A stretch of 64,000 nucleotides of DNA. Source: Woeseiaceae bacterium. Lineage in GTDB: Bacteria; Pseudomonadota; Gammaproteobacteria; Steroidobacterales; Woeseiaceae. The position numbers and the translations under genes were made by a program. The DNA lies in contig JAJFKU010000023.1 in the NCBI GenBank assembly GCA_021773035.1, positions 62,001-126,000 of the forward strand, given 5' to 3'. Below are positions 1 through 64,000 of this stretch, one piece after another; the first letter of the stretch is position 1; every line of letters starts with the position of its first letter. The notes under the pieces are model-generated. The model was not told the origin of the DNA. It ran no database searches and saw only the letters and a list, made by a program, of their open reading frames with translations.

Positions 1-1307
1 TGTTCACCGGGCGCAATCTCGACGGTTCGACGGTGGGTATTGCGTTCGGTGGGGCACTCTGCAGTAGCCGCTTTGGGGCCGGGCTGACTCAGGCTACCAG
101 CAGCGTAACGACTGACACGCTGATCGTCGCTCATGAATTGGGCCACAATTTCGGCGCACCGCACGACGGCACCAGCGGTGCTTGCGAAAGCACGCCGCAG
201 GATTTCCTGATGGCGCCGAGAATCAACGGCAGCGATACATTCTCGAGTTGCAGCATCTCGCAGATGCAGGACAACGTCGCTCGTGCTTCTTGCATCACGG
301 CACTGGCGAGCAACGACGTTGCTGTCGCTGCCGGTACGCAGTCCGCAACGCTGCTGCTCGGAGACAGTACGACGGTCAGCTTCGACCTTACAAGCGCGGG
401 TACTGACGCGGCGAGCAACGTCTCGCTTTCCGTTACCGTTCCTGTGGGCGTGACGCTGGACAGCTCTTCGACGACGGCAGGTAGCTGCACCGACGGAGCC
501 GGCAGCGTCAATTGCTCAATTGGTACGCTTGCCGCAGGTTCCGGCGCGACCGTGAGCTTGTCTCTAACGTCGCAGACGGTCGGTTCCAGCGATGTCGTGG
601 CGACAGCGTCCGCGAGCGGCGATGCGAATTCCAATAACAACGAGGCAACGATAGGCCTGACCGTCAATCCCGCTATCGATCTTGCTACGATTACGCCGAC
701 GGTCGCACAGCTGCAGCTGAATCAAGCCGCGACGCTTCGACCACGAGTAGAGAACCAATCGTCTATCGTTGCAAGCGACGCGGTGATTACCGTCGCGATT
801 GCTGCCGGTCTGCGCATCGACAGCGCGACCTGGCCGGTGGGCGACTGTACCGTGTCCGGCGGGGAAGTCCGCTGTACGGCACCGAGTCTCGCCGCGAACT
901 CCACGACGACGATCGACGTCCAGGTAACGGCTGTCGCAGAGGGCCAGCATACTTACTCGACATCGGCGGCCGCAGGCGAGACGGATCGCGACAGTTCCAA
1001 CAATGAGAGTTCGGCGCAGGTTACGGTCACGGAAGCATCGACAACGGCGCCGCCCGATAACGAGGAAGACTCCGGCGGCGGCTCAATGGGCCTCGTGAGT
1101 CTGCTGTTCCTGTGCGTGGTGACGGTACTAGTCAGGGGACATTCGCGACCCTTCGGCAGCGAAAAACGGGGCATGGCCCCGGTCGCTGCTACTCGAAGCC
1201 GGCAGCTAGGGAAGCAAAATGCGACGAGTTCGTCGGTCAGATTCATCGACGGTAGAGAGCAGGAGCGCAGTGGTGACTGGCGAAACGACAGGATCGAGAT
1301 CCATTGA
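1..1307 (+). CDS. Secreted zinc metalloprotease, reprolysin-like, 5' end outside window
   Basis: The frame is open to the left edge (first full codon at base 3), so this is the C-terminal part of a longer exported protease. The zinc site HELGHNFGAPH (HExxHxxGxxH, metzincin type) is encoded near bases 132-164. It is followed by two DUF11-like beta-sandwich repeats (about 305-670 and 675-1030) with paired cysteines, as in surface or secreted proteins. A Gly/Ser stretch then leads into a hydrophobic helix and a basic segment (about 1075-1155), resembling a GlyGly-CTERM sorting tail processed by rhombosortase. Unusually about 55 further residues follow the basic segment before the stop. It converges on the next gene with a 10-base gap. 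The protease call is firm, the substrate unknown. Confidence 0.85.
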   Translation, partial: FTGRNLDGSTVGIAFGGALCSSRFGAGLTQATSSVTTDTLIVAHELGHNFGAPHDGTSGACESTPQDFLMAPRINGSDTFSSCSISQMQDNVARASCITALASNDVAVAAGTQSATLLLGDSTTVSFDLTSAGTDAASNVSLSVTVPVGVTLDSSSTTAGSCTDGAGSVNCSIGTLAAGSGATVSLSLTSQTVGSSDVVATASASGDANSNNNEATIGLTVNPAIDLATITPTVAQLQLNQAATLRPRVENQSSIVASDAVITVAIAAGLRIDSATWPVGDCTVSGGEVRCTAPSLAANSTTTIDVQVTAVAEGQHTYSTSAAAGETDRDSSNNESSAQVTVTEASTTAPPDNEEDSGGGSMGLVSLLFLCVVTVLVRGHSRPFGSEKRGMAPVAATRSRQLGKQNATSSSVRFIDGREQERSGDWRNDRIEIH

Positions 1308-1317
1308 TTTCAGCCGC

Positions 1318-4300
1318 TTAGGTCGTTCCGATGGCCGATGCCTTACGGCTGATCCCCAGGCGTTTCATCTTGGAGCGCAGCGTACTCGGGGGAATACGCA
1401 GCACGACCGCAGCGCCGCCCGACCCTGCTATTTTCCACCGTGTCTTCTCAAGCACGCTGACTATATGGGCGCGCTCGAACGACGAAAGGTCAGCCGGGTT
1501 ATCGACAGAAAAGTCGGATTTCACACGATCCACAGCCGTCATTGAGGATAGCGGGCCGGCAAGTTCAAGAACAGAGTTGTTCTCTACCGAAATCAAAGCT
1601 CGCTCGATGACGCTCTCAAGTTCGCGGATGTTACCTGGCCACCCGTGGTTCACAAGCTCCTTAACCATCTTCGCGGACATCGCCACAATCTTCTTTCCCA
1701 AACGCCCGGCGTGCTTGTGGACGAAGTGTTCGGCCAGCAAAGGAATGTCGCCTTTGCGGTCTCGCAAGCTTGGCAGGCGAACTGGAAAGCTGCTGATACG
1801 GTAATACAGGTCTGCCCGAAATTCTCCGCGTCCGATGGCGTCTTCAAGGCCGCGATTAGTCGCTGCAATCAGCCGAATATTGGAACGCAAGGTTTTTGTG
1901 CCGCCAATACGTTCGAATTCGCCAGTTTGCAGGACGCGCAGCAATTTCGCCTGCAGTTCCAGCGATAGCTCTCCGATCTCGTCGAGAAAGAGCGTGCCGT
2001 TGTGCGCTAACTCAAAGCGGCCGCGTCGTTTCGAATGTGCACCCGTAAATGCACCTTTTTCGTGGCCGAATAATTCGCTTTCGATCAAGGTCGCGGGCAG
2101 TGCAGGGCAGTTCACACTCACCATAGGTTTATCGCAGCGCGCACTCAATCGGTGAATCGCCCGGGCAATCAATTCCTTACCAGTTCCCGTCTCTCCGAGG
2201 ATGAGGGCGGTAACGTCCGTTGGTGCCACCTTCTCCACGGCGTGCAAACATCGCCTAAGCGTCTTGTCTTCGCCTACGATCTCGTTAAAACCGTGCGCCA
2301 GCTTTACCTCTTCTCGCAGCAGAAAGTTCTCTTCCTGGAGTTTATTTTTAAGGTGTTCGGCCTTGGACATTGCTCTTGATCGGGCAATTGCTCCTGCGAG
2401 GTTATCCGCAATGAGCTGGAGTTCGGCGACTGTTTCGGCAGACCAGCTATGCTTCTCCTGAAGGGCTATGTATGCGCAGGCGCCCTCAAGCGTTTCCTCC
2501 ACCATCAGCGGGATCAGCAAGAGTGACCTTATCCCTCTTTTCCTGAAGATTTTCTGATCCGCAGATGCCGTAAGCGGCATCTGTTCGACGTCGTCCACAA
2601 CGATCGTTCTACCGGCCAGAAGTTCTTCCGCGGTCCACGGAATCTGGTTCTTGTGCAGGTAGTTTTTCGAACTTCCCGGGTTTTCGTCTTCGATGCGCGT
2701 CCAGCGCCGAAACGGGCGCAGGCCTCTGCGATCCGCGGAGAACCACCATACGCTGATCGCGTCCAGTCCGTAGCGGGCGCCGACGGCTTCGAGGCCGTTG
2801 CCCAGTTGCTGTCCAATGTCATCGGGGTGCGCCTGAATCAACTCGGATGAAAGGTTGGCAAGCAGTGCCTGGAAGTCGGCACGATGTCTGATGTCGTTTT
2901 CGGCGTTCTTACGCTCTGTGATGTCATGAATGGTGCCTGCCATGCCGATCGACTGTCCGTCTTCATCGAAGCACGTCTCGGCTTGTCCGCAGACCGTGAG
3001 TTCACTACCGTCCGGCCTGATAATCCTGTAGTCGATAGAGAAAGCTCCCTGGTGCCTGAGAGCATGCCCAAGCGCCTGTTTGACGTTCTCGCGATCATCC
3101 GGATGAACGTACTCCATAAACGACTCGTAGGTCTCGCCGAAGGGTTCCGGCACGATCTGAAACAGGCGGTAGATCTCATCCGACCACCAAAGTTCTCTGG
3201 TCGCCGCATTCAATTCCCAGTTACCAATTCGCGCAATGCGCTGAGCGTCGCTCAGGCGTGCCTGGATCGCTCCGAGAGTCTCGACGTATTCCAGCTTATC
3301 TGCCTGTCGGATTTTCCAGGCGTAGACACGAAATACGGCCAGCGCGACAGCAGCGAGGGCGAGCAGATATACGAGGTAGGCCCACCAGGTATTCCAGAGA
3401 GCTGGCGCCATATAGAAGTCGAGCGTCGCATCCTGACGGCTCCAGACACCGTTGTGGTTGGAAGCCTTGACGCGGAATGTATATTTGCCAGCGGGCAGGT
3501 TTGTGTAGGTGACCTGGCGTTTTGCACCGGCGTCCATCCAGTCGTGGTCGAGCCCGTCAAGCCGGTACATGAAGCGGTTGCTCCGGGGTGCCGCGTAGTC
3601 CAGCGCGGCGAATTCGAAATCGATCACATACTGATCATGCCCCAGTTGTACGCGCCCGTCGCTGGCTCGCGTATTAGCAGTGTCGACGGGCTTATTGAGG
3701 CTTGAGAATTTCGTGATGACCACTTGTGGTGGTCGCTGCTTGCCGTCAAGCAGCTGTGGATAAAAGGCGTTGAAACCATTCACGCCGCCGAAGAACACTT
3801 TTCCATCGGGAGTGCTATAGCCGGCGGCCAGGTTGAACTCGTTATCCTGCAGGCCGTGACTCGTATCGTAGTTCTTGAATTCAAGCGATTCGATATCCAA
3901 CCTCGACAATCCCCGGCCGGTGCCAAGCCACAAGTGTCCGGCCTGATCCCATGCTCCACTGTATACAGTGGAACTGGGCAAGCCGTCGCGTGTGGTGAAC
4001 CGCCGAAAAACTTCTTTGCCGCGTTCCCGGTCGACACGCCGCCAGCGGTTCAGCCCCTTGCCCTTGACACTGATCCAGAAATCGCCCCGGGAGTCTTCCT
4101 GAATCATATATATTTCATCGCCGCTCAAACCGTCGGATCGGTCGGGGTTCGCCCGATAGGGTGTGAATACTCCCGTTGAGGGGACGAAACGGTTGAGGCC
4201 GCCGCCGTAGGTTCCGACCCAGATGTTGCCTGTACTGTCTTCGAACAAGACCATAACCCTGTCGTCGCTCAGCGTAGCCGGATCGTCCGGGTTATTTCGA

Positions 4301-5802
4301 AAACGCCTGAACTGTTGGCTGTCGCGATCAAAAGAATTGAGGCCGCCACCGAACGTGCCGATCCACAAAGTGTTCTTGCTGTCCTCGAAAATGGTGGTTA
4401 TGCCGTCGGAGCTTATGCTGGTTTCGTTCTCGGGATCGTGTCGAAACCGGGTGAACTTGTTCTCGCTGCTGTCGTAGCGATTCAGCCCCGCGCTTCGAGT
4501 GCCGGCCCAGAGCACACCCTCGTGGTCCACATGCAGGGACATCACGCGATCGCTGGACAGACTCGTGTCATCTCCCGGGATATGCCTGACATGATGAAAC
4601 CGGTCAGTAGCCGGATCGAGCACACTCAGGCCACCGCCAAAAGTGGCTACCCACAGCTTTCCTGCCGGCTCTGCGATAAACGACATGACGGTGCTTTCGC
4701 TAAGGCTTTGCGTATCGTTGATGTCGTGCCTGTAGTGTGAGATGGCGCGGTTGGCCACGTTCCAGAAGTTCAGACCGTCATGAGTGCCGACCCAGAGCAC
4801 ACCGCCGCGGTCCTGAAATAACGATGCAACGTGGTCGTGCGACAGGCTGTAGCGGTCGCCGGAATTGCTGACGTAGCGATCGAAGTCAGCAGTCTCCGGG
4901 TTCCAGGCGTTTAGCCCGTTTTCGGTTCCGATCCACAGTGTGCCGACGGCATCTTCAAAAATCGCAGTGATGCGGTCTGCACTGACACTTGATATGTCAC
5001 CCGAGTCGTGAACGAAGTGTTCGACCGATTCTCCGTCCTGACCGACTCGGTACAGCCCATCGGATTCAGTGCCTATCCACAAATTCCTGAGTGTGTCTTC
5101 AAACAGAACGCTGAGTTGACCGTCATCGGCCATCGACTGGCCTGCCGACTCATACCCGTAGTGCATAAACCTGTCCGCCGCGCGATCGAGTTTGGCAAGA
5201 CCGCGATCGGTAGCGACCAGAAGCTCACCGTCGCTGTTCTCCAGAATGCTGCGGATGTGAGCGCCGGGAAGGCCATTGGGGTTGCCAGCGTCGTAAGGAA
5301 AATGCTCGAAAGTCCCGGTGGCGCGGTTGAAGCGGTCGAGTCCGGCACCGTCGGTCCCAACCCATAACACGCCTGCGTTGTCTTCGTAGACCACATGTAC
5401 GCGGTTGTAGCTGATCGATTCCGGGTTGGCGGGATTGTGAAGGTAGTTGGTGAACGTCTGCGTCGCGCTGTTGTATCGTGACAATCCGCCGGCATCCGTG
5501 CCCATCCACAGTGTACCGCTGCGGTCTACCAGCATGCTGCGTACAGACTCGTCCGATATGGACTGCGGATTATCGGGATCGTTAACAAAAACGGTAAACT
5601 CAAAACCATCGAAGCGATTCAGTCCGTCCTGGGTTCCAAACCACATAAACCCTTCCTGATCCTGCACGATCGTAAAGACAAACGATTGCGATAAACCCTG
5701 GTCTCGCGAAATCTGTTTGAATCGCGCACTTCCCGAGTCGCTGGCACCTGACGGTGCCGACAGCAGTAACAACGAAAATACTATGACTGAACAACTACGC
5801 AT
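1318..5802 (-). CDS. Membrane-anchored sigma54 activator with two-component-propeller sensor
   Basis: A 1494-residue one-component regulator. After a signal peptide come 14 Reg_prop-type motifs (LWIGT/LWVGT..GL) across residues about 20-640, enough for two seven-bladed propellers, then a Y_Y_Y domain (about 715-785), a transmembrane helix (about 800-830), PAS (about 850-970), GAF (about 975-1140), a sigma54 AAA+ domain (about 1170-1390; Walker A GETGTGKE, loop GAFTGA) and a Fis-type helix-turn-helix (about 1437-1487). Propeller plus Y_Y_Y sensors are known from hybrid two-component systems that sense glycans in the periplasm; here kinase and receiver are absent and the output is sigma54 activation. 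The ATG at 5802, directly before the signal peptide, is preferred over an upstream GTG at 5844. The TonB receptor at 6884 is a possible target, unproven. Confidence 0.9.
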   Translation of the reverse strand: MRSCSVIVFSLLLLSAPSGASDSGSARFKQISRDQGLSQSFVFTIVQDQEGFMWFGTQDGLNRFDGFEFTVFVNDPDNPQSISDESVRSMLVDRSGTLWMGTDAGGLSRYNSATQTFTNYLHNPANPESISYNRVHVVYEDNAGVLWVGTDGAGLDRFNRATGTFEHFPYDAGNPNGLPGAHIRSILENSDGELLVATDRGLAKLDRAADRFMHYGYESAGQSMADDGQLSVLFEDTLRNLWIGTESDGLYRVGQDGESVEHFVHDSGDISSVSADRITAIFEDAVGTLWIGTENGLNAWNPETADFDRYVSNSGDRYSLSHDHVASLFQDRGGVLWVGTHDGLNFWNVANRAISHYRHDINDTQSLSESTVMSFIAEPAGKLWVATFGGGLSVLDPATDRFHHVRHIPGDDTSLSSDRVMSLHVDHEGVLWAGTRSAGLNRYDSSENKFTRFRHDPENETSISSDGITTIFEDSKNTLWIGTFGGGLNSFDRDSQQFRRFRNNPDDPATLSDDRVMVLFEDSTGNIWVGTYGGGLNRFVPSTGVFTPYRANPDRSDGLSGDEIYMIQEDSRGDFWISVKGKGLNRWRRVDRERGKEVFRRFTTRDGLPSSTVYSGAWDQAGHLWLGTGRGLSRLDIESLEFKNYDTSHGLQDNEFNLAAGYSTPDGKVFFGGVNGFNAFYPQLLDGKQRPPQVVITKFSSLNKPVDTANTRASDGRVQLGHDQYVIDFEFAALDYAAPRSNRFMYRLDGLDHDWMDAGAKRQVTYTNLPAGKYTFRVKASNHNGVWSRQDATLDFYMAPALWNTWWAYLVYLLALAAVALAVFRVYAWKIRQADKLEYVETLGAIQARLSDAQRIARIGNWELNAATRELWWSDEIYRLFQIVPEPFGETYESFMEYVHPDDRENVKQALGHALRHQGAFSIDYRIIRPDGSELTVCGQAETCFDEDGQSIGMAGTIHDITERKNAENDIRHRADFQALLANLSSELIQAHPDDIGQQLGNGLEAVGARYGLDAISVWWFSADRRGLRPFRRWTRIEDENPGSSKNYLHKNQIPWTAEELLAGRTIVVDDVEQMPLTASADQKIFRKRGIRSLLLIPLMVEETLEGACAYIALQEKHSWSAETVAELQLIADNLAGAIARSRAMSKAEHLKNKLQEENFLLREEVKLAHGFNEIVGEDKTLRRCLHAVEKVAPTDVTALILGETGTGKELIARAIHRLSARCDKPMVSVNCPALPATLIESELFGHEKGAFTGAHSKRRGRFELAHNGTLFLDEIGELSLELQAKLLRVLQTGEFERIGGTKTLRSNIRLIAATNRGLEDAIGRGEFRADLYYRISSFPVRLPSLRDRKGDIPLLAEHFVHKHAGRLGKKIVAMSAKMVKELVNHGWPGNIRELESVIERALISVENNSVLELAGPLSSMTAVDRVKSDFSVDNPADLSSFERAHIVSVLEKTRWKIAGSGGAAVVLRIPPSTLRSKMKRLGISRKASAIGTT

Positions 5803-5919
5803 ATGCGCGATTCGATGGCCTGGTTTGCGTTTTCTCGGTAACACACTGGCAGCGTGGTATTCGCCGGGTCGGTGGACCGGCTGCCGGTCTGTTTGGCGTT
5901 ATAATTATCTTTTTATTTC

Positions 5920-5932
5920 GAACACAGTGTTC
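5920..5932. promoter_or_regulatory. 13-bp perfect palindrome upstream of the propeller/sigma54 regulator
   Basis: GAACACAGTGTTC is a perfect odd palindrome (GAACAC, one central base, GTGTTC) 118 bases upstream of the regulator start at 5802, in AT-rich DNA. Position and symmetry fit an operator for autoregulation or for another dimeric regulator; no binding protein can be named. Confidence 0.4.
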
Positions 5933-6024
5933 TAGATTTTTACGTTGTAACTCTAGCAGACAGGAAGGTCTTTGGCAGCCGGGAGTTGGGCTCTTGTTCC
6001 CATTGATGGCTTTGTTGCTTTTTT

Positions 6025-6044
6025 TGCACAGAATTTTCTGTGCA
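6025..6044. repeat. 20-bp inverted repeat downstream of the glutathione transferase gene
   Basis: TGCACAGAA, two bases, TTCTGTGCA form a perfect 9-bp stem about 30 bases past the GST stop. On the minus strand the stem is followed by an A-run rather than a T-run, so it is not a textbook terminator. It could be a weak terminator or a second operator in the 5803-6076 intergenic region, which otherwise shows no coding potential. Confidence 0.4.
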
Positions 6045-6076
6045 TGTTCTTGTTCGAACGGCGCGGAGCTCTTCGT

Positions 6077-6742
6077 TTATTCGAGAACCGCACCCAAAGG
6101 AAGGCCCATGCCGCGCGCTACGGCAGGCCGCTGACGCAGTTTCTGATACCAGTCTTCAATACTGGGGAAATCTCTGATGTTGAGTGTGGTCCATTCCCAC
6201 ACATCGATCCACGGGTATGCGGCGATGTCGGCAATAGAGTAGTGCTCACCGGCGAGATAAGGCGCATTCGAAAGCCGATCGTCGAGTAGCCGATAAACCC
6301 GCTTCACCAGCTGCTTGTGATGCTGCAGTGCGAGCTCCGAGGGTGCCGCCGCCAGCCTGCTCCAGTGGTGGGCCTGCGAGCTGTGCGGCCCGAGGGCGGT
6401 CAACACGACCATCAGCCAGGCGAGTGTTTTATCGCGGGCGCTGCCGTCCGCCGGCAGGAACTGATTGCGGCACTCTGCAAAGCGTACAAGAATCGCTCCC
6501 GATTCAAAGAGTACGCGCCGCGTATCGCCGTCTCGCCAGGTGACGACCGGGACTTTGCCAAACGGGTTGAGCTCCAGCACTTGCGGCTCGAATTGCTGGC
6601 CGGCGCGAATGTTCACGGGCCTGACCTCGAAGTCCAACTCAAGTTCCTCAAACAGGATCGACACCCGGCGAGAATTGGGGGTGGCCCACATGTGAAGTTG
6701 GATGTCTTCCATGCGCTGCATTGTGACGCCCTGCGATTGCAT
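6077..6742 (-). CDS. Glutathione S-transferase, YfcG/YghU-like
   Basis: A 221-residue soluble protein with the two-domain GST layout. The N-terminal thioredoxin-like domain has TPNSRRVSILFEELEL, the NPFGKVPV cis-Pro loop and LFESGAILVRFAE, all matching the YfcG/YghU (Nu-class) group, which acts on peroxides and disulfides with glutathione. The C-terminal helical domain has YSIADIAAYPWIDVWEW and an RPAVARGM end. Start: ATG at 6742 is used; ATG codons at 6721 and 6712 also fit, and an AGGG sits shortly before the one at 6721. It is on the strand opposite the TonB receptor, sharing an intergenic region of about 140 bases. Substrate unknown. Confidence 0.85.
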   Translation of the reverse strand: MQSQGVTMQRMEDIQLHMWATPNSRRVSILFEELELDFEVRPVNIRAGQQFEPQVLELNPFGKVPVVTWRDGDTRRVLFESGAILVRFAECRNQFLPADGSARDKTLAWLMVVLTALGPHSSQAHHWSRLAAAPSELALQHHKQLVKRVYRLLDDRLSNAPYLAGEHYSIADIAAYPWIDVWEWTTLNIRDFPSIEDWYQKLRQRPAVARGMGLPLGAVLE

Positions 6743-6883
6743 CGAGCACTACCCGTTAGGGTGGTTTCGGCGTTGCGGCCAACAGCTATCTTTGTTGGTG
6801 AACGGTCACCAGTGTGGCCGGTCAACTCTAGTGTTGAGTATTAGAGTCGAGTGAAACCATTTCGAAACGGCGAGGGAGCTACC

Positions 6884-9790
6884 ATGACATCGGAAAACAG
6901 AATCAAACCACTATCGTCGCCGATCTCGTCGGCGGTCTCAGTTGCCGTTGCGCTGGCCTGCATGGCGCCAGGTCACTCCGTTGCACAGGATGACGGGGCT
7001 GCGATAGAAGAGATCGTAATAACGGGTTCTCGTATCCGCACCGGGCGGCAGGCAGCGTCCATTCCTGTCGATACGGTCTCTTCCGACGACATCAAGCTTT
7101 CGGGCTATCAGAACGTCGAAGAAATACTCAACAACATGCCGCAGTTCGTACCGTCACGCACGGCGTCGACAAACTCCACGGCGAATCCGACCGCGACCGG
7201 AGCGGCGACACTGGATTTACGCGGTCTTGGTGCTCAGCGCAGCCTGGTATTGGTTAACGGCAGGCGTTACACGTTCTTCGACTCCAGCCAGACGACCGAT
7301 ATCAACAGCATCCCGGCCTCGCTCATCGAGCGTGTGGAAGTGGTAACCGGTGGTGCATCGGCGGTTTACGGATCGGATGCCGTAGGCGGTGTCGTCAACT
7401 TCATATTGCGCGATGACTTCGAGGGCGTCGAGATACGCTCGCAGTTCAACCAGACCAGCGAGGGCGACGGCAGCATCACCGACGTTTCGCTAACGCTCGG
7501 TGGCAATTTCGCCGACGGCAAGGGTAATGCGGTCGTTGCGTTCAATTACCTCGACCGCGATTCGATCATGACAACCGATCGTGGGTTTTCGTCGAGTGTT
7601 CTGACCGACGGCAACGACGCCAACGGCAATCGCGCTCTCGTTCAGGGCGGCAGCAGTTTTGTACCGAACGGGCGCTTCCAGGGAATTCCATCGAGCGCTG
7701 CCGACATTGCGGCGATTCCGGGCCTGGACGCCGCGTTGGCGGCGGCTGGTTTGACGGGTATCGGCGGTGACGGTTTCATTCCCGACGACGGCGGCATGAA
7801 CGTACGCCCGTTCTCCCGTCCGGGCGATCTCTACAACTACACGCTCGACAACTTCCTGCGTATTCCGCAGGAACGTTACAACCTGACCATGCTGGCAGAC
7901 TATGACGTCGGCGAAAATGCATCGGTCTATTTTGAAGGTGCTTATTCGCACAACCGGACCAGCACGGGTTTCGCGCCGGCCTTCATCAATGAGGTTCTGC
8001 CCGTCGAAGTGAATAATCCCTACATCAGCCCGGAGCTTAGCGCCGTACTGCAGCTGCTCGATGCCAACGAAGCGGGTGCCGCTGCCAACGACGGACTCGT
8101 TGGACTCGGTATCCGCCGTCGTCTCGTCGAGGCCGGCGCGCGGCGCAATCAGGATACGCGTAACGCGTTCAGGGTTCTGATGGGCCTTGAAGGCAGCTTT
8201 AACGACTACGATTACAATGCCTACTACTCCTACGCGAGATCGGACAACACACAGATCCAGCAGGGTAACGTGTCGAGAGCCGCGTTCAGGGCCGGCATAT
8301 TGTCCAGCGGCGGGGCCGCTCCGGTCGTCAATCCGTTCGGACCGAACATATCGGCCGCGGGTGTCGACTTTATCGATATCGCCGCCACCAATATCGAAGC
8401 GACAGAACTGAACGTATTCGGCGCGACATTGAGCGGTGATCTGTTCGAACTACCGGGCGGACCTTTGGCAGCACTGATAGGAACAGAGTGGCGCTCCAGC
8501 TCAGTCGATTTCAATCCCGACGAGGCTTTGTTAACCGGAGACGTTGCCGGTTTCAACTCAATTGACCCGGCGGCCGGCCAGATCGACGTCTGGGAACTGT
8601 TCGTGGAGTTCCGCGTGCCGTTGATAACGGACGTGTCCGGCATCGAGGCTCTGGACGCAACGGCCGCATTTCGGTACTCGGACTACGACCTGGACCAAAC
8701 AGGCGGTGTGAACACTTTCCTTGGTGGCTTGGACTGGAAGGTGAACGACAATTTGGCCTTCGGCACGCAGTTCCAGCGTGCGATTCGTGCCCCGAGCGTA
8801 GGCGAAGCCTTCGGCGGACAACGTTTGTTCCCGGTTAGCGCTTCCGATCCGTGTGCAGATCCGACGGCAGCAGGGGATGCGACGATCAGCGCGCTTTGTG
8901 TGGCAACCGGTGTGCCAACGGCACTGGTGGGCGATCCGACCATTCAGCCAAACAACGAGATCCCGGGCCTGTTCGGCGGCAACCCGAATCTGGCTGAGGA
9001 GGAATCCGATACCTTTACGCTGAGCGCAATCATCACACCGGAAGCGCTGCCTAACTTACGCGTATCGATCGATTACTTCGATATCGAAGTTAAGGATGCC
9101 ATCGGCGCTTTCGGCGGTTCGGTGAACAACATACTGAGTGTTTGTTACACCCAGGTTCAGGACATCAACAGCACGGCGTGCCAGGCGGTTGGCCGTAACT
9201 CGACCTCCGGCGTCATCGATACGCTTAATCCGGTGCTGGCAACGAACGTTAACGTCGGCGGCCTGGAGACCTCCGGTATCGACCTGCAGGTGGGCTATAC
9301 CTTCGATCTCGACTTTGGCATCGGCGGCGGCAGCGAACTCGGTATCGTCTTCAACGCCACCTTCCTCGATGAATACAACCTGATCCCGATCGCCGAGCTG
9401 AGCACCGTGAACGACTGTGCCGGTGCCTTTGGCCGGACCTGTGGCGAGCCGAAGTCGGAAATGAAAACCAATACGCAGATCAACTGGACCTCAGGCGACC
9501 TGACGGTCGGACTGCGGCATCGCTGGGGCGAGGAAACCACGCTTGACGAGGTTCAGTTCGGCCAGGATCCAAGCACCAAGGCCGTCCCGGTACTGGATGG
9601 CGGTGGCTACCTGGACCTGTCGTTCAACTACGAATACAGCGACGACCTGTCCATCTGGGGCGGCATCATCAACGTACTGGATGAGGACCCACCGTTGCTG
9701 GGTTCACGCCAGGTTCGCGCCAATACCAGCCCGGACACTTTCAGTCCGACCGGTGCTGAACTGTTCATCGGCGGTGCCTACCGGTTCTAA
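6884..9790 (+). CDS. TonB-dependent outer-membrane receptor
   Basis: A 968-residue receptor for active uptake across the outer membrane powered by TonB-ExbBD. A signal peptide ending about SVAQ precedes a short TonB-box region and the plug (IEEIVITGSRI, LRGLGAQRSLVLVNGRR, VVTGGASAVYGSDAVGGVVN). The rest is a long beta-barrel with alternating aromatic strands, ending in GGAYRF with C-terminal Phe, the usual BAM signal. The ATG at 6884 is chosen because GAGGGAG at 6872-6878 is well spaced; a GTG at 6851 lacks this. The sequence resembles large receptors with poorly defined ligands (peptide or glycan type). No partner lies beside it except the methyltransferase downstream, behind a terminator. 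A weak sigma54-like element at 6762-6776 may link it to the regulator at 1318-5802. Confidence 0.93.
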   Translation: MTSENRIKPLSSPISSAVSVAVALACMAPGHSVAQDDGAAIEEIVITGSRIRTGRQAASIPVDTVSSDDIKLSGYQNVEEILNNMPQFVPSRTASTNSTANPTATGAATLDLRGLGAQRSLVLVNGRRYTFFDSSQTTDINSIPASLIERVEVVTGGASAVYGSDAVGGVVNFILRDDFEGVEIRSQFNQTSEGDGSITDVSLTLGGNFADGKGNAVVAFNYLDRDSIMTTDRGFSSSVLTDGNDANGNRALVQGGSSFVPNGRFQGIPSSAADIAAIPGLDAALAAAGLTGIGGDGFIPDDGGMNVRPFSRPGDLYNYTLDNFLRIPQERYNLTMLADYDVGENASVYFEGAYSHNRTSTGFAPAFINEVLPVEVNNPYISPELSAVLQLLDANEAGAAANDGLVGLGIRRRLVEAGARRNQDTRNAFRVLMGLEGSFNDYDYNAYYSYARSDNTQIQQGNVSRAAFRAGILSSGGAAPVVNPFGPNISAAGVDFIDIAATNIEATELNVFGATLSGDLFELPGGPLAALIGTEWRSSSVDFNPDEALLTGDVAGFNSIDPAAGQIDVWELFVEFRVPLITDVSGIEALDATAAFRYSDYDLDQTGGVNTFLGGLDWKVNDNLAFGTQFQRAIRAPSVGEAFGGQRLFPVSASDPCADPTAAGDATISALCVATGVPTALVGDPTIQPNNEIPGLFGGNPNLAEEESDTFTLSAIITPEALPNLRVSIDYFDIEVKDAIGAFGGSVNNILSVCYTQVQDINSTACQAVGRNSTSGVIDTLNPVLATNVNVGGLETSGIDLQVGYTFDLDFGIGGGSELGIVFNATFLDEYNLIPIAELSTVNDCAGAFGRTCGEPKSEMKTNTQINWTSGDLTVGLRHRWGEETTLDEVQFGQDPSTKAVPVLDGGGYLDLSFNYEYSDDLSIWGGIINVLDEDPPLLGSRQVRANTSPDTFSPTGAELFIGGAYRF

Positions 9791-9801
9791 GGCAGTCAAC
9801 A

Positions 9802-9827
9802 GGCGGAAGGTCGAGCGACCTTCCGCC
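9802..9827 (+). terminator. Hairpin terminator after the TonB receptor
   Basis: GGCGGAAGGTCG and CGACCTTCCGCC form a perfect 12-bp GC-rich stem around a minimal AG loop, 11 bases past the receptor stop. There is no strong T-run, so termination may be partial. Confidence 0.65.
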
Positions 9828-9861
9828 GTTCGGCAGCCGATCTGATAGGCTGGTGATCGAT

Positions 9862-10869
9862 ATGCCCGAGCAAAGCGATGTACTGTGGGAATGGAGCGTA
9901 TTCTGGCACTCAGATCAGCTGCAGTCCTGTCTGCCCGATACGTCAGCGAGCGGCGACGATAGTCTGCAGGGACGATGGCGTCGTTTCTTCGAGGCCCTGC
10001 CCGGCGGCGCCGAAGTCCTCGATCTCGGTACCGGCAACGGCGGCCTGGCGACGCAGGCTGTGGCGGTATCGAAAACCAGGGCTATGCCGTTTTCCATTCA
10101 TGGTGTCGACCTGGCCGACATCGAGCCTGCCCGCTTCGTCGCATCGGCCAAAAATCTGCTGACCGAAGTGATGTTTCATGCCCGCACATCGATGGAAAAA
10201 CTGCCGTTCGACGATGCCCGTTTTGACGCCGTTGCAAGTCAGTATGCGATTGAGTATTCGAATACGCACAAAAGTCTGCCCGAAGCGTTGCGGGTAATGA
10301 AGGACGGCGCCTGCTTCCGTTTTCTTGTGCATGCCGATGACGGCGTATTGAAGGAACGCTGCCGGCTGCAGGCGGCTCAGGCCGATCGGATACTCGACAG
10401 CGAGCTGTTTTCTGCAACAGGGGGTTTGCTGCAACGTCTGGTGGCAGCGGAGGCGAATAATACGCCACAGACACTCGCGGCCGCTGAGCAGGCGATCACT
10501 GCAGTCAAGGCGGTGTTTGACGATCTTGAATCCCATTTCGAAGGCGATGAAGATCGGAGCCTCGTGAACAATCTGTTCGCTGCGGTCAGAAGCTTGCCTG
10601 GAAAGAGGAGGACGCACGGTGTCGATGCCCTGATTGCGATGAAAGACGATATTCGCCGCTTGCTGCTGGCGCAGTCCAGACGGCTCAAGTCCATGCAGAA
10701 CGCCGCACTCGATGACGCTGCGGCCGCTGAGCTGGTCGATCGCTTACGAGCCCTGGGCGCGCAGAACGTCGTACTTGAAGCGGCAACGACAGGCCACGAT
10801 GCCGAATGTGTCGGCTACTGGTTATCCGGCGACAAGGCGGCAGGCAGCGGAGCATCCCGGTATGAATAG
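9862..10869 (+). CDS. SAM-dependent class I methyltransferase
   Basis: A 335-residue cytoplasmic protein with a Methyltransf_11-type Rossmann core. Motif I EVLDLGTGNGG is at residues 51-61, the motif II region HGVDLADIEPARF follows, and a FDAVASQYAIEYS segment matches the post-motif region. The C-terminal third is helical and without a recognised domain. ATG 9862 is preferred over GTG 9853. The stop overlaps the start of the next gene, a peptide-binding lipoprotein, by 8 bases, so the two are probably translationally coupled. This suggests, but does not show, that the methyl acceptor relates to the imported ligand. Confidence 0.8.
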   Translation: MPEQSDVLWEWSVFWHSDQLQSCLPDTSASGDDSLQGRWRRFFEALPGGAEVLDLGTGNGGLATQAVAVSKTRAMPFSIHGVDLADIEPARFVASAKNLLTEVMFHARTSMEKLPFDDARFDAVASQYAIEYSNTHKSLPEALRVMKDGACFRFLVHADDGVLKERCRLQAAQADRILDSELFSATGGLLQRLVAAEANNTPQTLAAAEQAITAVKAVFDDLESHFEGDEDRSLVNNLFAAVRSLPGKRRTHGVDALIAMKDDIRRLLLAQSRRLKSMQNAALDDAAAAELVDRLRALGAQNVVLEAATTGHDAECVGYWLSGDKAAGSGASRYE

Positions 10870-12454
10870 ACGTGGGTTTCTGGCCGGCGCGGCCTCGATG
10901 ACCGGTGTCGTATTGTCGGGCTGCACACCGCCGGATAACAGCAACGTTCTGCGCGCTGTTTTGCATGCAGATTTACAGTCGCTCGATCCGGTCGTGACTA
11001 CGATCGGTATCGTGCAGCGGCATGCGCTGATGGTTTACGATTTCCTGTTCGGCCGCGATGTTGGCGGTGTGCCGCGGCCGCAGATGGTCGATCGCTGGAC
11101 GATGAGTCCGGACAGGCTCAACTGGGACTTTACGCTGCGCGACGGGCTGCGGTTTCATGACGGTGCACCGGTTACCGCCGTGGATGTCGTCGCATCGCTG
11201 CGTCGTTGGGGCGCGCGGGATGCTTATGGCCGGCAAATTTTCGCCGTGACTGAAAACCTGCAGGCAGTGAGCGACACGCGCTTTGTCTGGCAACTTAACA
11301 AGCCTTATGGATTACTGCTGCACGCCTTGTCCAAAACCGGCGGGCCGGTGGCGGCTATCATGCCGGAGCGAATAGCGAACACCAGCCCGACAACGTCGAT
11401 TGAGGACAGTACTGGTTCCGGACCGTTCGTGTTCGACGTCGATGCCTGGGTTCCCGGCGCAAAGGTCGTCTATCGCCGTAACCCCGCCTATGTGCCGCGC
11501 AATGAACCGCCAAACGCGACCGCTGGTGGCAAGAACGTTTACGTGGATACCGTCGAATGGATTAACATCCGTGACCCGCAATCGGCGGTACTGGCACTGG
11601 CCAACGGCGAAATCGACTTCGTCGAAAACCCGTCGCCCGAGTTTTTGCCGCTGCTGCGCGACGCGGGCGTCGTTATCCAGCGCTCCGACACCCTGGGCTT
11701 TCAGGGCATGTTGCGGATGAATCATCTGCATCCGCCGTTCGACGACAAACGGGCGCGGCAGGCGTTGTTGTACCTTATCGATCAGGAGCGCTATCTGCAG
11801 GCCATGTTCGGCGATCCCGAAGTGACCAATGCCTGCAATGCCTTCTTCGTCTGCGGTTCGCCGCTCGAAAGTACTGCCGGGGTGCCGGCCGGCATTGGCA
11901 AAGACCGGGACAAGGCGCGTGAGCTGATGCAGGCATCCGGCTACGACGGACGCCCGCTGGTAATTCTGCACCCCACCGATATTCAGTTCATGAATCTCGC
12001 TACCCTGGTTTTGGCCGACGATCTGAAATCCATCGGCGTTGACGTCGATCTGCAGGCGATGGATTTTGGCGCGATGGGTTCGCGGCGCGTCAATCGCTCT
12101 GCGCCGGACGCCGGCGGCTGGGACATCGGTCTGACGTATTGGCCGGGCGGCAATGTTTCGGATCCCGTCGGCAATGTGCCCATGCAGGCGAATTGCGATC
12201 TGGCGTGGCCGGGCTGGCCCTGTGACGCTGCGCATCAGGCAATGATCGACGCGTTTCCTTTCGCAGCGGACGATCAGTCCCGACGGGCGCTGGCTGATCG
12301 AATCCAGGCAAGTGCTTATGACCTTGTGCCTTACGTACCTATCGGCCAGTGGTTTGCGCCGGTAGCTTATAGTCCGCGTGTTTCGGGAGTGCTCGGCGTG
12401 CCGGGCAGCACTGTCTTGTGGAATATCGAAAAGGCGCCGTACCGGCCGCTTTAG
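10862..12454 (+). CDS. Family 5 extracellular solute-binding lipoprotein (peptide ABC importer), Tat-exported
   Basis: A 530-residue SBP_bac_5 protein that binds peptides or similar ligands in the periplasm. The N-terminus MNRRGFLAGAASMTGVVLSG is a twin-arginine signal followed by lipobox LSGC with Cys21, so it should be Tat-exported and lipid-anchored. Family features include LQSLDPVVTT, the LRDGLRFHDGAPVTAVDVVAS region, GSGPFVF and late Trp-rich segments. ATG 10862 is chosen because it starts the signal peptide and overlaps the methyltransferase stop (ATGAATAG). The matching permease and ATPase genes lie convergently at 12796-16601, an uncommon arrangement for this importer type. Confidence 0.92.
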   Translation: MNRRGFLAGAASMTGVVLSGCTPPDNSNVLRAVLHADLQSLDPVVTTIGIVQRHALMVYDFLFGRDVGGVPRPQMVDRWTMSPDRLNWDFTLRDGLRFHDGAPVTAVDVVASLRRWGARDAYGRQIFAVTENLQAVSDTRFVWQLNKPYGLLLHALSKTGGPVAAIMPERIANTSPTTSIEDSTGSGPFVFDVDAWVPGAKVVYRRNPAYVPRNEPPNATAGGKNVYVDTVEWINIRDPQSAVLALANGEIDFVENPSPEFLPLLRDAGVVIQRSDTLGFQGMLRMNHLHPPFDDKRARQALLYLIDQERYLQAMFGDPEVTNACNAFFVCGSPLESTAGVPAGIGKDRDKARELMQASGYDGRPLVILHPTDIQFMNLATLVLADDLKSIGVDVDLQAMDFGAMGSRRVNRSAPDAGGWDIGLTYWPGGNVSDPVGNVPMQANCDLAWPGWPCDAAHQAMIDAFPFAADDQSRRALADRIQASAYDLVPYVPIGQWFAPVAYSPRVSGVLGVPGSTVLWNIEKAPYRPL

Positions 12455-12524
12455 GACGAATGGTACTTACCTTAGCTTTTTGGTAGCTGTGTCTGAGCTG
12501 ACATTGGCGAACTTTAATCGGCGC

Positions 12525-12610
12525 AGGCGGACGGGCGACAGAGTACTTACAGGGAATGGCTCCCTGCGGTCCGCTTTATTTCCCGTAAGCACTCTCTCAC
12601 CCGCCCGCTT
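12525..12610. repeat. Long imperfect hairpin A with conserved 31-bp core
   Basis: Arms of about 32 nt (12525-12556 and 12580-12610) pair with a few mismatches and one bulge. The centre 12553-12583 is a 31-bp core that recurs exactly, as reverse complement, at 12709-12739 in hairpin B. It lies in the 341-base gap between the convergent binding-protein and ATPase genes, which has no credible coding sequence. Confidence 0.75.
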
Positions 12611-12630
12611 ACAACGCTTAACGTAGTCGT

Positions 12631-12661
12631 CCGGTCAGCACTTCGCATCTGCTCTGACCGG
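12631..12661. repeat. Short hairpin between the two large hairpins
   Basis: CCGGTCAG and CTGACCGG form a perfect 8-bp stem with a 15-nt loop. It is the middle of three stem-loops filling the convergent intergenic region 12455-12795 and may help termination. Confidence 0.5.
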
Positions 12662-12685
12662 GATGTACCGGCCACTGTCTCAAGG

Positions 12686-12762
12686 CATCGGTCTGGAAGG
12701 GGTATACCGGAAATAAAGCGGACCGCAGGGAGCCATTCCGGTATACCCCTTCCAGACCGATG
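12686..12762. repeat. Perfect 27-bp stem hairpin B with inverted copy of the core
   Basis: Arms 12686-12712 and 12736-12762 are perfectly complementary over 27 bp, with a 23-nt loop at 12713-12735. The loop plus four stem bases on each side (12709-12739) is the exact reverse complement of 12553-12583 in hairpin A, while the outer stems of A and B are unrelated. This points to a repeat family with constant loop and changing stem. It sits just past the stop of the minus-strand ATPase gene. Confidence 0.85.
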
Positions 12763-12795
12763 ACCCTGCGAAAATGCCAGTGCGTCGAAGTCAGG

Positions 12796-13794
12796 TTAGA
12801 AGGGTTGCAAAGCACCGGGTTTCGCGAAGTGGCAGGCTGTTTTATGTCCGTCAACCTGTGTTTCCAGCGGCGGTTCCTCCTGGGCACAAATAGCCTCCGC
12901 AATCGGGCAGCGCGAGCGAAAACGGCAACCCGAGGGTGGGTTTGCCGGGCTTGGAATGTCGCCCTGCAGAACTATGCGTTTGCTGGCGGCATCCGGATCG
13001 ACGCTGGGAACCGCCGAGAGCAGAGCCTTCGTATACGGATGGCGGGGATTTTTAAACAGGGTTTTCTTGTCTGCAATCTCGACGATCTTGCCCAGATACA
13101 TGACGGCCACCCGTGCCGAGATGTGCTCGACCACGGCAAGATCATGCGCGATGAACAGGTAGGCCAGACCGAACTCCTGTTGCAGGTCGACCAGCAGGTT
13201 GATCACCTGCGCCTGTACCGAGACGTCGAGCGCCGATACGGGTTCATCGAGTACGATCAAATCCGGTTTGGTGCCGAGCGCACGGGCGATACCTATTCGC
13301 TGGCGTTGCCCGCCGGAAAACTCGTGCGGATAACGATCCACCTGGTCCGCACGCAGGCCAACGCGCCGGAACAATTCTTCTACCTCGGCTCGCAGCGCGG
13401 CTCCTTTGGCGAGCCCATAGTTCGCGATGGGTTCGGCAACTGACTGGCCGACGCTGCGCCGCGGGTTCAGCGAAGCGTAGGGATCCTGAAAAACAACCTG
13501 CAGATGCCTGCGCAGTGGTCGCAATGTGGCCCGCGACGATCGCGATATGTCCTGTCCCTGCAATTCGATCCTGCCGCGTGTCGGTTCGAGCAGGCGAAGA
13601 ATCGAGCGGCCGACGGTCGATTTACCACAGCCGCTTTCACCGACGAGGCCCAGTGTTTCTCCCGCGGCTATGTCAAAGCTGACCCCGTCGACAGCGCGAA
13701 CGATTTTGGTGGGCTTACGGAAGGCGCGATCAACGAGCCCGCCGCCGACGCTAAAGTGTTTAACGAGATCATCGACCTTAAGAAGAGCGCTCAT
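12796..13794 (-). CDS. Peptide ABC transporter ATP-binding subunit, OppF/DppF-like
   Basis: A 332-residue cytoplasmic ATPase that energises the importer. Walker [10 protein letters not shown] is at residues 52-60, signature [14 protein letters not shown], Walker [13 protein letters not shown], and the family C-terminal oligo_HPY extension includes HPYTKALL and the cysteine motif [14 protein letters not shown]. It is the last gene of a four-gene minus-strand operon; its ATG overlaps the stop of the OppD-like gene by four bases. The hairpins at 12525-12762 follow it and probably end the transcript. Whether the substrate is oligopeptide, dipeptide or another family 5 ligand cannot be told. Confidence 0.93.
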
Positions 13795-14792
13795 CGCTCA
13801 TCGCCGACATCGTCGCTGCGCCAACAGGCGGCGAGGTGCTGCGAATCGCCATGCGCGACCAGCGGCGGCGCCTCCGCATGGCAGCGCTCGATGGCCAAGG
13901 CGCAGCGCGGCGCAAACGCGCAGCCGACAATGGGTTCGAGCAAAGACGGTACGGATCCGGGAATTTCCGTCAGGCGCCGGTTCTCTGTGCTTTCGCCGAG
14001 ACGGGGCATGGCGCCGAGCAGGCCGAGCGTGTACGGATGACGGGGCGATGCCAGCAATTCCCGAACGGGGGCTTCCTCGACTTTCCGGCCCGCGTAAACG
14101 ACGAGTACCCGGTCGGCCATTTCGGCAACGACACCGAGGTCGTGGGTGATGAGCAGGATCGACGTGCCGAGCCGGTTTTTCAGGTCGCGCATGAGGTCGA
14201 GAATCTGCGCCTGAATGGTCACGTCGAGCGCGGTAGTCGGTTCATCTGCAATCAGTACTGACGGCGTACAGGCCAGCGCCATCGCGATCATCACGCGTTG
14301 ACACATGCCGCCGGAGAGTTCGTGCGGGTACTGATCGAGACGCTGCTCCGGTTCCGATATCTGCACCAGTTGTAACATTTCCAGTGCACGCGCCCGGGCT
14401 TGCTTCGGTTTCAGACCCTGGTGCAACTGCACCGCTTCGACAATCTGTTCGGCGACGGTGAGAACCGGGTTCAGGCTGGTCATCGGCTCCTGAAAAATCA
14501 TCGCGATATCGTTGCCACGAATGGCCTGCATCTCACTTTCCCGCAGGCTGAACAGACTGCGACCGGCGAACTGAACGTCGCCGTCAGTAATGCGTCCGGG
14601 CGGGTCGGGGATGAGCCGCATCACGGCCAGTGCGCCGACGCTTTTCCCCGAACCGGACTCACCGACAATCGCCAGCGTTTCGCCGGCGCTTAAGACATAG
14701 GAGAAATCGCGCAGCGCGGGCACGACGCCATGATCCGTGCGGAACGTGACGCTGAGATTGTCGACGCTGAGCAGTGCTTGCCGATTGTTCAT
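13791..14792 (-). CDS. Peptide ABC transporter ATP-binding subunit, OppD/DppD-like
   Basis: A 333-residue ATPase pairing with the OppF-like subunit. Walker A GESGSGKS is at residues 44-51, the Q-loop region is [16 protein letters not shown], signature [16 protein letters not shown] and Walker [17 protein letters not shown]. The C-terminal oligo_HPY region has [15 protein letters not shown] and [14 protein letters not shown], in which cysteine-rich extensions of this family often hold an iron-sulfur cluster. It overlaps the downstream gene by four bases and lies 7 bases after the OppC-like permease gene. Confidence 0.93.
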
Positions 14793-14799
14793 TTACGGC

Positions 14800-15663
14800 T
14801 CATTTGCGGCTCACGTAGCGGGGGTCGAATACGTCGCGCAGCCCGTCGCCCAGTAAGTTAACGCCCAGTACTGTGAATGACAAAGCGAGGCCCGGGAACA
14901 GTACGATGTGCGGTGCAATCGAAAACACGGTTCGACCCTCCGCGATGATATTGCCCCAGCTCGGCGTCGATGGCGGCGTGCCCGCCCCGATAAAGCTCAA
15001 TATCGCTTCGGTCAGAACTGCGGAGGCGAAGATGTAAGTACCCTGAATGAGCAGTGGCGCGAGTGTATTCGGCAACACGTGTCGCCACAGTATCAACAGG
15101 AACGGTGTTCCGGCCGTAACGGCCGCCTCAACGTAGGGTTGTTCCTTTAACGACAGGACGACGCTTCGTACCAGCCGTGCGACCCGCGGCACTTCCGCGA
15201 TCGAGATCGCAATGATGACATTCTTCAGGCTCGCACCCGTCAGCGAGATTAAGGCGACTGCCAGCAGGATGGAGGGAATAGCCATCAAGCCGTCCATGAC
15301 GCGCATCAGTATCTGGTCCACCCAGCGAACGAAACCGCTCAGCAGCCCGACGATCAGGCCCAGCGAGATGCCCCCGATCGCAACGCCAAAGCCGACCGCC
15401 AGCGATACACGCGCGCCGTAAACCGTGCGGCTGTATACATCGCGTCCGATGAGATCGCCGCCGAACCAGAACTCGGCGCCGGGCGCTTCGAGGCGGTTGA
15501 ACGGCGCAATCGTTTGCGGGTCGACGCTGACCAGCCACGGCGCGGCAAATGCGGCAAACACAGCAAGGCCCAGCATGCCGGCACCGATAATAATATTGGG
15601 GTGACGTTGCCAAAGCCGCGTGAGGCCACCGGCCGGCAACGCCGCTGTTGCTGTGACACTCAA
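14800..15663 (-). CDS. Peptide ABC transporter permease, OppC/DppC-like
   Basis: A 287-residue inner-membrane subunit with about six transmembrane helices and a periplasmic segment after the first (SVDPQTIAPFNRLEAPG, FWFGGDLIGRDVYSRTVYG), typical of DppC/OppC. The EAA coupling loop near EAAVTAGTPFLLILWRHVLP contacts the ATPase. The start overlaps the OppB-like stop by four bases (ATGA), so membrane subunits are translated together. Its length is normal for the family. Confidence 0.93.
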   Translation of the reverse strand: MSVTATAALPAGGLTRLWQRHPNIIIGAGMLGLAVFAAFAAPWLVSVDPQTIAPFNRLEAPGAEFWFGGDLIGRDVYSRTVYGARVSLAVGFGVAIGGISLGLIVGLLSGFVRWVDQILMRVMDGLMAIPSILLAVALISLTGASLKNVIIAISIAEVPRVARLVRSVVLSLKEQPYVEAAVTAGTPFLLILWRHVLPNTLAPLLIQGTYIFASAVLTEAILSFIGAGTPPSTPSWGNIIAEGRTVFSIAPHIVLFPGLALSFTVLGVNLLGDGLRDVFDPRYVSRK

Positions 15664-16601
15664 TGTTTGATCCTCGGATCGAACAGTCCGTAACTCAGAT
15701 CAACCAGTAAATTGACCACGACATAGGTTGCCGAGAACACCAGGATGACGCCCTGAATCACCGGGTAGTCTCTGCGCAGTATGGCATCCACTGTCAGTCG
15801 TCCCAGCCCGGGTATGTTGAAAACCGTTTCGGTCACGACAACGCCGCTGATCAGCAGCGCAAAGCTGATGCCGATAACGGTAACGATCGGTACGGCGGCG
15901 TTCTTGAGCGCGTGCCGGACAAGCACCCGTCTCACCGACAGTCCTTTAGCTCTTGCCGCGCGGATGTAGTCCTGATTCAGGACTTCGAGCATCGTTGTGC
16001 GGGTGATGCGGGCAATCAACGCCGCGTTGATGATGCCGAGCGAAACGGCCGGCAGGATCAGGTGCTGTGCAAAGGGCACAAAACCGTAGGCAATCGGCAC
16101 GTAACCCTGTACCGGCAGCAGCTGCAGCTTGACGGAAAACAGCGCGATCAGTAAATACGACAGGACGAATACCGGTACCGAAAAACCCAGCACAGCGAAG
16201 CTCATTGCCATGCGGTCAACGATGCCGCCGGAGCGCCATGCGGCGATGACGCCCAGCGGGACGGCAATGAGAACGGCGATGAGCAGCGACGCAAGCGTAA
16301 GGGCGATGGTCGGTTCCAGCCGTTGCACGATAAGTTCCATAACCGGCCGCCGCGAGAATATCGATGTGCCCAGATCACCGTGCAGTACGCCGGTGATCCA
16401 CTGGCCGAACCGCACCAGATAGGGCTGGTCGAGCCCCAGCGACACACGCAGTCGTTCGATGTCCTCAGCCGTAGCTTGCTCGCCGGCGAGCACGGCAGCC
16501 GGGTCGCCAGGTGTCAGGTACAAAAGTGAGAACACAATGACCGCGACAATGGTCATTACCGGGATCGTCGCGAGCAGTCGTCGTATCACTACAGCTAACA
16601 T
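15660..16601 (-). CDS. Peptide ABC transporter permease, OppB/DppB-like
   Basis: A 313-residue inner-membrane subunit and first gene of the ABC operon. It begins with the usual N-terminal helix and YLTPGDPAAVLAG motif. The QDYIRAARAKGLS segment is the EAA loop that docks on the ATPase, and the end LVDLSYGLFDPRIKH is the classic C-terminus of DppB-type permeases. The start faces the divergent amidotransferase gene over about 113 bases, where the operon promoter should lie. No binding protein gene is in this operon; the likely one is convergent at 10862. Confidence 0.93.
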   Translation of the reverse strand: MLAVVIRRLLATIPVMTIVAVIVFSLLYLTPGDPAAVLAGEQATAEDIERLRVSLGLDQPYLVRFGQWITGVLHGDLGTSIFSRRPVMELIVQRLEPTIALTLASLLIAVLIAVPLGVIAAWRSGGIVDRMAMSFAVLGFSVPVFVLSYLLIALFSVKLQLLPVQGYVPIAYGFVPFAQHLILPAVSLGIINAALIARITRTTMLEVLNQDYIRAARAKGLSVRRVLVRHALKNAAVPIVTVIGISFALLISGVVVTETVFNIPGLGRLTVDAILRRDYPVIQGVILVFSATYVVVNLLVDLSYGLFDPRIKH

Positions 16602-16714
16602 AGGTCATTGTGTCCCGCTGCAGGCGATGCGCGCAACTACACTTTGGGGTGGTTCGAACGAGCGGGTCGTCGCGTAACATTTCCGCGACAACCTGGATGA
16701 GTCGGGAGACTTGC

Positions 16715-17509
16715 GTGTGCCGTTGGCTGGCCTACATAGGCGAACCCCGCCTTATCGAGCAGTTCTTGTACGAAGGACCGCATTCGCTGTGCGAACAGGC
16801 ACAGCATTCGCATAAAGCGAAACTGGGCGTGCACGGCGATGGCGGCGGTCTTGGCTGGTACGGCAAGCCGCAGGAGCCCGGTCTGTATCGCGACGCCGGG
16901 CCGGCCTGGGCCGATCCGAATTTACGCGAGCTGACGCGTGTTATTGAGAGCCGGGTGTTTTTCGCCCATGTTCGGGCATCCACAGGCGCGCCAAACCTGG
17001 ACGTCAATTGCCACCCGTTTCGTTCGGGCAAGATGCTGTTCATGCACAACGGACAGATTGGCGGCTTTCGGCAAATGCGGCGCAGGCTTTGTGCGATGCT
17101 CAGCGATAGTTGTTTTGATGCCATGGTTGGCGGCACCGACAGCGAACTCCTGTTTCAGCTGATGATAAGCAACGGTTTATACGAAGACCCCGAGCACGCC
17201 ATGCGTCGCACGATCCAGGATGTCGATGCGCTGCGCCGTAGCGAAGGCATCAGAGAGGCGTTCCGGGCAACGCTTGCGATTACCGATGGCAGCAGTATCC
17301 GGGCATTGCGCTGGGCGTCGGACAGCGCCGCACCGTCGCTGTACCTGAATCGCATGCCCACTGGCGCGCTGGTCGTCTCCGAACCGCTCGATGAAGATAC
17401 GTCAAGCTGGTGGGCGGTGCCCGCGAACTGCCTGCTGCATATCAGTTATGGCAGCGATGGCGTGATGAGCGAGCATCGCGAGTCCTTCATAGGATCGGGC
17501 GCGACCTGA
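16715..17509 (+). CDS. Class II glutamine amidotransferase (Ntn-type, YafJ/EgtC-like)
   Basis: A 264-residue protein beginning MCRWLAYIGEP, where Cys2 becomes the N-terminal nucleophile after Met removal. GTG at 16715 is therefore the start, supported by GGGAGA at 16704-16709; longer upstream readings would bury the cysteine. Family features are GGGLGWYG, VFFAHVRASTG, HPFRSGKMLFMHNGQI and GTDSELLFQL. The domain hydrolyses glutamine or a glutamyl amide. Related proteins include YafJ and the ergothioneine hydrolase EgtC, but no ergothioneine genes are adjacent. It is divergent from the ABC operon. Confidence 0.88.
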   Translation: MCRWLAYIGEPRLIEQFLYEGPHSLCEQAQHSHKAKLGVHGDGGGLGWYGKPQEPGLYRDAGPAWADPNLRELTRVIESRVFFAHVRASTGAPNLDVNCHPFRSGKMLFMHNGQIGGFRQMRRRLCAMLSDSCFDAMVGGTDSELLFQLMISNGLYEDPEHAMRRTIQDVDALRRSEGIREAFRATLAITDGSSIRALRWASDSAAPSLYLNRMPTGALVVSEPLDEDTSSWWAVPANCLLHISYGSDGVMSEHRESFIGSGAT

Positions 17510-17571
17510 TGAGCGAACGCTGTTGAGCCCGCTGTTGTAATATTAGCGCCTGCGCACCGGGTCCATTCCGT

Positions 17572-20271
17572 ATGAAAACCAAGTTCATTGCACCGATCGC
17601 TCGATTCAGAATGATCGGACGCGACAGCCTGCTGGAGTCCAGCGAAACCGGTCGCCTGGCGAAGCTCATGCTGGTCGCCGCTCCTGCCGGCTTCGGTAAA
17701 ACGACGTTGCTCATCCAGTGGCGGGAGCGCTTACTCGGCGAAGGCGTAACGGTAGCCTGGTTGTCGCTGGGCATGGAGGATCGCAGCACGGCGGCCTTAC
17801 TTCGGGATATCGTCGCGTCTATCCAGTTCGCAATGCCCGATTTCGGGTTACGGACCGCTCGCATCATCAACGGTACTGCACGTTTCGATATCACGCGCAC
17901 ACTCAACGATCTCGTTGACGACATCAGCGATACCGCACGGCCGGTAGTCCTGTTTCTTGACGACTATCATTGTGTGAGCAACTCGGAGACGGACGAGTTG
18001 ATCGAACTCCTCCTGAACCTCGCTCCCGCGAACTTCCAGATGACCGTGGCATCCAGAACACGTCCGCAGTTCGGCCTGGCGGCCTTGCGCGTCCACGACG
18101 AACTACAGGAAATCACCCCCACGCAGCTGCGACTGAACCTGTCCGAGGCAGCGGAATTTCTCACCGAGATTCGCCAACTGGAACTCAGCAACGAACAGGT
18201 CGCGAAAATTCATGAGCACAGCGAGGGCTGGGTTGCCGGGCTGCAGCTGGCATCATTGTCGCTGCGTGATCCGCATCGGCGCGACGGGTTCATCGATTCG
18301 TTTTCGGGGAGTCTGCAGGATATCTCCGAGTACATGGCGAGCGATGTGCTTAGCCAGCAGCCGGAACATATCCAGGAGTTTCTGCTGCGGACGTCCGTGG
18401 CTGAACGCGTAAGCGGCGACCTCGCCGCACATCTGACCGGAGCAGAAAACGCGCAGGAACTGCTGGAGGAAATCGAAAGAGACGGCCTGTTCGTCACACC
18501 GATGGATCAGGAACATGAGTGGTATCGCTACCATCAGTTGTTTCACGAGTTCCTGTTGACTGAATTGCGCCGTCGTCACCCGGGTGAGCTGGTGCGTTTG
18601 TATCGTACCGCGTCGCGCTGGTTTGAGAGTCACGGGCTGTCCGGAGAGGCGGTTGAGTACGGTCTGCTCGCAGGTGATTTCGAGAACGTCACTGCGCTGG
18701 TGGAAAAGCAGTCCTGGACAGAGCTCATGGCGGGTCACATCCCGCGGGTCACGGCGTGGATTCGCCGCATCCCCGAAACGGTTAGAAACGAAAACCCGAA
18801 GCTGCTCTACCTGCTGGGCACCGCGCTGTATCACGCCAATCAGGCTGATGAGAGCGAGAGCGTACTGCTCAGGCTACGATCCGTCGTCGAGAGTTTTGCC
18901 GAATCTTTCGAAGCAGACGAACTGGCCTATCTCCAGGAGCAAATGATCCTGCTCGCGGCTGGCATCGCCATCGCCAGGGACGACCCCAAGCTTATACACG
19001 AGCTGCTTTCTCACGAGTTCGGTCACCTCAACGATTTTGAGCGCGGACTGGTCTGCAATTTTCGCGGCTATGCGTTGGCTGAGTTCGCAGAATTTGGCAA
19101 GGCAGCAACGGTGTTGCGCGAGGCGCGCCGCTATCACATCGCAGCGGGTTCCGAGTTGGGCGCTATTTACGCGGAGTGTTTTCTGGCACTGACGGATTTC
19201 GCAAACGGTAACCTGGATCATTGTTTTGCACGTTTCTCCGCTGATAGCAGTAACTTCTCGGAGCAAAAGTACATCGCGCCGGTTCCGCAGGTCATCCAGG
19301 GTATTGTCTTGTATCAGTGGAACAGGATCGACGAGGCACTGGAGTGTCTGCGACCGAACTTGCCGCTAATCGGTGAGGTCGGCTTCACCAAACTGCTGGT
19401 CTTCGGCTATACGGCCCTCGCCAGGATCAGCGGTTTGCGTGGTGATCACAGGGCGGCAATGCGCTGCTACGACCTGATCGCTGACGTGGGCGCGCGCTGG
19501 GGCACGCCGTATGAGCGGCATCGCTCGCTGGTCGAGGGCGGGCGTATCGCGTATCTGCTGCAGTCCGAGCGGCTGAACGAAGCAATCGATCACGCGTTAA
19601 GTAACGAAATCGATGTGGATGCCGACAGCTGGGTCTTGCCGGCTCAGTGGGAGCGCGTTTCCTGCCGCAAGGCGCTGACGTGGGCCAGGCTGCAGATTGC
19701 GCTGGGCCGGCCGGATAATACACTGCCGGTGCTGGCGGAACTGCGCCAACTTGCAACGGAGTCGCGGCGTGGAATGCGGGTGTTGGAGTGTTACATCCTC
19801 GAGGCTCGGGCGAGATACGACCAGGACAAGGCAAAAGCGCGTGGCTTGATAGACGAGGCTCTCAACGTTGCCGCGCCGAATCGCTCCGTTCGCTGCTTCA
19901 TCGATGAAGGGCGCGAGATCGACTCTTTGCTACTGGATTCCCGGGAGGGCGAAATCGACAAGTGGCCAAGTTCAAAGCGAAGTTTCCTGGAAGCGATCAC
20001 GGTTTCAATCGCCTCTGAGAGCACGGCGGCCAGTCGCGAAGACTCACAGGCCGATAGCGTGGTTCGTGGTTTGATTGAACCGATCAGCGAGCGGGAGCGG
20101 GAGATACTTGACCTGATTGCCGCTGGCAGCACGAATAACGTGATATCTGAAACTCTGTTCATTAGCCAAAACACGGTCAAATGGCATTTGAAGAACATCT
20201 TCGGAAAACTCGGTGTCAGCAACCGGACATCGGCCGTTGCCGTCGCCCGGCAACTGTCTCTGCTAACCTGA
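17572..20271 (+). CDS. MalT-like (LAL-type) LuxR transcriptional regulator
   Basis: An 899-residue cytoplasmic regulator. The N-terminal STAND-type ATPase has Walker A APAGFGKTT near residues 37-45 and Walker B VVLFLDDYH near 125-133. A winged-helix-like region and a long TPR-like helical sensor (about 360-800) follow. The C-terminal LuxR helix-turn-helix spans about 838-895 (ISEREREILDLIAAGSTNNV, SQNTVKWHLKNIFGKLGVSN). MalT-type proteins bind a small-molecule inducer and ATP, then activate nearby genes. Only 44 bases separate its stop from the lipid-modification operon on the same strand, so it may regulate that operon or be cotranscribed. The ligand is unknown. Confidence 0.88.
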   Translation: MKTKFIAPIARFRMIGRDSLLESSETGRLAKLMLVAAPAGFGKTTLLIQWRERLLGEGVTVAWLSLGMEDRSTAALLRDIVASIQFAMPDFGLRTARIINGTARFDITRTLNDLVDDISDTARPVVLFLDDYHCVSNSETDELIELLLNLAPANFQMTVASRTRPQFGLAALRVHDELQEITPTQLRLNLSEAAEFLTEIRQLELSNEQVAKIHEHSEGWVAGLQLASLSLRDPHRRDGFIDSFSGSLQDISEYMASDVLSQQPEHIQEFLLRTSVAERVSGDLAAHLTGAENAQELLEEIERDGLFVTPMDQEHEWYRYHQLFHEFLLTELRRRHPGELVRLYRTASRWFESHGLSGEAVEYGLLAGDFENVTALVEKQSWTELMAGHIPRVTAWIRRIPETVRNENPKLLYLLGTALYHANQADESESVLLRLRSVVESFAESFEADELAYLQEQMILLAAGIAIARDDPKLIHELLSHEFGHLNDFERGLVCNFRGYALAEFAEFGKAATVLREARRYHIAAGSELGAIYAECFLALTDFANGNLDHCFARFSADSSNFSEQKYIAPVPQVIQGIVLYQWNRIDEALECLRPNLPLIGEVGFTKLLVFGYTALARISGLRGDHRAAMRCYDLIADVGARWGTPYERHRSLVEGGRIAYLLQSERLNEAIDHALSNEIDVDADSWVLPAQWERVSCRKALTWARLQIALGRPDNTLPVLAELRQLATESRRGMRVLECYILEARARYDQDKAKARGLIDEALNVAAPNRSVRCFIDEGREIDSLLLDSREGEIDKWPSSKRSFLEAITVSIASESTAASREDSQADSVVRGLIEPISEREREILDLIAAGSTNNVISETLFISQNTVKWHLKNIFGKLGVSNRTSAVAVARQLSLLT

Positions 20272-20315
20272 ACGGCGTGAGTGAAATAATTTTCCAGCCA
20301 AACTAGACTAGCCGG

Positions 20316-20639
20316 ATGTCGCTGATTGTTTTAGTTGCCGCCATTCCCTATCTCGCGATAGCTGGATACGATTTCTGGTTGCATGAAACCGACCGGCAGG
20401 TACCTCGCGCCGAGAGCGTTTTTCACGCCGGCATAGCCATCGGCGTAGCGGTGTTTTTGTGTGCCGCCGTCATGGGCTGGAATACCCTGGCCGCGGTGGC
20501 ATTGGTTCTACTGCTGATCGCCGCCATCGTTGACGAGCTGCGGTTTCACGGGGATCTGGATGTCCGCGAAAAGCGCTTGCACATGTTCGGCGGCCTGGCC
20601 CTGGCCTTTTGTATCGGAGTATGGCTTTGGACGATCTAG
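20316..20639 (+). CDS. Small integral membrane protein of unknown function
   Basis: A 107-residue protein with three or four predicted transmembrane helices (residues about 2-20, 32-52, 53-72, 88-106) separated by charged loops; the third loop HGDLDVREKRLHMFG is probably cytoplasmic. I do not recognise a family. It opens a run of tightly packed same-strand genes and overlaps the Lgt-like gene by 19 bases, so it is probably part of the same lipid-related operon and could be an accessory subunit of the Lgt-like enzyme. Confidence 0.75.
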   Translation: MSLIVLVAAIPYLAIAGYDFWLHETDRQVPRAESVFHAGIAIGVAVFLCAAVMGWNTLAAVALVLLLIAAIVDELRFHGDLDVREKRLHMFGGLALAFCIGVWLWTI

Positions 20640-21379
20640 TCGTCGGCGCAGACAGTATCGCGATCAATCCGATCTATGCGCTTTCAATTACGGCTGGATT
20701 CGCCTTTATTTTTCTGTTCCCGTTGACCAGGGACTTCACCAGTCCGCGCGAAAAAACGCAATACTATTATCTGCAGTTAATCACGCTCGTCGGCGCGGTG
20801 CTCGGTGCGAAGTTCGCGGTTCTCATGGGCGACGCTTTGTGGCCAATTCGTGCGTTTAACGATTGGCCCGCACTGTTGTATTCCGGGCGTTCGATCGTCG
20901 GTGCCCTGTTGTTTGGGTTCCTCTTCGCCGAGGCGGCGAAGCCGCTGATCGGCTATCGGCGTCCGCCAAACGATCGTTTCGCGATCCTGCTGCCATTTTC
21001 CATAGCGATCGGACGGATAGGCTGCTGGTTCGCCGGTTGTTGCCTCGGACTGCCGATAGAAGCCGGTTCGGGCAATCGATCTGAGCTTGCGCCGCTATTG
21101 CATCCGATCCCCCTGTATGAAATCGCGTTCCATCTGACGATCGGTACGATGCTCGTCCTGCTTTATCGCCGGCGTCGATTCAGCGGCCAGCTGTTTGCGA
21201 TATTCATGGTGGCCTATGGGACATTTCGATACGTATCGGAAACGCTACGCGCTACCGAGAAAGCCTTTTTTGGTTTGTCCGCCTATCAATGGTTCGCCGT
21301 AGCGCTTATTCTGGCGGGAATGCTGTCGTACTCTGCACGCCGCCAGAACAAAAAACCGGAGACCGCTTATGGAGCATGA
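20621..21379 (+). CDS. Prolipoprotein diacylglyceryl transferase (Lgt)-like membrane protein with altered motif
   Basis: A 252-residue polytopic membrane protein. The Lgt layout is visible: GRIG at 131-134 in the central signature, HPIPLYEI at 161-168, and a C-terminal YGTFRYVSE (199-207) like the YG..RF..E of Lgt. The conserved asparagines and glutamate of the true Lgt signature are replaced by a cysteine-rich GRIGCWFAGCCLG. It therefore belongs to an Lgt-like branch and may transfer a lipid moiety to something other than prolipoproteins. ATG 20621 (with GGAG just before) is preferred over TTG 20609. It overlaps both neighbouring genes. Confidence 0.8.
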   Translation: MALDDLVVGADSIAINPIYALSITAGFAFIFLFPLTRDFTSPREKTQYYYLQLITLVGAVLGAKFAVLMGDALWPIRAFNDWPALLYSGRSIVGALLFGFLFAEAAKPLIGYRRPPNDRFAILLPFSIAIGRIGCWFAGCCLGLPIEAGSGNRSELAPLLHPIPLYEIAFHLTIGTMLVLLYRRRRFSGQLFAIFMVAYGTFRYVSETLRATEKAFFGLSAYQWFAVALILAGMLSYSARRQNKKPETAYGA

Positions 21380-21533
21380 GTCTGAACCCAGGCTGGAGCA
21401 AGCCAACGAAGGGCCTGGCCCCGGGGACAATCCGGGCGGTTGTGGCAGCGTCATTCTAAAGCTCGTCGCGGGCGCCATAGTCGTTTTTTTCGTTGCGGTC
21501 GCATTGGTCTTCGGCGTTTGTCTGCTGGGGTGA
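21369..21533 (+). CDS. 54-residue single-pass membrane protein in the lipid operon
   Basis: A small open frame starting with ATG inside the last codons of the Lgt-like gene (11-base overlap) and ending 17 bases before the diiron gene. The product has an acidic, Gly/Pro-rich N-terminus (MEHESEPRLEQANEGPGPGD), a CGSVILKLV segment, then a strong transmembrane helix (about residues 32-53) with a Cys near the end. Overlap, spacing and the membrane helix support a real gene, though it is too short for family assignment. It may be a subunit or scaffold for the lipid enzymes. Confidence 0.65.
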   Translation: MEHESEPRLEQANEGPGPGDNPGGCGSVILKLVAGAIVVFFVAVALVFGVCLLG

Positions 21534-21550
21534 ACGGGTAGCGCCTGACA

Positions 21551-22264
21551 GTGATCGCCGGAATCATCAAGCGCCGCCTGCATCGCGATATTTGCCGCGA
21601 CCCTGTGTTACACGGCTTTGTTCTTAATCTCTATCTCAACGGCGAAGAGTATCCGCATCGAATCGATGACTACTTCCCGGTTTGGGCAGTGCCCGACGGG
21701 CACCTGTTATCGGCGATGCAAAGCCACATGCAGGATGAAGACAAACACGTCGTGTTGTACCGCAAGGCGATCAAAAAGATCGAGCAGCCGATTGTCGAGA
21801 TCCCTTTGCCGGAGGTATACAACGAAATTATTCGCAGCTACACGAAGGACTCATTTCGTATAGATCGACAAGACAGTGCGGACGACCGAACCTTGAAGCT
21901 GGCGGGATTTTTTGCGCACCTGCACTTTCTCGAAAAACGTATTGCCCGGTCCCTGGAGTTCCACCTCGACGGGTGCTCGTCAGCCGTCAGCGATTATCCC
22001 GAAAAGGTTGTCGAGATCGTGTTTGGTGACGAGCAGCATCACGTTAGCTACACGCGCGAAGCCGTGTTCCATTTGTTGCCCGCCGAACGGGCAAAAAAGG
22101 TTCTTGCGGATCATCGCAGGGCAGAGGCCCGGGCCAACCTCGATTTTTCGTCACAGCAGCTATCGCGATTGACGAAGGACTATTCGGATCGCTTTCCGCG
22201 CGCGACCCGGACTATCTACCGTTACGCGGGCGAACTGCTGGAGTGGGGCCTGCACTATGCTTGA
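21551..22264 (+). CDS. Ferritin-like diiron protein
   Basis: A 237-residue, mostly helical soluble protein. Candidate iron ligands have ferritin-like spacing: E63xxH66 (QDEDKH), E128 (HFLEKR) and E161xxH164 (DEQHH), fitting two ExxH motifs in a four-helix bundle. Such proteins act as oxygenases, desaturases or oxidases using O2 at a di-iron centre. I cannot match it to a named enzyme. GTG at 21551 is the start. Its last 8 bases overlap the radical SAM gene (ATGCTTGA), so it is coupled to the lipid operon, where it could oxidise a lipid chain or act as an electron or oxygen partner. Confidence 0.75.
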   Translation: MIAGIIKRRLHRDICRDPVLHGFVLNLYLNGEEYPHRIDDYFPVWAVPDGHLLSAMQSHMQDEDKHVVLYRKAIKKIEQPIVEIPLPEVYNEIIRSYTKDSFRIDRQDSADDRTLKLAGFFAHLHFLEKRIARSLEFHLDGCSSAVSDYPEKVVEIVFGDEQHHVSYTREAVFHLLPAERAKKVLADHRRAEARANLDFSSQQLSRLTKDYSDRFPRATRTIYRYAGELLEWGLHYA

Positions 22265-23807
22265 CCGGGTTGCCGTAGCGCCCGGCTCATCGGCCGTTCA
22301 TGAGCAGATTCGGTCGTTTCTCGCGGCCATGGATGCGGCCGCGGCGAGGCAGTACTTTCAGGTCGATACCGATGCGTCGCTGCTCAAGTCCACAATCAGC
22401 GTCTGCAATACCTGCCTGCAATACTGTGCGGCACTCGTTTTCGAAAGCGACAAGAAGGTCTGGCTAAGCGCGAATTGTAACGCTCATGGCCTGGCGACGT
22501 CGTTGCTCGAAAACGATGCCAGTTTCTATCGCTTGTCCAACAAGGACTGCTGGGGCGTTCGTTATGACCACGAACGGGTGTTTAATATTCCATCCTACTC
22601 ATCCTGTTGCGGCGGCAGCACCAGTTGCGGCGCTGCGACGTCAAAACCGACTTCGATAGCATCCGATCATCACGACCAGATGGCGAACAAGTCCTGCACA
22701 GTGCTGCTGGAGGTGACTAACGCGTGTAATCTGGCCTGCCGCGTCTGCTATGCCGACGCGAAGGGCGACCGAATCCTTTCGTTCGACGAGATTCAGGCCT
22801 TTATCGGTGACCTGATTCACAGCAAGGGGTTTCTTGACTCTGTGCAGATCACGGGAGGCGAGGCGACTATTCATCCGGACTTCTGGAGTATTGTTGAGTG
22901 GCTCTGTGCACAGGCCGGGATCGGGAAAGTCTATCTCCCGACCAATGGCGTTGAGTTCTCGAAGCCGGATATTGCTGCCCGGCTGCACAGATACCGTGAC
23001 AAGATCCTGGTGTTGTTGCAGTACGATGGTGCCGCGGAGGAAACCAACAGGGCCCTGCGCAGGGCGGATACTCTTCGTGTTCGGGAAAAGAATATTCGAA
23101 CACTCGACAAGCTCGGCGTCTGCATGCAGCTGACGATGACGATCGCTCAGGACATCAGCGAGGAGCAAATCGCCTGGGTTGTTGAGCAGGGGTTGAAGCA
23201 CCGCCATGTTCGGCTGGTGGGTATGTTGCCGACTTTCTACACCGGGCGTTATGAACTGGCTATCGACGATCGCCGCAGGCCGACCTTATCGACGGTCGTT
23301 AAAGCTATTGCTGCAGGCATGCCCGAGCGTGTTACCGCGGCGGACTTTATGCCAATTCCATGTAGCCACCCGAATTGTGGCTGGACAACCCTGTTCGCGC
23401 GCCGCTTTGGCCTTCTGTTCAATATTACGCAGCGTATCGATCTCGAGTCTGTCATGAACGAGGTTGCTTACAAAACGGTCCTGGATAAACAGGAAATCCA
23501 CTCCGTCATAGGCGGCGGCAGGTCAAGCTGGATCGGCCGGCTGCTAACCGCGGCAGGCCGCGCCCTTATCCGCCCGTCCGACGTCTTTGGCGTTGCTATC
23601 AAACCGTTCATGGATCGCTACAATTTTGACTACGACCGGGTTGCCAACTGCTGCCATCATATTCTGAATACTAAAGGCGAGTTGGTGTCGTTCTGCGAGT
23701 ACAATACGCTTCTGCGGGAATCGGATGCCTGGAGTGTAAAGCAGAAGCTGACGGGGCCGCATGCGAATGTTGCCAGGGCGGTCAGCGAGTCATTTAAGCG
23801 TGAGTGA
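22257..23807 (+). CDS. Tes-like radical SAM enzyme (COG1964-type)
   Basis: A 516-residue protein. The radical SAM cluster motif is C157xxxC161xxC164 (TNACNLACRVCYADAKG), followed by TGGEATIHP at 199-207 for SAM binding. The N-terminal part has a small zinc or iron-sulfur knuckle (C50xxC53, then C74 and H77) as in the family that includes archaeal tetraether synthase Tes and MJ0619. The C-terminal FMDRYNFDYDRVANCCHH and GELVSFCEYN also match that family and give further cysteines for auxiliary clusters. Tes joins lipid chains by C-C bonds between unactivated carbons. A lipid substrate is inferred from the family and from the two hydroxylase-like genes and Lgt-like gene in the same operon. Extra cysteines at 117, 118 and 124 are unusual. 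Confidence 0.85.
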   Translation: MLDRVAVAPGSSAVHEQIRSFLAAMDAAAARQYFQVDTDASLLKSTISVCNTCLQYCAALVFESDKKVWLSANCNAHGLATSLLENDASFYRLSNKDCWGVRYDHERVFNIPSYSSCCGGSTSCGAATSKPTSIASDHHDQMANKSCTVLLEVTNACNLACRVCYADAKGDRILSFDEIQAFIGDLIHSKGFLDSVQITGGEATIHPDFWSIVEWLCAQAGIGKVYLPTNGVEFSKPDIAARLHRYRDKILVLLQYDGAAEETNRALRRADTLRVREKNIRTLDKLGVCMQLTMTIAQDISEEQIAWVVEQGLKHRHVRLVGMLPTFYTGRYELAIDDRRRPTLSTVVKAIAAGMPERVTAADFMPIPCSHPNCGWTTLFARRFGLLFNITQRIDLESVMNEVAYKTVLDKQEIHSVIGGGRSSWIGRLLTAAGRALIRPSDVFGVAIKPFMDRYNFDYDRVANCCHHILNTKGELVSFCEYNTLLRESDAWSVKQKLTGPHANVARAVSESFKRE

Positions 23808-24561
23808 TTTCGCGCTGCGAATGGGCTTCAGTGCTCTTGTCGGGCTGGCGATAACAGCGGGCATCGTACTTGCCGCTCGTGAATACATAGAGGCTCGCCG
23901 CGGCGGGCGACCCATCGATGGTAAAAATATTCGACTCTCCCTGAGCGCGATCGGGCCAAACCTGGCGACCTACATCCTCGTGGCACCGTGGTGGGCGATC
24001 GCGTATCAGTCTGTCGCAGCCAGCGCCCCACAAACACTGCCGATCAACGCAGCGAGTTTGCTTATGGCTTTCGTCGCCTGTGATCTGAGCTACTACATCG
24101 AACATCGATGCGGACACCAGCTACGTTTTCTATGGCGCGCGCACCACGGAACGCATCACACTGGCGATGTTTACAATATTCCGCTGGCGTATCGGGTCAA
24201 CTTCGTCAATCAGTTCCTGTCGCCATTGTTTTACATACCGTGGTTGCTGCTCGGTTTGCATCCCCTGGTTGTGCTGGGTTTCCAGCTATTCGTGTTTCAC
24301 TTTCAGGCCTGGATACATACGGAAACGATTGGCCGGCTGGGAATCCTCGATCGGGTGTTTAACACGCCGGCAAATCATCGCATGCACCACAGTAGCGACC
24401 CCAAGCATCGGGCGGTGAACCTGGGCGGCGTGTTCATGCTGTGGGATCACCTGTTCCAGACCTATTGCACGCCGCAGGACGATGTCAGTTACGGTATCAA
24501 CAACGTTCCCGCGCCAACTACCTATTCCAGCATCTACACCGCGCCGTGGAAGACCGGGTGA
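23800..24561 (+). CDS. Fatty acid hydroxylase superfamily (sterol desaturase-like) membrane enzyme 1
   Basis: About 253 residues with four to five transmembrane helices and the histidine boxes that bind the di-iron centre: H102RCGH106, H115HGTHH120, H173 and NHRMHH at 192-197. Family members hydroxylate or desaturate sterols, fatty acyl chains or alkylglycerols. GTG 23800 is chosen because it overlaps the radical SAM stop (GTGAGTGA) like other junctions in this operon; ATG at 23761 or 23767 would give a longer overlap. Its stop overlaps the start of the second hydroxylase by four bases. Confidence 0.85.
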   Translation: MSDFALRMGFSALVGLAITAGIVLAAREYIEARRGGRPIDGKNIRLSLSAIGPNLATYILVAPWWAIAYQSVAASAPQTLPINAASLLMAFVACDLSYYIEHRCGHQLRFLWRAHHGTHHTGDVYNIPLAYRVNFVNQFLSPLFYIPWLLLGLHPLVVLGFQLFVFHFQAWIHTETIGRLGILDRVFNTPANHRMHHSSDPKHRAVNLGGVFMLWDHLFQTYCTPQDDVSYGINNVPAPTTYSSIYTAPWKTG

Positions 24562-25250
24562 CCGTGGCCGGAGCGCTGCAGACCTTGTTCGTTCGGGTGC
24601 GTCGACGCTGGCTCGATGTGACCTACTGGTTCCTGTTTACGCCGTTCATAACCGGCATGTTGACACGCCTTGCGACTATCGCCGCTTTCAGTTTGCTGGC
24701 CATGTGGGTTCCGCATCCTTTACTGTCACTCGGTTTCTGGATCGAACTGCTGCTGGCACTGCTGCTTGCCGATGTCGCCGGGTACTGGAGCCACCGGCTG
24801 CGGCATTGTGGTGTGCTCTGGTACTTTCATGCTATTCACCACTCAGCGACGGAACTCGATGCGCTGGCGGCTGCGCGAATGCATCCGGTTGACGACCTGC
24901 TCGATAATACCTGGGTAGGCGTCGTGCTGCTCCTTGCGGGGTTTTCACCGCAGGTCATATTCGCGGTCGGGCCGATACTGTTTATCCACATAGCCCTGAC
25001 GCACGCGGATGTGCCCTGGACGTTCGGGCCCTTGCGCAAGCTGCTCGTATCGCCGGCGCAACACCGTGCGCATCACGAAATCGGGGCGGCGCACAATTAT
25101 GCCGGCATGTTTTCGTTTATCGACGTCGTATTCGGTACCTACGCAGAGAGTTCGGGCAGGGACCATGGATCCGGGGAACCGATATCCGAGTCGCTATCCG
25201 GTCATCTCCTGTGGCCGTTGCAGAAACTCCGCTACATTTCCAGCAGGTAG
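24558..25250 (+). CDS. Fatty acid hydroxylase superfamily (sterol desaturase-like) membrane enzyme 2
   Basis: A 230-residue paralogue of the preceding gene, with boxes H79RLRH83, H91AIHH95, H109 and QHRAHH at 168-173. GTG 24558 gives a GTGA overlap with the upstream stop; longer readings run inside the other gene in another frame. Two different histidine-box oxygenases plus a ferritin-like protein in one operon imply several oxidation steps on a lipid. Its 3' end overlaps the convergent DUF5916 gene by 19 bases. Confidence 0.85.
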   Translation: MTVAGALQTLFVRVRRRWLDVTYWFLFTPFITGMLTRLATIAAFSLLAMWVPHPLLSLGFWIELLLALLLADVAGYWSHRLRHCGVLWYFHAIHHSATELDALAAARMHPVDDLLDNTWVGVVLLLAGFSPQVIFAVGPILFIHIALTHADVPWTFGPLRKLLVSPAQHRAHHEIGAAHNYAGMFSFIDVVFGTYAESSGRDHGSGEPISESLSGHLLWPLQKLRYISSR

Positions 25251-27403
25251 GTCGCTTTGATAATAATCTGATCCTGCGAAAAACGGTCGCTGGCGATCAG
25301 CCCGTCGCGCCTGTTCCTGTTGTAGACAACATAAAGATAGGACAGCGGTCGGTACTCCCACGACAGCCGGATGTTCCAGATGCTTCTGTCGACGAGGCTG
25401 TCCCACTGGTACGAACCCGTCATCTGCAGTCGTGGATTAAGCGCGAGGCGGGCGTTGATTCGATACAGGCGGGTGATCTCGCTCTCGGCGGCCATGCCGA
25501 GGTCCTCTATTCGGTTCAGCTGCAGATCGGCGGACAGCTCAAGCTGCGGTTTTGGTACGAAGCGGCCCGAGACCTTGTAGCTGGTAAGTCTGCCGTCGAA
25601 GTAGTCACCCGATTCAATCGAGATATCGCCACCGAGCTTCGCCGATTGATCGGTTTTCGCAAACACCCGCAGGCGTGTGTAGTCGTATTCGCCAGGCGCT
25701 ATCTCGATACCGGCCGGTGAAAATGAGGCCTCGAGCCGCTGTCGGTTGGGCTCCACCGTCAGATCGATCCGCGCGCCGGACTGAAAACGCAGTCGAAGCG
25801 GTCGAAGCGTTGCGTAGGCAAACAGCAAGTCGCCGTCGTCGGCGTCGCGAAACGAAAATATCGAGACTCCGGGATTAAAGCTTCGTATCGACTGCGGCAG
25901 TTTCGGCGATCGCAGGTCGATGCCGGCGGTCAGGCCGTTCATGACGTAGTTGGCGTCGAGAAGCTCGAGCCCGATGCCCGGATTGTAATCCTTGCTGTAG
26001 TAGTTGAGTGAGCTTATGGAGAGCCGGTTGTTACGATAGAAGCCCCACAGTTGAGCACCCAGACCGTCACCGCTTGCATCGTCATCGGACGCGGACACCA
26101 TGCCCTGTATGCTGAATGACTGCGTGGGTTGCCACAAGCCGTCCATCGTGTAGGTCGCGTTGCTGTTGATACCGTCATCCCGCCGGTAGGTCAGCATACC
26201 GCCCAGCCGGCTCTGCCCGGCGACGTTTCTCGAATATCGTGCCACGGCAAAATCTGTCGCGGGGTCTGTATTCTGCGCCCGTTGCCGCATTGCGAGCAGG
26301 CCAAGCTGCTGTTTTGACGACCGGCTCGTCAAGCGCAAACCACCGTCCAGCGGAATCGGGTTGCCGGCGTCATCGAGTCCGATTCGACGGCTGAAAAACG
26401 GTCGTATCCACTCGGTCACGCTGGCCGTGAAAATGTTGGCATTCTCGAGAAAGAACTGGCGCCGTTCCGGGAAGAACACGCTGAAGCGATCGAGATTGAT
26501 AACCTGCCGGTCGACGTCTGCCTGCGCGAAGTCGGTGTTCATGGTCACGTCGACGACGGTGTTCGGCGAAACGGCCCACTTGAGTTCGCCGCCGGTTTCG
26601 AACTCGGACGCGCTGCTCGACCCGGTTTCACGAAGCTGCTGCAGCAGGCCGTAGGGGTTGAACTGCAGGTTCGGTTTCGGCGGCGGCGTTTCGAAGCCGT
26701 ACAACTCGCCAGCGTAGGCCATGCGGTCAACTGAAAAGGCACGGGGAACAGCGGGCAGGCTGGCCTCCTCATTCAGGCTGCGAACATTGCGTGCAAAGAT
26801 CACCCCCAGGCGATCAGCTCCCGCCGGGTAGCGGAGATTGCGCCACGGTATGGCGATCTCCGCTATCCACCGATCACTGTGAACGCTTGTTTTGACGGTC
26901 CAGCGTGCATCCCAGTTCAGGTTGACTTCTGACGCATCGATGACTTCGAGGTCACGCTGATTGCCATAGGGAGTTGTCTGAAATACGACGGCATTGCGTT
27001 GGTCGAGAAAGCCGTCGATGGCGATACCGAACAGGTCGTTCTCGTCGAAGGAGAAATCGCGCTGCAGGTTCTGCACCCGTGTCGTATCCCGGGGCTGGTA
27101 ACAGATAGCTGCTATATACAGAGCGTGGTCATCGTAAGCGACATGTACTTGCGTAGCATAGGTGGAGCTTGTCTGCTGCAGCGGTTCTTTTTGTACGAAG
27201 TCGGAAATCGCCGTGGTTCGCTGCCAGATGGCCTCGTCCAGTTTGCCGTCGATTTCGATGTTGCCGTGCAGCGCTGTGGCTTGAAACAGCGTTCGTTCTG
27301 ATGGTGGTGGAAAGACACTCTGAGACGCTGCGCTCTCGGGCGGCAAGAACGCGATGCACATCGCGAGTAACGGCAGATATCGAATTCCTGAGTCTAGACG
27401 CAT
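25232..27403 (-). CDS. Exported CBM9-like/DUF5916 beta-barrel protein
   Basis: A 723-residue protein. A signal peptide (MRLDSGIRYLPLLAMCIAFL..) precedes a CBM9-like domain (about 45-215; IDGKLDEAIW, YDDHALYIAAICY, IAIPWRNLRYP) and a DUF5916 region rich in amphipathic strands that should form an outer-membrane barrel ending in YLLEM. ATG 27403, with GGGAG about 7 bases upstream, is chosen over longer readings because it starts the signal peptide. Proteins of this type are often near TonB or two-component genes and are thought to handle surface ligands, but no function is established. It is divergent from an OmpR-type regulator with shared TGTCG repeats. Confidence 0.85.
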   Translation of the reverse strand: MRLDSGIRYLPLLAMCIAFLPPESAASQSVFPPPSERTLFQATALHGNIEIDGKLDEAIWQRTTAISDFVQKEPLQQTSSTYATQVHVAYDDHALYIAAICYQPRDTTRVQNLQRDFSFDENDLFGIAIDGFLDQRNAVVFQTTPYGNQRDLEVIDASEVNLNWDARWTVKTSVHSDRWIAEIAIPWRNLRYPAGADRLGVIFARNVRSLNEEASLPAVPRAFSVDRMAYAGELYGFETPPPKPNLQFNPYGLLQQLRETGSSSASEFETGGELKWAVSPNTVVDVTMNTDFAQADVDRQVINLDRFSVFFPERRQFFLENANIFTASVTEWIRPFFSRRIGLDDAGNPIPLDGGLRLTSRSSKQQLGLLAMRQRAQNTDPATDFAVARYSRNVAGQSRLGGMLTYRRDDGINSNATYTMDGLWQPTQSFSIQGMVSASDDDASGDGLGAQLWGFYRNNRLSISSLNYYSKDYNPGIGLELLDANYVMNGLTAGIDLRSPKLPQSIRSFNPGVSIFSFRDADDGDLLFAYATLRPLRLRFQSGARIDLTVEPNRQRLEASFSPAGIEIAPGEYDYTRLRVFAKTDQSAKLGGDISIESGDYFDGRLTSYKVSGRFVPKPQLELSADLQLNRIEDLGMAAESEITRLYRINARLALNPRLQMTGSYQWDSLVDRSIWNIRLSWEYRPLSYLYVVYNRNRRDGLIASDRFSQDQIIIKATYLLEM

Positions 27404-27461
27404 TGCAGGGCTCCCGGTTATATGGAGCGAGCTACGATACGGGCGCATTGCGTATGAGGAT

Positions 27462-27525
27462 TGTCGGTCTCGACGCTCAATGTCGCGAGTTGTCGCAATT
27501 AGCGGTGTCGATACAATTTGCGACA
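27462..27525. promoter_or_regulatory. TGTCG repeat cluster in divergent promoter region
   Basis: TGTCG occurs at 27462, 27481, 27491 and 27506, with the reverse complement CGACA at 27521. The pair at 27481/27491 (TGTCGC, 10-base period) has the direct-repeat spacing used by OmpR-family regulators, and TGTCGCAA/TTGCGACA (27491-27498 and 27518-27525) form an inverted repeat. The cluster lies between the DUF5916 gene and the response regulator at 27559, so it may control both. Confidence 0.5.
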
Positions 27526-27558
27526 GCTTTTTTTTTGGCGCTGTACTAGAGTCCACCG

Positions 27559-28281
27559 ATGGCAGTCAAAACGTCTCATATCGCCGTAGTCGACGACGAC
27601 GATGACATACGGTCGTCGCTGGCGAAGTACCTGCAGAAGCACGGATTCAGGGTCAGCGTTGCGGCAGATGGCGATGAACTGAAACAGCTGCTTGCAAGCG
27701 CCAGCGTTGACCTGCTGATTCTGGATATCATGCTTCCTGGCGATGACGGTCTGACAATTTGCCGGCGCGTTCAGGAGAGCCGGCAGATACCGACTATCTT
27801 TCTGACCGCGCTGGCCGAAGACATAGACAGGATCGTCGGTCTGGAACTCGGCGCCGACGACTATGTAACGAAGCCCTTTAATCCACGGGAACTGCTGGCG
27901 CGCATTAAGTCGGTCATACGGCGCAGTCAGATGTTGCCGAACACGCCGCGAACCGCAAAGGGCGTTGTTTCTTTCGACCGCTGGCGCTTCGATTTTTCGC
28001 GCAAGGAAGTCGTCGGACTCGACGGCGTTGTCGTACGTCTGAGTTCCGGCGAGCACCTGGTGCTGACGTCGCTTATCGAGCACGCCGGCAGCACCTTGAG
28101 CCGGGATCAGCTTCTGGATATGACCAAGGGACGCGAGGCACAGCTGTTCGATCGCAGTATCGACAACGTCATCAGCCGGCTGCGCCGGAAGCTGGAAAGC
28201 GACCCGAAACATCCGCAGATTATTCAAACACAGTGGGGCGATGGCTACGCTTTCGCCGCCGATCTTGAATCGACGCCGTGA
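27559..28281 (+). CDS. OmpR/PhoB-family response regulator
   Basis: A 240-residue regulator. The receiver domain has the acidic pocket VDDDDD (11-16), phosphoacceptor D56 (LLILDIMLPGDDG), T84 (IFLTALAED) and K106-region YVTKPFNP. The C-terminal winged helix (about 140-238) has the expected LTSLIEHAGSTLSRDQLLD, SIDNVISRLRRKLE and WGDGYAFA motifs. GTGA overlap of four bases with the downstream kinase makes them a cognate pair. TGTCG repeats just upstream suggest autoregulation and control of the divergent outer-membrane gene. Confidence 0.93.
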   Translation: MAVKTSHIAVVDDDDDIRSSLAKYLQKHGFRVSVAADGDELKQLLASASVDLLILDIMLPGDDGLTICRRVQESRQIPTIFLTALAEDIDRIVGLELGADDYVTKPFNPRELLARIKSVIRRSQMLPNTPRTAKGVVSFDRWRFDFSRKEVVGLDGVVVRLSSGEHLVLTSLIEHAGSTLSRDQLLDMTKGREAQLFDRSIDNVISRLRRKLESDPKHPQIIQTQWGDGYAFAADLESTP

Positions 28282-29651
28282 ATCCGCTGTCCCGCTTTAT
28301 GCCGAAATCCCTCGAAGGCCAGATGGTTGCCGTTCTGGGGGGGTCGATATTGCTGCTGCTCAGTCTGCTGGTCGGTCTCGACCTTCTGGATCGCAAGTCG
28401 CCCATCGAGTGGGCCGACTCCAGCGTAACGCTGAACCGCCTGGCGAGAATGCAGGCGATTCTGGAAAACGTCAGTTCCGAGCGCCGCGCCGGGCTGTTGG
28501 GGTCGCTGTCCGGCTGCCATGAGGGCTATACGCTGACTGCACAACCCTACGGCCCTGTCAGCCTCGATGAACGCACGAACTCTGTGCGCGGTGGCGTTGC
28601 CAGGCACCTGGCCATCGACGCGCAGCGTGTGCTCGTCGGCTATACGAAACTGATGCGCAGCGACTTTTCCTATGCTGACTGCGAAGTGTCGGAGATCAAG
28701 CTGCCGATGACGGCGATTGTCATCAGTTTTCAGCTGCAATCCGGCGAGTGGCTGAACGCGGAAGTCCATCCGCACGAGTGGCATTTGCAGGACCTGGTCG
28801 AGCGCATACTGCGTTACAGCTCAGCCCTGGTTCTCGTCGGTATCTTTGCGCTGTTGCTTATCCGGCGCTTGGGTAAACCGCTCAAGCAGCTGACGAGTGC
28901 GGCCAGGCAGTTCGCCGATGGCCTGCAGGTGTCACCGGTTGAAGAAAGCGGACCGGCGGATCTCAGAAGGGCGATCCAGTCGTTCAATGCCATGCAACGA
29001 CAGGTTGCGGACGACGTCAAAAAGCGAACGGGAACCCTGGCGGCTATCAGTCACGATCTGCGCACCCCGCTTACCGCGCTGAGGATTCGGGGAGAGCTGG
29101 TTGACGATGACGAGGCACGCGATGATCTCGTCGCGAGCATCGAAAAGATGGAGAAAGTTCTGTCGTCCGCGCTTGACTACCTGCAGGGTGAGTCACAAAC
29201 CGAAGTGCTCAGGGACGTCGACCTGAGCGCGTTGCTGGCGAGCGAGTGCAGCGAATTCGAAGAAGTTGGGCAGGTAGCCGTGTTCGACGGCGAGACAGGC
29301 GTTCACCTCAATTGCCGACCGGATGCGCTCGCCCGCGCGGTACGTAATCTGATCGAGAATGCGAACAAGTATGGCGGCGGCGCCCGTGTCAGTCTTCGGC
29401 TCGGTGCTGCAAACGTCGATATCGCCGTGTCAGATACCGGGCCGGGTATTCCGGCGGACAAAATCGGAGAGGCCCTTGAACCGTTCCGGCGACTATCGGC
29501 GGCGCGAGAGAGTCAGCAGGGCGGTTTTGGTCTCGGGCTCTCCATTGTGGAGGCTGTTGCAAGGGGTCACGGCGGCAGGCTGATACTGACGGCCAATGAA
29601 CCAGGCGGACTGCTGGCGACGATCCGGATACCGCGGCTTCGTCAGTTGTAA
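28278..29651 (+). CDS. Sensor histidine kinase
   Basis: A 457-residue membrane kinase. Transmembrane helices at about 15-37 and 175-195 enclose a periplasmic sensor of about 140 residues with two cysteines. HAMP (about 195-245), HisKA with H259 (AAISHDLRTPLTALRIRGE) and HATPase with NLIENANKYGGG, SDTGPGIP and GGFGLGLSIVEA follow. It is translated with the response regulator at 27559. The signal is unknown; the shared promoter region with the DUF5916 barrel suggests envelope or ligand sensing. Confidence 0.93.
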   Translation: MNPLSRFMPKSLEGQMVAVLGGSILLLLSLLVGLDLLDRKSPIEWADSSVTLNRLARMQAILENVSSERRAGLLGSLSGCHEGYTLTAQPYGPVSLDERTNSVRGGVARHLAIDAQRVLVGYTKLMRSDFSYADCEVSEIKLPMTAIVISFQLQSGEWLNAEVHPHEWHLQDLVERILRYSSALVLVGIFALLLIRRLGKPLKQLTSAARQFADGLQVSPVEESGPADLRRAIQSFNAMQRQVADDVKKRTGTLAAISHDLRTPLTALRIRGELVDDDEARDDLVASIEKMEKVLSSALDYLQGESQTEVLRDVDLSALLASECSEFEEVGQVAVFDGETGVHLNCRPDALARAVRNLIENANKYGGGARVSLRLGAANVDIAVSDTGPGIPADKIGEALEPFRRLSAARESQQGGFGLGLSIVEAVARGHGGRLILTANEPGGLLATIRIPRLRQL

Positions 29652-29793
29652 TAACTCAGACCCGACCGAATTCGAACGGCGAGCTTCCTTGAGAGCTGAA
29701 GGGATCGATGCAACACTGGCACTGGGTTCTTGCACCGGTGATTCGTCATACGGCGCAGCCAAACTTGCTAAAAGAATTGATGTTCGGTGCAGG

Positions 29794-29861
29794 GATGCGG
29801 AGGATACGCCAATGACCTCTTCACGACCCACAGGCGAGGTCATTGGCGTAGCCACCGCATC
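29794..29861. repeat. Hairpin C in convergent intergenic region
   Basis: Arms 29794-29819 and 29836-29861 pair over 26 bp with two mismatches, the inner 15 bp being perfect; the loop is 16 nt and contains ACGACCCAC. It lies in the 477-base gap 29652-30128 between the kinase and the convergent cupin gene; I see no credible gene in this gap. Confidence 0.75.
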
Positions 29862-29907
29862 TCGACAGTCGGGCAAGTAATTCCGTTACTGATCGCAGTG
29901 CTGAGCA

Positions 29908-29981
29908 GGTGTTGATCCGGGAGGGCCGAATCCGGAGCCGGTGGGTCGTTTAGACGGCATCGGCCCTCCCGGATCAACACC
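29908..29981. repeat. Hairpin D with perfect 22-bp stem
   Basis: Arms 29908-29929 and 29960-29981 are perfectly complementary over 22 bp, with a 30-nt loop. The loop holds GTGGGTCGT, the reverse complement of ACGACCCAC in the loop of hairpin C, while the stems differ. This repeats the layout seen at 12525-12762. No T-run follows either arm. Confidence 0.8.
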
Positions 29982-30128
29982 GGGTTAAGAACTCCACCGG
30001 TAATTATTCTGTTACGCCGGCCGCCTGAATCCGCAGGCCAAAACGGTCATTCGATCTCGATATTGTCCGACCGTGACTGTCCGATCAAGTACCGATTATC
30101 ACAATTAGTCACGATTTACATGCCCCGG

Positions 30129-30512
30129 TCAGACAGTCGGTTTCCAGCGCCCTTCGATGATGATTGCCTCGGTTGCTCCGGGCCAGGGTGGCATCGTGAT
30201 GCATATGAACTTCAGGTCGGTCTCTGATACGTTTCGGTATTGAAATTTCGTGCCGACCGGGATATCAATTGACGTACCCGGCACTAACTGCGAAACGCCG
30301 CTGTCAGCGCCATCGTCTCTCCATATCTCACCGTGACCCTCCAGCACATACCAGAACTCACTGACCGTTGCGTGAACCGTGGCATTGTTGATCTGGTGTG
30401 GCGGAACGGTGCTGTGAATCATGTCGCCCGTCGTCCCGTCCATGATGAAGCGAACATCCGCGCCGGCTGGTGATTTCCTGTCGGCGTGTTCCGGTAGTGT
30501 GGTTGTTTTCAT
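30129..30512 (-). CDS. Cupin-domain protein
   Basis: A 127-residue single-domain cupin (Cupin_2 type) with ATVHATVSEFWYVLEGHGEI as motif 1 and SIDIPVGTKFQYRNVSE as motif 2. The motif-1 metal ligands are incomplete compared with enzymatic cupins, so a sensing or binding role is as likely as catalysis. The N-terminus lacks a signal peptide. It follows the MscS gene on the same strand after about 66 bases and may be cotranscribed with it. No specific function can be assigned. Confidence 0.8.
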   Translation of the reverse strand: MKTTTLPEHADRKSPAGADVRFIMDGTTGDMIHSTVPPHQINNATVHATVSEFWYVLEGHGEIWRDDGADSGVSQLVPGTSIDIPVGTKFQYRNVSETDLKFICITMPPWPGATEAIIIEGRWKPTV

Positions 30513-30578
30513 GGTTTACGACCTTGTCTCGTCCTGCTCGCTAAAGTTTGAATCATCATGCTCGAAAATCCTGCTGAC

Positions 30579-31631
30579 TCAGTCCTTCGACATTTTCTCC
30601 TCTTTCCTGTCGATCAGTGCCTTGACCCTCACAATACGCGCTTCGATATTTTCTATCTCGGACTCCGCGGCCTCTTCGTCGGCCGCATCTGCACTGGCTT
30701 CCTTGCAGGCCTTCAGGCGTGCTTTTAGTTCCTCCAGGTTCTCGCGAAGATTCGATACGGATTCGGCTTTCGCAGCCTTATCAAACACCAGCGAGTCCGT
30801 CGATCTCGACGGGGATGGAGCGACAGGGCCGTCGCCAACTTCCGCGACGATGACCCGATCCTCATCCAGTGCGCGCGTATTCATAAATGTCGGTGAGACG
30901 ATTTCTATACCTTCCGCGTGCAGCGCATCCATCGTTCGCCCGCGCAGCTCGCGCCGCTTGTCCAACAGGTGGTTGACCTCTTTCAAAAGACCGGAGACCC
31001 GATAAGTGACAGAGTGGTCGCCGAGATCCCGTATCTGGACGAACGGGCTTTCCAGCCCGGTATCGATAGCCGCCTTTATAAGCAAGGTTTCGATCTGATG
31101 ACGCGACACATCGTAGCCGAGCGATAGCTGGACCGACAGAACCGTGCCCGAAGTTCGCATGACGCGAACCGGGTTTGTTACCAGATAGAGGTTCGGCAAC
31201 GTTGTCAGGTCGCGGTCTTCCGTCTGAATTTCGGTGTGCAACAAGTCCATTTCCGTGATTCGCCCGAAATAGTCGCCAACGGTTACGTAGCGACCCGGAC
31301 GACAGTTGCCGATTGTCTTGAGCATGATGCCCGCCATTACGTTGCCAACCAGCGTCGTTGACGATAGCGCGATCGTCGCACTGACGATGAGTCCATACAG
31401 GCTCAGCAGCTGGCCGCGGAGTATGTCGCCAAAAGGCATGAACAGGATTAGCAACAACACGGCGGCCAGGACGCCGCCGAGCTGTATCAGCTGCTGCCTG
31501 AATTTCAGGTGCGGTCGGCCCTCGAAATAGCTGACTAGGCGCCTGTTTGCGAACCCGAGGCCAAGCACCAGCAACATGCCAATAACAAATACTTGTACGA
31601 AGGTCAGTACGATGTTCATGCTGAAGTCCAT
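30579..31631 (-). CDS. MscS-family mechanosensitive channel with coiled-coil tail
   Basis: A 350-residue inner-membrane protein. Three N-terminal helices are followed by the MscS pore and beta domain (IALSSTTLVGNVMAGIMLK, RPGRYVTVGDYFGRITEMDL, LHTEIQTEDRDLTTLPN, LYLVTNPVRV). The C-terminus (about 270-350) adds a charged, Ala/Glu/Lys-rich coiled coil not found in minimal MscS. It is 7 bases past the App1-like phosphatase gene, so it closes a minus-strand operon starting at the sulfotransferase. The channel probably releases osmolytes under hypo-osmotic stress; a signalling role for the tail is speculative. Confidence 0.88.
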   Translation of the reverse strand: MDFSMNIVLTFVQVFVIGMLLVLGLGFANRRLVSYFEGRPHLKFRQQLIQLGGVLAAVLLLILFMPFGDILRGQLLSLYGLIVSATIALSSTTLVGNVMAGIMLKTIGNCRPGRYVTVGDYFGRITEMDLLHTEIQTEDRDLTTLPNLYLVTNPVRVMRTSGTVLSVQLSLGYDVSRHQIETLLIKAAIDTGLESPFVQIRDLGDHSVTYRVSGLLKEVNHLLDKRRELRGRTMDALHAEGIEIVSPTFMNTRALDEDRVIVAEVGDGPVAPSPSRSTDSLVFDKAAKAESVSNLRENLEELKARLKACKEASADAADEEAAESEIENIEARIVRVKALIDRKEEKMSKD

Positions 31632-31638
31632 TTTTCCG

Positions 31639-32730
31639 CTACCGGTGGGAGAGCGTCTGTGCTTGCTCGAAAAGCTGCCAGCGGTCCTGGTCGATGCCGT
31701 CGAACAAGGACTTGTACCGCGGGTCGTCGGCGCATTCCTGCGTTACGTTTCTGATGTAGATCTTCAGAATCCGATCGGGATACTCGCGCAACAAATCCGC
31801 ATAAACTTCCGGGTCATGTTCGCCGCTGTCGCCGACGAGAATAAACTGTCGCCCGGGATAAGTTGCCAGTATGTTCTCGATTACCGCGGGTTTCGTTTCC
31901 GTACCCTTCTTGAAGAGATTAAATAGCGTTTTGTCACGAAAACGTACCGACTTCAGACTAAGCGCCGGGCGCGGAAATCCTTCCTGTTCGAGAAACTCCA
32001 CGAGTGGCGTGTAAAGCTGCCATGGGCTTGACGAAACGAAGTGCAGACTGCTGTTGTGCTGCGACCAATCGTCATACAGCTCGGCCATGCCGGGCACTGC
32101 GCTGAAATCGAGCAGAAAAGTGTGTTCGAGAAGGCTGCTTCGCTGCCTGACGTTCGAGACCTTCACGGTGTCGTCGATATCGCTGATTATCGACAGTCCG
32201 TTTGGTGTGACGAGTAACACTTCACCCGAGAAGCGGCGCTTGTCGACGTTGCCGGTAACTGCGGTGTAGCGAATAAGCGAATCTTCCGCGAATGCCTCGA
32301 TGTCGGCCACGGGAACGACCAGCACCGTCTCGAAGTGTCCGTTGACGTTCGACGGTGGCAGAACGTGGTTGCGCCCGGCCAGAGAGATAACGATCTTCTT
32401 GCCGCGTTCGTTATCGGCAATCATCAGGTTGATTCGCCGTGTGAAATTGGCTTTCGTTTCACGGTCCGGTGCCAGGTCATACTCGGTTTTCAGTATCGTC
32501 GAGAAAAGCGCCTTGCGGGCGATACTGTTTTCGGGCTCGTATATCCAGCCGTGTATGGGTATGTGCCACTGCTGCTGCGCCTCATCGAGCCACGCCGTCG
32601 TGCGAAAAAATACGAGCTGCTCGTCGTTCTTTATGTTGGAGTAATTAGCCACAGCGGCCTCGACAGTTCCGGGATACAGGTAATATCCGAGGATAAGGGC
32701 AGATAGCAAAACTACAGCGTTCCTGAGCAT
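31639..32730 (-). CDS. App1-like phosphatidate phosphatase domain protein (DUF2183)
   Basis: A 363-residue protein with an N-terminal hydrophobic segment (LRNAVVLLSALILGYYLYPG) that is either a signal peptide or anchor. The C-terminal half is a HAD-like App1 catalytic domain with the DxDxT motif SDIDDTVKVSNV (D184, D186, T188), FVSSSPWQLY and RFILVGDSGEHDPEVY. Yeast App1 is a Mg-dependent phosphatidate phosphatase; bacterial members are uncharacterised. ATG 32730 is used because the upstream gene stops one base earlier (TGAGATG), making re-initiation likely. Context suggests a lipid-phosphate substrate outside the cytoplasm. Confidence 0.85.
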   Translation of the reverse strand: MLRNAVVLLSALILGYYLYPGTVEAAVANYSNIKNDEQLVFFRTTAWLDEAQQQWHIPIHGWIYEPENSIARKALFSTILKTEYDLAPDRETKANFTRRINLMIADNERGKKIVISLAGRNHVLPPSNVNGHFETVLVVPVADIEAFAEDSLIRYTAVTGNVDKRRFSGEVLLVTPNGLSIISDIDDTVKVSNVRQRSSLLEHTFLLDFSAVPGMAELYDDWSQHNSSLHFVSSSPWQLYTPLVEFLEQEGFPRPALSLKSVRFRDKTLFNLFKKGTETKPAVIENILATYPGRQFILVGDSGEHDPEVYADLLREYPDRILKIYIRNVTQECADDPRYKSLFDGIDQDRWQLFEQAQTLSHR

Positions 32731-32731
32731 C

Positions 32732-33712
32732 TCAGGGCAAGGTCGCCAGATATTGGGGGGCCAGCGAGACGTTGAGTGCCGCATTCAACACGCGCGCCGT
32801 GAACGTTCGTATTGCCGAACCCTGATTGCTTGCCAGCAGCAATTTTTCCGGCGGAAGACGCACGCTCTGGATCAGCTTCTCGTAGTGTGGCCAACCTTCT
32901 TCGGACTGCCCGTACAGGGACCACAGGCGGCGCCATTCGAAACGGAAATTCTGCAGCATGACCTCGAATTGCATAGCGATCTGCGGATTGTTTCCTCTGT
33001 GCGCCCGTAAGTCGAGTGCGATGTCCTGAGTCAGAGCATCGATCTCACCAGGGTGCATCACCAGAGGTGCGTTGTATTGCTCCGTTAGTATCGAAACCGA
33101 CTCACCTTCCTTGTAAGGAACTGCCCGGTCCGCGGCAATCGCCGGCTTTTTCGTCTGCCTTACACAGCGCCACTCCGACTCGCCGACCAGCTGCCAGAAC
33201 CCGGGGGAACCTGCCGTATCGACAACCAGATGGATACGGTTTTCTCCGGAATTATTTTCCACACGGTGCGCTTTCCACGAGTCAAATATCCAGGTTTCGC
33301 CGGCGGCCATGTGTACATGGGTGTCGCCGCAGTAGAAAAGTACCTCCGGATTGGTGATGATCGGTATGTGAATTCTGACGCGGTTGTACCAGTGGTAGTT
33401 AATGTCGCGATGCTCAGGCACAGCGCAGTTGCCGCCGAGGCCCATTAGCCGCGAACGGCCGTAAACCTCGCCGATCGATGCCAGCACCTGTTGAATATAG
33501 GGCGCACGTTGCAGTCGTTCGGTCACCTTCATGGGCCCGTTGAAACCGTCGTTCATTTCCCCGTTGAGTGAAATGAGCGGGATCGACGTGTTTCCCTCGA
33601 AACCGTGCGGATGTGGCATCCATTCCGATTCATCGAACGCCAGCACTTCCTGGCTGAGGCGTTCGACGTCGAATCTGAACGGTAGTCGTACGAATTCTGT
33701 CGGCAACCTCAT
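32732..33712 (-). CDS. Aspartyl/asparaginyl beta-hydroxylase-like 2-oxoglutarate dioxygenase
   Basis: A 326-residue protein whose N-terminal half is an Asp/Asn hydroxylase fold. Iron ligands are likely H101xD103 (VPEHRDINYHWYN) and H149 (SWKAHRVENNSGENRIHLVV), with R159 binding 2-oxoglutarate. Relatives include LpxO, which hydroxylates lipid A acyl chains, and uncharacterised peptide hydroxylases. The C-terminal half is helical without recognised domain. Its ATG overlaps the sulfotransferase stop (TGATG), and its stop sits one base before the App1-like start, so the three proteins are made together. Confidence 0.85.
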   Translation of the reverse strand: MRLPTEFVRLPFRFDVERLSQEVLAFDESEWMPHPHGFEGNTSIPLISLNGEMNDGFNGPMKVTERLQRAPYIQQVLASIGEVYGRSRLMGLGGNCAVPEHRDINYHWYNRVRIHIPIITNPEVLFYCGDTHVHMAAGETWIFDSWKAHRVENNSGENRIHLVVDTAGSPGFWQLVGESEWRCVRQTKKPAIAADRAVPYKEGESVSILTEQYNAPLVMHPGEIDALTQDIALDLRAHRGNNPQIAMQFEVMLQNFRFEWRRLWSLYGQSEEGWPHYEKLIQSVRLPPEKLLLASNQGSAIRTFTARVLNAALNVSLAPQYLATLP

Positions 33713-34650
33713 CAGGCGGCAACCTCGGTCGATAAGTCGAACTCATCCTGCGGCAGCTCGCTGGCCGAAGTTCTGATCAGCTCAACGGTGTCCTGCAGCC
33801 CCGGCAATACGCGGGCCAGTGCTGCTGCGTTACTGCGCCACTTGTCCGCTGCTGGCGGCGAAATCGTATACCGCGAAAGCTTCGACTCACCGCGATCCAG
33901 CGCCTCGAGAATTTCGACAGCGGATATACCGCAAAAGTTGCATATCGCCGTTACCGTCGCGGCGGGCGCCTGGACCTGCTGTCCGTAGCTCACCGCCATC
34001 CAGCGATCGCGATCCAGTTTAGTGAGCTCAGCGAGAATGCTCTCATTGGCTGCCTGCCATTGGAACGCCGTGATCTCTTCAAGCGATGCGTCTTTGTAGG
34101 ATTGCCAGCCGGTCGGCAACAGCAGCGACCAGGGTTTACCGCGTTCGGGCAGGGCGGGGTAGGTAACAAATCGCCCGGACTGCCAGGCTTCCATCATGCT
34201 ACTGATGTTTTCGCGCGGGTTTCTGTAGAGGTAGACGAACAACGCATCCGGGAAAATTGCATTCAGTAAAGACACGCGCAGGGCATTTTTCGGCGTTTTT
34301 TCAAGTAGCCGCGGTGGCCGGACCAGCGTCTCCTGTGCGTCCCGAATGCGCCGTCCTCCCGCGTCACGAAGCTTCTCGTAAAACCATGCCCGTATCTGCG
34401 CGTTTGCCTCCGGTATGGAGTCTTCGGCAGACAGCGCGTTGGAATCGCAAAAGCGCGTTCTCGGGTTGAATTGATTGAAGCGCTCGAAAATGCCGTGGCT
34501 TTCACCGCCGATGGTCCAGAAGTCGCTGCTTTGCGTCAGTGTTTCGAACAACAGCGTACTTCCCGAGCGTGGTGCGGCGAGAATGATGACGGGCCGGTCA
34601 AACGGGTAGGTTCCGCGCTTGAACGTGTTTCGGGGAGCTGTGACCGACAT
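33712..34650 (-). CDS. Sulfotransferase family protein
   Basis: A 312-residue PAPS-dependent sulfotransferase. The 5'-phosphosulfate loop is PVIILAAPRSGSTLLFETL near residues 20-38, and the 3'-phosphate site is the FVYLYRNPRENISSM segment near 133-147. The remainder is helical and variable as in the family. It is first in a minus-strand operon with the hydroxylase-like enzyme, App1-like phosphatase and MscS channel. A hydroxyl made by the hydroxylase could be the sulfate acceptor, but that is inference; no PAPS synthesis genes are visible here. Confidence 0.87.
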   Translation of the reverse strand: MSVTAPRNTFKRGTYPFDRPVIILAAPRSGSTLLFETLTQSSDFWTIGGESHGIFERFNQFNPRTRFCDSNALSAEDSIPEANAQIRAWFYEKLRDAGGRRIRDAQETLVRPPRLLEKTPKNALRVSLLNAIFPDALFVYLYRNPRENISSMMEAWQSGRFVTYPALPERGKPWSLLLPTGWQSYKDASLEEITAFQWQAANESILAELTKLDRDRWMAVSYGQQVQAPAATVTAICNFCGISAVEILEALDRGESKLSRYTISPPAADKWRSNAAALARVLPGLQDTVELIRTSASELPQDEFDLSTEVAA

Positions 34651-34700
34651 CGGTCCGATGTTACGCCCAATTAAAAGCTCCGGAAACCCCGGTAACCCGC

Positions 34701-35981
34701 CTAGCTCGGCGAATTTGTCTTATCGCCGGTAATGAGGCGCGCGCCGCGACCGTATGTGATGTACTGCCACAGCCAGTTGCTCGCGACGGTAAACGGACTG
34801 CGGACGCCGATCAAAAAGTAGATATGGGCAAGCCCCCATACCCACCAGGCGAACAGGCCGGAGAAACGCATGAAGGGTAGTTCGATAACGGCCGACTTTC
34901 GACCGATCGTCGCAAGATTTCCGCTGTGCCGATAACGAAATGCCGCGGGCTGTTTTTTCCCCTCCGCTCGTGCGCGGATGACGCTTGCCACATAGCGCCC
35001 CTGTTGTTTTGCTGCGGGCGCGATACCGGGCACCGCAGATCCCTTTGCGTCTTTGACGGCGGCCGTATCTCCAATCACGAAAATATTAGAGTGGTTCGCG
35101 GCCGACAAGTCGTCCGTGACTTTCACCCTGCCGGCGCGGTCCGTTTCAGCGTCGAGCCAGCTACCGGCGGGCGATGCTGCAACGCCCGCCGCCCATAGAA
35201 CGGTAGCTGCGGGGATGGGCTTATTTGCCACCATTACGCCATTGCTGTCGCACTGTGTCACGGCATTGCCGAGCAGTACCTCGACGCCGAGCTTTTGTAG
35301 TGCCGTCTCCGCGTAGTCAGACAATTCGGCTGATAAGGCGGGCAGGACCTTGCTGCCAGCCTCGACCAGGATTACACGCGCACTACGCGAATCGATACGC
35401 CGGAAATCGGCCGCCAGCGTCCGGCGCGCAAGTTCGGCGATAGCGCCGGCGAGTTCTACCCCGGTCGGGCCGGCGCCAACAATGACGAAATTCAGCAGGC
35501 GTTCGCGTTCGGCTGTGTCATCCGTCATCTCGGCGCGTTCAAACGTCATCAGGACGCGGCGCCGGATTTCCGTGGCATCGTCGATGCTCTTGAGCCCCGG
35601 TGCGAACGGCTCCCAGTCCTGATGTCCGAAGTAGGCGTGCCTGGCGCCGGTAGCGAGAACCAGGTAGTCGAAGGATAGCCGCCGGTCAGACAGTAGTACC
35701 TCGTTGCTTTCGACGTTCACGTCAGCGACTTCGTCGAGTAACACGGTGACGTTCTTTTGCCGGCTCAGAATGCCGCGAATGGGCCATGCGATATCGGATG
35801 GCGCAAGGCCGGCGGTCGCTACCTGGTACAGGAGCGGTTGAAACAGGTGATAGTTCTGCCGGTCGATGATCGTAATATCGACATCCGCACGTCGTAGTCC
35901 GCGCGCTGCGAACAGGCCGCCAAAGCCTGCGCCGACGATGACTACGTGGGGTCTCTTTGCTGGATCTGTATTTTCTGCCAC
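34701..35981 (-). CDS. ndh: Type II NADH dehydrogenase
   Basis: A 426-residue FAD enzyme that passes electrons from NADH to quinone without pumping protons. The FAD dinucleotide fold is VVIVGAGFGGLFAARGL (residues about 13-29), the NAD fold NFVIVGAGPTGVELAGAIAE (about 163-182), and the FAD contact is NIFVIGDTAAVKD followed by VPGIAPAAKQQGRYVA. The C-terminal FAWWVWGLAHIYFLIGVRSP is the amphipathic membrane anchor typical of Ndh. It reads on the same strand as RstAB and follows by 34 bases, so read-through is possible. Confidence 0.93.
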   Translation of the reverse strand: MAENTDPAKRPHVVIVGAGFGGLFAARGLRRADVDITIIDRQNYHLFQPLLYQVATAGLAPSDIAWPIRGILSRQKNVTVLLDEVADVNVESNEVLLSDRRLSFDYLVLATGARHAYFGHQDWEPFAPGLKSIDDATEIRRRVLMTFERAEMTDDTAERERLLNFVIVGAGPTGVELAGAIAELARRTLAADFRRIDSRSARVILVEAGSKVLPALSAELSDYAETALQKLGVEVLLGNAVTQCDSNGVMVANKPIPAATVLWAAGVAASPAGSWLDAETDRAGRVKVTDDLSAANHSNIFVIGDTAAVKDAKGSAVPGIAPAAKQQGRYVASVIRARAEGKKQPAAFRYRHSGNLATIGRKSAVIELPFMRFSGLFAWWVWGLAHIYFLIGVRSPFTVASNWLWQYITYGRGARLITGDKTNSPS

Positions 35982-36015
35982 TTTCGTTGTTTACCTTCGA
36001 CTGGAACCGGTGGCG

Positions 36016-36723
36016 CTATCGCCACGCTCCCGGTACCAATACATAGCCCTTTGAGCGAACGGTTTTGATTCGCGATGGTACACCCGAATCATCGCCGAGT
36101 TTTTTTCTCAGCAGGCTGATCTTATTGTCGATCGTTCTGTCCAGCCCGTCGTAGCGTCCACCCGAAAGCTGCTGCATGATTTCATCCCGGCTGAGGATGC
36201 TGCCGGCGCGTCTGGCGAGAATGGCGAGCAGGTCAAACTCGGCAGATGTTAACTGCACCTCCTCTCCGGCCAGGTTGACGGAGCGCTGCGCAAGGTCAAT
36301 CCGCAGATCGTCGAAATTGAGTTGAGTGGGGTCATCGGCCGTGCTGGCGTCAGCCGGGCCGCGTCGCAGAAATGCTTTGACTTTGGCCAGTAGTAAGCGC
36401 GGTTTGACCGGTTTGATCAGATAGTCGTCCGCGCCGATCTCCAGGCCGACAATCTGATCGATCTCGTCCTCGCGCGCCGTAAACATGATGACGTAGCCGT
36501 TGTAGCTTGGCCTAATCTCGCGGCAGACAGTAAGACCGTCTTTGCCCGGTAACATGATGTCCAGTATCACGAGGTCAGGTTGCCCGGCGATTATTTCATC
36601 GACCGCAGCGGTTCCGTTGTCAATGACGCTCACTGCGAAGCCCTCACCCGTCAGGTATTCCCGAACGGCGTCAGCCAGTGCTTTGTCGTCTTCAACCAGA
36701 AGAATTTTCGAACCGTTGTTCAT
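36016..36723 (-). CDS. rstA: RstA-like OmpR-family response regulator
   Basis: A 235-residue regulator: acidic pair EDD (11-13), phosphoacceptor D55 (LVILDIMLPGKDG), MFTARED, and K105-region YLIKPVKP, then a winged helix (about 130-230) ending KTVRSKGYVLVPG. It starts 4 bases after the kinase stop, so they form one operon. Its sequence and the partner kinase resemble RstAB of enteric bacteria. The symbol rests on family similarity only; the regulon may differ. An OmpW-like gene divergent from the operon is a plausible target. Confidence 0.88.
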   Translation of the reverse strand: MNNGSKILLVEDDKALADAVREYLTGEGFAVSVIDNGTAAVDEIIAGQPDLVILDIMLPGKDGLTVCREIRPSYNGYVIMFTAREDEIDQIVGLEIGADDYLIKPVKPRLLLAKVKAFLRRGPADASTADDPTQLNFDDLRIDLAQRSVNLAGEEVQLTSAEFDLLAILARRAGSILSRDEIMQQLSGGRYDGLDRTIDNKISLLRKKLGDDSGVPSRIKTVRSKGYVLVPGAWR

Positions 36724-36727
36724 TGCT

Positions 36728-38377
36728 CTAACTCCGTTCTGTCAGCGGCCAGCGGAGAACGAACTTCGCGCCTGCCATATCGGAATCCTCTACCCACACT
36801 TCGCCGGTGTGCCAGCTAGCTATCTGTCTAACAATCGCCAGACCGAGTCCGGTGCCGCCGGAGTCCCGATTGCGGCTTTCGTCACGACGAACGAATGGTT
36901 CGAAGATTCTGGTCCGTTCCTGATAGTCAACGCCCGGGCCATCGTCTGACACCGAGATTTCGCAGTAATCATCAATCTTTACCGCTGACACCTTGATACT
37001 GGACTTTGCAAACCGCGCGGCGTTCAGTACCAGATTGCTGATGGCGCGACTCATATAGTAGCGCTCAAGTGCCACCGGAAACGTTCCGTCCGGCAGGATG
37101 ACCTGAATATCGGGGCCAGCGTCGTTATTCCGCCAGTTCTCTCTTTCGCTTTGTAACCACTCACCAATCTGAACCGACTCCATGGTGAAGCTCGGTTTCT
37201 CCCTGTCGAATCGTGCGTACTGAAGCATCTCCGCAACCATCGTTTTCAGCTGGTCGACAGAGTGCTCGATACGGCCAAGCTGCCGGTTACGTTCTTCGAT
37301 ATCGGTGCTCTGTCGCGCCAGTTCAATATTGAACTCGATGCGGGAAATCGGTGTGCGCAGTTCGTGGGAAACGGCATTTATCAGCGCCTTATTCGACTGG
37401 ACCAGGCTCTGTATCTTGCCGGCCATCTGATTAAAAATGTCGATCAGGTGGTTGCTCTTGCTGCCGCGAATCGGTGCCGCACGCGCAGCGAAATTCCCCT
37501 GTCCGAAGGCCGCAGTAGCATTCGAGAGTTGATTCATCGAACGCCATGTTGGTGCCAGCCAAAGAACCAGAGGAATCAATACGACCAGGCCGAGGATAAT
37601 ATAGTAAGCGCTGATCACAGGATAAAAGCGTCTTAATGTCGGTGGGCTGAACGGCCCCAGTACCAGGGCGTTGTCGGCAAACTTCTTGTAGACAAGTTCG
37701 GCTGGATAATCGGCAGTGATGCTGTCCTCGGTTGCTATCGTGACGATACGACCGGCTTCAAGCTCGGCGAGCTGCGCCTTCGTCAGATCCAGATCGGCAG
37801 CAGTGGCTAAGTCGACGGGATAGCCGAAATTGCCGGACGCCGCTTCGATTATTGCGGTCCAGGTTTCTTGCGGTTGATTCCGCAACAGGTTTTCCAACAA
37901 CAGCAGCGTACCCATGTTTCCGCGCTGGGCTTCGGTGACCAGGTGTGCAGCGGTCTCCTTGGTTTTGTCGAAAACGAGGACCTGTCGGGAATCGTCAAGC
38001 AACCGGTATGCGGAGTATGTCGATGGGTCACCGACAACGTCGGAGTTTCGCAGCCGTGCCATGCTTTCGACATCCAGATCGATGTCTTTCAGGTCCTGTA
38101 GAGTTACCGCGAATCCGAACCCGGGTGCCCATCGAGCAAGCTGATCAGGCCGCCGATCCACGGATACCGAATTGAGCTCGGCTGCCAGCAGTTCGACGGT
38201 GCCGCCATTCAGGTATTCAACCTCCCAACGCTGTACGGATTCCAAAAGCGCACCCTGGAAAAGAGGGAACAGCAGGGCCTGCGAAAGTCCGGCAGTGATC
38301 GCGAGAATAGCAATCGCCTGAAGAATTGCCTTCAAGAGGCTTCGACCACCCTGTAACTGTTTGATTTCCTGATTCAT
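36728..38377 (-). CDS. rstB: RstB-like sensor histidine kinase
   Basis: A 549-residue membrane kinase. Transmembrane helices at about 15-35 and 250-275 bracket a periplasmic sensor of about 210 residues, longer than enteric RstB. The linker WLAPTWRSMNQLSNATAAFG and HAMP match RstB, followed by HisKA with the phospho-His near 337 (AVSHELRTPISRIEFNIE) and HATPase motifs NLVLNAARFA, VSDDGPGV and SGGTGLGLAIVRQ. It is the first gene of the operon and faces the OmpW-like gene over 270 bases. Confidence 0.88.
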   Translation of the reverse strand: MNQEIKQLQGGRSLLKAILQAIAILAITAGLSQALLFPLFQGALLESVQRWEVEYLNGGTVELLAAELNSVSVDRRPDQLARWAPGFGFAVTLQDLKDIDLDVESMARLRNSDVVGDPSTYSAYRLLDDSRQVLVFDKTKETAAHLVTEAQRGNMGTLLLLENLLRNQPQETWTAIIEAASGNFGYPVDLATAADLDLTKAQLAELEAGRIVTIATEDSITADYPAELVYKKFADNALVLGPFSPPTLRRFYPVISAYYIILGLVVLIPLVLWLAPTWRSMNQLSNATAAFGQGNFAARAAPIRGSKSNHLIDIFNQMAGKIQSLVQSNKALINAVSHELRTPISRIEFNIELARQSTDIEERNRQLGRIEHSVDQLKTMVAEMLQYARFDREKPSFTMESVQIGEWLQSERENWRNNDAGPDIQVILPDGTFPVALERYYMSRAISNLVLNAARFAKSSIKVSAVKIDDYCEISVSDDGPGVDYQERTRIFEPFVRRDESRNRDSGGTGLGLAIVRQIASWHTGEVWVEDSDMAGAKFVLRWPLTERS

Positions 38378-38426
38378 TTCGCTTCAACTGCCGATCTGAG
38401 GTCACCAGTATGCCCGATCAAACTTC

Positions 38427-38529
38427 CGGAAATGTCTTGTTCTGTCCGGTTCCGTCGCGTCCTTGATACGGTCCTGCGGGCGACGTGCCGCCGGTCGCGG
38501 TTTCGTCTCAACCGACCCGGACATTTCCG
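38427..38529. promoter_or_regulatory. Separated 10-bp inverted repeat in the RstB/OmpW divergent region
   Basis: CGGAAATGTC (38427-38436) recurs inverted as GACATTTCCG (38520-38529), 83 bases apart, in the 270-base region between the divergent kinase and OmpW-like genes. The spacing allows looping or two independent sites. The region has no gene and should contain both promoters. Confidence 0.35.
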
Positions 38530-38647
38530 TACAGCGTGCGACAAAACCGGAACGAAACCCGTTTCTTCCGTCTCTAGACTTTCCCTGTCGGCGCACACAA
38601 CGCGCCCTGAACCGAAACACAGCGACATACACCTAGAGGAAACAACA

Positions 38648-39316
38648 ATGAAACACCTACGTAGCAACATAGTCGCGACCGTCATGTTCGCCATGACAGT
38701 CGCTGTAGTCAGCAGTCTGCCGTTGACTGCTCAGGCCGATGAGCCATCCCGCTGGAACCTGAAGGGCGGCCTCGTTCTGATTGACACCAGTGATCCCTTC
38801 GCAATCGATAAGCCGTCCGGCGGCCAGGTTCACGCAGGTGGTAATGCTGCACTCGGCGCATTTGTCGGCATTGAGTACCGGCTCTCGAATCTGATCGGCC
38901 TGGAATTGGCGGCAAGCTATGGGAAGTCGCCCGATGTCAACGACAGCAGCAATGCGAACAATGACGAAATCGGAGGCGGCCCGGGTTTCGTGCCGGTGCT
39001 CGCTGGCGCCAACTTTCACTTTAAGAATACCGGCAATATCGATATCTATGCCGGGCCGAGGATAGCGTTTGTCAGCTTCGGCGATTTTGACCTGGATATT
39101 GACGGGCAGAAGACACGCTTCGAAGTCGACGACGACTTCGCCTGGGGCGCCACGGCAGGAATCGACTACCGGTTCGGCGACAGTCGTTGGTCGCTAATCG
39201 CCGAAGTGACGTATCTGGATGTCGACATGGAAATTTCGGAGCGTGGCAGCACCAGCACCGTCACAACCCAGTTCGATCCGCTCATTGTCAATCTTGGCGC
39301 CTCATTCCGCTTCTAG
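38648..39316 (+). CDS. OmpW-like outer-membrane beta-barrel protein
   Basis: A 222-residue protein with a signal peptide (residues 1-31, ending AQA) and alternating strands for a small eight-stranded barrel, ending in ASFRF with C-terminal Phe. RWNLKGGLVLIDTSDP, FVGIEYRLSNLIGLEL and VNLGASFRF fit the OmpW family, which forms small hydrophobic channels. ATG 38648 with AGAGGA at 38635-38640 decides the start over longer readings. The lipoprotein gene follows after 12 bases. Divergence from RstAB suggests control by it. Confidence 0.85.
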   Translation: MKHLRSNIVATVMFAMTVAVVSSLPLTAQADEPSRWNLKGGLVLIDTSDPFAIDKPSGGQVHAGGNAALGAFVGIEYRLSNLIGLELAASYGKSPDVNDSSNANNDEIGGGPGFVPVLAGANFHFKNTGNIDIYAGPRIAFVSFGDFDLDIDGQKTRFEVDDDFAWGATAGIDYRFGDSRWSLIAEVTYLDVDMEISERGSTSTVTTQFDPLIVNLGASFRF

Positions 39317-39328
39317 GGAGTAATCACA

Positions 39329-39739
39329 ATGAGAATATCAATGTGCGTATTTCTGCTCTCGATTCTGCTACAGGGTTGCGCGGCGAACATGGCAGCGTCG
39401 GGACAAAACGGACCCGATATGAACGTGGTCAAGCGACAACAGACACGGGATGACGTTGAACGGATGCTGGGGTTGCCAAAAGATACGATTCAAAGAAGTG
39501 ACGGCGAAATCGTCGAACTCTACATCGTTGAGGCACGTACCGAGCCGAGCAAGACGCGAGCGGTGGGCCACGCAACGGCAGATCTGTTCACGTTCGGTCT
39601 ATGGGAGTTTGTAGGTGGGCCTATCGAGGCTTACAACGGAAGGCGGCAGCGCGTGGTGGTTCAGTACGATGAGGAGGATCGGGTGGTATCGGTGATGACC
39701 GACCGGCAGTCGGGCGTCATCGGCCAGGCCTATCAGTGA
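39329..39739 (+). CDS. Small SmpA/OmlA-like outer-membrane lipoprotein
   Basis: A 136-residue lipoprotein with signal MRISMCVFLLSILLQG and lipobox LLQGC at Cys17. The mature part has TRDDVERMLGLPKDTIQRSD, reminiscent of the SmpA/OmlA (BamE-type) fold, then a GLWEFVGGPIEAY turn and short strands. GGGAG precedes the ATG. It follows the OmpW-like gene by 12 bases and is probably cotranscribed. No specific role can be given. Confidence 0.82.
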   Translation: MRISMCVFLLSILLQGCAANMAASGQNGPDMNVVKRQQTRDDVERMLGLPKDTIQRSDGEIVELYIVEARTEPSKTRAVGHATADLFTFGLWEFVGGPIEAYNGRRQRVVVQYDEEDRVVSVMTDRQSGVIGQAYQ

Positions 39740-39768
39740 GCCAATTGAAACAGGAGTTAAACGGCGGC

Positions 39769-39800
39769 GGTCGAACCCTTCGTTAATGTTGGGTTCGACC
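39769..39800 (+). terminator. Hairpin after the lipoprotein gene
   Basis: GGTCGAACCC and GGGTTCGACC form a perfect 10-bp stem with a 12-nt loop about 30 bases past the lipoprotein stop. No T-run follows, so this may be a terminator of the non-canonical type seen elsewhere in the window. Confidence 0.55.
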
Positions 39801-39899
39801 TGATCTCGTACCAGCCACGGAGAGTGCTGCAGGGGCTGCCGACCGATATTCATTCCATGAAACGTCTAAATGGGCGAAACCGGAAAGGGGATGGATATC

Positions 39900-40925
39900 A
39901 TGAACAAACTTGCAACGATATGGCTGCTGGCGCTGGTCGCAGTCTCACTAAATCTCTCGCAACCTGCTCAGGCATCTGGACAGGGCGCTTGCTCAAAAAC
40001 CAGTCAGCTGATGCGCTCGGCGTGTTTTGCGGAAACGCGCGACGATTTCCTGGTGCAGAAGGCGAAGTGTTTTAACGAGTCCGAGCGTTACGAAAAGCGC
40101 GAATGCATCGTCGAAGCCAGGGAAGAGCGAGACGAGGTCCACGAGGCGTGTTTCGATCAATACGAAGCACGCGAGGAAGTCTGCGACGCGTTGGGGCAGG
40201 CAGCTTACGATCCGTCATTCGAGGCCGAGGATTTCGAAACCAGCCTGGGCTCGCTGACTACGCCAAACGACTATTTTCCGATGTCCGTCGGACACGTCTG
40301 GACCTATGGCGGTGACGAGGAAATCATGGTCGAAGTGCTTGACGAAACCAAGCACATCGACGACATCACCTGCTTTGTCGTGCGCGATATCGTGTTCGCC
40401 GACGGCTTGCTGGTCGAGGATACGGACGACTGGTTCGCCGTGAATCGCAACGATGGCGCGATCTGGTATTGCGGCGAGGAAGTCAAAGACTTCGAGTATT
40501 TCGATGGCGATTCGCCCAGTGTGCCGGAACTGGTCGCTATCGATGGCTCATTCAAAGTTGAAAGAGATGGCGATCGCGCGGGCATTTTCTTCCCCGGCTA
40601 TCCGCAGGTAGGCGATATCTACCGGCAGGAGTTTTCGCTGGGCAACGCCGAAGACATGGCTGAAGTGGTGTCTACGACATACAGCTATGGACAGGATTCC
40701 GAGCTCGATGAACTCGTACCGCAGGAACTCGCCGAACTTCTCTGCAACAATAACTGTATCGTAGTCGCGGAAACCACGCCGATAGAACCGGATGTGTTCG
40801 AATACAAGTACTTTGCACCCGGCATTGGTTTTTTCGTCGGTACGAGTCCGCCGGACGAAGAGGTCGTATTCCTGACCGGCTGTAGTTTCAATTCAGTTTG
40901 CGACGCCCTGCCGGCTGACGATTAG
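39900..40925 (+). CDS. Exported six-cysteine protein of unknown function
   Basis: A 341-residue protein with a signal peptide (MNKLATIWLLALVAVSLNLS.., cleaved after QAS near residue 26). The mature N-terminus has six cysteines at 31, 42, 57, 69, 84 and 95 within charged helical sequence, likely disulfide-linked helices. The C-terminal part begins YFPMSVGHVWTYGGDEE, typical of secreted beta-rich domains in surface proteins, and contains further cysteines (about 158, 200, 280, 285, 330). I do not recognise the family. ATG 39900 fits the signal peptide; an ATG 9 bases upstream is also possible. It appears monocistronic. Confidence 0.75.
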   Translation: MNKLATIWLLALVAVSLNLSQPAQASGQGACSKTSQLMRSACFAETRDDFLVQKAKCFNESERYEKRECIVEAREERDEVHEACFDQYEAREEVCDALGQAAYDPSFEAEDFETSLGSLTTPNDYFPMSVGHVWTYGGDEEIMVEVLDETKHIDDITCFVVRDIVFADGLLVEDTDDWFAVNRNDGAIWYCGEEVKDFEYFDGDSPSVPELVAIDGSFKVERDGDRAGIFFPGYPQVGDIYRQEFSLGNAEDMAEVVSTTYSYGQDSELDELVPQELAELLCNNNCIVVAETTPIEPDVFEYKYFAPGIGFFVGTSPPDEEVVFLTGCSFNSVCDALPADD

Positions 40926-40957
40926 TCTTTGCGCTGCCGAGTGTAGTGATACCGGTC

Positions 40958-41905
40958 TCATCCTCTCCGTAATTCAAGCGGCGTGCAGCCGTAGTGCCGC
41001 TTGAATGTACGGGCGAGGGTGCGGGCCGATGCAAATCCCGTGGATCCGGCAACAACTTCCAGCGACGTAGCCGTGTACTTGACCAGGTTGTAGGCTTTCA
41101 TTATTCGCCAGTCCTTGATGTAGGCCATCGGCGCGACGCCAACAACGTCCTGGAATCGGCGTACCAGTGTCGCTCGCGACATTCCGACGCGTTCGCCCAG
41201 CGACGAGAGCGTCCATTCGAACGCCGGGTCCTGATGGATCAGTGTCAGCGCACGATAGACACGTCGATCGCGCAGCGCTGCCAGGAAGCCGCTTACGTCG
41301 TCGTTATTGCTGATGTAATCGTTAAGAAGTTGCAGATACAGGACCTCGGTAAGGCGGTCGGCGATGCGGCTGCTGCTGCCTTTGTAGTCGCGTAATTCGG
41401 TGTCGATCAAGGTCACAAGGGACCAGGCCGGTCCGGCCGATCCGAGCTTTGGAAAATGCAGTATTTCGGGAAGAGCATCGAGAATCGGATGCGAAGCACC
41501 TTGCTCGAAATGCACCATGCCGCATATCAGCCGGTTCGTGATCTGGCCGTTTTGGAAAAGCGGGTTGCCGAGTTCGCAGGCCTTTCCCGCCCGGTCGCTG
41601 GATGTCAGCACGCGGCCCGGCTGATCGGCGATCCAGTGCGAGCTGCCGTTCGGCAGCATGACGATGTCTTTCTCTCCCGCTTTGACGGCATCCTGACCAT
41701 CGGCGCCGACAAAGCATTCGCCGGACAACACGATATGAAATCGTGGAATGCCGCCTTCAGCCAGCGATATTCCCCATGGAGCCGCGAGGTCCGAGCGAAA
41801 AAAAATCGAGCCGCGAAAGCGCAGCGTTTCCAGGATATCGCCGAGTACATCGAATGCCAGATCGTGATTGAGCCGTTCAGACACCAGTTTGATTCTCCGG
41901 GGCAC
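40958..41905 (-). CDS. AraC-family regulator with cupin N-terminus
   Basis: A 315-residue regulator. The N-terminal cupin_6-type sensor (about 15-190) includes LPNGSSHWIAD. The C-terminal AraC DNA-binding domain has two helix-turn-helix units (WTLSSLGERVGMSRATLVRR and TSLEVVAGSTGFASARTLAR) and ends RTFKRHYGCTPLELRRG. It is divergent from a tandem of cytochrome P460 genes with 59 bases between, so it probably controls them. Members of this subfamily often respond to small aldehydes or quinones; the inducer here is unknown. Confidence 0.87.
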   Translation of the reverse strand: MPRRIKLVSERLNHDLAFDVLGDILETLRFRGSIFFRSDLAAPWGISLAEGGIPRFHIVLSGECFVGADGQDAVKAGEKDIVMLPNGSSHWIADQPGRVLTSSDRAGKACELGNPLFQNGQITNRLICGMVHFEQGASHPILDALPEILHFPKLGSAGPAWSLVTLIDTELRDYKGSSSRIADRLTEVLYLQLLNDYISNNDDVSGFLAALRDRRVYRALTLIHQDPAFEWTLSSLGERVGMSRATLVRRFQDVVGVAPMAYIKDWRIMKAYNLVKYTATSLEVVAGSTGFASARTLARTFKRHYGCTPLELRRG

Positions 41906-41964
41906 CGTGCCGAATAACGAGGCCTCCTATCATCTGCCGCACTGAGGATTTAGGGAGATTCGAC

Positions 41965-42579
41965 ATGTTCAGAAACACATTAACACTATCCATAAGCTTG
42001 CTGGGGCTAATACTGGCGCTCACCGCTACTGGCGCGGCGGCGGAAGAGTACTTTACGATCGAGGACGGCAAGCTGGAAAGGCCGACCGGATACCGCGAGT
42101 GGGTTTACGTCGGTACCCCGCTTACACCGAACGATCTCAACGACGGCAAAGCGGCCTTCCCCGAATTCCATAACGTCTATATCGACCCCGACAGCTGGGC
42201 CCACTGGAAAAAGACCGGCGAGTTTCGTGAAGGAACGATCCTGGTCAAAGAACTGGTTGCCGTCGGATCGAAGGCGGCCGTCAGTGGCAACGGCTACTTT
42301 CAGGGAGACTTTGTCGGGCTCGAGGCAACGATAAAAAGCAAAAAGCACTTTGCGAGCGAACCCGGAAACTGGGCTTACTATAGTTTTTCCACACCCGATC
42401 TCAAATCTTTAACCGAAACAGCCGAGAAATTCCCCGCTGCCTCGTGCAATTCCTGCCATGCGGGCGCTGCCGCCGATGATTTCGTTTTCACCCAGTACTA
42501 TCCGGTATTGCGTGAAGGCAAGGCCACTGGCGCCGATGCCGTGGGCGGCACACAATCCGACCTGGTCCGGGAGGAGTAG
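41965..42579 (+). CDS. Cytochrome P460-family periplasmic c-heme protein 1
   Basis: A 204-residue exported protein. The signal peptide ends near GAAAEE (residue about 25). A P460-type beta-sheet core has FHNVYIDPDSW, GTILVKEL and GNWAYYSF, and the c-type heme motif CNSCH lies near residue 157. P460 proteins oxidise hydroxylamine or bind nitric oxide using a Lys-crosslinked heme. The Lys cannot be assigned from sequence alone. The next gene begins 3 bases later and encodes a paralogue, so they form one transcript. Confidence 0.85.
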   Translation: MFRNTLTLSISLLGLILALTATGAAAEEYFTIEDGKLERPTGYREWVYVGTPLTPNDLNDGKAAFPEFHNVYIDPDSWAHWKKTGEFREGTILVKELVAVGSKAAVSGNGYFQGDFVGLEATIKSKKHFASEPGNWAYYSFSTPDLKSLTETAEKFPAASCNSCHAGAAADDFVFTQYYPVLREGKATGADAVGGTQSDLVREE

Positions 42580-42581
42580 TC

Positions 42582-43139
42582 ATGAGCCGTGTTCATAAGC
42601 TCCTTTCCGGGCTCGGGCTGATCGTCGCCGCTGGTCTGTTACTGACTGCGGCATCGGCAGAGGAGGGCTTTTCGCCCTATGTCGATGGCGACGGCAACAT
42701 CAGCTTTCCGTTGGGCTTTCGAACCTCGATGGTGCACCTGGGCTCGTGGTTCGTTCCCGACGGCGGTGCAAGCGGTTTTCATGACGTCTATACGGAAAGA
42801 GAAAGTATCGAGGCCTATCGGGAAACGGGTACTTTTCCGGATGGGGCGACACTGGTTAAGGAACTACGTGCCTCGAACTCCGGTAACTACACAACGGGTG
42901 AGGGCGTTAGCCACTCAACCGACGGCCTCAAGCAGTGGTTTGTCATGATCAAGGATTCCGAAGAGCGCTTCGAAGGCAATCCGTTGTGGGGCGATGGCTG
43001 GGGATGGGCGCTGTACAAGCCGGACGATCGAAACAGGAACGTGGCAACGAACTACCAGACTGACTGTCTGGGTTGTCACGTTCCGGCCAAGGCCAGTGAC
43101 TGGGTATATACGGAGGCTTATCCGATACTGACCGAGTAA
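42582..43139 (+). CDS. Cytochrome P460-family periplasmic c-heme protein 2
   Basis: A 185-residue paralogue of the preceding gene, with a signal peptide (cleavage near ASAEE), FHDVYTERESI, GATLVKEL and the heme motif CLGCH near residue 164. The two share the F..G..LVKEL and terminal Y..L patterns but are otherwise divergent, suggesting an old duplication. They may act as a pair in detoxification of nitrogen oxides or sulfur species. The DbpA gene follows after 55 bases and is probably separate. Confidence 0.85.
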   Translation: MSRVHKLLSGLGLIVAAGLLLTAASAEEGFSPYVDGDGNISFPLGFRTSMVHLGSWFVPDGGASGFHDVYTERESIEAYRETGTFPDGATLVKELRASNSGNYTTGEGVSHSTDGLKQWFVMIKDSEERFEGNPLWGDGWGWALYKPDDRNRNVATNYQTDCLGCHVPAKASDWVYTEAYPILTE

Positions 43140-43194
43140 TCCAGCCAATGACTGGCGGTAAGTGCTAGAGTTCGCGCTAGGGTCGAGCTGATCG

Positions 43195-44595
43195 ATGAGT
43201 GAGTCTGGCGACGTTTTGCAGGCAACTTTCAGTACACTAAATTTGAAGCCAGGTTTGCTCGGCAATCTCGCTGAGCTCGGCTATACCGAAATGACGATGG
43301 TGCAGGCTCAGACTCTGCCCCTGTTGATCGGTGGCCGCGATGTGCTCGCGCGTGCCAAGACCGGCAGCGGCAAGACGGCGGCTTTTGGTCTCGGTTTGCT
43401 CAATAAACTGGATGCGGCGTCGTTCACGGTGCAGGCACTGGTGTTATGTCCGACGCGTGAACTGGCCGATCAGGTTGCCAGGGAAATTCGGCGACTGGCG
43501 CGTGCGATTCCCAACGTCAAAGTCCTGAGCGTATGCGGCGGTACGCCGCTACGCTCGCAGACCGCATCGCTACAGCGCAGCCCGCATATCGTTGTCGGTA
43601 CACCCGGGCGCGTACACAAACATCTGCGCAGCGCCAATATCGATCTTGGAAAACTGCAGACCTTTGTGCTCGACGAAGCCGATCGCATGCTGGACATGGG
43701 GTTTACGGACGAGCTGAATGCGATCCTCACCTTCGTGCCCGACGAGCGGCAGACCCTGTTATTCAGTGCGACCTACCCCGAAGCGATTGCCGCTATCAGT
43801 GCCAGGGTGCAGCGCAATCCGCAGACCGTCGACGTTACTGACGACGAGCAACCTGCTTCCATAACGCAGTACTGGTGTTCCGTGACGCGGGAAACCCGCT
43901 GCGCCGAACTGGTACGTGCTCTGCGAGCATGGGGTGGCGCACTGAACCTGGTGTTCTGCAATACCAAGGTCGATTGCGCTGAAGTTTCGGGATACCTGCA
44001 GTCGGAGAATATCGTCGCGCTCGCTTTGCACGGCGATCTGGATCAGACGCAGAGAAATCATGTGCTGGTGCGCTTCTCGAATCGGAGCGCGAGTGTTTTG
44101 GTCGCGACGGACGTCGCTGCTCGAGGCCTGGATATCAACGATCTCGACGCGGTGTTCAATTTTGAACTGCCCAATCAGGCCGAGGTATATGTGCATCGAA
44201 TTGGCAGGACAGGTCGAGCTGGGAGAGAAGGCATGGCCGTAAGCCTGGTTGAGGAGCGAGAGACATGGCGTCTGCTGGAAATCGAAAAGCTGTCGTCCGG
44301 CGCCCGGCTACAGCAGCGCGGTATCCCGGATGCAAAACGTGCCGATGAAACCTTGCTGCCAAAAATGACAACGCTGCAAATCAGCGGTGGCCGCAAGAAC
44401 AAGTTGCGGCCCGGCGATCTGCTGGGCGCACTAACGGCGCAAGGCGGAATACCGGGTGCCGCCGTCGGATCGATCGACCTGTTCGATACTTACGGATACG
44501 TCGCGATTGAAAACGCGCAGGTTGCGAAGGCATTGCGGCAATTGACCACGCGGCCGATCAAAGGCCGGAAGTTCAGGGCGCGCGTTCGGAAGTAA
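43195..44595 (+). CDS. dbpA: ATP-dependent RNA helicase DbpA
   Basis: A 466-residue DEAD-box helicase that helps assemble the 50S subunit by acting on 23S rRNA. Motifs are Q-motif (AELGYTEMTMVQAQTLPLL), ARAKTGSGKTAAF, PTRELADQ, TPGR, VLDEADRML, SAT, then ATDVAARGLDI and HRIGRTGRAGREG. The C-terminal DbpA RNA-binding fold (KLRPGDLLGALT.., VGSIDLFDTYGYVAI) identifies the type rather than another DEAD-box protein. Length is normal. The DMT permease gene starts 7 bases later. Confidence 0.93.
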   Translation: MSESGDVLQATFSTLNLKPGLLGNLAELGYTEMTMVQAQTLPLLIGGRDVLARAKTGSGKTAAFGLGLLNKLDAASFTVQALVLCPTRELADQVAREIRRLARAIPNVKVLSVCGGTPLRSQTASLQRSPHIVVGTPGRVHKHLRSANIDLGKLQTFVLDEADRMLDMGFTDELNAILTFVPDERQTLLFSATYPEAIAAISARVQRNPQTVDVTDDEQPASITQYWCSVTRETRCAELVRALRAWGGALNLVFCNTKVDCAEVSGYLQSENIVALALHGDLDQTQRNHVLVRFSNRSASVLVATDVAARGLDINDLDAVFNFELPNQAEVYVHRIGRTGRAGREGMAVSLVEERETWRLLEIEKLSSGARLQQRGIPDAKRADETLLPKMTTLQISGGRKNKLRPGDLLGALTAQGGIPGAAVGSIDLFDTYGYVAIENAQVAKALRQLTTRPIKGRKFRARVRK

Positions 44596-44602
44596 GCAGC
44601 CT

Positions 44603-45502
44603 ATGGCCAACTCATACTTCGTGCATCGGTTCGATCGTTCCAAAGGCGACGCGCTAATGCTGGTCGCTGCCCTGATCTGGGGCCTGGCTTTCTATTTCCA
44701 GAAAACGGCAATGTCTCACATCGGGCCGCTGCTTTTCCTGGGTCTGCGCAGCGCAGTCGCTGTTCTCGCTCTTGTGCCCTTCGCCCTGGCGGAGCAGAAG
44801 CACAGGCAAGCGGGGGGCGGCAGCGTAACCCGATTCGGGCTACTGGGCGGTCTTGTTTTCTTTCTCGCCGGTTCGCTGCAGCAGTTTGGAATCGTTACCG
44901 CGACAGTTACCAATACCGGATTCCTCACCGCCCTCTATGTGGTCGCAACACCCTTTGTCTACTGGCTATTCAAGCGCGAATCGCCGCCGCGGATCATCTG
45001 GGTCGCCGCAGCACTGTCCTTTATCGGAACATGGAGCCTGGGCGGTGGTTCGATCGCCAGGCTAACTGAAGGAGACTGGCTGGTAGCCGCCTCAGCCACA
45101 GTCTGGGCGGTACACATCGTAATCACGGGTGAGTCCGGCAAGCTTGCCCAACCTCTCACCTATACCTGCATTCAGTTCGCTGTCGTTGCCATACTGGGGT
45201 TATCACTCGCGGTGGTTTACGAGCCGATAGTGTGGGGTGCGATAATCGAGGCTGCCGACTCGATTCTTTACGTCGGTCTGTTATCCAGCGCTTTCACCTT
45301 CGGCATCATGGCTATCGCGCTACGCAGAATTGCTGCTCCAAGAGCATCGGTGATGTTGTCACTTGAGACCGTATTCGCCGCGGCGGCCGGATATGCGCTG
45401 CTTGGAGAGCGATTGACCGTGCTGGGCTGGTGTGGTGCTACGCTGATTCTCTCTGCCGTGCTCGTCTTGCGCCTGCAAAGTGTCACGCGAGAAAATCCGT
45501 AA
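44603..45502 (+). CDS. EamA-family DMT permease
   Basis: A 299-residue inner-membrane protein with ten predicted helices in two five-helix EamA repeats (about 12-140 and 155-290). Motifs include LIWGLAFYFQK, FLTALYVVATPFVYWLF, and PRASVMLSLETVFAAAAGY in the second repeat. Such carriers export amino acids, nucleotides or small metabolites; the substrate cannot be inferred. It follows dbpA by 7 bases and converges on ybiT. Confidence 0.9.
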   Translation: MANSYFVHRFDRSKGDALMLVAALIWGLAFYFQKTAMSHIGPLLFLGLRSAVAVLALVPFALAEQKHRQAGGGSVTRFGLLGGLVFFLAGSLQQFGIVTATVTNTGFLTALYVVATPFVYWLFKRESPPRIIWVAAALSFIGTWSLGGGSIARLTEGDWLVAASATVWAVHIVITGESGKLAQPLTYTCIQFAVVAILGLSLAVVYEPIVWGAIIEAADSILYVGLLSSAFTFGIMAIALRRIAAPRASVMLSLETVFAAAAGYALLGERLTVLGWCGATLILSAVLVLRLQSVTRENP

Positions 45503-45519
45503 AGGGGTCAGAGCCCTTT
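45501..45519. repeat. Short palindromic GGGGTCAGAGCCC element at convergent gene ends
   Basis: AAAGGGGTCAGAGCCCTTT pairs its ends (AAAGGG/CCCTTT). It starts in the DMT permease stop codon and ends just before the ybiT stop, so it can act as a bidirectional terminator. The sequence also looks like short GGGGTCAGA-type repeats that are dispersed in many Gammaproteobacteria genomes, often beside REP-associated transposase genes; none is present here. Confidence 0.5.
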
Positions 45520-45525
45520 CAGAGC

Positions 45526-47136
45526 CTAGGCGACCTGCGATTTCTCGGTCAGCCCCTGCGAGCGCAGGTATTCGTCGTAGGTACCCCTGTAGTCGACAAT
45601 GCCGTCGCTCGTCATCTCGATGACACGGGTTGCCAGTGAGGAAACGAAATCGCGGTCATGGCTGATGAAGATCAGCGTGCCGGGATAGTTTTCAAGCGCC
45701 AGATTGAGCGCTTCGATCGACTCCATGTCGAGGTGATTGGTCGGCTCGTCCATGATGATGACGTTGGGTTTTTGTAGAATCAGCTTGCCAAACATCAGTC
45801 GTCGCTGCTCGCCACCGGATACGACTTTTACCGATTTCTCGCTGTCGTCCCTGGAGAACAGCATTCTGCCCAGCGTGCCGCGCAGTAGCTGTTCGTCCGC
45901 GCCCTTTGGTTGCCATTGGGTAATCCAGTCAAACAGCGTCATGTCGGTTTCGAACTCGGACGCATTGTCCTGCGCGAAATAACCGGTCTGCGCATTCTCG
46001 GACCATTTGACGTCGCCACTATCGACCTCAAGGTTTTTTAACAGACAGCGGGCGAGCGTAGTTTTGCCGATACCATTTTGCCCGAGTATCGCCACACGTG
46101 AGCCCGCTTCGATCGTGAGGTCGAGGTTTTCGAACAACGGATCTTCGTCGAAAGCCTTGCTGATCTTCGTCGCTTCAACAGCAACGCGGCGCAGCGGTTT
46201 TTCCTGTTCGAAGCGAATAAAGGGGCTAACCCGGCTGGACGGCTTAATGTCCTCGAGTTTGATTTTCTCAAGCTGTCGGGCACGCGAAGTCGCCTGCCGG
46301 GCTTTCGATGCGTTCGCCGAAAAGCGGCTGACAAAGGCCTGCAGCTCGGCCATCTTCGCCTTCTTCTTCGCGTTGTCGGCATGCATGCGTTCTCGCGCCT
46401 GCGTTGCCGCCGTCATGTACTCGTCATAGTTGCCGGGAAAAACATGCAGCTTGCCGTAGTCCAGATCCGCCATGTGTGTGCAAACGCTGTTCAGGAAGTG
46501 GCGATCATGCGAGATGATGACCATTGTCGATTTGCTGGTTTCCAGGAACTCTTCCAGCCAGCGAATGGTGTTGATGTCGAGGTTGTTGGTCGGCTCGTCC
46601 AGAAGCAGGACGTCCGGATCCGAAAACAGGGCCTGAGCCAGCAGTACGCGGAGTTTCCAGCCGGGTGCCACGGCGCTCATCGGGCCCTGATGTTGTTCGA
46701 CAGGAATGCCGATGTTCTCCAATAGTTCACCTGCCCGTGACTCGGCGGAGTACCCGTCGAGTTCCGCGAATTCGACTTCGAGGTCGGCCACCAGCATGCC
46801 TTCCTCATCGCTCATCTCCGGAAGCGAATAGAGTCGGTCGCGCTCCTGCATCACTTCCCAGAGCCGCTCATAACCCATGATTACGGCATCGAGAACGCGG
46901 TAGTCCTCATAGGCAAACTGGTCCTGAGACAACTGCCCGACGCGCACGTTGGGGTCGATGGACACGTTGCCCACAGTGGGCTCCAGCTCGCCGGCAAGAA
47001 TTTTCATCAGTGTCGATTTGCCGCAGCCGTTGGCCCCGATCAGGCCGTAGCGGTTACGGTTGCCGAAGGTCACGGAGACGTTCTCGAACAGCGGTTTGGC
47101 GCCGAACTGAATCGACAAATTGGCAGCAGAAATCAA
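45526..47136 (-). CDS. ybiT: ABC-F ATPase YbiT
   Basis: A 536-residue soluble protein with two ABC cassettes (Walker [10 protein letters not shown] near 34-42 and GQNGIGKTT near 353-361) and the ABC-F linker between them. The sequence closely follows E. coli YbiT throughout, for example VPGWKLR-like [34 protein letters not shown] and LSDKGGE-equivalent [18 protein letters not shown] proteins bind the ribosome and resolve stalled translation. Both catalytic Glu residues are present ([20 protein letters not shown]). It has no membrane partner, as expected. Confidence 0.93.
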
Positions 47137-47168
47137 GGGTTCACCGATGGGCTGGATGGACGCGGGTG

Positions 47169-47191
47169 GCGCGGCCCCGGCTGGGGCGCGC
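47169..47191 (-). terminator. GC-rich hairpin between dipeptidase-like gene and ybiT
   Basis: GCGCGGCCCC and GGGGCGCGC pair with one bulged base around a GGCT-type loop, downstream of the dipeptidase-like stop at 47217 and upstream of ybiT. It may terminate the former or structure the ybiT leader. Confidence 0.4.
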
Positions 47192-47216
47192 GGATCATAG
47201 CAAAACTGCCGGGCCG

Positions 47217-48332
47217 TTACGAGTTCCAGGTCTCTGCGAAGACCCGTCTGAGATTGGCTCCGAGGATTTTCTCCACCCGGGAACTACTGTGGCCCCGGTC
47301 GAGCAGCAGGTCTGCCAGGGTTTCGAAACGGCGCGGGGAATTCAGCTCGCTGGCAAACAAATAGCCCTCGTCGGTTTCGAAAGGTGCCGCTATGCCAAGC
47401 GCCTTGCGGCGCCGATTATCGTCCTGGAATGCCTTGCGGTATTCATCGGTCAGCAGCGTTGGCGAAATATTGCCATCGGTGCCAAGGGAAACGTGATCCT
47501 CGCCGCCGACGTCTATCGCGTGTTCGAGGTGCAGGACTACGTCTCTTGCGGTTGGCTGCGCGCCCTTCGCAAGGTAGGGCATGATGTAAATTCCGGTGAT
47601 TCCGCCGGAGTTGGCGACCGCCCTGATCTCACTGTCGCTACGGTGGCGCGGGTGTTCTGCCAGCGCATGGCAGCCCGTGTGCGTGAAGCTTACAGGTCGG
47701 GTGGCCGCTGCCAGCGCATCGCTGGTCGTGCGGCGCCCGCAATGACTGAGGTCTAGCGTGAAACCAAGTTCGCACAGACGTTCGATTGCTTCTGTACCGG
47801 TTCGGCTGAGCCCGGCATCCGACGGTTCCATGCAACCGTCGCCCAGCAGGTTGCGGCGATTGTAGGTTGGTTGAATTACCCGGACTCCTGCACGATGCAG
47901 GGCAGGTAGACGATCGAGGTCGTCTTCGAACGCGACGCCGTCCTGCAGCCCATAGATCAGGCCGGTTCCTTGCGTGAACTTCGCCTGATCGATATCGTCG
48001 ACAGAGCGGACCCGGCTGAAAACAGCGGGATGCGTGTCCACAACGGTATCCCAGTAGTCGGCACCGCGAACGATGGCCTCGAATGCCTGTAACGGCGGCA
48101 TCGAACCGACGCTGCCGATCGTCAGGTGGCAGGCCGTTAGTCCGGAACTGCGAACGTCGTCGACAGCCGTTGCGTCCAGTCCGCTGTCGGCCTCTCCATT
48201 CGGGTTGCCCGGAAAACCGAGCCCGTCGATAACGATACTGTCGCGGTAGGGGTTGCTTGCCGCGAATGCGCCATGCGGTGCCAGTGCGACGGACCCCGAA
48301 GCCAGCAGAAACTGTCTGCGATCTAAACCCAT
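47217..48332 (-). CDS. M19 membrane-dipeptidase-like Tat protein with altered metal site
   Basis: A 371-residue protein with a twin-arginine signal ([20 protein letters not shown]). The fold is that of renal-type dipeptidases (COG2355): [12 protein letters not shown] at the start, [29 protein letters not shown] (H197), FTHTG (H218) and LGTDGN. The usual first ligands (DGHxD) read DGLGF here, and the bridging Glu region (EGG in typical members) reads QDG. The active site is therefore changed and activity on dipeptides is uncertain. ATG 48332 is used because it starts the Tat signal. It is divergent from the ureohydrolase operon. Confidence 0.85.
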
Positions 48333-48437
48333 GTTCTTACACTCTTTTGTCAGTCCATAGTATGACAGAAGGAATCGCTTTGAGCCGATCGTCCTGCTAT
48401 GTTTCGACCTGTATTCGGGGGGGAGGTGCGTAGGGAA

Positions 48438-49409
48438 ATGAGCAGCCAGCTTGTCGAGCCGCCAAACACGGGATCGAGGACTTTCCTGGATTTTCCTCTC
48501 GTCTCCGATCTGGACGAGCTCAAAGCTGATTTTGCGATTCTCGGTATCCCGTTCGGAATGCCTTATGACCCGGCAGCGTTTCCGAACGATCAAAGCCGGG
48601 CACCCGATGCCATTCGTAGTGCCAGCAGTGAAGAAGACATTGCTTATACAAAGAGTCACTACGACTGGGATCTGGGCGGACCACTATTCGACGGGCGTGA
48701 TATCAGGGTTGTGGATTGCGGCAACGTAACCGCAGGAGCGAGTGACCACGAAGCCCATTATCGGCGCGCTGAGCAAGTTGCCAGAAAGGTTTTCGCCGCC
48801 GGAACAACGCTGATAACACTGGGTGGCGATCACGGTGTTCCGATTCCCGTGATGCGTGCTCTGGAAGTATTCGGCAAGCCGGTGACACTGGTGCATGTCG
48901 ATGCCCATCTGGATTGGCGACATGAAGTCAATGGGGAGACGAACGGGTACTCGAGTCCGATCCGGCGGGCGTCCGAAATGCCGTGGATCGACAAGATCGT
49001 ACAAATCGGGTTGCGTGGCATCGGCAGCGCTCGAAGCGGCGAGGTGGAAGACGCGAGAGCCTATGGCGCTGAGTTGATCGATGCTTACGAAATGCACGAT
49101 ATCGGTATGGACGCCGTTCTCGATCGTATTCCGGACGGCGGCCCGTATTATCTGACGATCGACGCCGATGGTATCGATCCGACCATCATGCCGGCCGTAC
49201 TGGCGCCAACACCCGGCGGCCTGGATTGGCTGCAAACCAGAAAGCTCATTCACGGCCTGGTGAAGAAAGGGCCGGTGCTGGGAATGGATCTGGTTGAAAT
49301 CGCTCCTGGCCGCGACGTCGGCAATATAACGATGATCTACGCGGAGCGGCTGATCTGTAATTTCATCGGTGCATCGCTTCGCGCCGCAATAACGAGAGCC
49401 AGGCGCTGA
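48438..49409 (+). CDS. Ureohydrolase (arginase/agmatinase family)
   Basis: A 323-residue metal enzyme that hydrolyses a guanidino or related group. Binuclear Mn ligands are present: H132 (LGGDHG), D155xH157xD159 (VHVDAHLD) and D242xD244 with D247 (IDADGIDP). Family members include arginase, agmatinase, guanidinobutyrase, proclavaminate amidinohydrolase and formimidoylglutamase; the substrate cannot be fixed from motifs. ATG 48438 is preferred, with AGGGA just upstream, though GTG 48426 is possible. Its stop overlaps the MFS start (TGATG). Confidence 0.88.
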   Translation: MSSQLVEPPNTGSRTFLDFPLVSDLDELKADFAILGIPFGMPYDPAAFPNDQSRAPDAIRSASSEEDIAYTKSHYDWDLGGPLFDGRDIRVVDCGNVTAGASDHEAHYRRAEQVARKVFAAGTTLITLGGDHGVPIPVMRALEVFGKPVTLVHVDAHLDWRHEVNGETNGYSSPIRRASEMPWIDKIVQIGLRGIGSARSGEVEDARAYGAELIDAYEMHDIGMDAVLDRIPDGGPYYLTIDADGIDPTIMPAVLAPTPGGLDWLQTRKLIHGLVKKGPVLGMDLVEIAPGRDVGNITMIYAERLICNFIGASLRAAITRARR

Positions 49410-50647
49410 TGTCGACATTGCGCCGCTGGGTGATCATGACGGTCCTGAGTTTTTCGGGAGGTGTTATTTTTCTGCTGCCGTTTTTGCAGGAGGTGTATTA
49501 CATACCGCTTGCCGAAGCGCTGGAACTCAATAACACCGAGGTCGGCTCGCTGATGAGCGTGTTTGGTCTTACCGCCATGTTGTCCTATTTCCCCGGCGGT
49601 TGGCTGGCCGACCGGGTATCGCCGAGAAAGCTCATTACAGCGTCTCTGCTCGCGACCGGTGCTGCTGGTCTTTACTTCGCGACCTTCCCCGCTTATGAAA
49701 TCAGCCTTGCGATTCACGCACTCTGGGGAATCACAATCACCTTGCTTTTCTGGGGCGCGATGATCCGCGTCACCCGCAACTGGGCGCCGGCTGACGAGCA
49801 GGGCAAGGCATTCGGTGTATTGGAAACCGGCCGTGGTTTCGGCGAGGTGTTGAGTTCGCTGGCGTTTCTGGCCGTGTTCGGCGTACTTGGAAGCGGAGAC
49901 TTTGCGCTCTCCATGGTCATCGTGCAGTGCTCGGGCCTTATCGTTTTCTTGGGCGTTCTCGCCTGGTTCAGTCTGGAGGATACTGTCGACGACGGCGGCA
50001 ACCCGGAGCAGAAGCCAAGCGTTGGTTTACACGAAGTCATTGCCGTTCTGAAGATGCCGGTTATCTGGCTGATCTCGATTGTCATACTCACGGGGTATTG
50101 CGCTTATTGGGGAACGTTCCGCTTCACTTCTTACGCCACCGATATTTTCATGCTTAGCGTTACCATCGGGGCGGGAATCAGCGTTGCGAAGATGTGGCTG
50201 AAACCGCTGGCGGCCCTGGTCGCCGGGTTTGCCGCAGATAAACTGGGTATCGCTAAATCCGTTTCCTTTCTATTCGTCGTATTGATCCTCAGCTTCTCTG
50301 TGTTCGCCATGCTTCCGGGTCGGCCCGAGCTGCTGCCTGTAATGCTCGTCAATGTCGCGATTGCCTCGCTCGCGGTTTTTGCCATACGCGGTATCTACTT
50401 CGCATTGATGGAAGAGGGTGGCGTACCGCTCGCAGTGACCGGTACCGCCGCGGGCGTTATTTCGATGGTCGGCTTTACACCGGACATCTTCATGCCGGTA
50501 CTGGGTGGTATGCTGCTGGACAACTTTCCGGGGCCGCAGGGCTATCGCTATTTTTTCCTGACGACAGCCGCGATCTGCGCTGTCGGCTTCATTGCATCAA
50601 CGCTCATCTATCTAAAAATCGTCAAAAAATCTGCCACGAAACAATAA
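49409..50647 (+). CDS. Major facilitator superfamily transporter
   Basis: A 412-residue inner-membrane protein with twelve predicted helices. The loop 2-3 motif is GGWLADRVSPRKL, repeated in degenerate form as AGFAADKLGIAKS in the second half. It is translated from an ATG overlapping the ureohydrolase stop, so it probably imports that enzyme's substrate or exports a product. The acyltransferase gene follows after 19 bases. Substrate is unknown. Confidence 0.88.
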   Translation: MSTLRRWVIMTVLSFSGGVIFLLPFLQEVYYIPLAEALELNNTEVGSLMSVFGLTAMLSYFPGGWLADRVSPRKLITASLLATGAAGLYFATFPAYEISLAIHALWGITITLLFWGAMIRVTRNWAPADEQGKAFGVLETGRGFGEVLSSLAFLAVFGVLGSGDFALSMVIVQCSGLIVFLGVLAWFSLEDTVDDGGNPEQKPSVGLHEVIAVLKMPVIWLISIVILTGYCAYWGTFRFTSYATDIFMLSVTIGAGISVAKMWLKPLAALVAGFAADKLGIAKSVSFLFVVLILSFSVFAMLPGRPELLPVMLVNVAIASLAVFAIRGIYFALMEEGGVPLAVTGTAAGVISMVGFTPDIFMPVLGGMLLDNFPGPQGYRYFFLTTAAICAVGFIASTLIYLKIVKKSATKQ

Positions 50648-50666
50648 ACGGTGAGGGAGAACCGCT

Positions 50667-52004
50667 ATGCAAATCTGGTCCCAGGCAAGTCAAATGGCTG
50701 CGCAGACGCCGCCGGAAAGGAATCGCTACGTTGATTTACTGCGTTCGGTATCGATACTCGCGGTCGTCTCTGGACACTGGCTGCTCGCGACAGCCTACGT
50801 CGTGGACGGTGAAATAGAAGTTGGGGACCTGCTCTCTGCCGTCCCGAGCGTGCAGTGGCTGACCTGGTTGTTCCAGGTGATGCCGATATTCTTTATCGTT
50901 GGCGGTTACTCGAATGCCGTGTCGCTGGAGAGCGCAAGACGTAAGGGTGTAGGCTATGCGGGCTGGCTTTCCGCAAGGCTCAACCGGCTGGTTGCGCCGC
51001 TGCTTATTTTGTTAGTGACCTGGGCGATTATTGCCCTTGCGATGGGCTTTTTCGGCGCCCGCCCCGAGGTCATACGGTATGTGTCACAGGCGGCGCTGAT
51101 TCCGACCTGGTTTCTAGCGATTTACATCGCAGTCGTTATGCTGGCGCCGGCATCGTACAAGTTCTGGCGGCACTACGGGTTTACGTCGTTCTGGATTTTC
51201 GCCGCCGGTGCAGTGCTCACCGACGTTGCGTTTTTCGAGGCGGAAATACGCTGGCTCGGCTGGACAAACTATTTCTGGGTCTGGCTTGCCGTACACCACC
51301 TCGGCTTCGCGTGGCGCGATGACCGACTCGGTGGCGTGCCCAAGCGATTGCTGTTTTCCGCCGCGGGTTTTGCGGCGCTCTGGCTAATGGTCACCTACGG
51401 TCCATACCCGCTCGCCATGGTCGGTTCCCCCGATCCGGAGCTGAGCAATACGCTGCCGCCGAAGGTCACGTTGCTTGCGCTCGGCGTCTTTCAGTTCGGT
51501 TTGTTGCTGGCGCTGGAAACACCGATGCGTCGCGCGCTGGATGGTCTGAAGCTGTGGACAGCAACGGTGTTGATCAACAGCATGATCATGACCGTATACC
51601 TGTGGCACATCACCGTCATGGTGCTTTTCGGAACGCTGCTCTATGTCACCGGTGGCCTCGGTCTCGGCATTGAGCCGGGGACCGCGGCATGGTGGTGGTC
51701 ACGGCCGGTCTGGATAGCGATACTGCTCGCGCTGCTGTTGCCGGTAGCCCTGTTGCTGTCACCGCTGGAACGGCGAGGGCCGCCGGCCGGCGCACCGGTT
51801 CCGGGCGTTGCACGACAGATCGCGGGTGCTTTGTTAATCTGCGTGGGCATCGCGCTTGTCGCAATGTACGGTTTCGGCGGAGGGCCTTCGCCGAAGCTTG
51901 CGACAGCATCCGGGCCGTTTCCGAGAGTGGATGTCGCAGCGTTCGCGATGGTGATCGTGGGCGCCGGGATCAGCGGCTTGTTACCGAAGTGGAGAAAATC
52001 ATGA
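50667..52004 (+). CDS. Acyltransferase 3-family membrane protein
   Basis: A 445-residue polytopic membrane protein with about ten to twelve helices. It opens with NRYVDLLRSVSILAVVSGHW, where the family motif has Arg then His in the first helix (R..H), and continues FQVMPIFFIVGGYSN. Such enzymes move acyl groups to sugars, peptides or antibiotics across the membrane. The C-terminal half includes two extra helices at 400-445. It overlaps the amidohydrolase gene by four bases (ATGA). The acceptor is unknown. Confidence 0.82.
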   Translation: MQIWSQASQMAAQTPPERNRYVDLLRSVSILAVVSGHWLLATAYVVDGEIEVGDLLSAVPSVQWLTWLFQVMPIFFIVGGYSNAVSLESARRKGVGYAGWLSARLNRLVAPLLILLVTWAIIALAMGFFGARPEVIRYVSQAALIPTWFLAIYIAVVMLAPASYKFWRHYGFTSFWIFAAGAVLTDVAFFEAEIRWLGWTNYFWVWLAVHHLGFAWRDDRLGGVPKRLLFSAAGFAALWLMVTYGPYPLAMVGSPDPELSNTLPPKVTLLALGVFQFGLLLALETPMRRALDGLKLWTATVLINSMIMTVYLWHITVMVLFGTLLYVTGGLGLGIEPGTAAWWWSRPVWIAILLALLLPVALLLSPLERRGPPAGAPVPGVARQIAGALLICVGIALVAMYGFGGGPSPKLATASGPFPRVDVAAFAMVIVGAGISGLLPKWRKS

Positions 52005-53377
52005 ATTTTGCACGATCTCTGGTTATTGCCCTGTTGGCAATCGCAGCCTTATTCGCCGCCGATCTTGCCGCTGCCGCGGACAAGAAGGCGCTTGTCGGCG
52101 GACGCTTGATCGACGGTCTGCTCGGCGAGCCGATCGCCAACAGTGTCGTGCTGATCGATGGCGACTCCATCGTCGCTGTTGGCACGATCGATACGCTGGA
52201 GGTGCCCGCAGGCTACGAGGTGGTGTCCACGGAAGGGATGTCCGTACTTCCGGGACTCTGGGATATGCACGTGCACCTGATGATCAACGGCCATGCAGAC
52301 TACGCGCACTGGCACTCCGAATACCCTGATCGCTTCGCCGACGAAATCATGCCGGCATCGGCGGAACAACTGCTGCTCGCCGGTATTACAACCGCCAGAG
52401 ACCTCGGTGCACCGCTCGAAGAATCGCTCGCTATCCGCGAGGCGATTGCCAATGGCGGAATCCCCGGCCCCCGCCTGTTTATCTCCGGACCGTTTATTCA
52501 GCATATTCCGTATCCTGGCAGAGAGGCTTATCGATGGGGTGTGAGCGGCGTTCGGGATGCCCGCAACAAGGTGAAGCAGCTCGCGGATGCCGGGGTCGAT
52601 GTTATCAAGCTGATCGATCACGACGAGATGACCTTCGAGGAGGCTGAAGCCGTCGTGGACGAGGCGCATAAACACGGTCTGCCGGTCGTGGCGCACTCGC
52701 ACCGGCCCGATGAGATCCGCCGCGGCCTCGCTATCGGCGTCGATAACTTCGAACACACGGGGCTCGCCGCCGCGCCGGGCTACCCGGAAGACATCATGGA
52801 GGCGCTTCGGGAGCGAACGGCAACGGGACGAGTGCGTGGCGGACCGTTGTACTGGACGCCGACTGTCGAGGGCCTTTGGAACTACGATCAGGTGATCGCA
52901 AATCCGGAGCACCTGGATAACCGCTGCTGGCAGCGCGGACTGAAAGCAGACACGATTGCGGATATCAAACAGTCGATCGAGAGCCCGAAGGATCTGCTGT
53001 ATTTCGACCTTACGCCGAAGCGCAAGCCGACGCTGATCAACAAGATCACGCAGCTGCGCGAGGCAGGCGTGGTGCTGATGATCGGCACCGATAGCGGCAT
53101 CCCGATGAAGTTTCACTGCCAGTCGACATGGAACGAACTCGAGGTCTGGGTCAACGTCATGGAAATCCCGGCAATGGAAGCCATACGCGCTGCGACCTAC
53201 TGGCCGGCAAAAATGATGAAGGTCGCGGATCGCTGGGGAACCGTTACACCCGGTAAGTACGCCGATATCATTGCCGTCAGGGGCGATGTCCTGAAGCACA
53301 TCAGTTTGTTACAGGATGTCGACTTTGTCATGAAGGGCGGCGTCGTCTACAAGCAGGACGGGCGAGCCGTCAATTGA
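52001..53377 (+). CDS. Exported metal-dependent amidohydrolase
   Basis: A 458-residue protein with signal peptide (MNFARSLVIALLAIAALFAA..). Amidohydrolase-superfamily ligands are H90xH92 (WDMHVHLM), K203 (DVIKLID, probably carboxylated), H232 (VVAHSH), H252 (NFEHTG) and D364 (IGTDSGIP). This matches imidazolonepropionase-like or Xaa-Pro-dipeptidase-like amidohydrolases that act on peptides or N-acyl compounds outside the cytoplasm. GGAGA precedes the ATG at 52001. It overlaps the acyltransferase gene, so they are coupled. Confidence 0.9.
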   Translation: MNFARSLVIALLAIAALFAADLAAAADKKALVGGRLIDGLLGEPIANSVVLIDGDSIVAVGTIDTLEVPAGYEVVSTEGMSVLPGLWDMHVHLMINGHADYAHWHSEYPDRFADEIMPASAEQLLLAGITTARDLGAPLEESLAIREAIANGGIPGPRLFISGPFIQHIPYPGREAYRWGVSGVRDARNKVKQLADAGVDVIKLIDHDEMTFEEAEAVVDEAHKHGLPVVAHSHRPDEIRRGLAIGVDNFEHTGLAAAPGYPEDIMEALRERTATGRVRGGPLYWTPTVEGLWNYDQVIANPEHLDNRCWQRGLKADTIADIKQSIESPKDLLYFDLTPKRKPTLINKITQLREAGVVLMIGTDSGIPMKFHCQSTWNELEVWVNVMEIPAMEAIRAATYWPAKMMKVADRWGTVTPGKYADIIAVRGDVLKHISLLQDVDFVMKGGVVYKQDGRAVN

Positions 53378-53423
53378 CGCCCGGCCGTTGCTAGCCATTG
53401 CCAGAAACCCTTGCAGGAATCGA

Positions 53424-56129
53424 ATGCACCTTGATACCCGAAGAATACTAGGCCTGATCGTCGCGACGACCTTCTCCCTGTCAGCGTATGCAGATGACTA
53501 TTTCTGGCCGAATGCGGACTACGACCCCGGGATCCCTGCGCTCAAAGAGGTGGTGGGACACGGTTCGGGGGAACGCATTACCTGGCATCGCGATACGGTA
53601 CGTTACTTCGATGCCCTGGCCGCAGCTGCTCCTGATCGCATCAGGATATTTCGCTATGCGGAGACCTGGGAAGGCCGGGAGCTTATCTACGCCGTCATTA
53701 CTTCGCCGGAAAACATGCAGCGAATTGATGAAATCAAGGCAAACATGGCCCGGCTCAAGGATCCCCGATCGACGAGCAAAGCCGAAGCCGAGGAAATTAT
53801 TGCATCGCAGCCGGCAGTTACCTGGCTTTCTTACGGTGTCCACGGCAACGAGATATCGTCCACCGATGCTGCGATAAAGACGGCGTATCATTTATTGGCG
53901 TCCCGTGGCGACGAGCGCGTGGCCGATATTCTCAGCAACACTGTCGTCATCATCGATCCGATGCAAAACCCGGACGGCCGGGATCGTTTTATTCATCGTT
54001 TCGAGACCGCCAGCGGCCTGCAGCCCAGTCCGCACCGGATATCGGCCGAGCACAACGAGCCGTGGCCGAACGGGCGGACCAACCATTACCTGTTCGACAT
54101 GAATCGCGACTGGTTCATCATGACGCAGCCCGAAACCCAGGGGCGCATCCGTATCCTGCAGGAGTGGTATCCGGTGGCGTTTGTCGACGCCCATGAAATG
54201 GGCTCCGACAGCAGCTACTACTTCTCTCCGGAAGCGCTGCCCTTTAATCCGCATCTTGCGAAGGATCAGACCGAGAGTCTGGAACTCTTTGGTCGCACCA
54301 ATGCCTACTGGTTCGATCAATTCGGTCTGGACTACTACACGCGTGAAGACTATGACGCGTTTTATCCGGGCTACGGCGCCAGCTGGCCGTCTTACTTCGG
54401 CGGCATTGCCATGACCTACGAGCAGGCTTCCGCACGAGGCCTTGTCGTGCGTCAATACGACGGCAACGAAATGACCTACCGTTTTACCGTCCGCAATCAT
54501 TTCATAACGTCGCTGGGGACAGCGCAGACGGTCGCTGAGAATCGCGGCAAGCTGCTGCAGGATTTTTACCAGTATCAGCTCACCGCTATAGAAGAGGGGT
54601 CGAGCGAGCGCATCAGGTCGTACATTATTCCTGCGCAGAACGATCAGTCCGGTGCCAACAAGATGGCGGGCCTTCTCGTACAGCAGGGCGTCGAGGTTTC
54701 TCGTGCGACGTCGACATTCAACGCCTGCGGCAAGTCCTACACCGCCGGTTCCTATGTCATCGATCTGGCGCAGCCGGCCAAGCGATTCATCCGCACCATG
54801 CTCGATGCCGATGTGCCGCTCGATGCTGACTACCTCGCGGAGCAGGAGCGCCGTCGCGCGAAGAAAATACCCGATACGATTTACGATGTTACCGCATGGT
54901 CGTTGCCGCTTATGATGAACGTCCAGACGGACGTCTGTAATCGTTCGGTTTCAGCTAATCTTGTGGCAGCCGGTTCCGGGTTGATTCAGCCGGGTTCCGT
55001 GAGCGGCGGCGATGGCACGGTCGCCTATCTGGTTCCGTGGGGTTCGACAGCCGCGACGCGCTTACTCAGCGGTGCTCTGCAACGCGGGCTCAAGGCCAAA
55101 AGCAGCGATCTCGCTTTTACTCATTCAGGCGAGCGCTATCCGGCGGGTACTGCGATATTCGACGTTGCCGACAACGGCGACGATCTGCGCGCGACGCTTC
55201 GGGAGCTGGCGCATAGCACGGGAGCGGACGTTAATGCCGTTGACGACAGCTGGGTAACAGACGGGCCGAACTTCGGTAGCAACAACGTGGTGAATTTCAA
55301 CCGGCCCAACGTAGCTATTTTCTGGGACGAGCCAACAAGTCAGTACAGCGCCGGTAATACGCGTTTTGTCATCGAACGCCAGTTCGACTACCCCGTAACT
55401 GCGATTCGAACCGCGACGATTGCAGAAGGTGATCTTGGCCGTTTTCATGTTCTGATCATGCCGGCATCTTCGGGTGACTACGCTGCGGTGCTTGGCGAGA
55501 AAGGGCTCGCGAAGCTGAAAGACTGGGTAGCTCGTGGCGGTGTCCTGATAGGCATCGGCAATGCGAATCGATATCTTGCCGATCCGGCTATCGACCTGCT
55601 TGCGATTCGTCGCGAGGATGCGGTTGTCGAGCATGATGAGGACGGCGCTTCCGGCGACGAAGCCGCCGCCGACGATGAGGAGCCACCGCAAACCGTCGCG
55701 GGGCGATACCTCGAAAGTGCAGAAGACTTCCAAAAGCTCATCATTGCCGAAAAAGGTCCTCCCGACTCTGTGGCCGGCGTTCTGGCGCAGGCGAATGTCG
55801 ATCCGGACCACTGGCTCGGGGCCGGTGTTGCAAGCTCTCTGAATGTGCTGGTCCGGGGGCCGGATATTTATACACCGATCAGGATGGACAAAGGCGTCAA
55901 TGTGGCCTTGTTTCCGGCCGCCGACGAACTGCTCGCCAGCGGTTATATGTGGGAACAGAATCGAAAACAGCTGGCGTTCAAACCGTTCGTCGTGGCACAG
56001 CCCAGCGGCAAGGGCTTCGTGATCGGTTTTACGCATGACCCGACGGTTCGCGCCTATCTCGATGGCCTGAATGTGATTTTCATGAATGCGATCCTCCGAG
56101 GCGCCGCGCACGCAAGACCGGTGCGCTGA
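53424..56129 (+). CDS. M14 zinc carboxypeptidase with C-terminal glutamine-amidotransferase-like domain
   Basis: A 901-residue exported peptidase. Signal peptide to about residue 23 (AYA). Zinc ligands H140xxE143 (YGVHGNEISS) and H257 (FVDAHEMGS), and the likely catalytic Glu E333 (MTYEQASA); NPDGRDRF is also typical. The region after about 640 (NVAIFWDEPTSQYSAGNTRF, VLIMPASSGDY, GGVLIGIGN) resembles a class I glutamine-amidotransferase-like fold seen in long M14 proteins. ATG 53424 with AGGA is preferred over TTG 53388. It ends the operon beginning at 48438, and a stem-loop follows its stop. Confidence 0.88.
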   Translation: MHLDTRRILGLIVATTFSLSAYADDYFWPNADYDPGIPALKEVVGHGSGERITWHRDTVRYFDALAAAAPDRIRIFRYAETWEGRELIYAVITSPENMQRIDEIKANMARLKDPRSTSKAEAEEIIASQPAVTWLSYGVHGNEISSTDAAIKTAYHLLASRGDERVADILSNTVVIIDPMQNPDGRDRFIHRFETASGLQPSPHRISAEHNEPWPNGRTNHYLFDMNRDWFIMTQPETQGRIRILQEWYPVAFVDAHEMGSDSSYYFSPEALPFNPHLAKDQTESLELFGRTNAYWFDQFGLDYYTREDYDAFYPGYGASWPSYFGGIAMTYEQASARGLVVRQYDGNEMTYRFTVRNHFITSLGTAQTVAENRGKLLQDFYQYQLTAIEEGSSERIRSYIIPAQNDQSGANKMAGLLVQQGVEVSRATSTFNACGKSYTAGSYVIDLAQPAKRFIRTMLDADVPLDADYLAEQERRRAKKIPDTIYDVTAWSLPLMMNVQTDVCNRSVSANLVAAGSGLIQPGSVSGGDGTVAYLVPWGSTAATRLLSGALQRGLKAKSSDLAFTHSGERYPAGTAIFDVADNGDDLRATLRELAHSTGADVNAVDDSWVTDGPNFGSNNVVNFNRPNVAIFWDEPTSQYSAGNTRFVIERQFDYPVTAIRTATIAEGDLGRFHVLIMPASSGDYAAVLGEKGLAKLKDWVARGGVLIGIGNANRYLADPAIDLLAIRREDAVVEHDEDGASGDEAAADDEEPPQTVAGRYLESAEDFQKLIIAEKGPPDSVAGVLAQANVDPDHWLGAGVASSLNVLVRGPDIYTPIRMDKGVNVALFPAADELLASGYMWEQNRKQLAFKPFVVAQPSGKGFVIGFTHDPTVRAYLDGLNVIFMNAILRGAAHARPVR

Positions 56130-56137
56130 CCCCCGTG

Positions 56138-56165
56138 GGCACTGCGCTACTCGTAGCGCAGTGCC
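56138..56165. terminator. Bidirectional hairpin at convergent gene ends
   Basis: GGCACTGCGCTA and TAGCGCAGTGCC form a perfect 12-bp stem with CTCG loop. It begins 9 bases after the carboxypeptidase stop and includes the stop codon of the convergent permease gene, so it can terminate both transcripts. Confidence 0.65.
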
Positions 56166-58579
56166 GTGATCGGATTGGAGCTGGCAATGCGAATTGCGTG
56201 GCCCGCGATGGTCGCCCAGGCCAGCAATACCGCGACCAGTCCCGCCGCGATCAGGATCGGTAGCGGCGATTCAATGCGATCGGCAAAGAAATTTAGATAG
56301 GTCCTGGAGCCAAAGTAAGCTGCGGGCAGTGCGACCAGCAGTGCCCAAAGAACGGGTGTCGAGAATTGCCATACCAGCAGTCTTGCGATCTGCAGCGAAC
56401 TGGCGCCGAGTACCTTGCGAACGCCGATTTCCTTGGTTCGCTGCGCCGCCATGAATGCCGCGAGCCCGAATAAACCGATCAGGGCCAGCGACAGCGCGAC
56501 GAATGCGAAACCCGCCAGCGCGGCGTTCATCAGTCTCAGTATCTGGTAAACGTCCTCGAATACGTCGTCGAGAAAGCGTCCCTGTATCGGGTAGTCGGGG
56601 ATAACCCTGTTCCAGATATCTTCGATGTTTTCCACGGTGTCCATTATGTTACCGCCGGTAATGCGGACAGAACCGATACGGAACGATTCCGGCACGTACT
56701 GGTACATCCAGGGTTTTTCCCGATTGAAAAGGCCGACAATGTTCTGTGTCGGCACCACGCCGACGACGATGAATTCGCGCGAGGTGCCGTCGTCGTCATC
56801 TGTTGAGTAAAACCGCTTGTTGACTGCGTCAACGGCTCTCGTGACCCCAAACAGGGGCAGGGCGAGCTCGTTGACCAGCACGTTCAGTGCCGTCGTATCG
56901 TCGTCTGTCTGCTTGTCGTTGCTGACTTCTTCGCCCAGGTTTCTACCGGCGATAATGGGGATATCATAGGCATCGAGGAACTCCGGCGACATTCTCATAT
57001 TCATCAGAACAAATTCTCCCGCGTCATCGCCAGGTTGCAGCGAAACGCCCAGCTGAGAATTGTTTTGTTCGAACGGCACCTGCGACGAGTACGCGACGCT
57101 GTCAACATTCAGGAGCGCTTCGAGTTCACGACGCAAAGTGGGTAGTTTGTCACTTATGCCCTCAACCCGAAGGCGGTCGATGGTGTAGATTTCGGAGCGA
57201 GGAAAGATGTAGCTGCCTTCCTTGACGCGGTCGTTTTGCATAAACACGATCGTGACGAGCGCCAGCATGAACGCCGAAATCGCGAACTGCGCGCCGATCA
57301 TTACTGACCGCACTTTCGAGCTTTTCCTGCCTTTGCGTGCCGTATCGCGCAGCGCCTCGATCGGGTTGGTGCGCGTTATCAGCCAGGCTGGATAGAGGCC
57401 GGCGCACAAGCCGACGAGCGCCGTTGTCAGCAGTAGCCACGGCAGGGTCTTGAGATAGTCCAGCGTCATGATTTTGTCGGTCGCGTTGTTGAATAGCGGA
57501 ATGATGACTTCCAGGGCCGCAATGGCGATGACCATCGCGATGGTCGCTATGACGAGACTCTCTGTCAGGAACTGCAGCAATAGCTGTCGCTGGGTCGCGC
57601 CCATCGTTTTGCGCATACCGACTTCACGGCTTCTCCCCAATGACTGCGCAGTTGCCAGGTTGGTGTAGTTGACGCAGGCGATAATGAGGATCATGAGACT
57701 CAGCAAAGAGACGACACCGATCACCGGCAGCCCGATCATATCCCAGACCGCGGTATTTGCGTCCTGCAATCGATTGACTTCAAAAGCAGAAATTACTTCT
57801 TTTTGAGAGTCGGGAACCAGCCGCTCGTAGATACTGTTCATCTGCGACTGCAGCCAGGCCTGGTCGAGCGATTCCGGCAGCATGACGTAGGTTATGTCAC
57901 CGAACGACAGGTTGTTCCAGTCGCCGGCATCGGCATCGTAGTCGCGTAGCCGGTTCAATGCTCTAACGGGTGCGACAACTCCGAGACCAGTATCGCTGAG
58001 AATGGAATGGAAATGTGTGTTGGCAGCTACGTCCTTTATGACGGCCGCCACGTGGAAATCGAACTCGTTGTCGAAGCTAACAGTTTCCCCAAGCACGTCC
58101 GTCTTACCGAAATGTTTGATGGCCATACTTTCGGTGAAGAGGATTCCCGTTGGGTCGAGCAGTGCGTCGGCGTCCCCGTACAGATATTCGAAGTCGAATA
58201 TTTGCAAAAATTCAGGGTCGGCAAATCGAATGTTCTCGTAAAAACTCTCTATGCCTGTCGAAACAAGGTACTCAATGCCTCGCGTGCGAGCGACCGCCGC
58301 GATGTCCGGGCTTTCTGCCGCGATGATAGGGCCAACTGCCATGAATACCGCATTGAATCTGTCGACGCCGACATCAAGCATGGGAGATGCGACGGACCCG
58401 ATAGTGTAGGTATACGGCGTGTTCTTGAAGCCCTGATCATGCGATTCCTCGTACTCGACGAGCAGCCCGCCAAAAACGTAGATGGTAAGGCCCAGCGCAA
58501 GGCCACTGATGTTAATGGCTGCGAAAACCTTGTTCTTCCGCAGATTGCGGATGGCTATGACAATGTTGTTCCAGAGCAT
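56147..58579 (-). CDS. MacB/FtsX-type ABC transporter permease
   Basis: An 810-residue inner-membrane protein with an N-terminal helix, a MacB_PCD-like periplasmic domain (about 50-270), three helices with an FtsX domain (about 275-400; GMRKTMGATQRQLLLQFLTE), a second periplasmic domain (about 430-670) and a final FtsX domain (about 680-805; GVRKVLGASSLQIARLLVWQ). This double-FtsX form works with a separate ATPase and adaptor, as encoded upstream. The complex probably expels a compound or lipoprotein from the periplasmic side rather than importing. It ends within a hairpin shared with the convergent gene. Confidence 0.9.
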   Translation of the reverse strand: MLWNNIVIAIRNLRKNKVFAAINISGLALGLTIYVFGGLLVEYEESHDQGFKNTPYTYTIGSVASPMLDVGVDRFNAVFMAVGPIIAAESPDIAAVARTRGIEYLVSTGIESFYENIRFADPEFLQIFDFEYLYGDADALLDPTGILFTESMAIKHFGKTDVLGETVSFDNEFDFHVAAVIKDVAANTHFHSILSDTGLGVVAPVRALNRLRDYDADAGDWNNLSFGDITYVMLPESLDQAWLQSQMNSIYERLVPDSQKEVISAFEVNRLQDANTAVWDMIGLPVIGVVSLLSLMILIIACVNYTNLATAQSLGRSREVGMRKTMGATQRQLLLQFLTESLVIATIAMVIAIAALEVIIPLFNNATDKIMTLDYLKTLPWLLLTTALVGLCAGLYPAWLITRTNPIEALRDTARKGRKSSKVRSVMIGAQFAISAFMLALVTIVFMQNDRVKEGSYIFPRSEIYTIDRLRVEGISDKLPTLRRELEALLNVDSVAYSSQVPFEQNNSQLGVSLQPGDDAGEFVLMNMRMSPEFLDAYDIPIIAGRNLGEEVSNDKQTDDDTTALNVLVNELALPLFGVTRAVDAVNKRFYSTDDDDGTSREFIVVGVVPTQNIVGLFNREKPWMYQYVPESFRIGSVRITGGNIMDTVENIEDIWNRVIPDYPIQGRFLDDVFEDVYQILRLMNAALAGFAFVALSLALIGLFGLAAFMAAQRTKEIGVRKVLGASSLQIARLLVWQFSTPVLWALLVALPAAYFGSRTYLNFFADRIESPLPILIAAGLVAVLLAWATIAGHAIRIASSNPITALRYE

Positions 58580-58611
58580 AATACTTCCCGATTGGTGTTC
58601 CCAGGTCAGCC

Positions 58612-59292
58612 TCAGGCTGCGCGTGTGTTCTCGGTAACAATGTGCCCGTCAAACAGGTTCACCCTGCGGTGGGCGTAATCCGCGTGTGCCGGAGAGTGAG
58701 TCACCATGACAATAGTCGTGCCTTCCTTGTTCAGTGAGCGCAGTAACTCCATGACTTCCTGGCCATGAACGGAGTCGAGGTTACCGGTCGGTTCATCCGC
58801 GAGGATTAGCGGTTGATCGCCGACAACGGCTCTCGCAACGGCGACCCGCTGTTGCTGACCGCCGGATAGCTGGCCGGGCATATGGTTCGCACGGTGTGCG
58901 ATTCCCATGCGGTCCATGACACTGTTGACGCGCTTCTTACGCTCTGCAGATGGCATGTTGTGATACAGCAGCGCGAGTTCGATATTCTCCGCGACCGTGA
59001 GTTCTTCAATCAGATTGAAGCTCTGAAATATGAAGCCGATATTCTGCTTACGAATTTCGGCGCGCTGCGACTCGTTGTATCCGGCGATGTTCTCGTCAAA
59101 GAAAAAGTAGTCGCCCTCGGAAGGGTTATCGAGCATGCCAATAATATTCAACAGGGTCGATTTCCCGCAGCCGGACGGCCCCATGATCGCCACGAAGTCG
59201 CCCTGAGCGATTTCGAGATTGACGCCATTAAGAGCAATCGTTTCGACTTCGTCGGTCTGATATATCTTGTACATATTGTGTAGCTTGAGCAT
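58612..59292 (-). CDS. ABC exporter ATP-binding subunit, LolD/MacB-like
   Basis: A 226-residue cytoplasmic ATPase. Walker A GPSGCGKST (residues about 37-45), FIFQSFNLIEELTVAEN, signature LSGGQQQRVAVARA and Walker B LILADEPTGNLD are intact. Family members drive FtsX-type permeases by mechanotransmission. It lies 32 bases upstream of the permease and 21 bases downstream of the adaptor gene, in the operon preceded by a sigma54 promoter. Confidence 0.92.
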   Translation of the reverse strand: MLKLHNMYKIYQTDEVETIALNGVNLEIAQGDFVAIMGPSGCGKSTLLNIIGMLDNPSEGDYFFFDENIAGYNESQRAEIRKQNIGFIFQSFNLIEELTVAENIELALLYHNMPSAERKKRVNSVMDRMGIAHRANHMPGQLSGGQQQRVAVARAVVGDQPLILADEPTGNLDSVHGQEVMELLRSLNKEGTTIVMVTHSPAHADYAHRRVNLFDGHIVTENTRAA

Positions 59293-59313
59293 TGCTGATC
59301 TCCTGCGTTAAGG

Positions 59314-60567
59314 CTATTGACTATCGAGCGTCAGTCGATCCATATCGGTGTAGCTTGTGTAAGGCGAAGTGATTACTTCCTCACCGGGCTGTAGCCCGTC
59401 GAGAACTTCGATGAAATCGGTATTACGACGACCGAGGCGAACGCTGCGCCTGATCGCCTCACTGCCGTCGGCCGAAACGACGAACACCCAGTTGCCGCCG
59501 GTCTCCTGATAGAACGAGCCGTTCGGTATCAAGATTGCATCCGAGTTGTCGCCGAGCGTAAGCCGCACCTGCATGGTCTGCCCACGGCGAAGACCGCTGG
59601 GTTCTTCTGCAAGCGCCATGTCGACTTCAAACTGACCGTCGTTGACCTGCGGGTAAATCTTCGTCACGCGGAGGTCGATGTCGCGGCCGTTGTGTTCTGC
59701 AACGGCGGTCTGCTGCAGATCGACCCGGCCGAGATAGAACTCGTCGATCTGCACGTTCAGCTTGTAACCGTCCGGATCGTCAATCTGCCCAAGTCTGCCG
59801 CCGCGGACAATCGATTGTCCGATTTCGATATTGAACCCTGACAGCTTGCCCGGTAAGGGCGCACGGACGCTCAGATCGTCAATGTTCTTTCTGGCGAAGC
59901 CGAGGCCCGCCTGCAGCTGACCGCCGGCTTCCCTGAGCTGCCGTAGCTGCGTTTCCTGCATAAGCACATCGGTTGACTGGCTTTCCAGCGTGACATCGCG
60001 ACGCGCCTGATAGTAAATGAGCTCGTCTTCCAGCTCCTCGATAGTGGAGCGCGAGGCGAGATCTTTCGAAACAAGATCTCGCTGCCGCTCCACGGCACGA
60101 TTGAGGCGCTTGATCTGATAGTCGATTTCGACCAGGTTGCGCTTGTGCTCAAGACGGTTCTGTTCCAGCTGCAGCTCAATCGTGCGCATGTTGTTGAGCT
60201 GTTCGGTAACAGCCGCTTCACGACCGAGCACCTCGAGCTGCAGGTTGGTATTGGACAACACGGCGATCGGATCGCCGGCTGCTACCAGTACGCCATCCTC
60301 AACGAGTATCTCCTCGACGCGGCCGCCCTCTATCGCATCGAGATAAACGGTACTGCGAGGCACCAGCCGGCCGCGTAGCGGTATGAAGTCCTCGAACGTC
60401 CCGAGCGTAACCGTGGAGACAACGATGCGTTCCGAGTTAATGCTCAGGCTGCGGCCGTTCAGCAGCGTATCGACGAACCACCAGCCGAAAACAAGCACCA
60501 GCAGCCCGCCGGCGACATAGCCTGCCCTGCGTGACAGCGGTGTCTTCCTGGCAACTTTGCGGTCCAT
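59314..60567 (-). CDS. Periplasmic adaptor (HlyD/RND-type membrane fusion protein)
   Basis: A 417-residue adaptor linking the ABC permease to an outer-membrane duct. The N-terminus MDRKVARKTPLSRRAGYVAG leads into a transmembrane anchor (about 17-37). A biotinyl-lipoyl-like half-motif (EGGRVEEILVEDGVLVAAGD), a long coiled coil (about 120-250) and beta-barrel and membrane-proximal domains follow. The start at 60567 is chosen over ATG 60633 because a sigma54 promoter at 60646-60661 would put transcription start near 60634, leaving no leader for 60633, and because related proteins begin MDR. This is first in the export operon. Confidence 0.85.
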   Translation of the reverse strand: MDRKVARKTPLSRRAGYVAGGLLVLVFGWWFVDTLLNGRSLSINSERIVVSTVTLGTFEDFIPLRGRLVPRSTVYLDAIEGGRVEEILVEDGVLVAAGDPIAVLSNTNLQLEVLGREAAVTEQLNNMRTIELQLEQNRLEHKRNLVEIDYQIKRLNRAVERQRDLVSKDLASRSTIEELEDELIYYQARRDVTLESQSTDVLMQETQLRQLREAGGQLQAGLGFARKNIDDLSVRAPLPGKLSGFNIEIGQSIVRGGRLGQIDDPDGYKLNVQIDEFYLGRVDLQQTAVAEHNGRDIDLRVTKIYPQVNDGQFEVDMALAEEPSGLRRGQTMQVRLTLGDNSDAILIPNGSFYQETGGNWVFVVSADGSEAIRRSVRLGRRNTDFIEVLDGLQPGEEVITSPYTSYTDMDRLTLDSQ

Positions 60568-60645
60568 GCCCTGTCCGGACACACCCATGCCCGGCGGGCT
60601 GTTCTGGCTTTTCAGCTTTCTGATTTTATCCATAACCGATAGATA

Positions 60646-60661
60646 GCAAGTAGCATGCCAA
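60646..60661 (-). promoter_or_regulatory. Sigma54 (-24/-12) promoter of the ABC export operon
   Basis: Read on the minus strand, TTGGCATGCTACTTGC matches the consensus YTGGCACGNNNNTTGC at all but one defined base, with the GG and GC elements at correct spacing. Transcription should start near 60634. The divergent gene encodes an NtrC-type sigma54 activator, which fits as its regulator. Confidence 0.75.
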
Positions 60662-60718
60662 TATTTAAGTATTTGTTTTAAAAGAGATTTAAAAACCAGC
60701 ACGCCGTTGAACTGTACG

Positions 60719-60729
60719 CTGCCGGACAG
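60719..60729. promoter_or_regulatory. Candidate activator-binding site upstream of the sigma54 promoter
   Basis: CTGCCGGACAG is a near-perfect inverted repeat (CTG.CGG.CAG) about 58-83 bases upstream of the -12/-24 element, flanked by two TGTACG copies at about 60713 and 60734. This is a normal place for an enhancer-like site for the NtrC-type regulator, but no known consensus supports it. Confidence 0.35.
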
Positions 60730-60768
60730 TCTGTGTACGATTTCGAACACTCAAGGAGTACGAATCCC

Positions 60769-62148
60769 ATGAATATCGGCACCATCCTGATCGTCGACGA
60801 CGACGAGGACATCCTGACGGCTGGCCGCCTGCTGTTGCGGCGCCGCTTTGCGGAGGTGGTGACCTGCAGTAATCCAGAGCAGGTGCCGGCGCTACTCGCT
60901 AAACGCAGTTTCGACGCGGTACTGCTGGACATGAATTTCGGCCCCGGGGAATCCACCGGGGCCGAAGGCCTCGCCTGGCTGGAGCGCATACTGGAGGTGG
61001 ACCCGCAGGTCGTTGTTGTCATGATTACCGCTCATGGGAGCGTCAATACCGCCGTGGAAGCGATGAAACGCGGCGCAACGGATTTCATCGCCAAGCCGTG
61101 GCAGAACGAAAAAGTTGTCGCCACCGTATCCGCAGCGGTTGAACTGCGCCGTAGCCGGGCGGAGGCGAGCACATTACGGCAAACGAACCGGGTGTTGCTG
61201 GAAGAGGCCGTGGCAGGCAACGACATCATCTCCAAGTCGGTCGAAATGGACCGCGTTCTCGCCGTCGTAAAGCGTGCGGGACCGACCGACGCGAACGTGC
61301 TGATACTGGGTGAGAACGGCACCGGTAAAGAGCTCATAGCAAGAGAATTGCATCGGGCGTCAAAACGGGCGGGGAAGGTTTTCCTTACCGTCGATATGGG
61401 CTCAGTCAGCGAAACGCTGTTCGAGTCGGAGTTGTTTGGCCATAAGAAAGGAGCGTTCACGGACGCTAACGAGGATCGTCTCGGCCGCATGCAGGCGGCG
61501 AACGGCGGCACTCTGTTTCTCGATGAAATCGGTAATCTTCCGCTGCATCTGCAGGCGAAGCTGCTGCGTGTGCTGGAGCAGCGCAGCGTCACACCGGTTG
61601 GCTCTGACGAGTCGCACGAAATCGATGTGCGGGTGATCGCCGCAACCAACGTTCCGCCACAACAGTTAAAGAACCCGGAGCATTTTCGGCAGGATCTTCT
61701 GTTCCGCCTGAATACCGTGGAATTGACGATTCCGCCACTGCGGGACAGAAAGGACGATATCGTACCTGTCGCCGAACATTACATGGCAATGTATTCGAGA
61801 AAATACGGTGGCAAGTCGCGTTGTCTGTCGGCGGCGGCGTTGGAGGCGTTGCGGGCTTACTCCTGGCCTGGCAATGTGCGGTCCCTTCGGCATGCGGTAG
61901 AGCGTGCTGTCATCCTCGCCGACAGTGAAACTATCGAACCACGTGACCTGCAGCTCGATTACAGTGCGCCAGCCGAAGAACCGCGGCAAACAGGCTCTGC
62001 TCCGGCGATCCTCAATCTAGACCGGATGGAGCGGGAAACGATTCAGAAAGCGCTGCGTAAACATGGGTTCAATATTTCGCGAACTGCAGGTGAACTCGGG
62101 TTGACTCGCGCCTCGTTGTACCGACGCATGGAAAAGCATGATCTTTAA
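60769..62148 (+). CDS. NtrC-family sigma54-dependent response regulator
   Basis: A 459-residue activator. The receiver has the acidic pair D10-D12, phosphoacceptor D54 (VLLDMNFGPG) and K105-region FIAKPWQN. The AAA+ domain has Walker A GENGTGKE near 181-188, Walker B TLFLDEIGN, and the sigma54 contact loop reads GAFTDA instead of GAFTGA. A Fis-type helix-turn-helix (about 425-458; ISRTAGELGLTRASLYRRME) ends it. ATG 60769 has AAGGAG 10 bases upstream. The stop overlaps the kinase start by 11 bases. It most likely activates the divergent export operon. Confidence 0.92.
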   Translation: MNIGTILIVDDDEDILTAGRLLLRRRFAEVVTCSNPEQVPALLAKRSFDAVLLDMNFGPGESTGAEGLAWLERILEVDPQVVVVMITAHGSVNTAVEAMKRGATDFIAKPWQNEKVVATVSAAVELRRSRAEASTLRQTNRVLLEEAVAGNDIISKSVEMDRVLAVVKRAGPTDANVLILGENGTGKELIARELHRASKRAGKVFLTVDMGSVSETLFESELFGHKKGAFTDANEDRLGRMQAANGGTLFLDEIGNLPLHLQAKLLRVLEQRSVTPVGSDESHEIDVRVIAATNVPPQQLKNPEHFRQDLLFRLNTVELTIPPLRDRKDDIVPVAEHYMAMYSRKYGGKSRCLSAAALEALRAYSWPGNVRSLRHAVERAVILADSETIEPRDLQLDYSAPAEEPRQTGSAPAILNLDRMERETIQKALRKHGFNISRTAGELGLTRASLYRRMEKHDL

Positions 62149-63490
62149 GACCTTTGGGCTGTTCCTGTTCGCCCGCCTTGCCGTGGTAGGGGTGAGTATG
62201 GCTGCAGTGGTGTGGCTGGCGATGCGTCCCGGTTACCACAGTGCGACCTTGATCGCAGTGACACTTTTAATACTTCTCGCCGCCGAGCTATGGCGTTTTA
62301 TAAGCCGCACGAACAGGGAGACCGCGCGGTTCCTGGATGCTGCTCGCTACGCGGACTATTCGCAGCGTTTCGACTTCGAGAACGACGGCGCCGGGTTTCG
62401 GGTACTGGGTCATGCGTTTACAGAAATACTCGATCGTATGCGACAGCGGCGCGCCGGACACGAGATGGAGGTTCGCCGGCTGCGAGCGCTTATCGAGCAC
62501 ATACCCGTACCGTTGCTGACGCTGCATGCCGATGACACGATTACATTGCAGAACAATGCCGCGCGCAGGCTGTTCGGTGCGGAACACGTAACGCACCTGA
62601 AGGACCTCAGAAGGTTCGGTTTCAAGTTCGCGGATTCGATCGCGACAGCTGTGCCGGGTCATCGGCAGTTGGTGACGTTCAGCGTTGAGAACATCGAATA
62701 TCACCTGACGCTCGCGACGACAGAGATCGTCATTGCCGGCAACAGCGAACGCCTGGTTTCGCTGCAGGACATTCAAACCGAACTGGATGCCACGCAGGCC
62801 AAGGCGTGGGAAGACCTGGTACGCGTGCTGACGCATGAGATCATGAACTCAATTACTCCCGTTACCTCGCTGGCGAAGACGGCCGTCGACGTCGTAGACG
62901 ATGTGATCCGAAAAGACAAGGACGACCTTCCCCTGGATGAGGACCTCGAGGATCTGCGCGATGCGGTGGCGACGGTCGCGCGCCGCTCCGATAGCCTGAC
63001 GCAGTTCGTCGACAGCTATCGTCAGATTTCGCGATTGGCTCCGCCTGAGAAGAAGCGAATCCAGCTTGCAGAGATGTTCGAGACTATCGGTAAACTCGCA
63101 GTGGTCGAATGGCCGCAGAGCAAGGTGAATTTCACCTGGGAGGTACAGCCAACGGGCCTTGACGTACAGGCCGACCGGGACTTGCTTGAGCCCGTGCTTC
63201 TAAACCTGTTGCGAAATGCCTGGCAGGTAACGGCCGGTGTCGACGATGCAACGATCACACTCACGGGAAGGTTAAATCGCCGCAGCAATGTCGTTATCGA
63301 AGTAGCGGATAACGGTCCCGGCGTTGCGGATGCGATAGCACAGAAAATCTTCGTGCCGTTTTTCACGACCAAAGAAGGCGGTTCCGGGGTTGGTTTGGCG
63401 CTGGCGCGCCAGGTAATGATCGCCCATGATGGATTTATTCGGCTCAGTAAGAACAAAGCCGGCGGTGCAACCTTCAGCCTGACCTTCTAG
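62138..63490 (+). CDS. NtrB/AtoS-like sensor histidine kinase
   Basis: A 450-residue membrane kinase with two N-terminal helices (about 8-30 and 35-55) and little periplasmic sequence, so it probably senses membrane or cytoplasmic cues. A HAMP-like segment and PAS-like domain (about 105-205) precede the phospho-His H233 (VRVLTHEIMNSITPVTSLAK). HATPase motifs are NLLRNAWQVTA, VADNGPGV and GGSGVGLALARQ. It is coupled to the upstream NtrC-type regulator and together they form a system controlling the ABC export operon. Confidence 0.9.
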   Translation: MIFKTFGLFLFARLAVVGVSMAAVVWLAMRPGYHSATLIAVTLLILLAAELWRFISRTNRETARFLDAARYADYSQRFDFENDGAGFRVLGHAFTEILDRMRQRRAGHEMEVRRLRALIEHIPVPLLTLHADDTITLQNNAARRLFGAEHVTHLKDLRRFGFKFADSIATAVPGHRQLVTFSVENIEYHLTLATTEIVIAGNSERLVSLQDIQTELDATQAKAWEDLVRVLTHEIMNSITPVTSLAKTAVDVVDDVIRKDKDDLPLDEDLEDLRDAVATVARRSDSLTQFVDSYRQISRLAPPEKKRIQLAEMFETIGKLAVVEWPQSKVNFTWEVQPTGLDVQADRDLLEPVLLNLLRNAWQVTAGVDDATITLTGRLNRRSNVVIEVADNGPGVADAIAQKIFVPFFTTKEGGSGVGLALARQVMIAHDGFIRLSKNKAGGATFSLTF

Positions 63491-63510
63491 TCGATTCCGC
63501 AGCGCTCCCG

Positions 63511-64000
63511 CTAGCGGCGGCTCAGCAGCTTATCCAGATAAGTGTAAGCGGCGTCGGATTCGGACATGACCAGGGCGAACAGGGCTTCCTCCCGCACCGT
63601 GCGGCTGAGTTTCCGGTCTTCGATGACGTGCCGAAACCAGCGGAGGTTCTCTTCTGCAGAGACGAGGCCATGATCGACGAGCGCCGTTTCCGTCGAAACG
63701 GGGCAGTTGGAGCTGAGTATCTGGATATCGGCCGGTGTGCCGTCACGCATCCGCACATAGACGTGCAGGGTCCCGGGCGCAGTCTCGCAGTTATCGTGAC
63801 GACCGGAGAAACCGATTCCCCGATCGTCCAGATGGCATCCGCGCTGCGATTTGCCGCCGTTCTTCCTGGTGAAACAGCAAATTTCACTGCTGATATCCGG
63901 CGCATCGACCTGCCACGAGTGCCAGCCATCGGCGTCCGGTGCCGGGACTTCGGCCGCTGTGGCACTGCTGTATGACGTTATCGCAACCAATACCCCGCAC
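63511..64000 (-). CDS. Exported protein of unknown function, 5' end outside window
   Basis: The frame is open to the right edge (reading on the minus strand), and the first visible residues, CGVLVAITSYSSATAA, look like the end of a signal peptide, so the start lies beyond 64000. The mature part has four cysteines in ICCFTRKNGGKSQRGC and DNCETAPGTL, a strand-rich middle and a helical C-terminus (SAEENLRWFRHVIEDRK, REEALFALVMSESDAAYTYL) that resembles a HEAT-type repeat. I do not recognise the family. It is convergent with the kinase, 20 bases apart. Confidence 0.7.
   Translation of the reverse strand, partial: CGVLVAITSYSSATAAEVPAPDADGWHSWQVDAPDISSEICCFTRKNGGKSQRGCHLDDRGIGFSGRHDNCETAPGTLHVYVRMRDGTPADIQILSSNCPVSTETALVDHGLVSAEENLRWFRHVIEDRKLSRTVREEALFALVMSESDAAYTYLDKLLSRR

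Follow-up and report, generated by a model that had tools for sequence, protein, structure and literature searches.

The plus strand of the 64,000-nucleotide window of the Woeseiaceae bacterium (the whole stretch of DNA analysed here) carries, between positions 20316 and 25250, seven densely packed reading frames, g1 to g7, with successive spacings of -19, -11, +17, -8, -8 and -4 bases. These encode a 107-residue protein with four predicted membrane-type helices (g1, 20316-20639), a 252-residue Lgt-like membrane protein (g2, 20621-21379), a 54-residue single-helix protein (g3, 21369-21533), a 237-residue ferritin-like protein (g4, 21551-22264), a 516-residue radical SAM enzyme related to Tes and TrsS (g5, 22257-23807), and two proteins of the FA_hydroxylase superfamily having 253 and 230 residues (g6, 23800-24561, and g7, 24558-25250). 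Start codons were picked by inspection, with ATG for g2 and GTG for g4, g6 and g7. All frames of the close-packed, single-strand arrangement described in the first-pass annotation were found, with neighbors overlapping or at most 17 bases apart. No Pfam family scored over its cut-off for g1, g3 or g4. An 899-residue MalT-like regulator of the LuxR family (17572..20271, plus strand; Pfam TPR_MalT 2e-28, GerE 1.5e-18) ends 44 bases upstream of g1 and is possibly a regulator of the operon lying outside the conserved unit; none was seen in the examined neighborhoods of the two other operon loci described below. Scanning the window for Rfam families and tRNA genes was uninformative, a sigma-70 scan gave 3 sites versus 2.9 in shuffled sequence (i.e., no excess), and terminator-like sites, 14 versus 5.7 in shuffles, lie mostly within genes. 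An anti-phage role was considered and dropped, PADLOC on six of the seven proteins (g3 left out) having matched g5 alone, to viperin models.

Searches by tblastn placed g1, g2, g4, g5 and g6 in identical order in two other genomes (loci L020 and L021), with g5 orthologs of 54 and 57% identity, and the GC contents of the three operon genomes are widely different. The g3 position in each is occupied by a small helix gene, assigned as the counterpart by place, size and motif, and the g3 query itself gave no tblastn match at E <= 0.01. Queries with g7 in both genomes land on g6, so that among the three operon copies g7 belongs to the window only and was rejected as a member of the conserved unit. 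The conserved synteny of g1 to g6 is beyond chance. The initial view of seven genes as one set is thereby upheld, as a conserved unit, for g1 to g6 and, of the two hydroxylase genes it placed in the operon, for g6; the possibility that the synteny was confined to this strain has fallen away. No further g5 ortholog appeared in samples of 119, 369 and 398 genomes around the window's own, which overlap each other and each count that genome; operon orthologs may have been missed, since the contig scan used six peptide patterns from one protein. A plasmid search with g5 yielded 8 records at a best identity of 26%.

In g1, four D/ExxxH pairs, one per helix (D19-H23, E33-H37, E74-H78 and E85-H89), are invariant in all three orthologs and suggest a possible membrane metal site; the g1 model has a pLDDT of 91.6, a structure search with it found no solved fold at E <= 0.001, and its sequence profile against the PDB and Pfam was uninformative. 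The ferritin-like assignment first given to g4 is supported by its AlphaFold model (mean pLDDT 87.5), which in structure comparison fits a ferritin-like helical bundle, and by the invariant residues E32, E63xxH66, E128 and E161xxH164, together indicating that it is probably a ferritin-like diiron oxygenase; the top-scoring folds include enzymes that oxidise hydrophobic chains. Both predicted histidine-box enzymes are likewise confirmed, as PF04116 FA_hydroxylase is matched by g6 at 1.2e-22 (81.2 bits) and by g7 at 4e-25 (89.2 bits; cut-off 31 bits), with three boxes in g6 (HRCGH, HGTHH, HRMHH) and three in g7 (HRLRH, HAIHH, HRAHH). The two proteins are 29% identical over 130 residues.

The Lgt-like character of g2 holds for its domain and its pocket and is weakened for its presumed activity. 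The protein matches PF01790 (LGT) at 3.2e-24, over the Pfam cut-off, and scores 41.3 bits against the Lgt model TIGR00544, below the cut-off of 118.9. Alignment to E. coli Lgt shows that the equivalents of R143, Y235, R239 and E243 are retained and that N146 is replaced by Cys; throughout 20 of 20 Lgt-like proteins collected, R143, Y235, R239 and E/D243 are retained, the His103 position is occupied by another residue and Asn146 is lost. PMC4728403 places R143, Y235 and R239 in the E. coli pocket for the glycerol part of phosphatidylglycerol, and reports His103 as essential, there being no complementation without it. With that histidine gone, g2 is not Lgt by activity, so far as its sequence tells, and its identification as a second ordinary Lgt was rejected on this ground and because a canonical Lgt, separate from g2, is found in each of the three operon genomes. 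A tree of Lgt proteins did not resolve whether the g2 proteins of the operons group with the wider Lgt-like set in a single clade apart from canonical Lgt.

A similar division applies to g5, for which kinship to Tes stands and Tes activity is not supported. Both Radical_SAM (1.2e-16) and the PF23545 HMPTM zinc ribbon (1.5e-9) are matched over their Pfam cut-offs, and the best PDB sequence match, covering most of g5, is 7TOL (2e-35), the lipid-coupling enzyme Tes. Against the Tes model NF045702, g5 scores 167.4 bits and its orthologs 158.6 (L021) and 171.5 bits (L020), all under the cut-off of 450; its best NCBIfam score, 193.5 bits to TrsS NF045646, is also under cut-off (490 bits), a level reached by no scanned radical SAM gene of the collected loci. 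The rubredoxin motif (C50x2C53x20C74x2H77) and the radical SAM motif (C157x3C161x2C164) are intact in g5, and the patterns defined for Tes, Cx2Cx20Cx2H and CX3CX2C (PMC9433317), occur in three of three operon g5 proteins. None of the three has a CPxxCGxC-type match for the [Fe4S4]N motif (Cx3Cx2C plus His), SCC standing at that place. Lys449 and Ile469 of g5 replace Met439 and Tyr459, described as invariant in archaeal Tes; since M439A Tes retains activity (PMC9433317), these replacements do not decide function. The proposal that g5 acts as Tes is thus weakened and, as judged from motifs and scores, appears unsupported. A further concern, that g5 might cluster with pterin methyltransferases, did not materialise and was dropped, given that MJ0619, once the family's "pterin methyltransferase", was later shown to be a tetraether synthase (PMC9433317).

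In the radical SAM tree, which excludes L022, L037 and L038 and whose deep forks are without useful resolution, the operon clade adjoins archaeal and Phycisphaerae rows at a fork with support of 0; the nearby rows tested with the Tes model (L027, L031 and L025) all pass its cut-off. A radical SAM paralog from the window's own genome groups at 97 with the operon clade, on a branch whose length drew a warning from the program. Other relatives of g5 adjoin a methyltransferase gene, with no Lgt-like gene in reach, and so a tie to Lgt does not extend to the whole radical SAM family. Three loci (L005, L009 and L010) were called methyltransferase-linked in the tree from kinship and not from neighboring genes, and ten Lgt queries matched nothing in these short loci.

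Co-occurrence of Tes-like and Lgt-like genes was found well beyond the operon. An Lgt-like gene directly precedes its Tes-like radical SAM neighbor, on the upstream side, at 17 of 20 more distant hits (6/9 in the class sample and 11/11 in the phylum sample, the latter including five genomes of a single genus), counting genome G635 (L060, L091), where one gene intervenes. Among the 398 genomes, Lgt-like proteins (E <= 1e-60) occur in exactly the 11 genomes, other than the window's own, that have the radical SAM gene (E <= 1e-30), and three weaker Lgt matches (~1e-26) are canonical Lgt. None of the literature matches listed was found to describe Lgt-like and Tes-like radical SAM genes side by side; PMC7641849 mentions one LGT and one radical SAM gene, each within a separate neighborhood of other genes.

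The small protein g3, ending in VFGVCLLG with G-x-C at the end of its helix, proves to recur as a third partner of this Lgt-like and radical SAM core. Each of the 17 Lgt-linked loci has a small g3-type protein, detected by script at 16 of them and by eye at one. An initial script for a [GSA]-x-C helix in ORFs of 35-200 residues found it at 12/17 Lgt-linked loci versus 0/15 others (Fisher p 3e-5), with L022, L027, L031-L038, L005, L009 and L010 not among the 15; L057, L058, L061 and L063 were then judged by eye, and L060 after a longer sequence fetch, which was not even-handed. A broader script that read stop-to-stop frames identically in both sets gave 16/17 versus 3/26 (p 6e-8), with short flanks at L005, L009, L022, L026 and L033 among the 26. 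Its miss among the Lgt-linked loci was L063, where SGTC is visible by eye; two of two operon relatives were positive, and the single Persicobacter locus (L074, on plasmid pPP1 of Persicobacter psychrovividus NBRC 101262, which carries the three-gene core) was negative, with GTGIC seen by eye. The three matches without a visible Lgt are a DUF547 protein whose lipoprotein signal looks ordinary (L045), a match inside a 310-residue frame (L034), and a real-looking g3-type protein (L022) beside a radical SAM gene whose start is 24 bases away from the end of the contig, which leaves any Lgt-like neighbor out of view. The weakest candidate, L048, has three hydrophobic stretches, and the g3-type proteins have little in common beyond the motif.

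From the gene conservation and linkage, the residues lost and retained, and the predicted folds, we infer complex formation, a lipid substrate, an order of steps and a product. It is plausible, at somewhat less than an even chance, that g2, g3 and g5 are the core of an inner-membrane system that modifies lipids by radical chemistry, to which the operon version adds g4, g6 and others. The retained arginine pocket of g2 would, with g3, bind a phospholipid, probably phosphatidylglycerol; the g3 cysteine would lie where the membrane helix of g3 ends, and g2 and g3 would hold the lipid, or a lipid carried on the cysteine of g3 (or g2), for g5. The latter would make a 5'-deoxyadenosyl radical and then activate an unreactive C-H bond of the chain, and g4, g6 (joined in the window by g7) and possibly g1 would oxidise the same product, possibly a chain-coupled or hydroxylated lipid. 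Support for a lipid reading comes from the linkage to an Lgt-like gene, the pocket residues kept in all 20 proteins, the 7TOL match and the folds resembling g4; it is weakened by the absence of His103 from g2 and of the Tes N-cluster motif from g5, and by a family that is partly methyltransferase-linked. The lipid pathway first proposed for the operon is partly supported, as one conserved unit with Lgt- and Tes-like linkage; Lgt and Tes as activities are not. A bolder version, more doubtful and offered as speculation, is that the His-less Lgt-like protein and the tiny G-x-Cys helix protein form a lipid-tethering platform for the Tes-related enzyme, on which lipid chains would be rebuilt while attached to a cysteine, with the window holding the most elaborate, oxygen-using version, having up to four further metal proteins.

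Alternatively, g3 may itself be the substrate, its cysteine receiving a lipid or carbon chain from g2 (or g5), or being cross-linked by g5, and the product finished by the oxygenases as a hyper-modified lipopeptide in place of a free lipid, which is a rather improbable competitor. Peptides are the substrates of many radical SAM proteins, and g5 shows weak kinship to one peptide-modifying member, SkfB (1.7e-6). Lys or Arg precedes the helix in 20 of 21 g3-type proteins and the cysteine is at the far end in all, an arrangement somewhat like a lipoprotein signal, whose cysteine Lgt normally modifies; however, the motif is not the lipobox [LVI][ASTVI][GAS]C (both points from PMC4728403), as position -2 is Gly in 19/21, position -1 is neither Gly, Ala nor Ser in 13/21, and mainly hydrophobic residues follow the cysteine. 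[GSA] at -2 was a condition of the search, whereas the prevalence of Gly and the residues following the cysteine were not. A g2 without the catalytic histidine also fits poorly with lipidation of g3.

Less likely still is that g5 is a bacterial synthase of tetraether or membrane-spanning lipids, coupling two chains as Tes does, with headgroup and hydroxylation adjusted by the remaining genes. The top PDB match is to Tes, and the operon clade stands next to Tes-passing rows, albeit at the unsupported fork; these are countered by the score of 167 versus 450 bits and by the missing [Fe4S4]N motif and two archaeal-invariant residues. Membrane-spanning lipids were proposed by Zeng et al. (2022) as the products of bacterial Tes homologs (PMC8941075), and such homologs are treated in print as possible signs of producers of these lipids (PMC8941075 and PMC11868695); as the linkage of a large group of them to a His-less Lgt-like protein and a small cysteine-bearing helix protein cautions, a distant bacterial Tes match need not mean a tetraether lipid. 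Similarly unlikely is a role in maturation of a membrane cofactor, pigment or redox protein, with g2 and g3 merely anchoring the radical enzyme: the missing Lgt catalytic residues are consistent with a scaffold and the methyltransferase-linked relatives of g5 point to different chemistry in other parts of the family, yet the pocket residues would not be expected to persist in 20/20 proteins, and FA_hydroxylase-family proteins usually act on lipids. The preferred reading, a radical lipid-modification core, names g2, g3 and g5 as a joint deletion set and makes a concrete prediction of where the lipid is held.

In comparison with known systems, g2 shares with Lgt its PF01790 domain and the R143, Y235, R239 and E243 equivalents, and differs in the loss of His103 and Asn146 common to all 20 Lgt-like proteins and in coexisting with a canonical Lgt in the three operon genomes. 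Likeness of g5 to Tes (GDGT-MAS, MJ0619) extends over most of the protein, with rubredoxin and CX3CX2C motifs common to both, whereas its score, its lack of a CPxxCGxC motif and the Met439/Tyr459 replacements set it apart; the TrsS radical SAM (seleno)protein provides its top NCBIfam score, yet far below cut-off. The helical fold and the E, ExxH, E, ExxH pattern of g4 are shared with MiaE and aldehyde-deformylating oxygenase, both ferritin-like diiron oxygenases; g4 matches no Pfam or NCBIfam family, and its top two structural alignments show 12% identity. Finally, g6 and g7 score well under the cut-off for the ornithine-lipid hydroxylase OlsE (62.8 and 70.1 versus 475 bits), yet both carry the three histidine boxes of OlsE and the FA_hydroxylase superfamily.

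The seven genes that the first-pass annotation had placed on one strand at 20316-25250 (+) were confirmed at their positions, with neighbours overlapping or 17 bases apart; the preferred starts (20621 for the Lgt-like gene g2, and 23800 and 24558 for g6 and g7) give overlaps of 8 bases for g4-g5, 8 for g5-g6 and 4 for g6-g7. Pfam families over the cut-offs were LGT in g2, Radical_SAM with an HMPTM zinc ribbon in the Tes/TrsS-related g5, and FA_hydroxylase in both g6 and g7, and none in g1 (a 107-residue membrane-type protein), g3 (a 54-residue single-helix protein) or the ferritin-like g4. The gene of a CBM9/DUF5916 protein (25232-27556, -) converges on g7, shares 19 bases with it, and has a second copy at 63% elsewhere in the genome. 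About 5 kb from the operon, a compact group at 30579-34650 (-) with mechanosensitive channel, APP1-type phosphatidate phosphatase, Asp/Arg hydroxylase and sulfotransferase genes is possibly also concerned with lipids or surface chemistry, and part of a reprolysin-like metalloprotease with DUF11 domains (33-1307, +) lies at the window start.

The operon is rare. A pattern scan of genome contigs from 84,980 species, with g5 as the sole query, returned 19 loci, of which two hold orthologs, L020 (Bin_66_1) at 54% and L021 (a Lysobacterales MAG) at 57%, and the remaining 17 match at 21-29%. Searches of 119 relatives, 369 class genomes and 398 phylum genomes (overlapping samples that count the own genome) gave no g5 ortholog outside the own genome; g4 occurred in the own genome alone among the 369 and, among 39 genomes of the L021 family, solely in that of L021 itself, and g1 in the own genome alone among 89. 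The anticipated co-occurrence in other genomes held in part: by tblastn, L020 and L021 both keep the order g1, g2, g4, g5, g6, which includes the radical SAM, Lgt-like and first hydroxylase genes, and a separate g7, the second hydroxylase, is absent from both. The place of g3 is taken in each by a small helix gene, and tblastn with g3 gave no match in either at E <= 0.01. By reading, the flanking genes differ between copies. GC content is 36% in the L021 operon, whose flanks have 43 and 48%, 63% in L020 with flanks alike, and 57% against 58% in the window; from these contrasts among the three copies, we read the operon as an old unit that has since moved.

Among weaker g5 matches (about 30%), an Lgt-like gene lies just upstream in 6 of 9 from the class sample, own genome excluded, and in 11 of 11 from the phylum sample, five of these being from one genus; in one genome (G635) a single gene separates the two. 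A reverse search, in which 10 aligned Lgt-like proteins served as the query against the 398 phylum genomes, returned 15: the own genome, the same 11 as with g5, and three weak-scoring genomes whose proteins carry HGG and GRxGNFINGE and are canonical Lgt. The two genes also stand side by side on a Bacteroidota plasmid (Persicobacter pPP1). Upstream linkage, reverse search and the Persicobacter pair thus show that the Lgt-like gene and the Tes-like genes of this branch occur together. The three exceptions, all from the class sample, are L043 and L045, where a DUF547 gene occurs together with a methyltransferase (confirmed by Pfam for L043 and identified by eye for L045), and L047, which has a short-chain dehydrogenase along with another radical SAM gene. 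Ten Lgt queries found nothing in these three, nor in the loci of seven g5 matches among close relatives. A methyltransferase was present in all four of those seven whose neighbours were read, as well as at the own-genome paralog L039 and on a Mycolicibacterium plasmid. L039 (G000:C34, L039:8008-10264, outside the window) is the own genome's second radical SAM gene of this family, 29-32% identical to g5. Behind it lies a methyltransferase that has an SCC motif close to its start, and this pair recurs in relatives; on the Mycolicibacterium plasmid the pair has CcdA and a disulfide oxidoreductase nearby.

Alignment of 20 Lgt-like proteins (three from operons, 17 others) with E. coli Lgt showed that Arg143, Tyr235, Arg239 and Glu/Asp243 are kept in all 20, that His103 is absent from all, and that the position of Asn146, a residue also essential in E. 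coli Lgt, is Cys in every one. The E. coli structure paper (PMC4728403) places Arg143, Tyr235 and Arg239 in the pocket that accommodates the glycerol moiety of PG, and reports no complementation by any His103 variant that it tested. A separate canonical Lgt is present in all three operon genomes examined. This observed pattern of residues kept and lost, together with the separate Lgt, makes lipid binding by the Lgt-like protein likely and ordinary lipoprotein transfer unlikely.

A g3-type protein accompanies the Lgt-like gene. A first script, seeking short ORFs on the same strand in which [GSA]-x-C follows a hydrophobic segment, was positive at 12 of the 17 class- and phylum-sample loci with an upstream Lgt-like gene, plus L020 and L021, and at none of 15 radical SAM loci that lack Lgt (Fisher p 3e-5); a broader script, using stop-to-stop frames and treating both sets alike, was positive at 16 of 17 versus 3 of 26 others (p 6e-8). 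The script match in L045 is the lipoprotein-like signal of the DUF547 protein, that in L034 lies inside a 310-residue archaeal frame, and that in L022 is a g3-type protein at a locus where the contig end removes the expected place of the Lgt-like gene. This last protein (..AFCGVCSGCVLI..) lies just behind the radical SAM gene, in the region L022:1500-1520, and the Lgt-like gene is predicted beyond the contig end. By eye, a g3-type protein is visible in L063, the sole Lgt-linked miss of the broader script, and in Persicobacter. In 21 aligned ends (the 17 loci, Persicobacter and the three operon copies), 19 have G and 2 have S at position -2 relative to the Cys, and K or R stands ahead of the helix in 20, so that the cysteine would face the outer side of the membrane; the motif does not match the lipobox as given in PMC4728403. 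In L062, the radical SAM match is followed, at about 119-390 bases, by two consecutive small G-G-C helix proteins, a pattern that resembles a duplication of the small partner, and L040, L054 and L055 likewise have two small helix frames behind theirs.

The rubredoxin and radical SAM motifs are retained in all three g5 orthologs and the C-terminal cysteines in g5, but CPxxCGxC of the N-terminal cluster was not found in any of the three. Where archaeal Tes has invariant Met439 and Tyr459, g5 has Lys and Ile. Its NCBIfam scores are 193.5 for TrsS (cut-off 490) and 167.4 for Tes (cut-off 450), the latter cut-off being passed by three rows of the same set, two archaeal and one from Phycisphaerales; by curated scores g5 is neither. 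A 48-row radical SAM tree unites the three operon rows in one clade (support 100), which the own-genome paralog joins with support 97 but a long-branch warning, and these four are drawn beside archaeal and Phycisphaerae rows at support 0. The search output reports one in-frame TGA inside the radical SAM match in L013 (G253) and in L007 (G093); since the related family TrsS includes selenoproteins, these codons may merit attention, or the match may merely run past a stop.

Most likely, g2 and g3 would keep a phospholipid, or a cysteine-linked lipid, in place for g5, and g4 and g6 (with g7 and perhaps g1) would then oxidise the product. Gene linkage and residue conservation are observed for this scheme, from which we infer a complex, its substrate, the order of steps and the product. 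Less probable readings are that g3 is itself the substrate, that g5 carries out true coupling of the tetraether type, or that the operon serves cofactor or protein maturation, with g2 a mere anchor.

The operon proteins are relatives of known families, and by curated score g2 is not Lgt and neither g6 nor g7 is OlsE. Bacterial Tes homologs were already known, and a role for them in membrane-spanning lipids is a proposal in PMC8941075 and PMC11868695. No description of this gene set was found among the matches listed in the literature searched, which covered few subscription papers; the combination of genes appears to us to be new.
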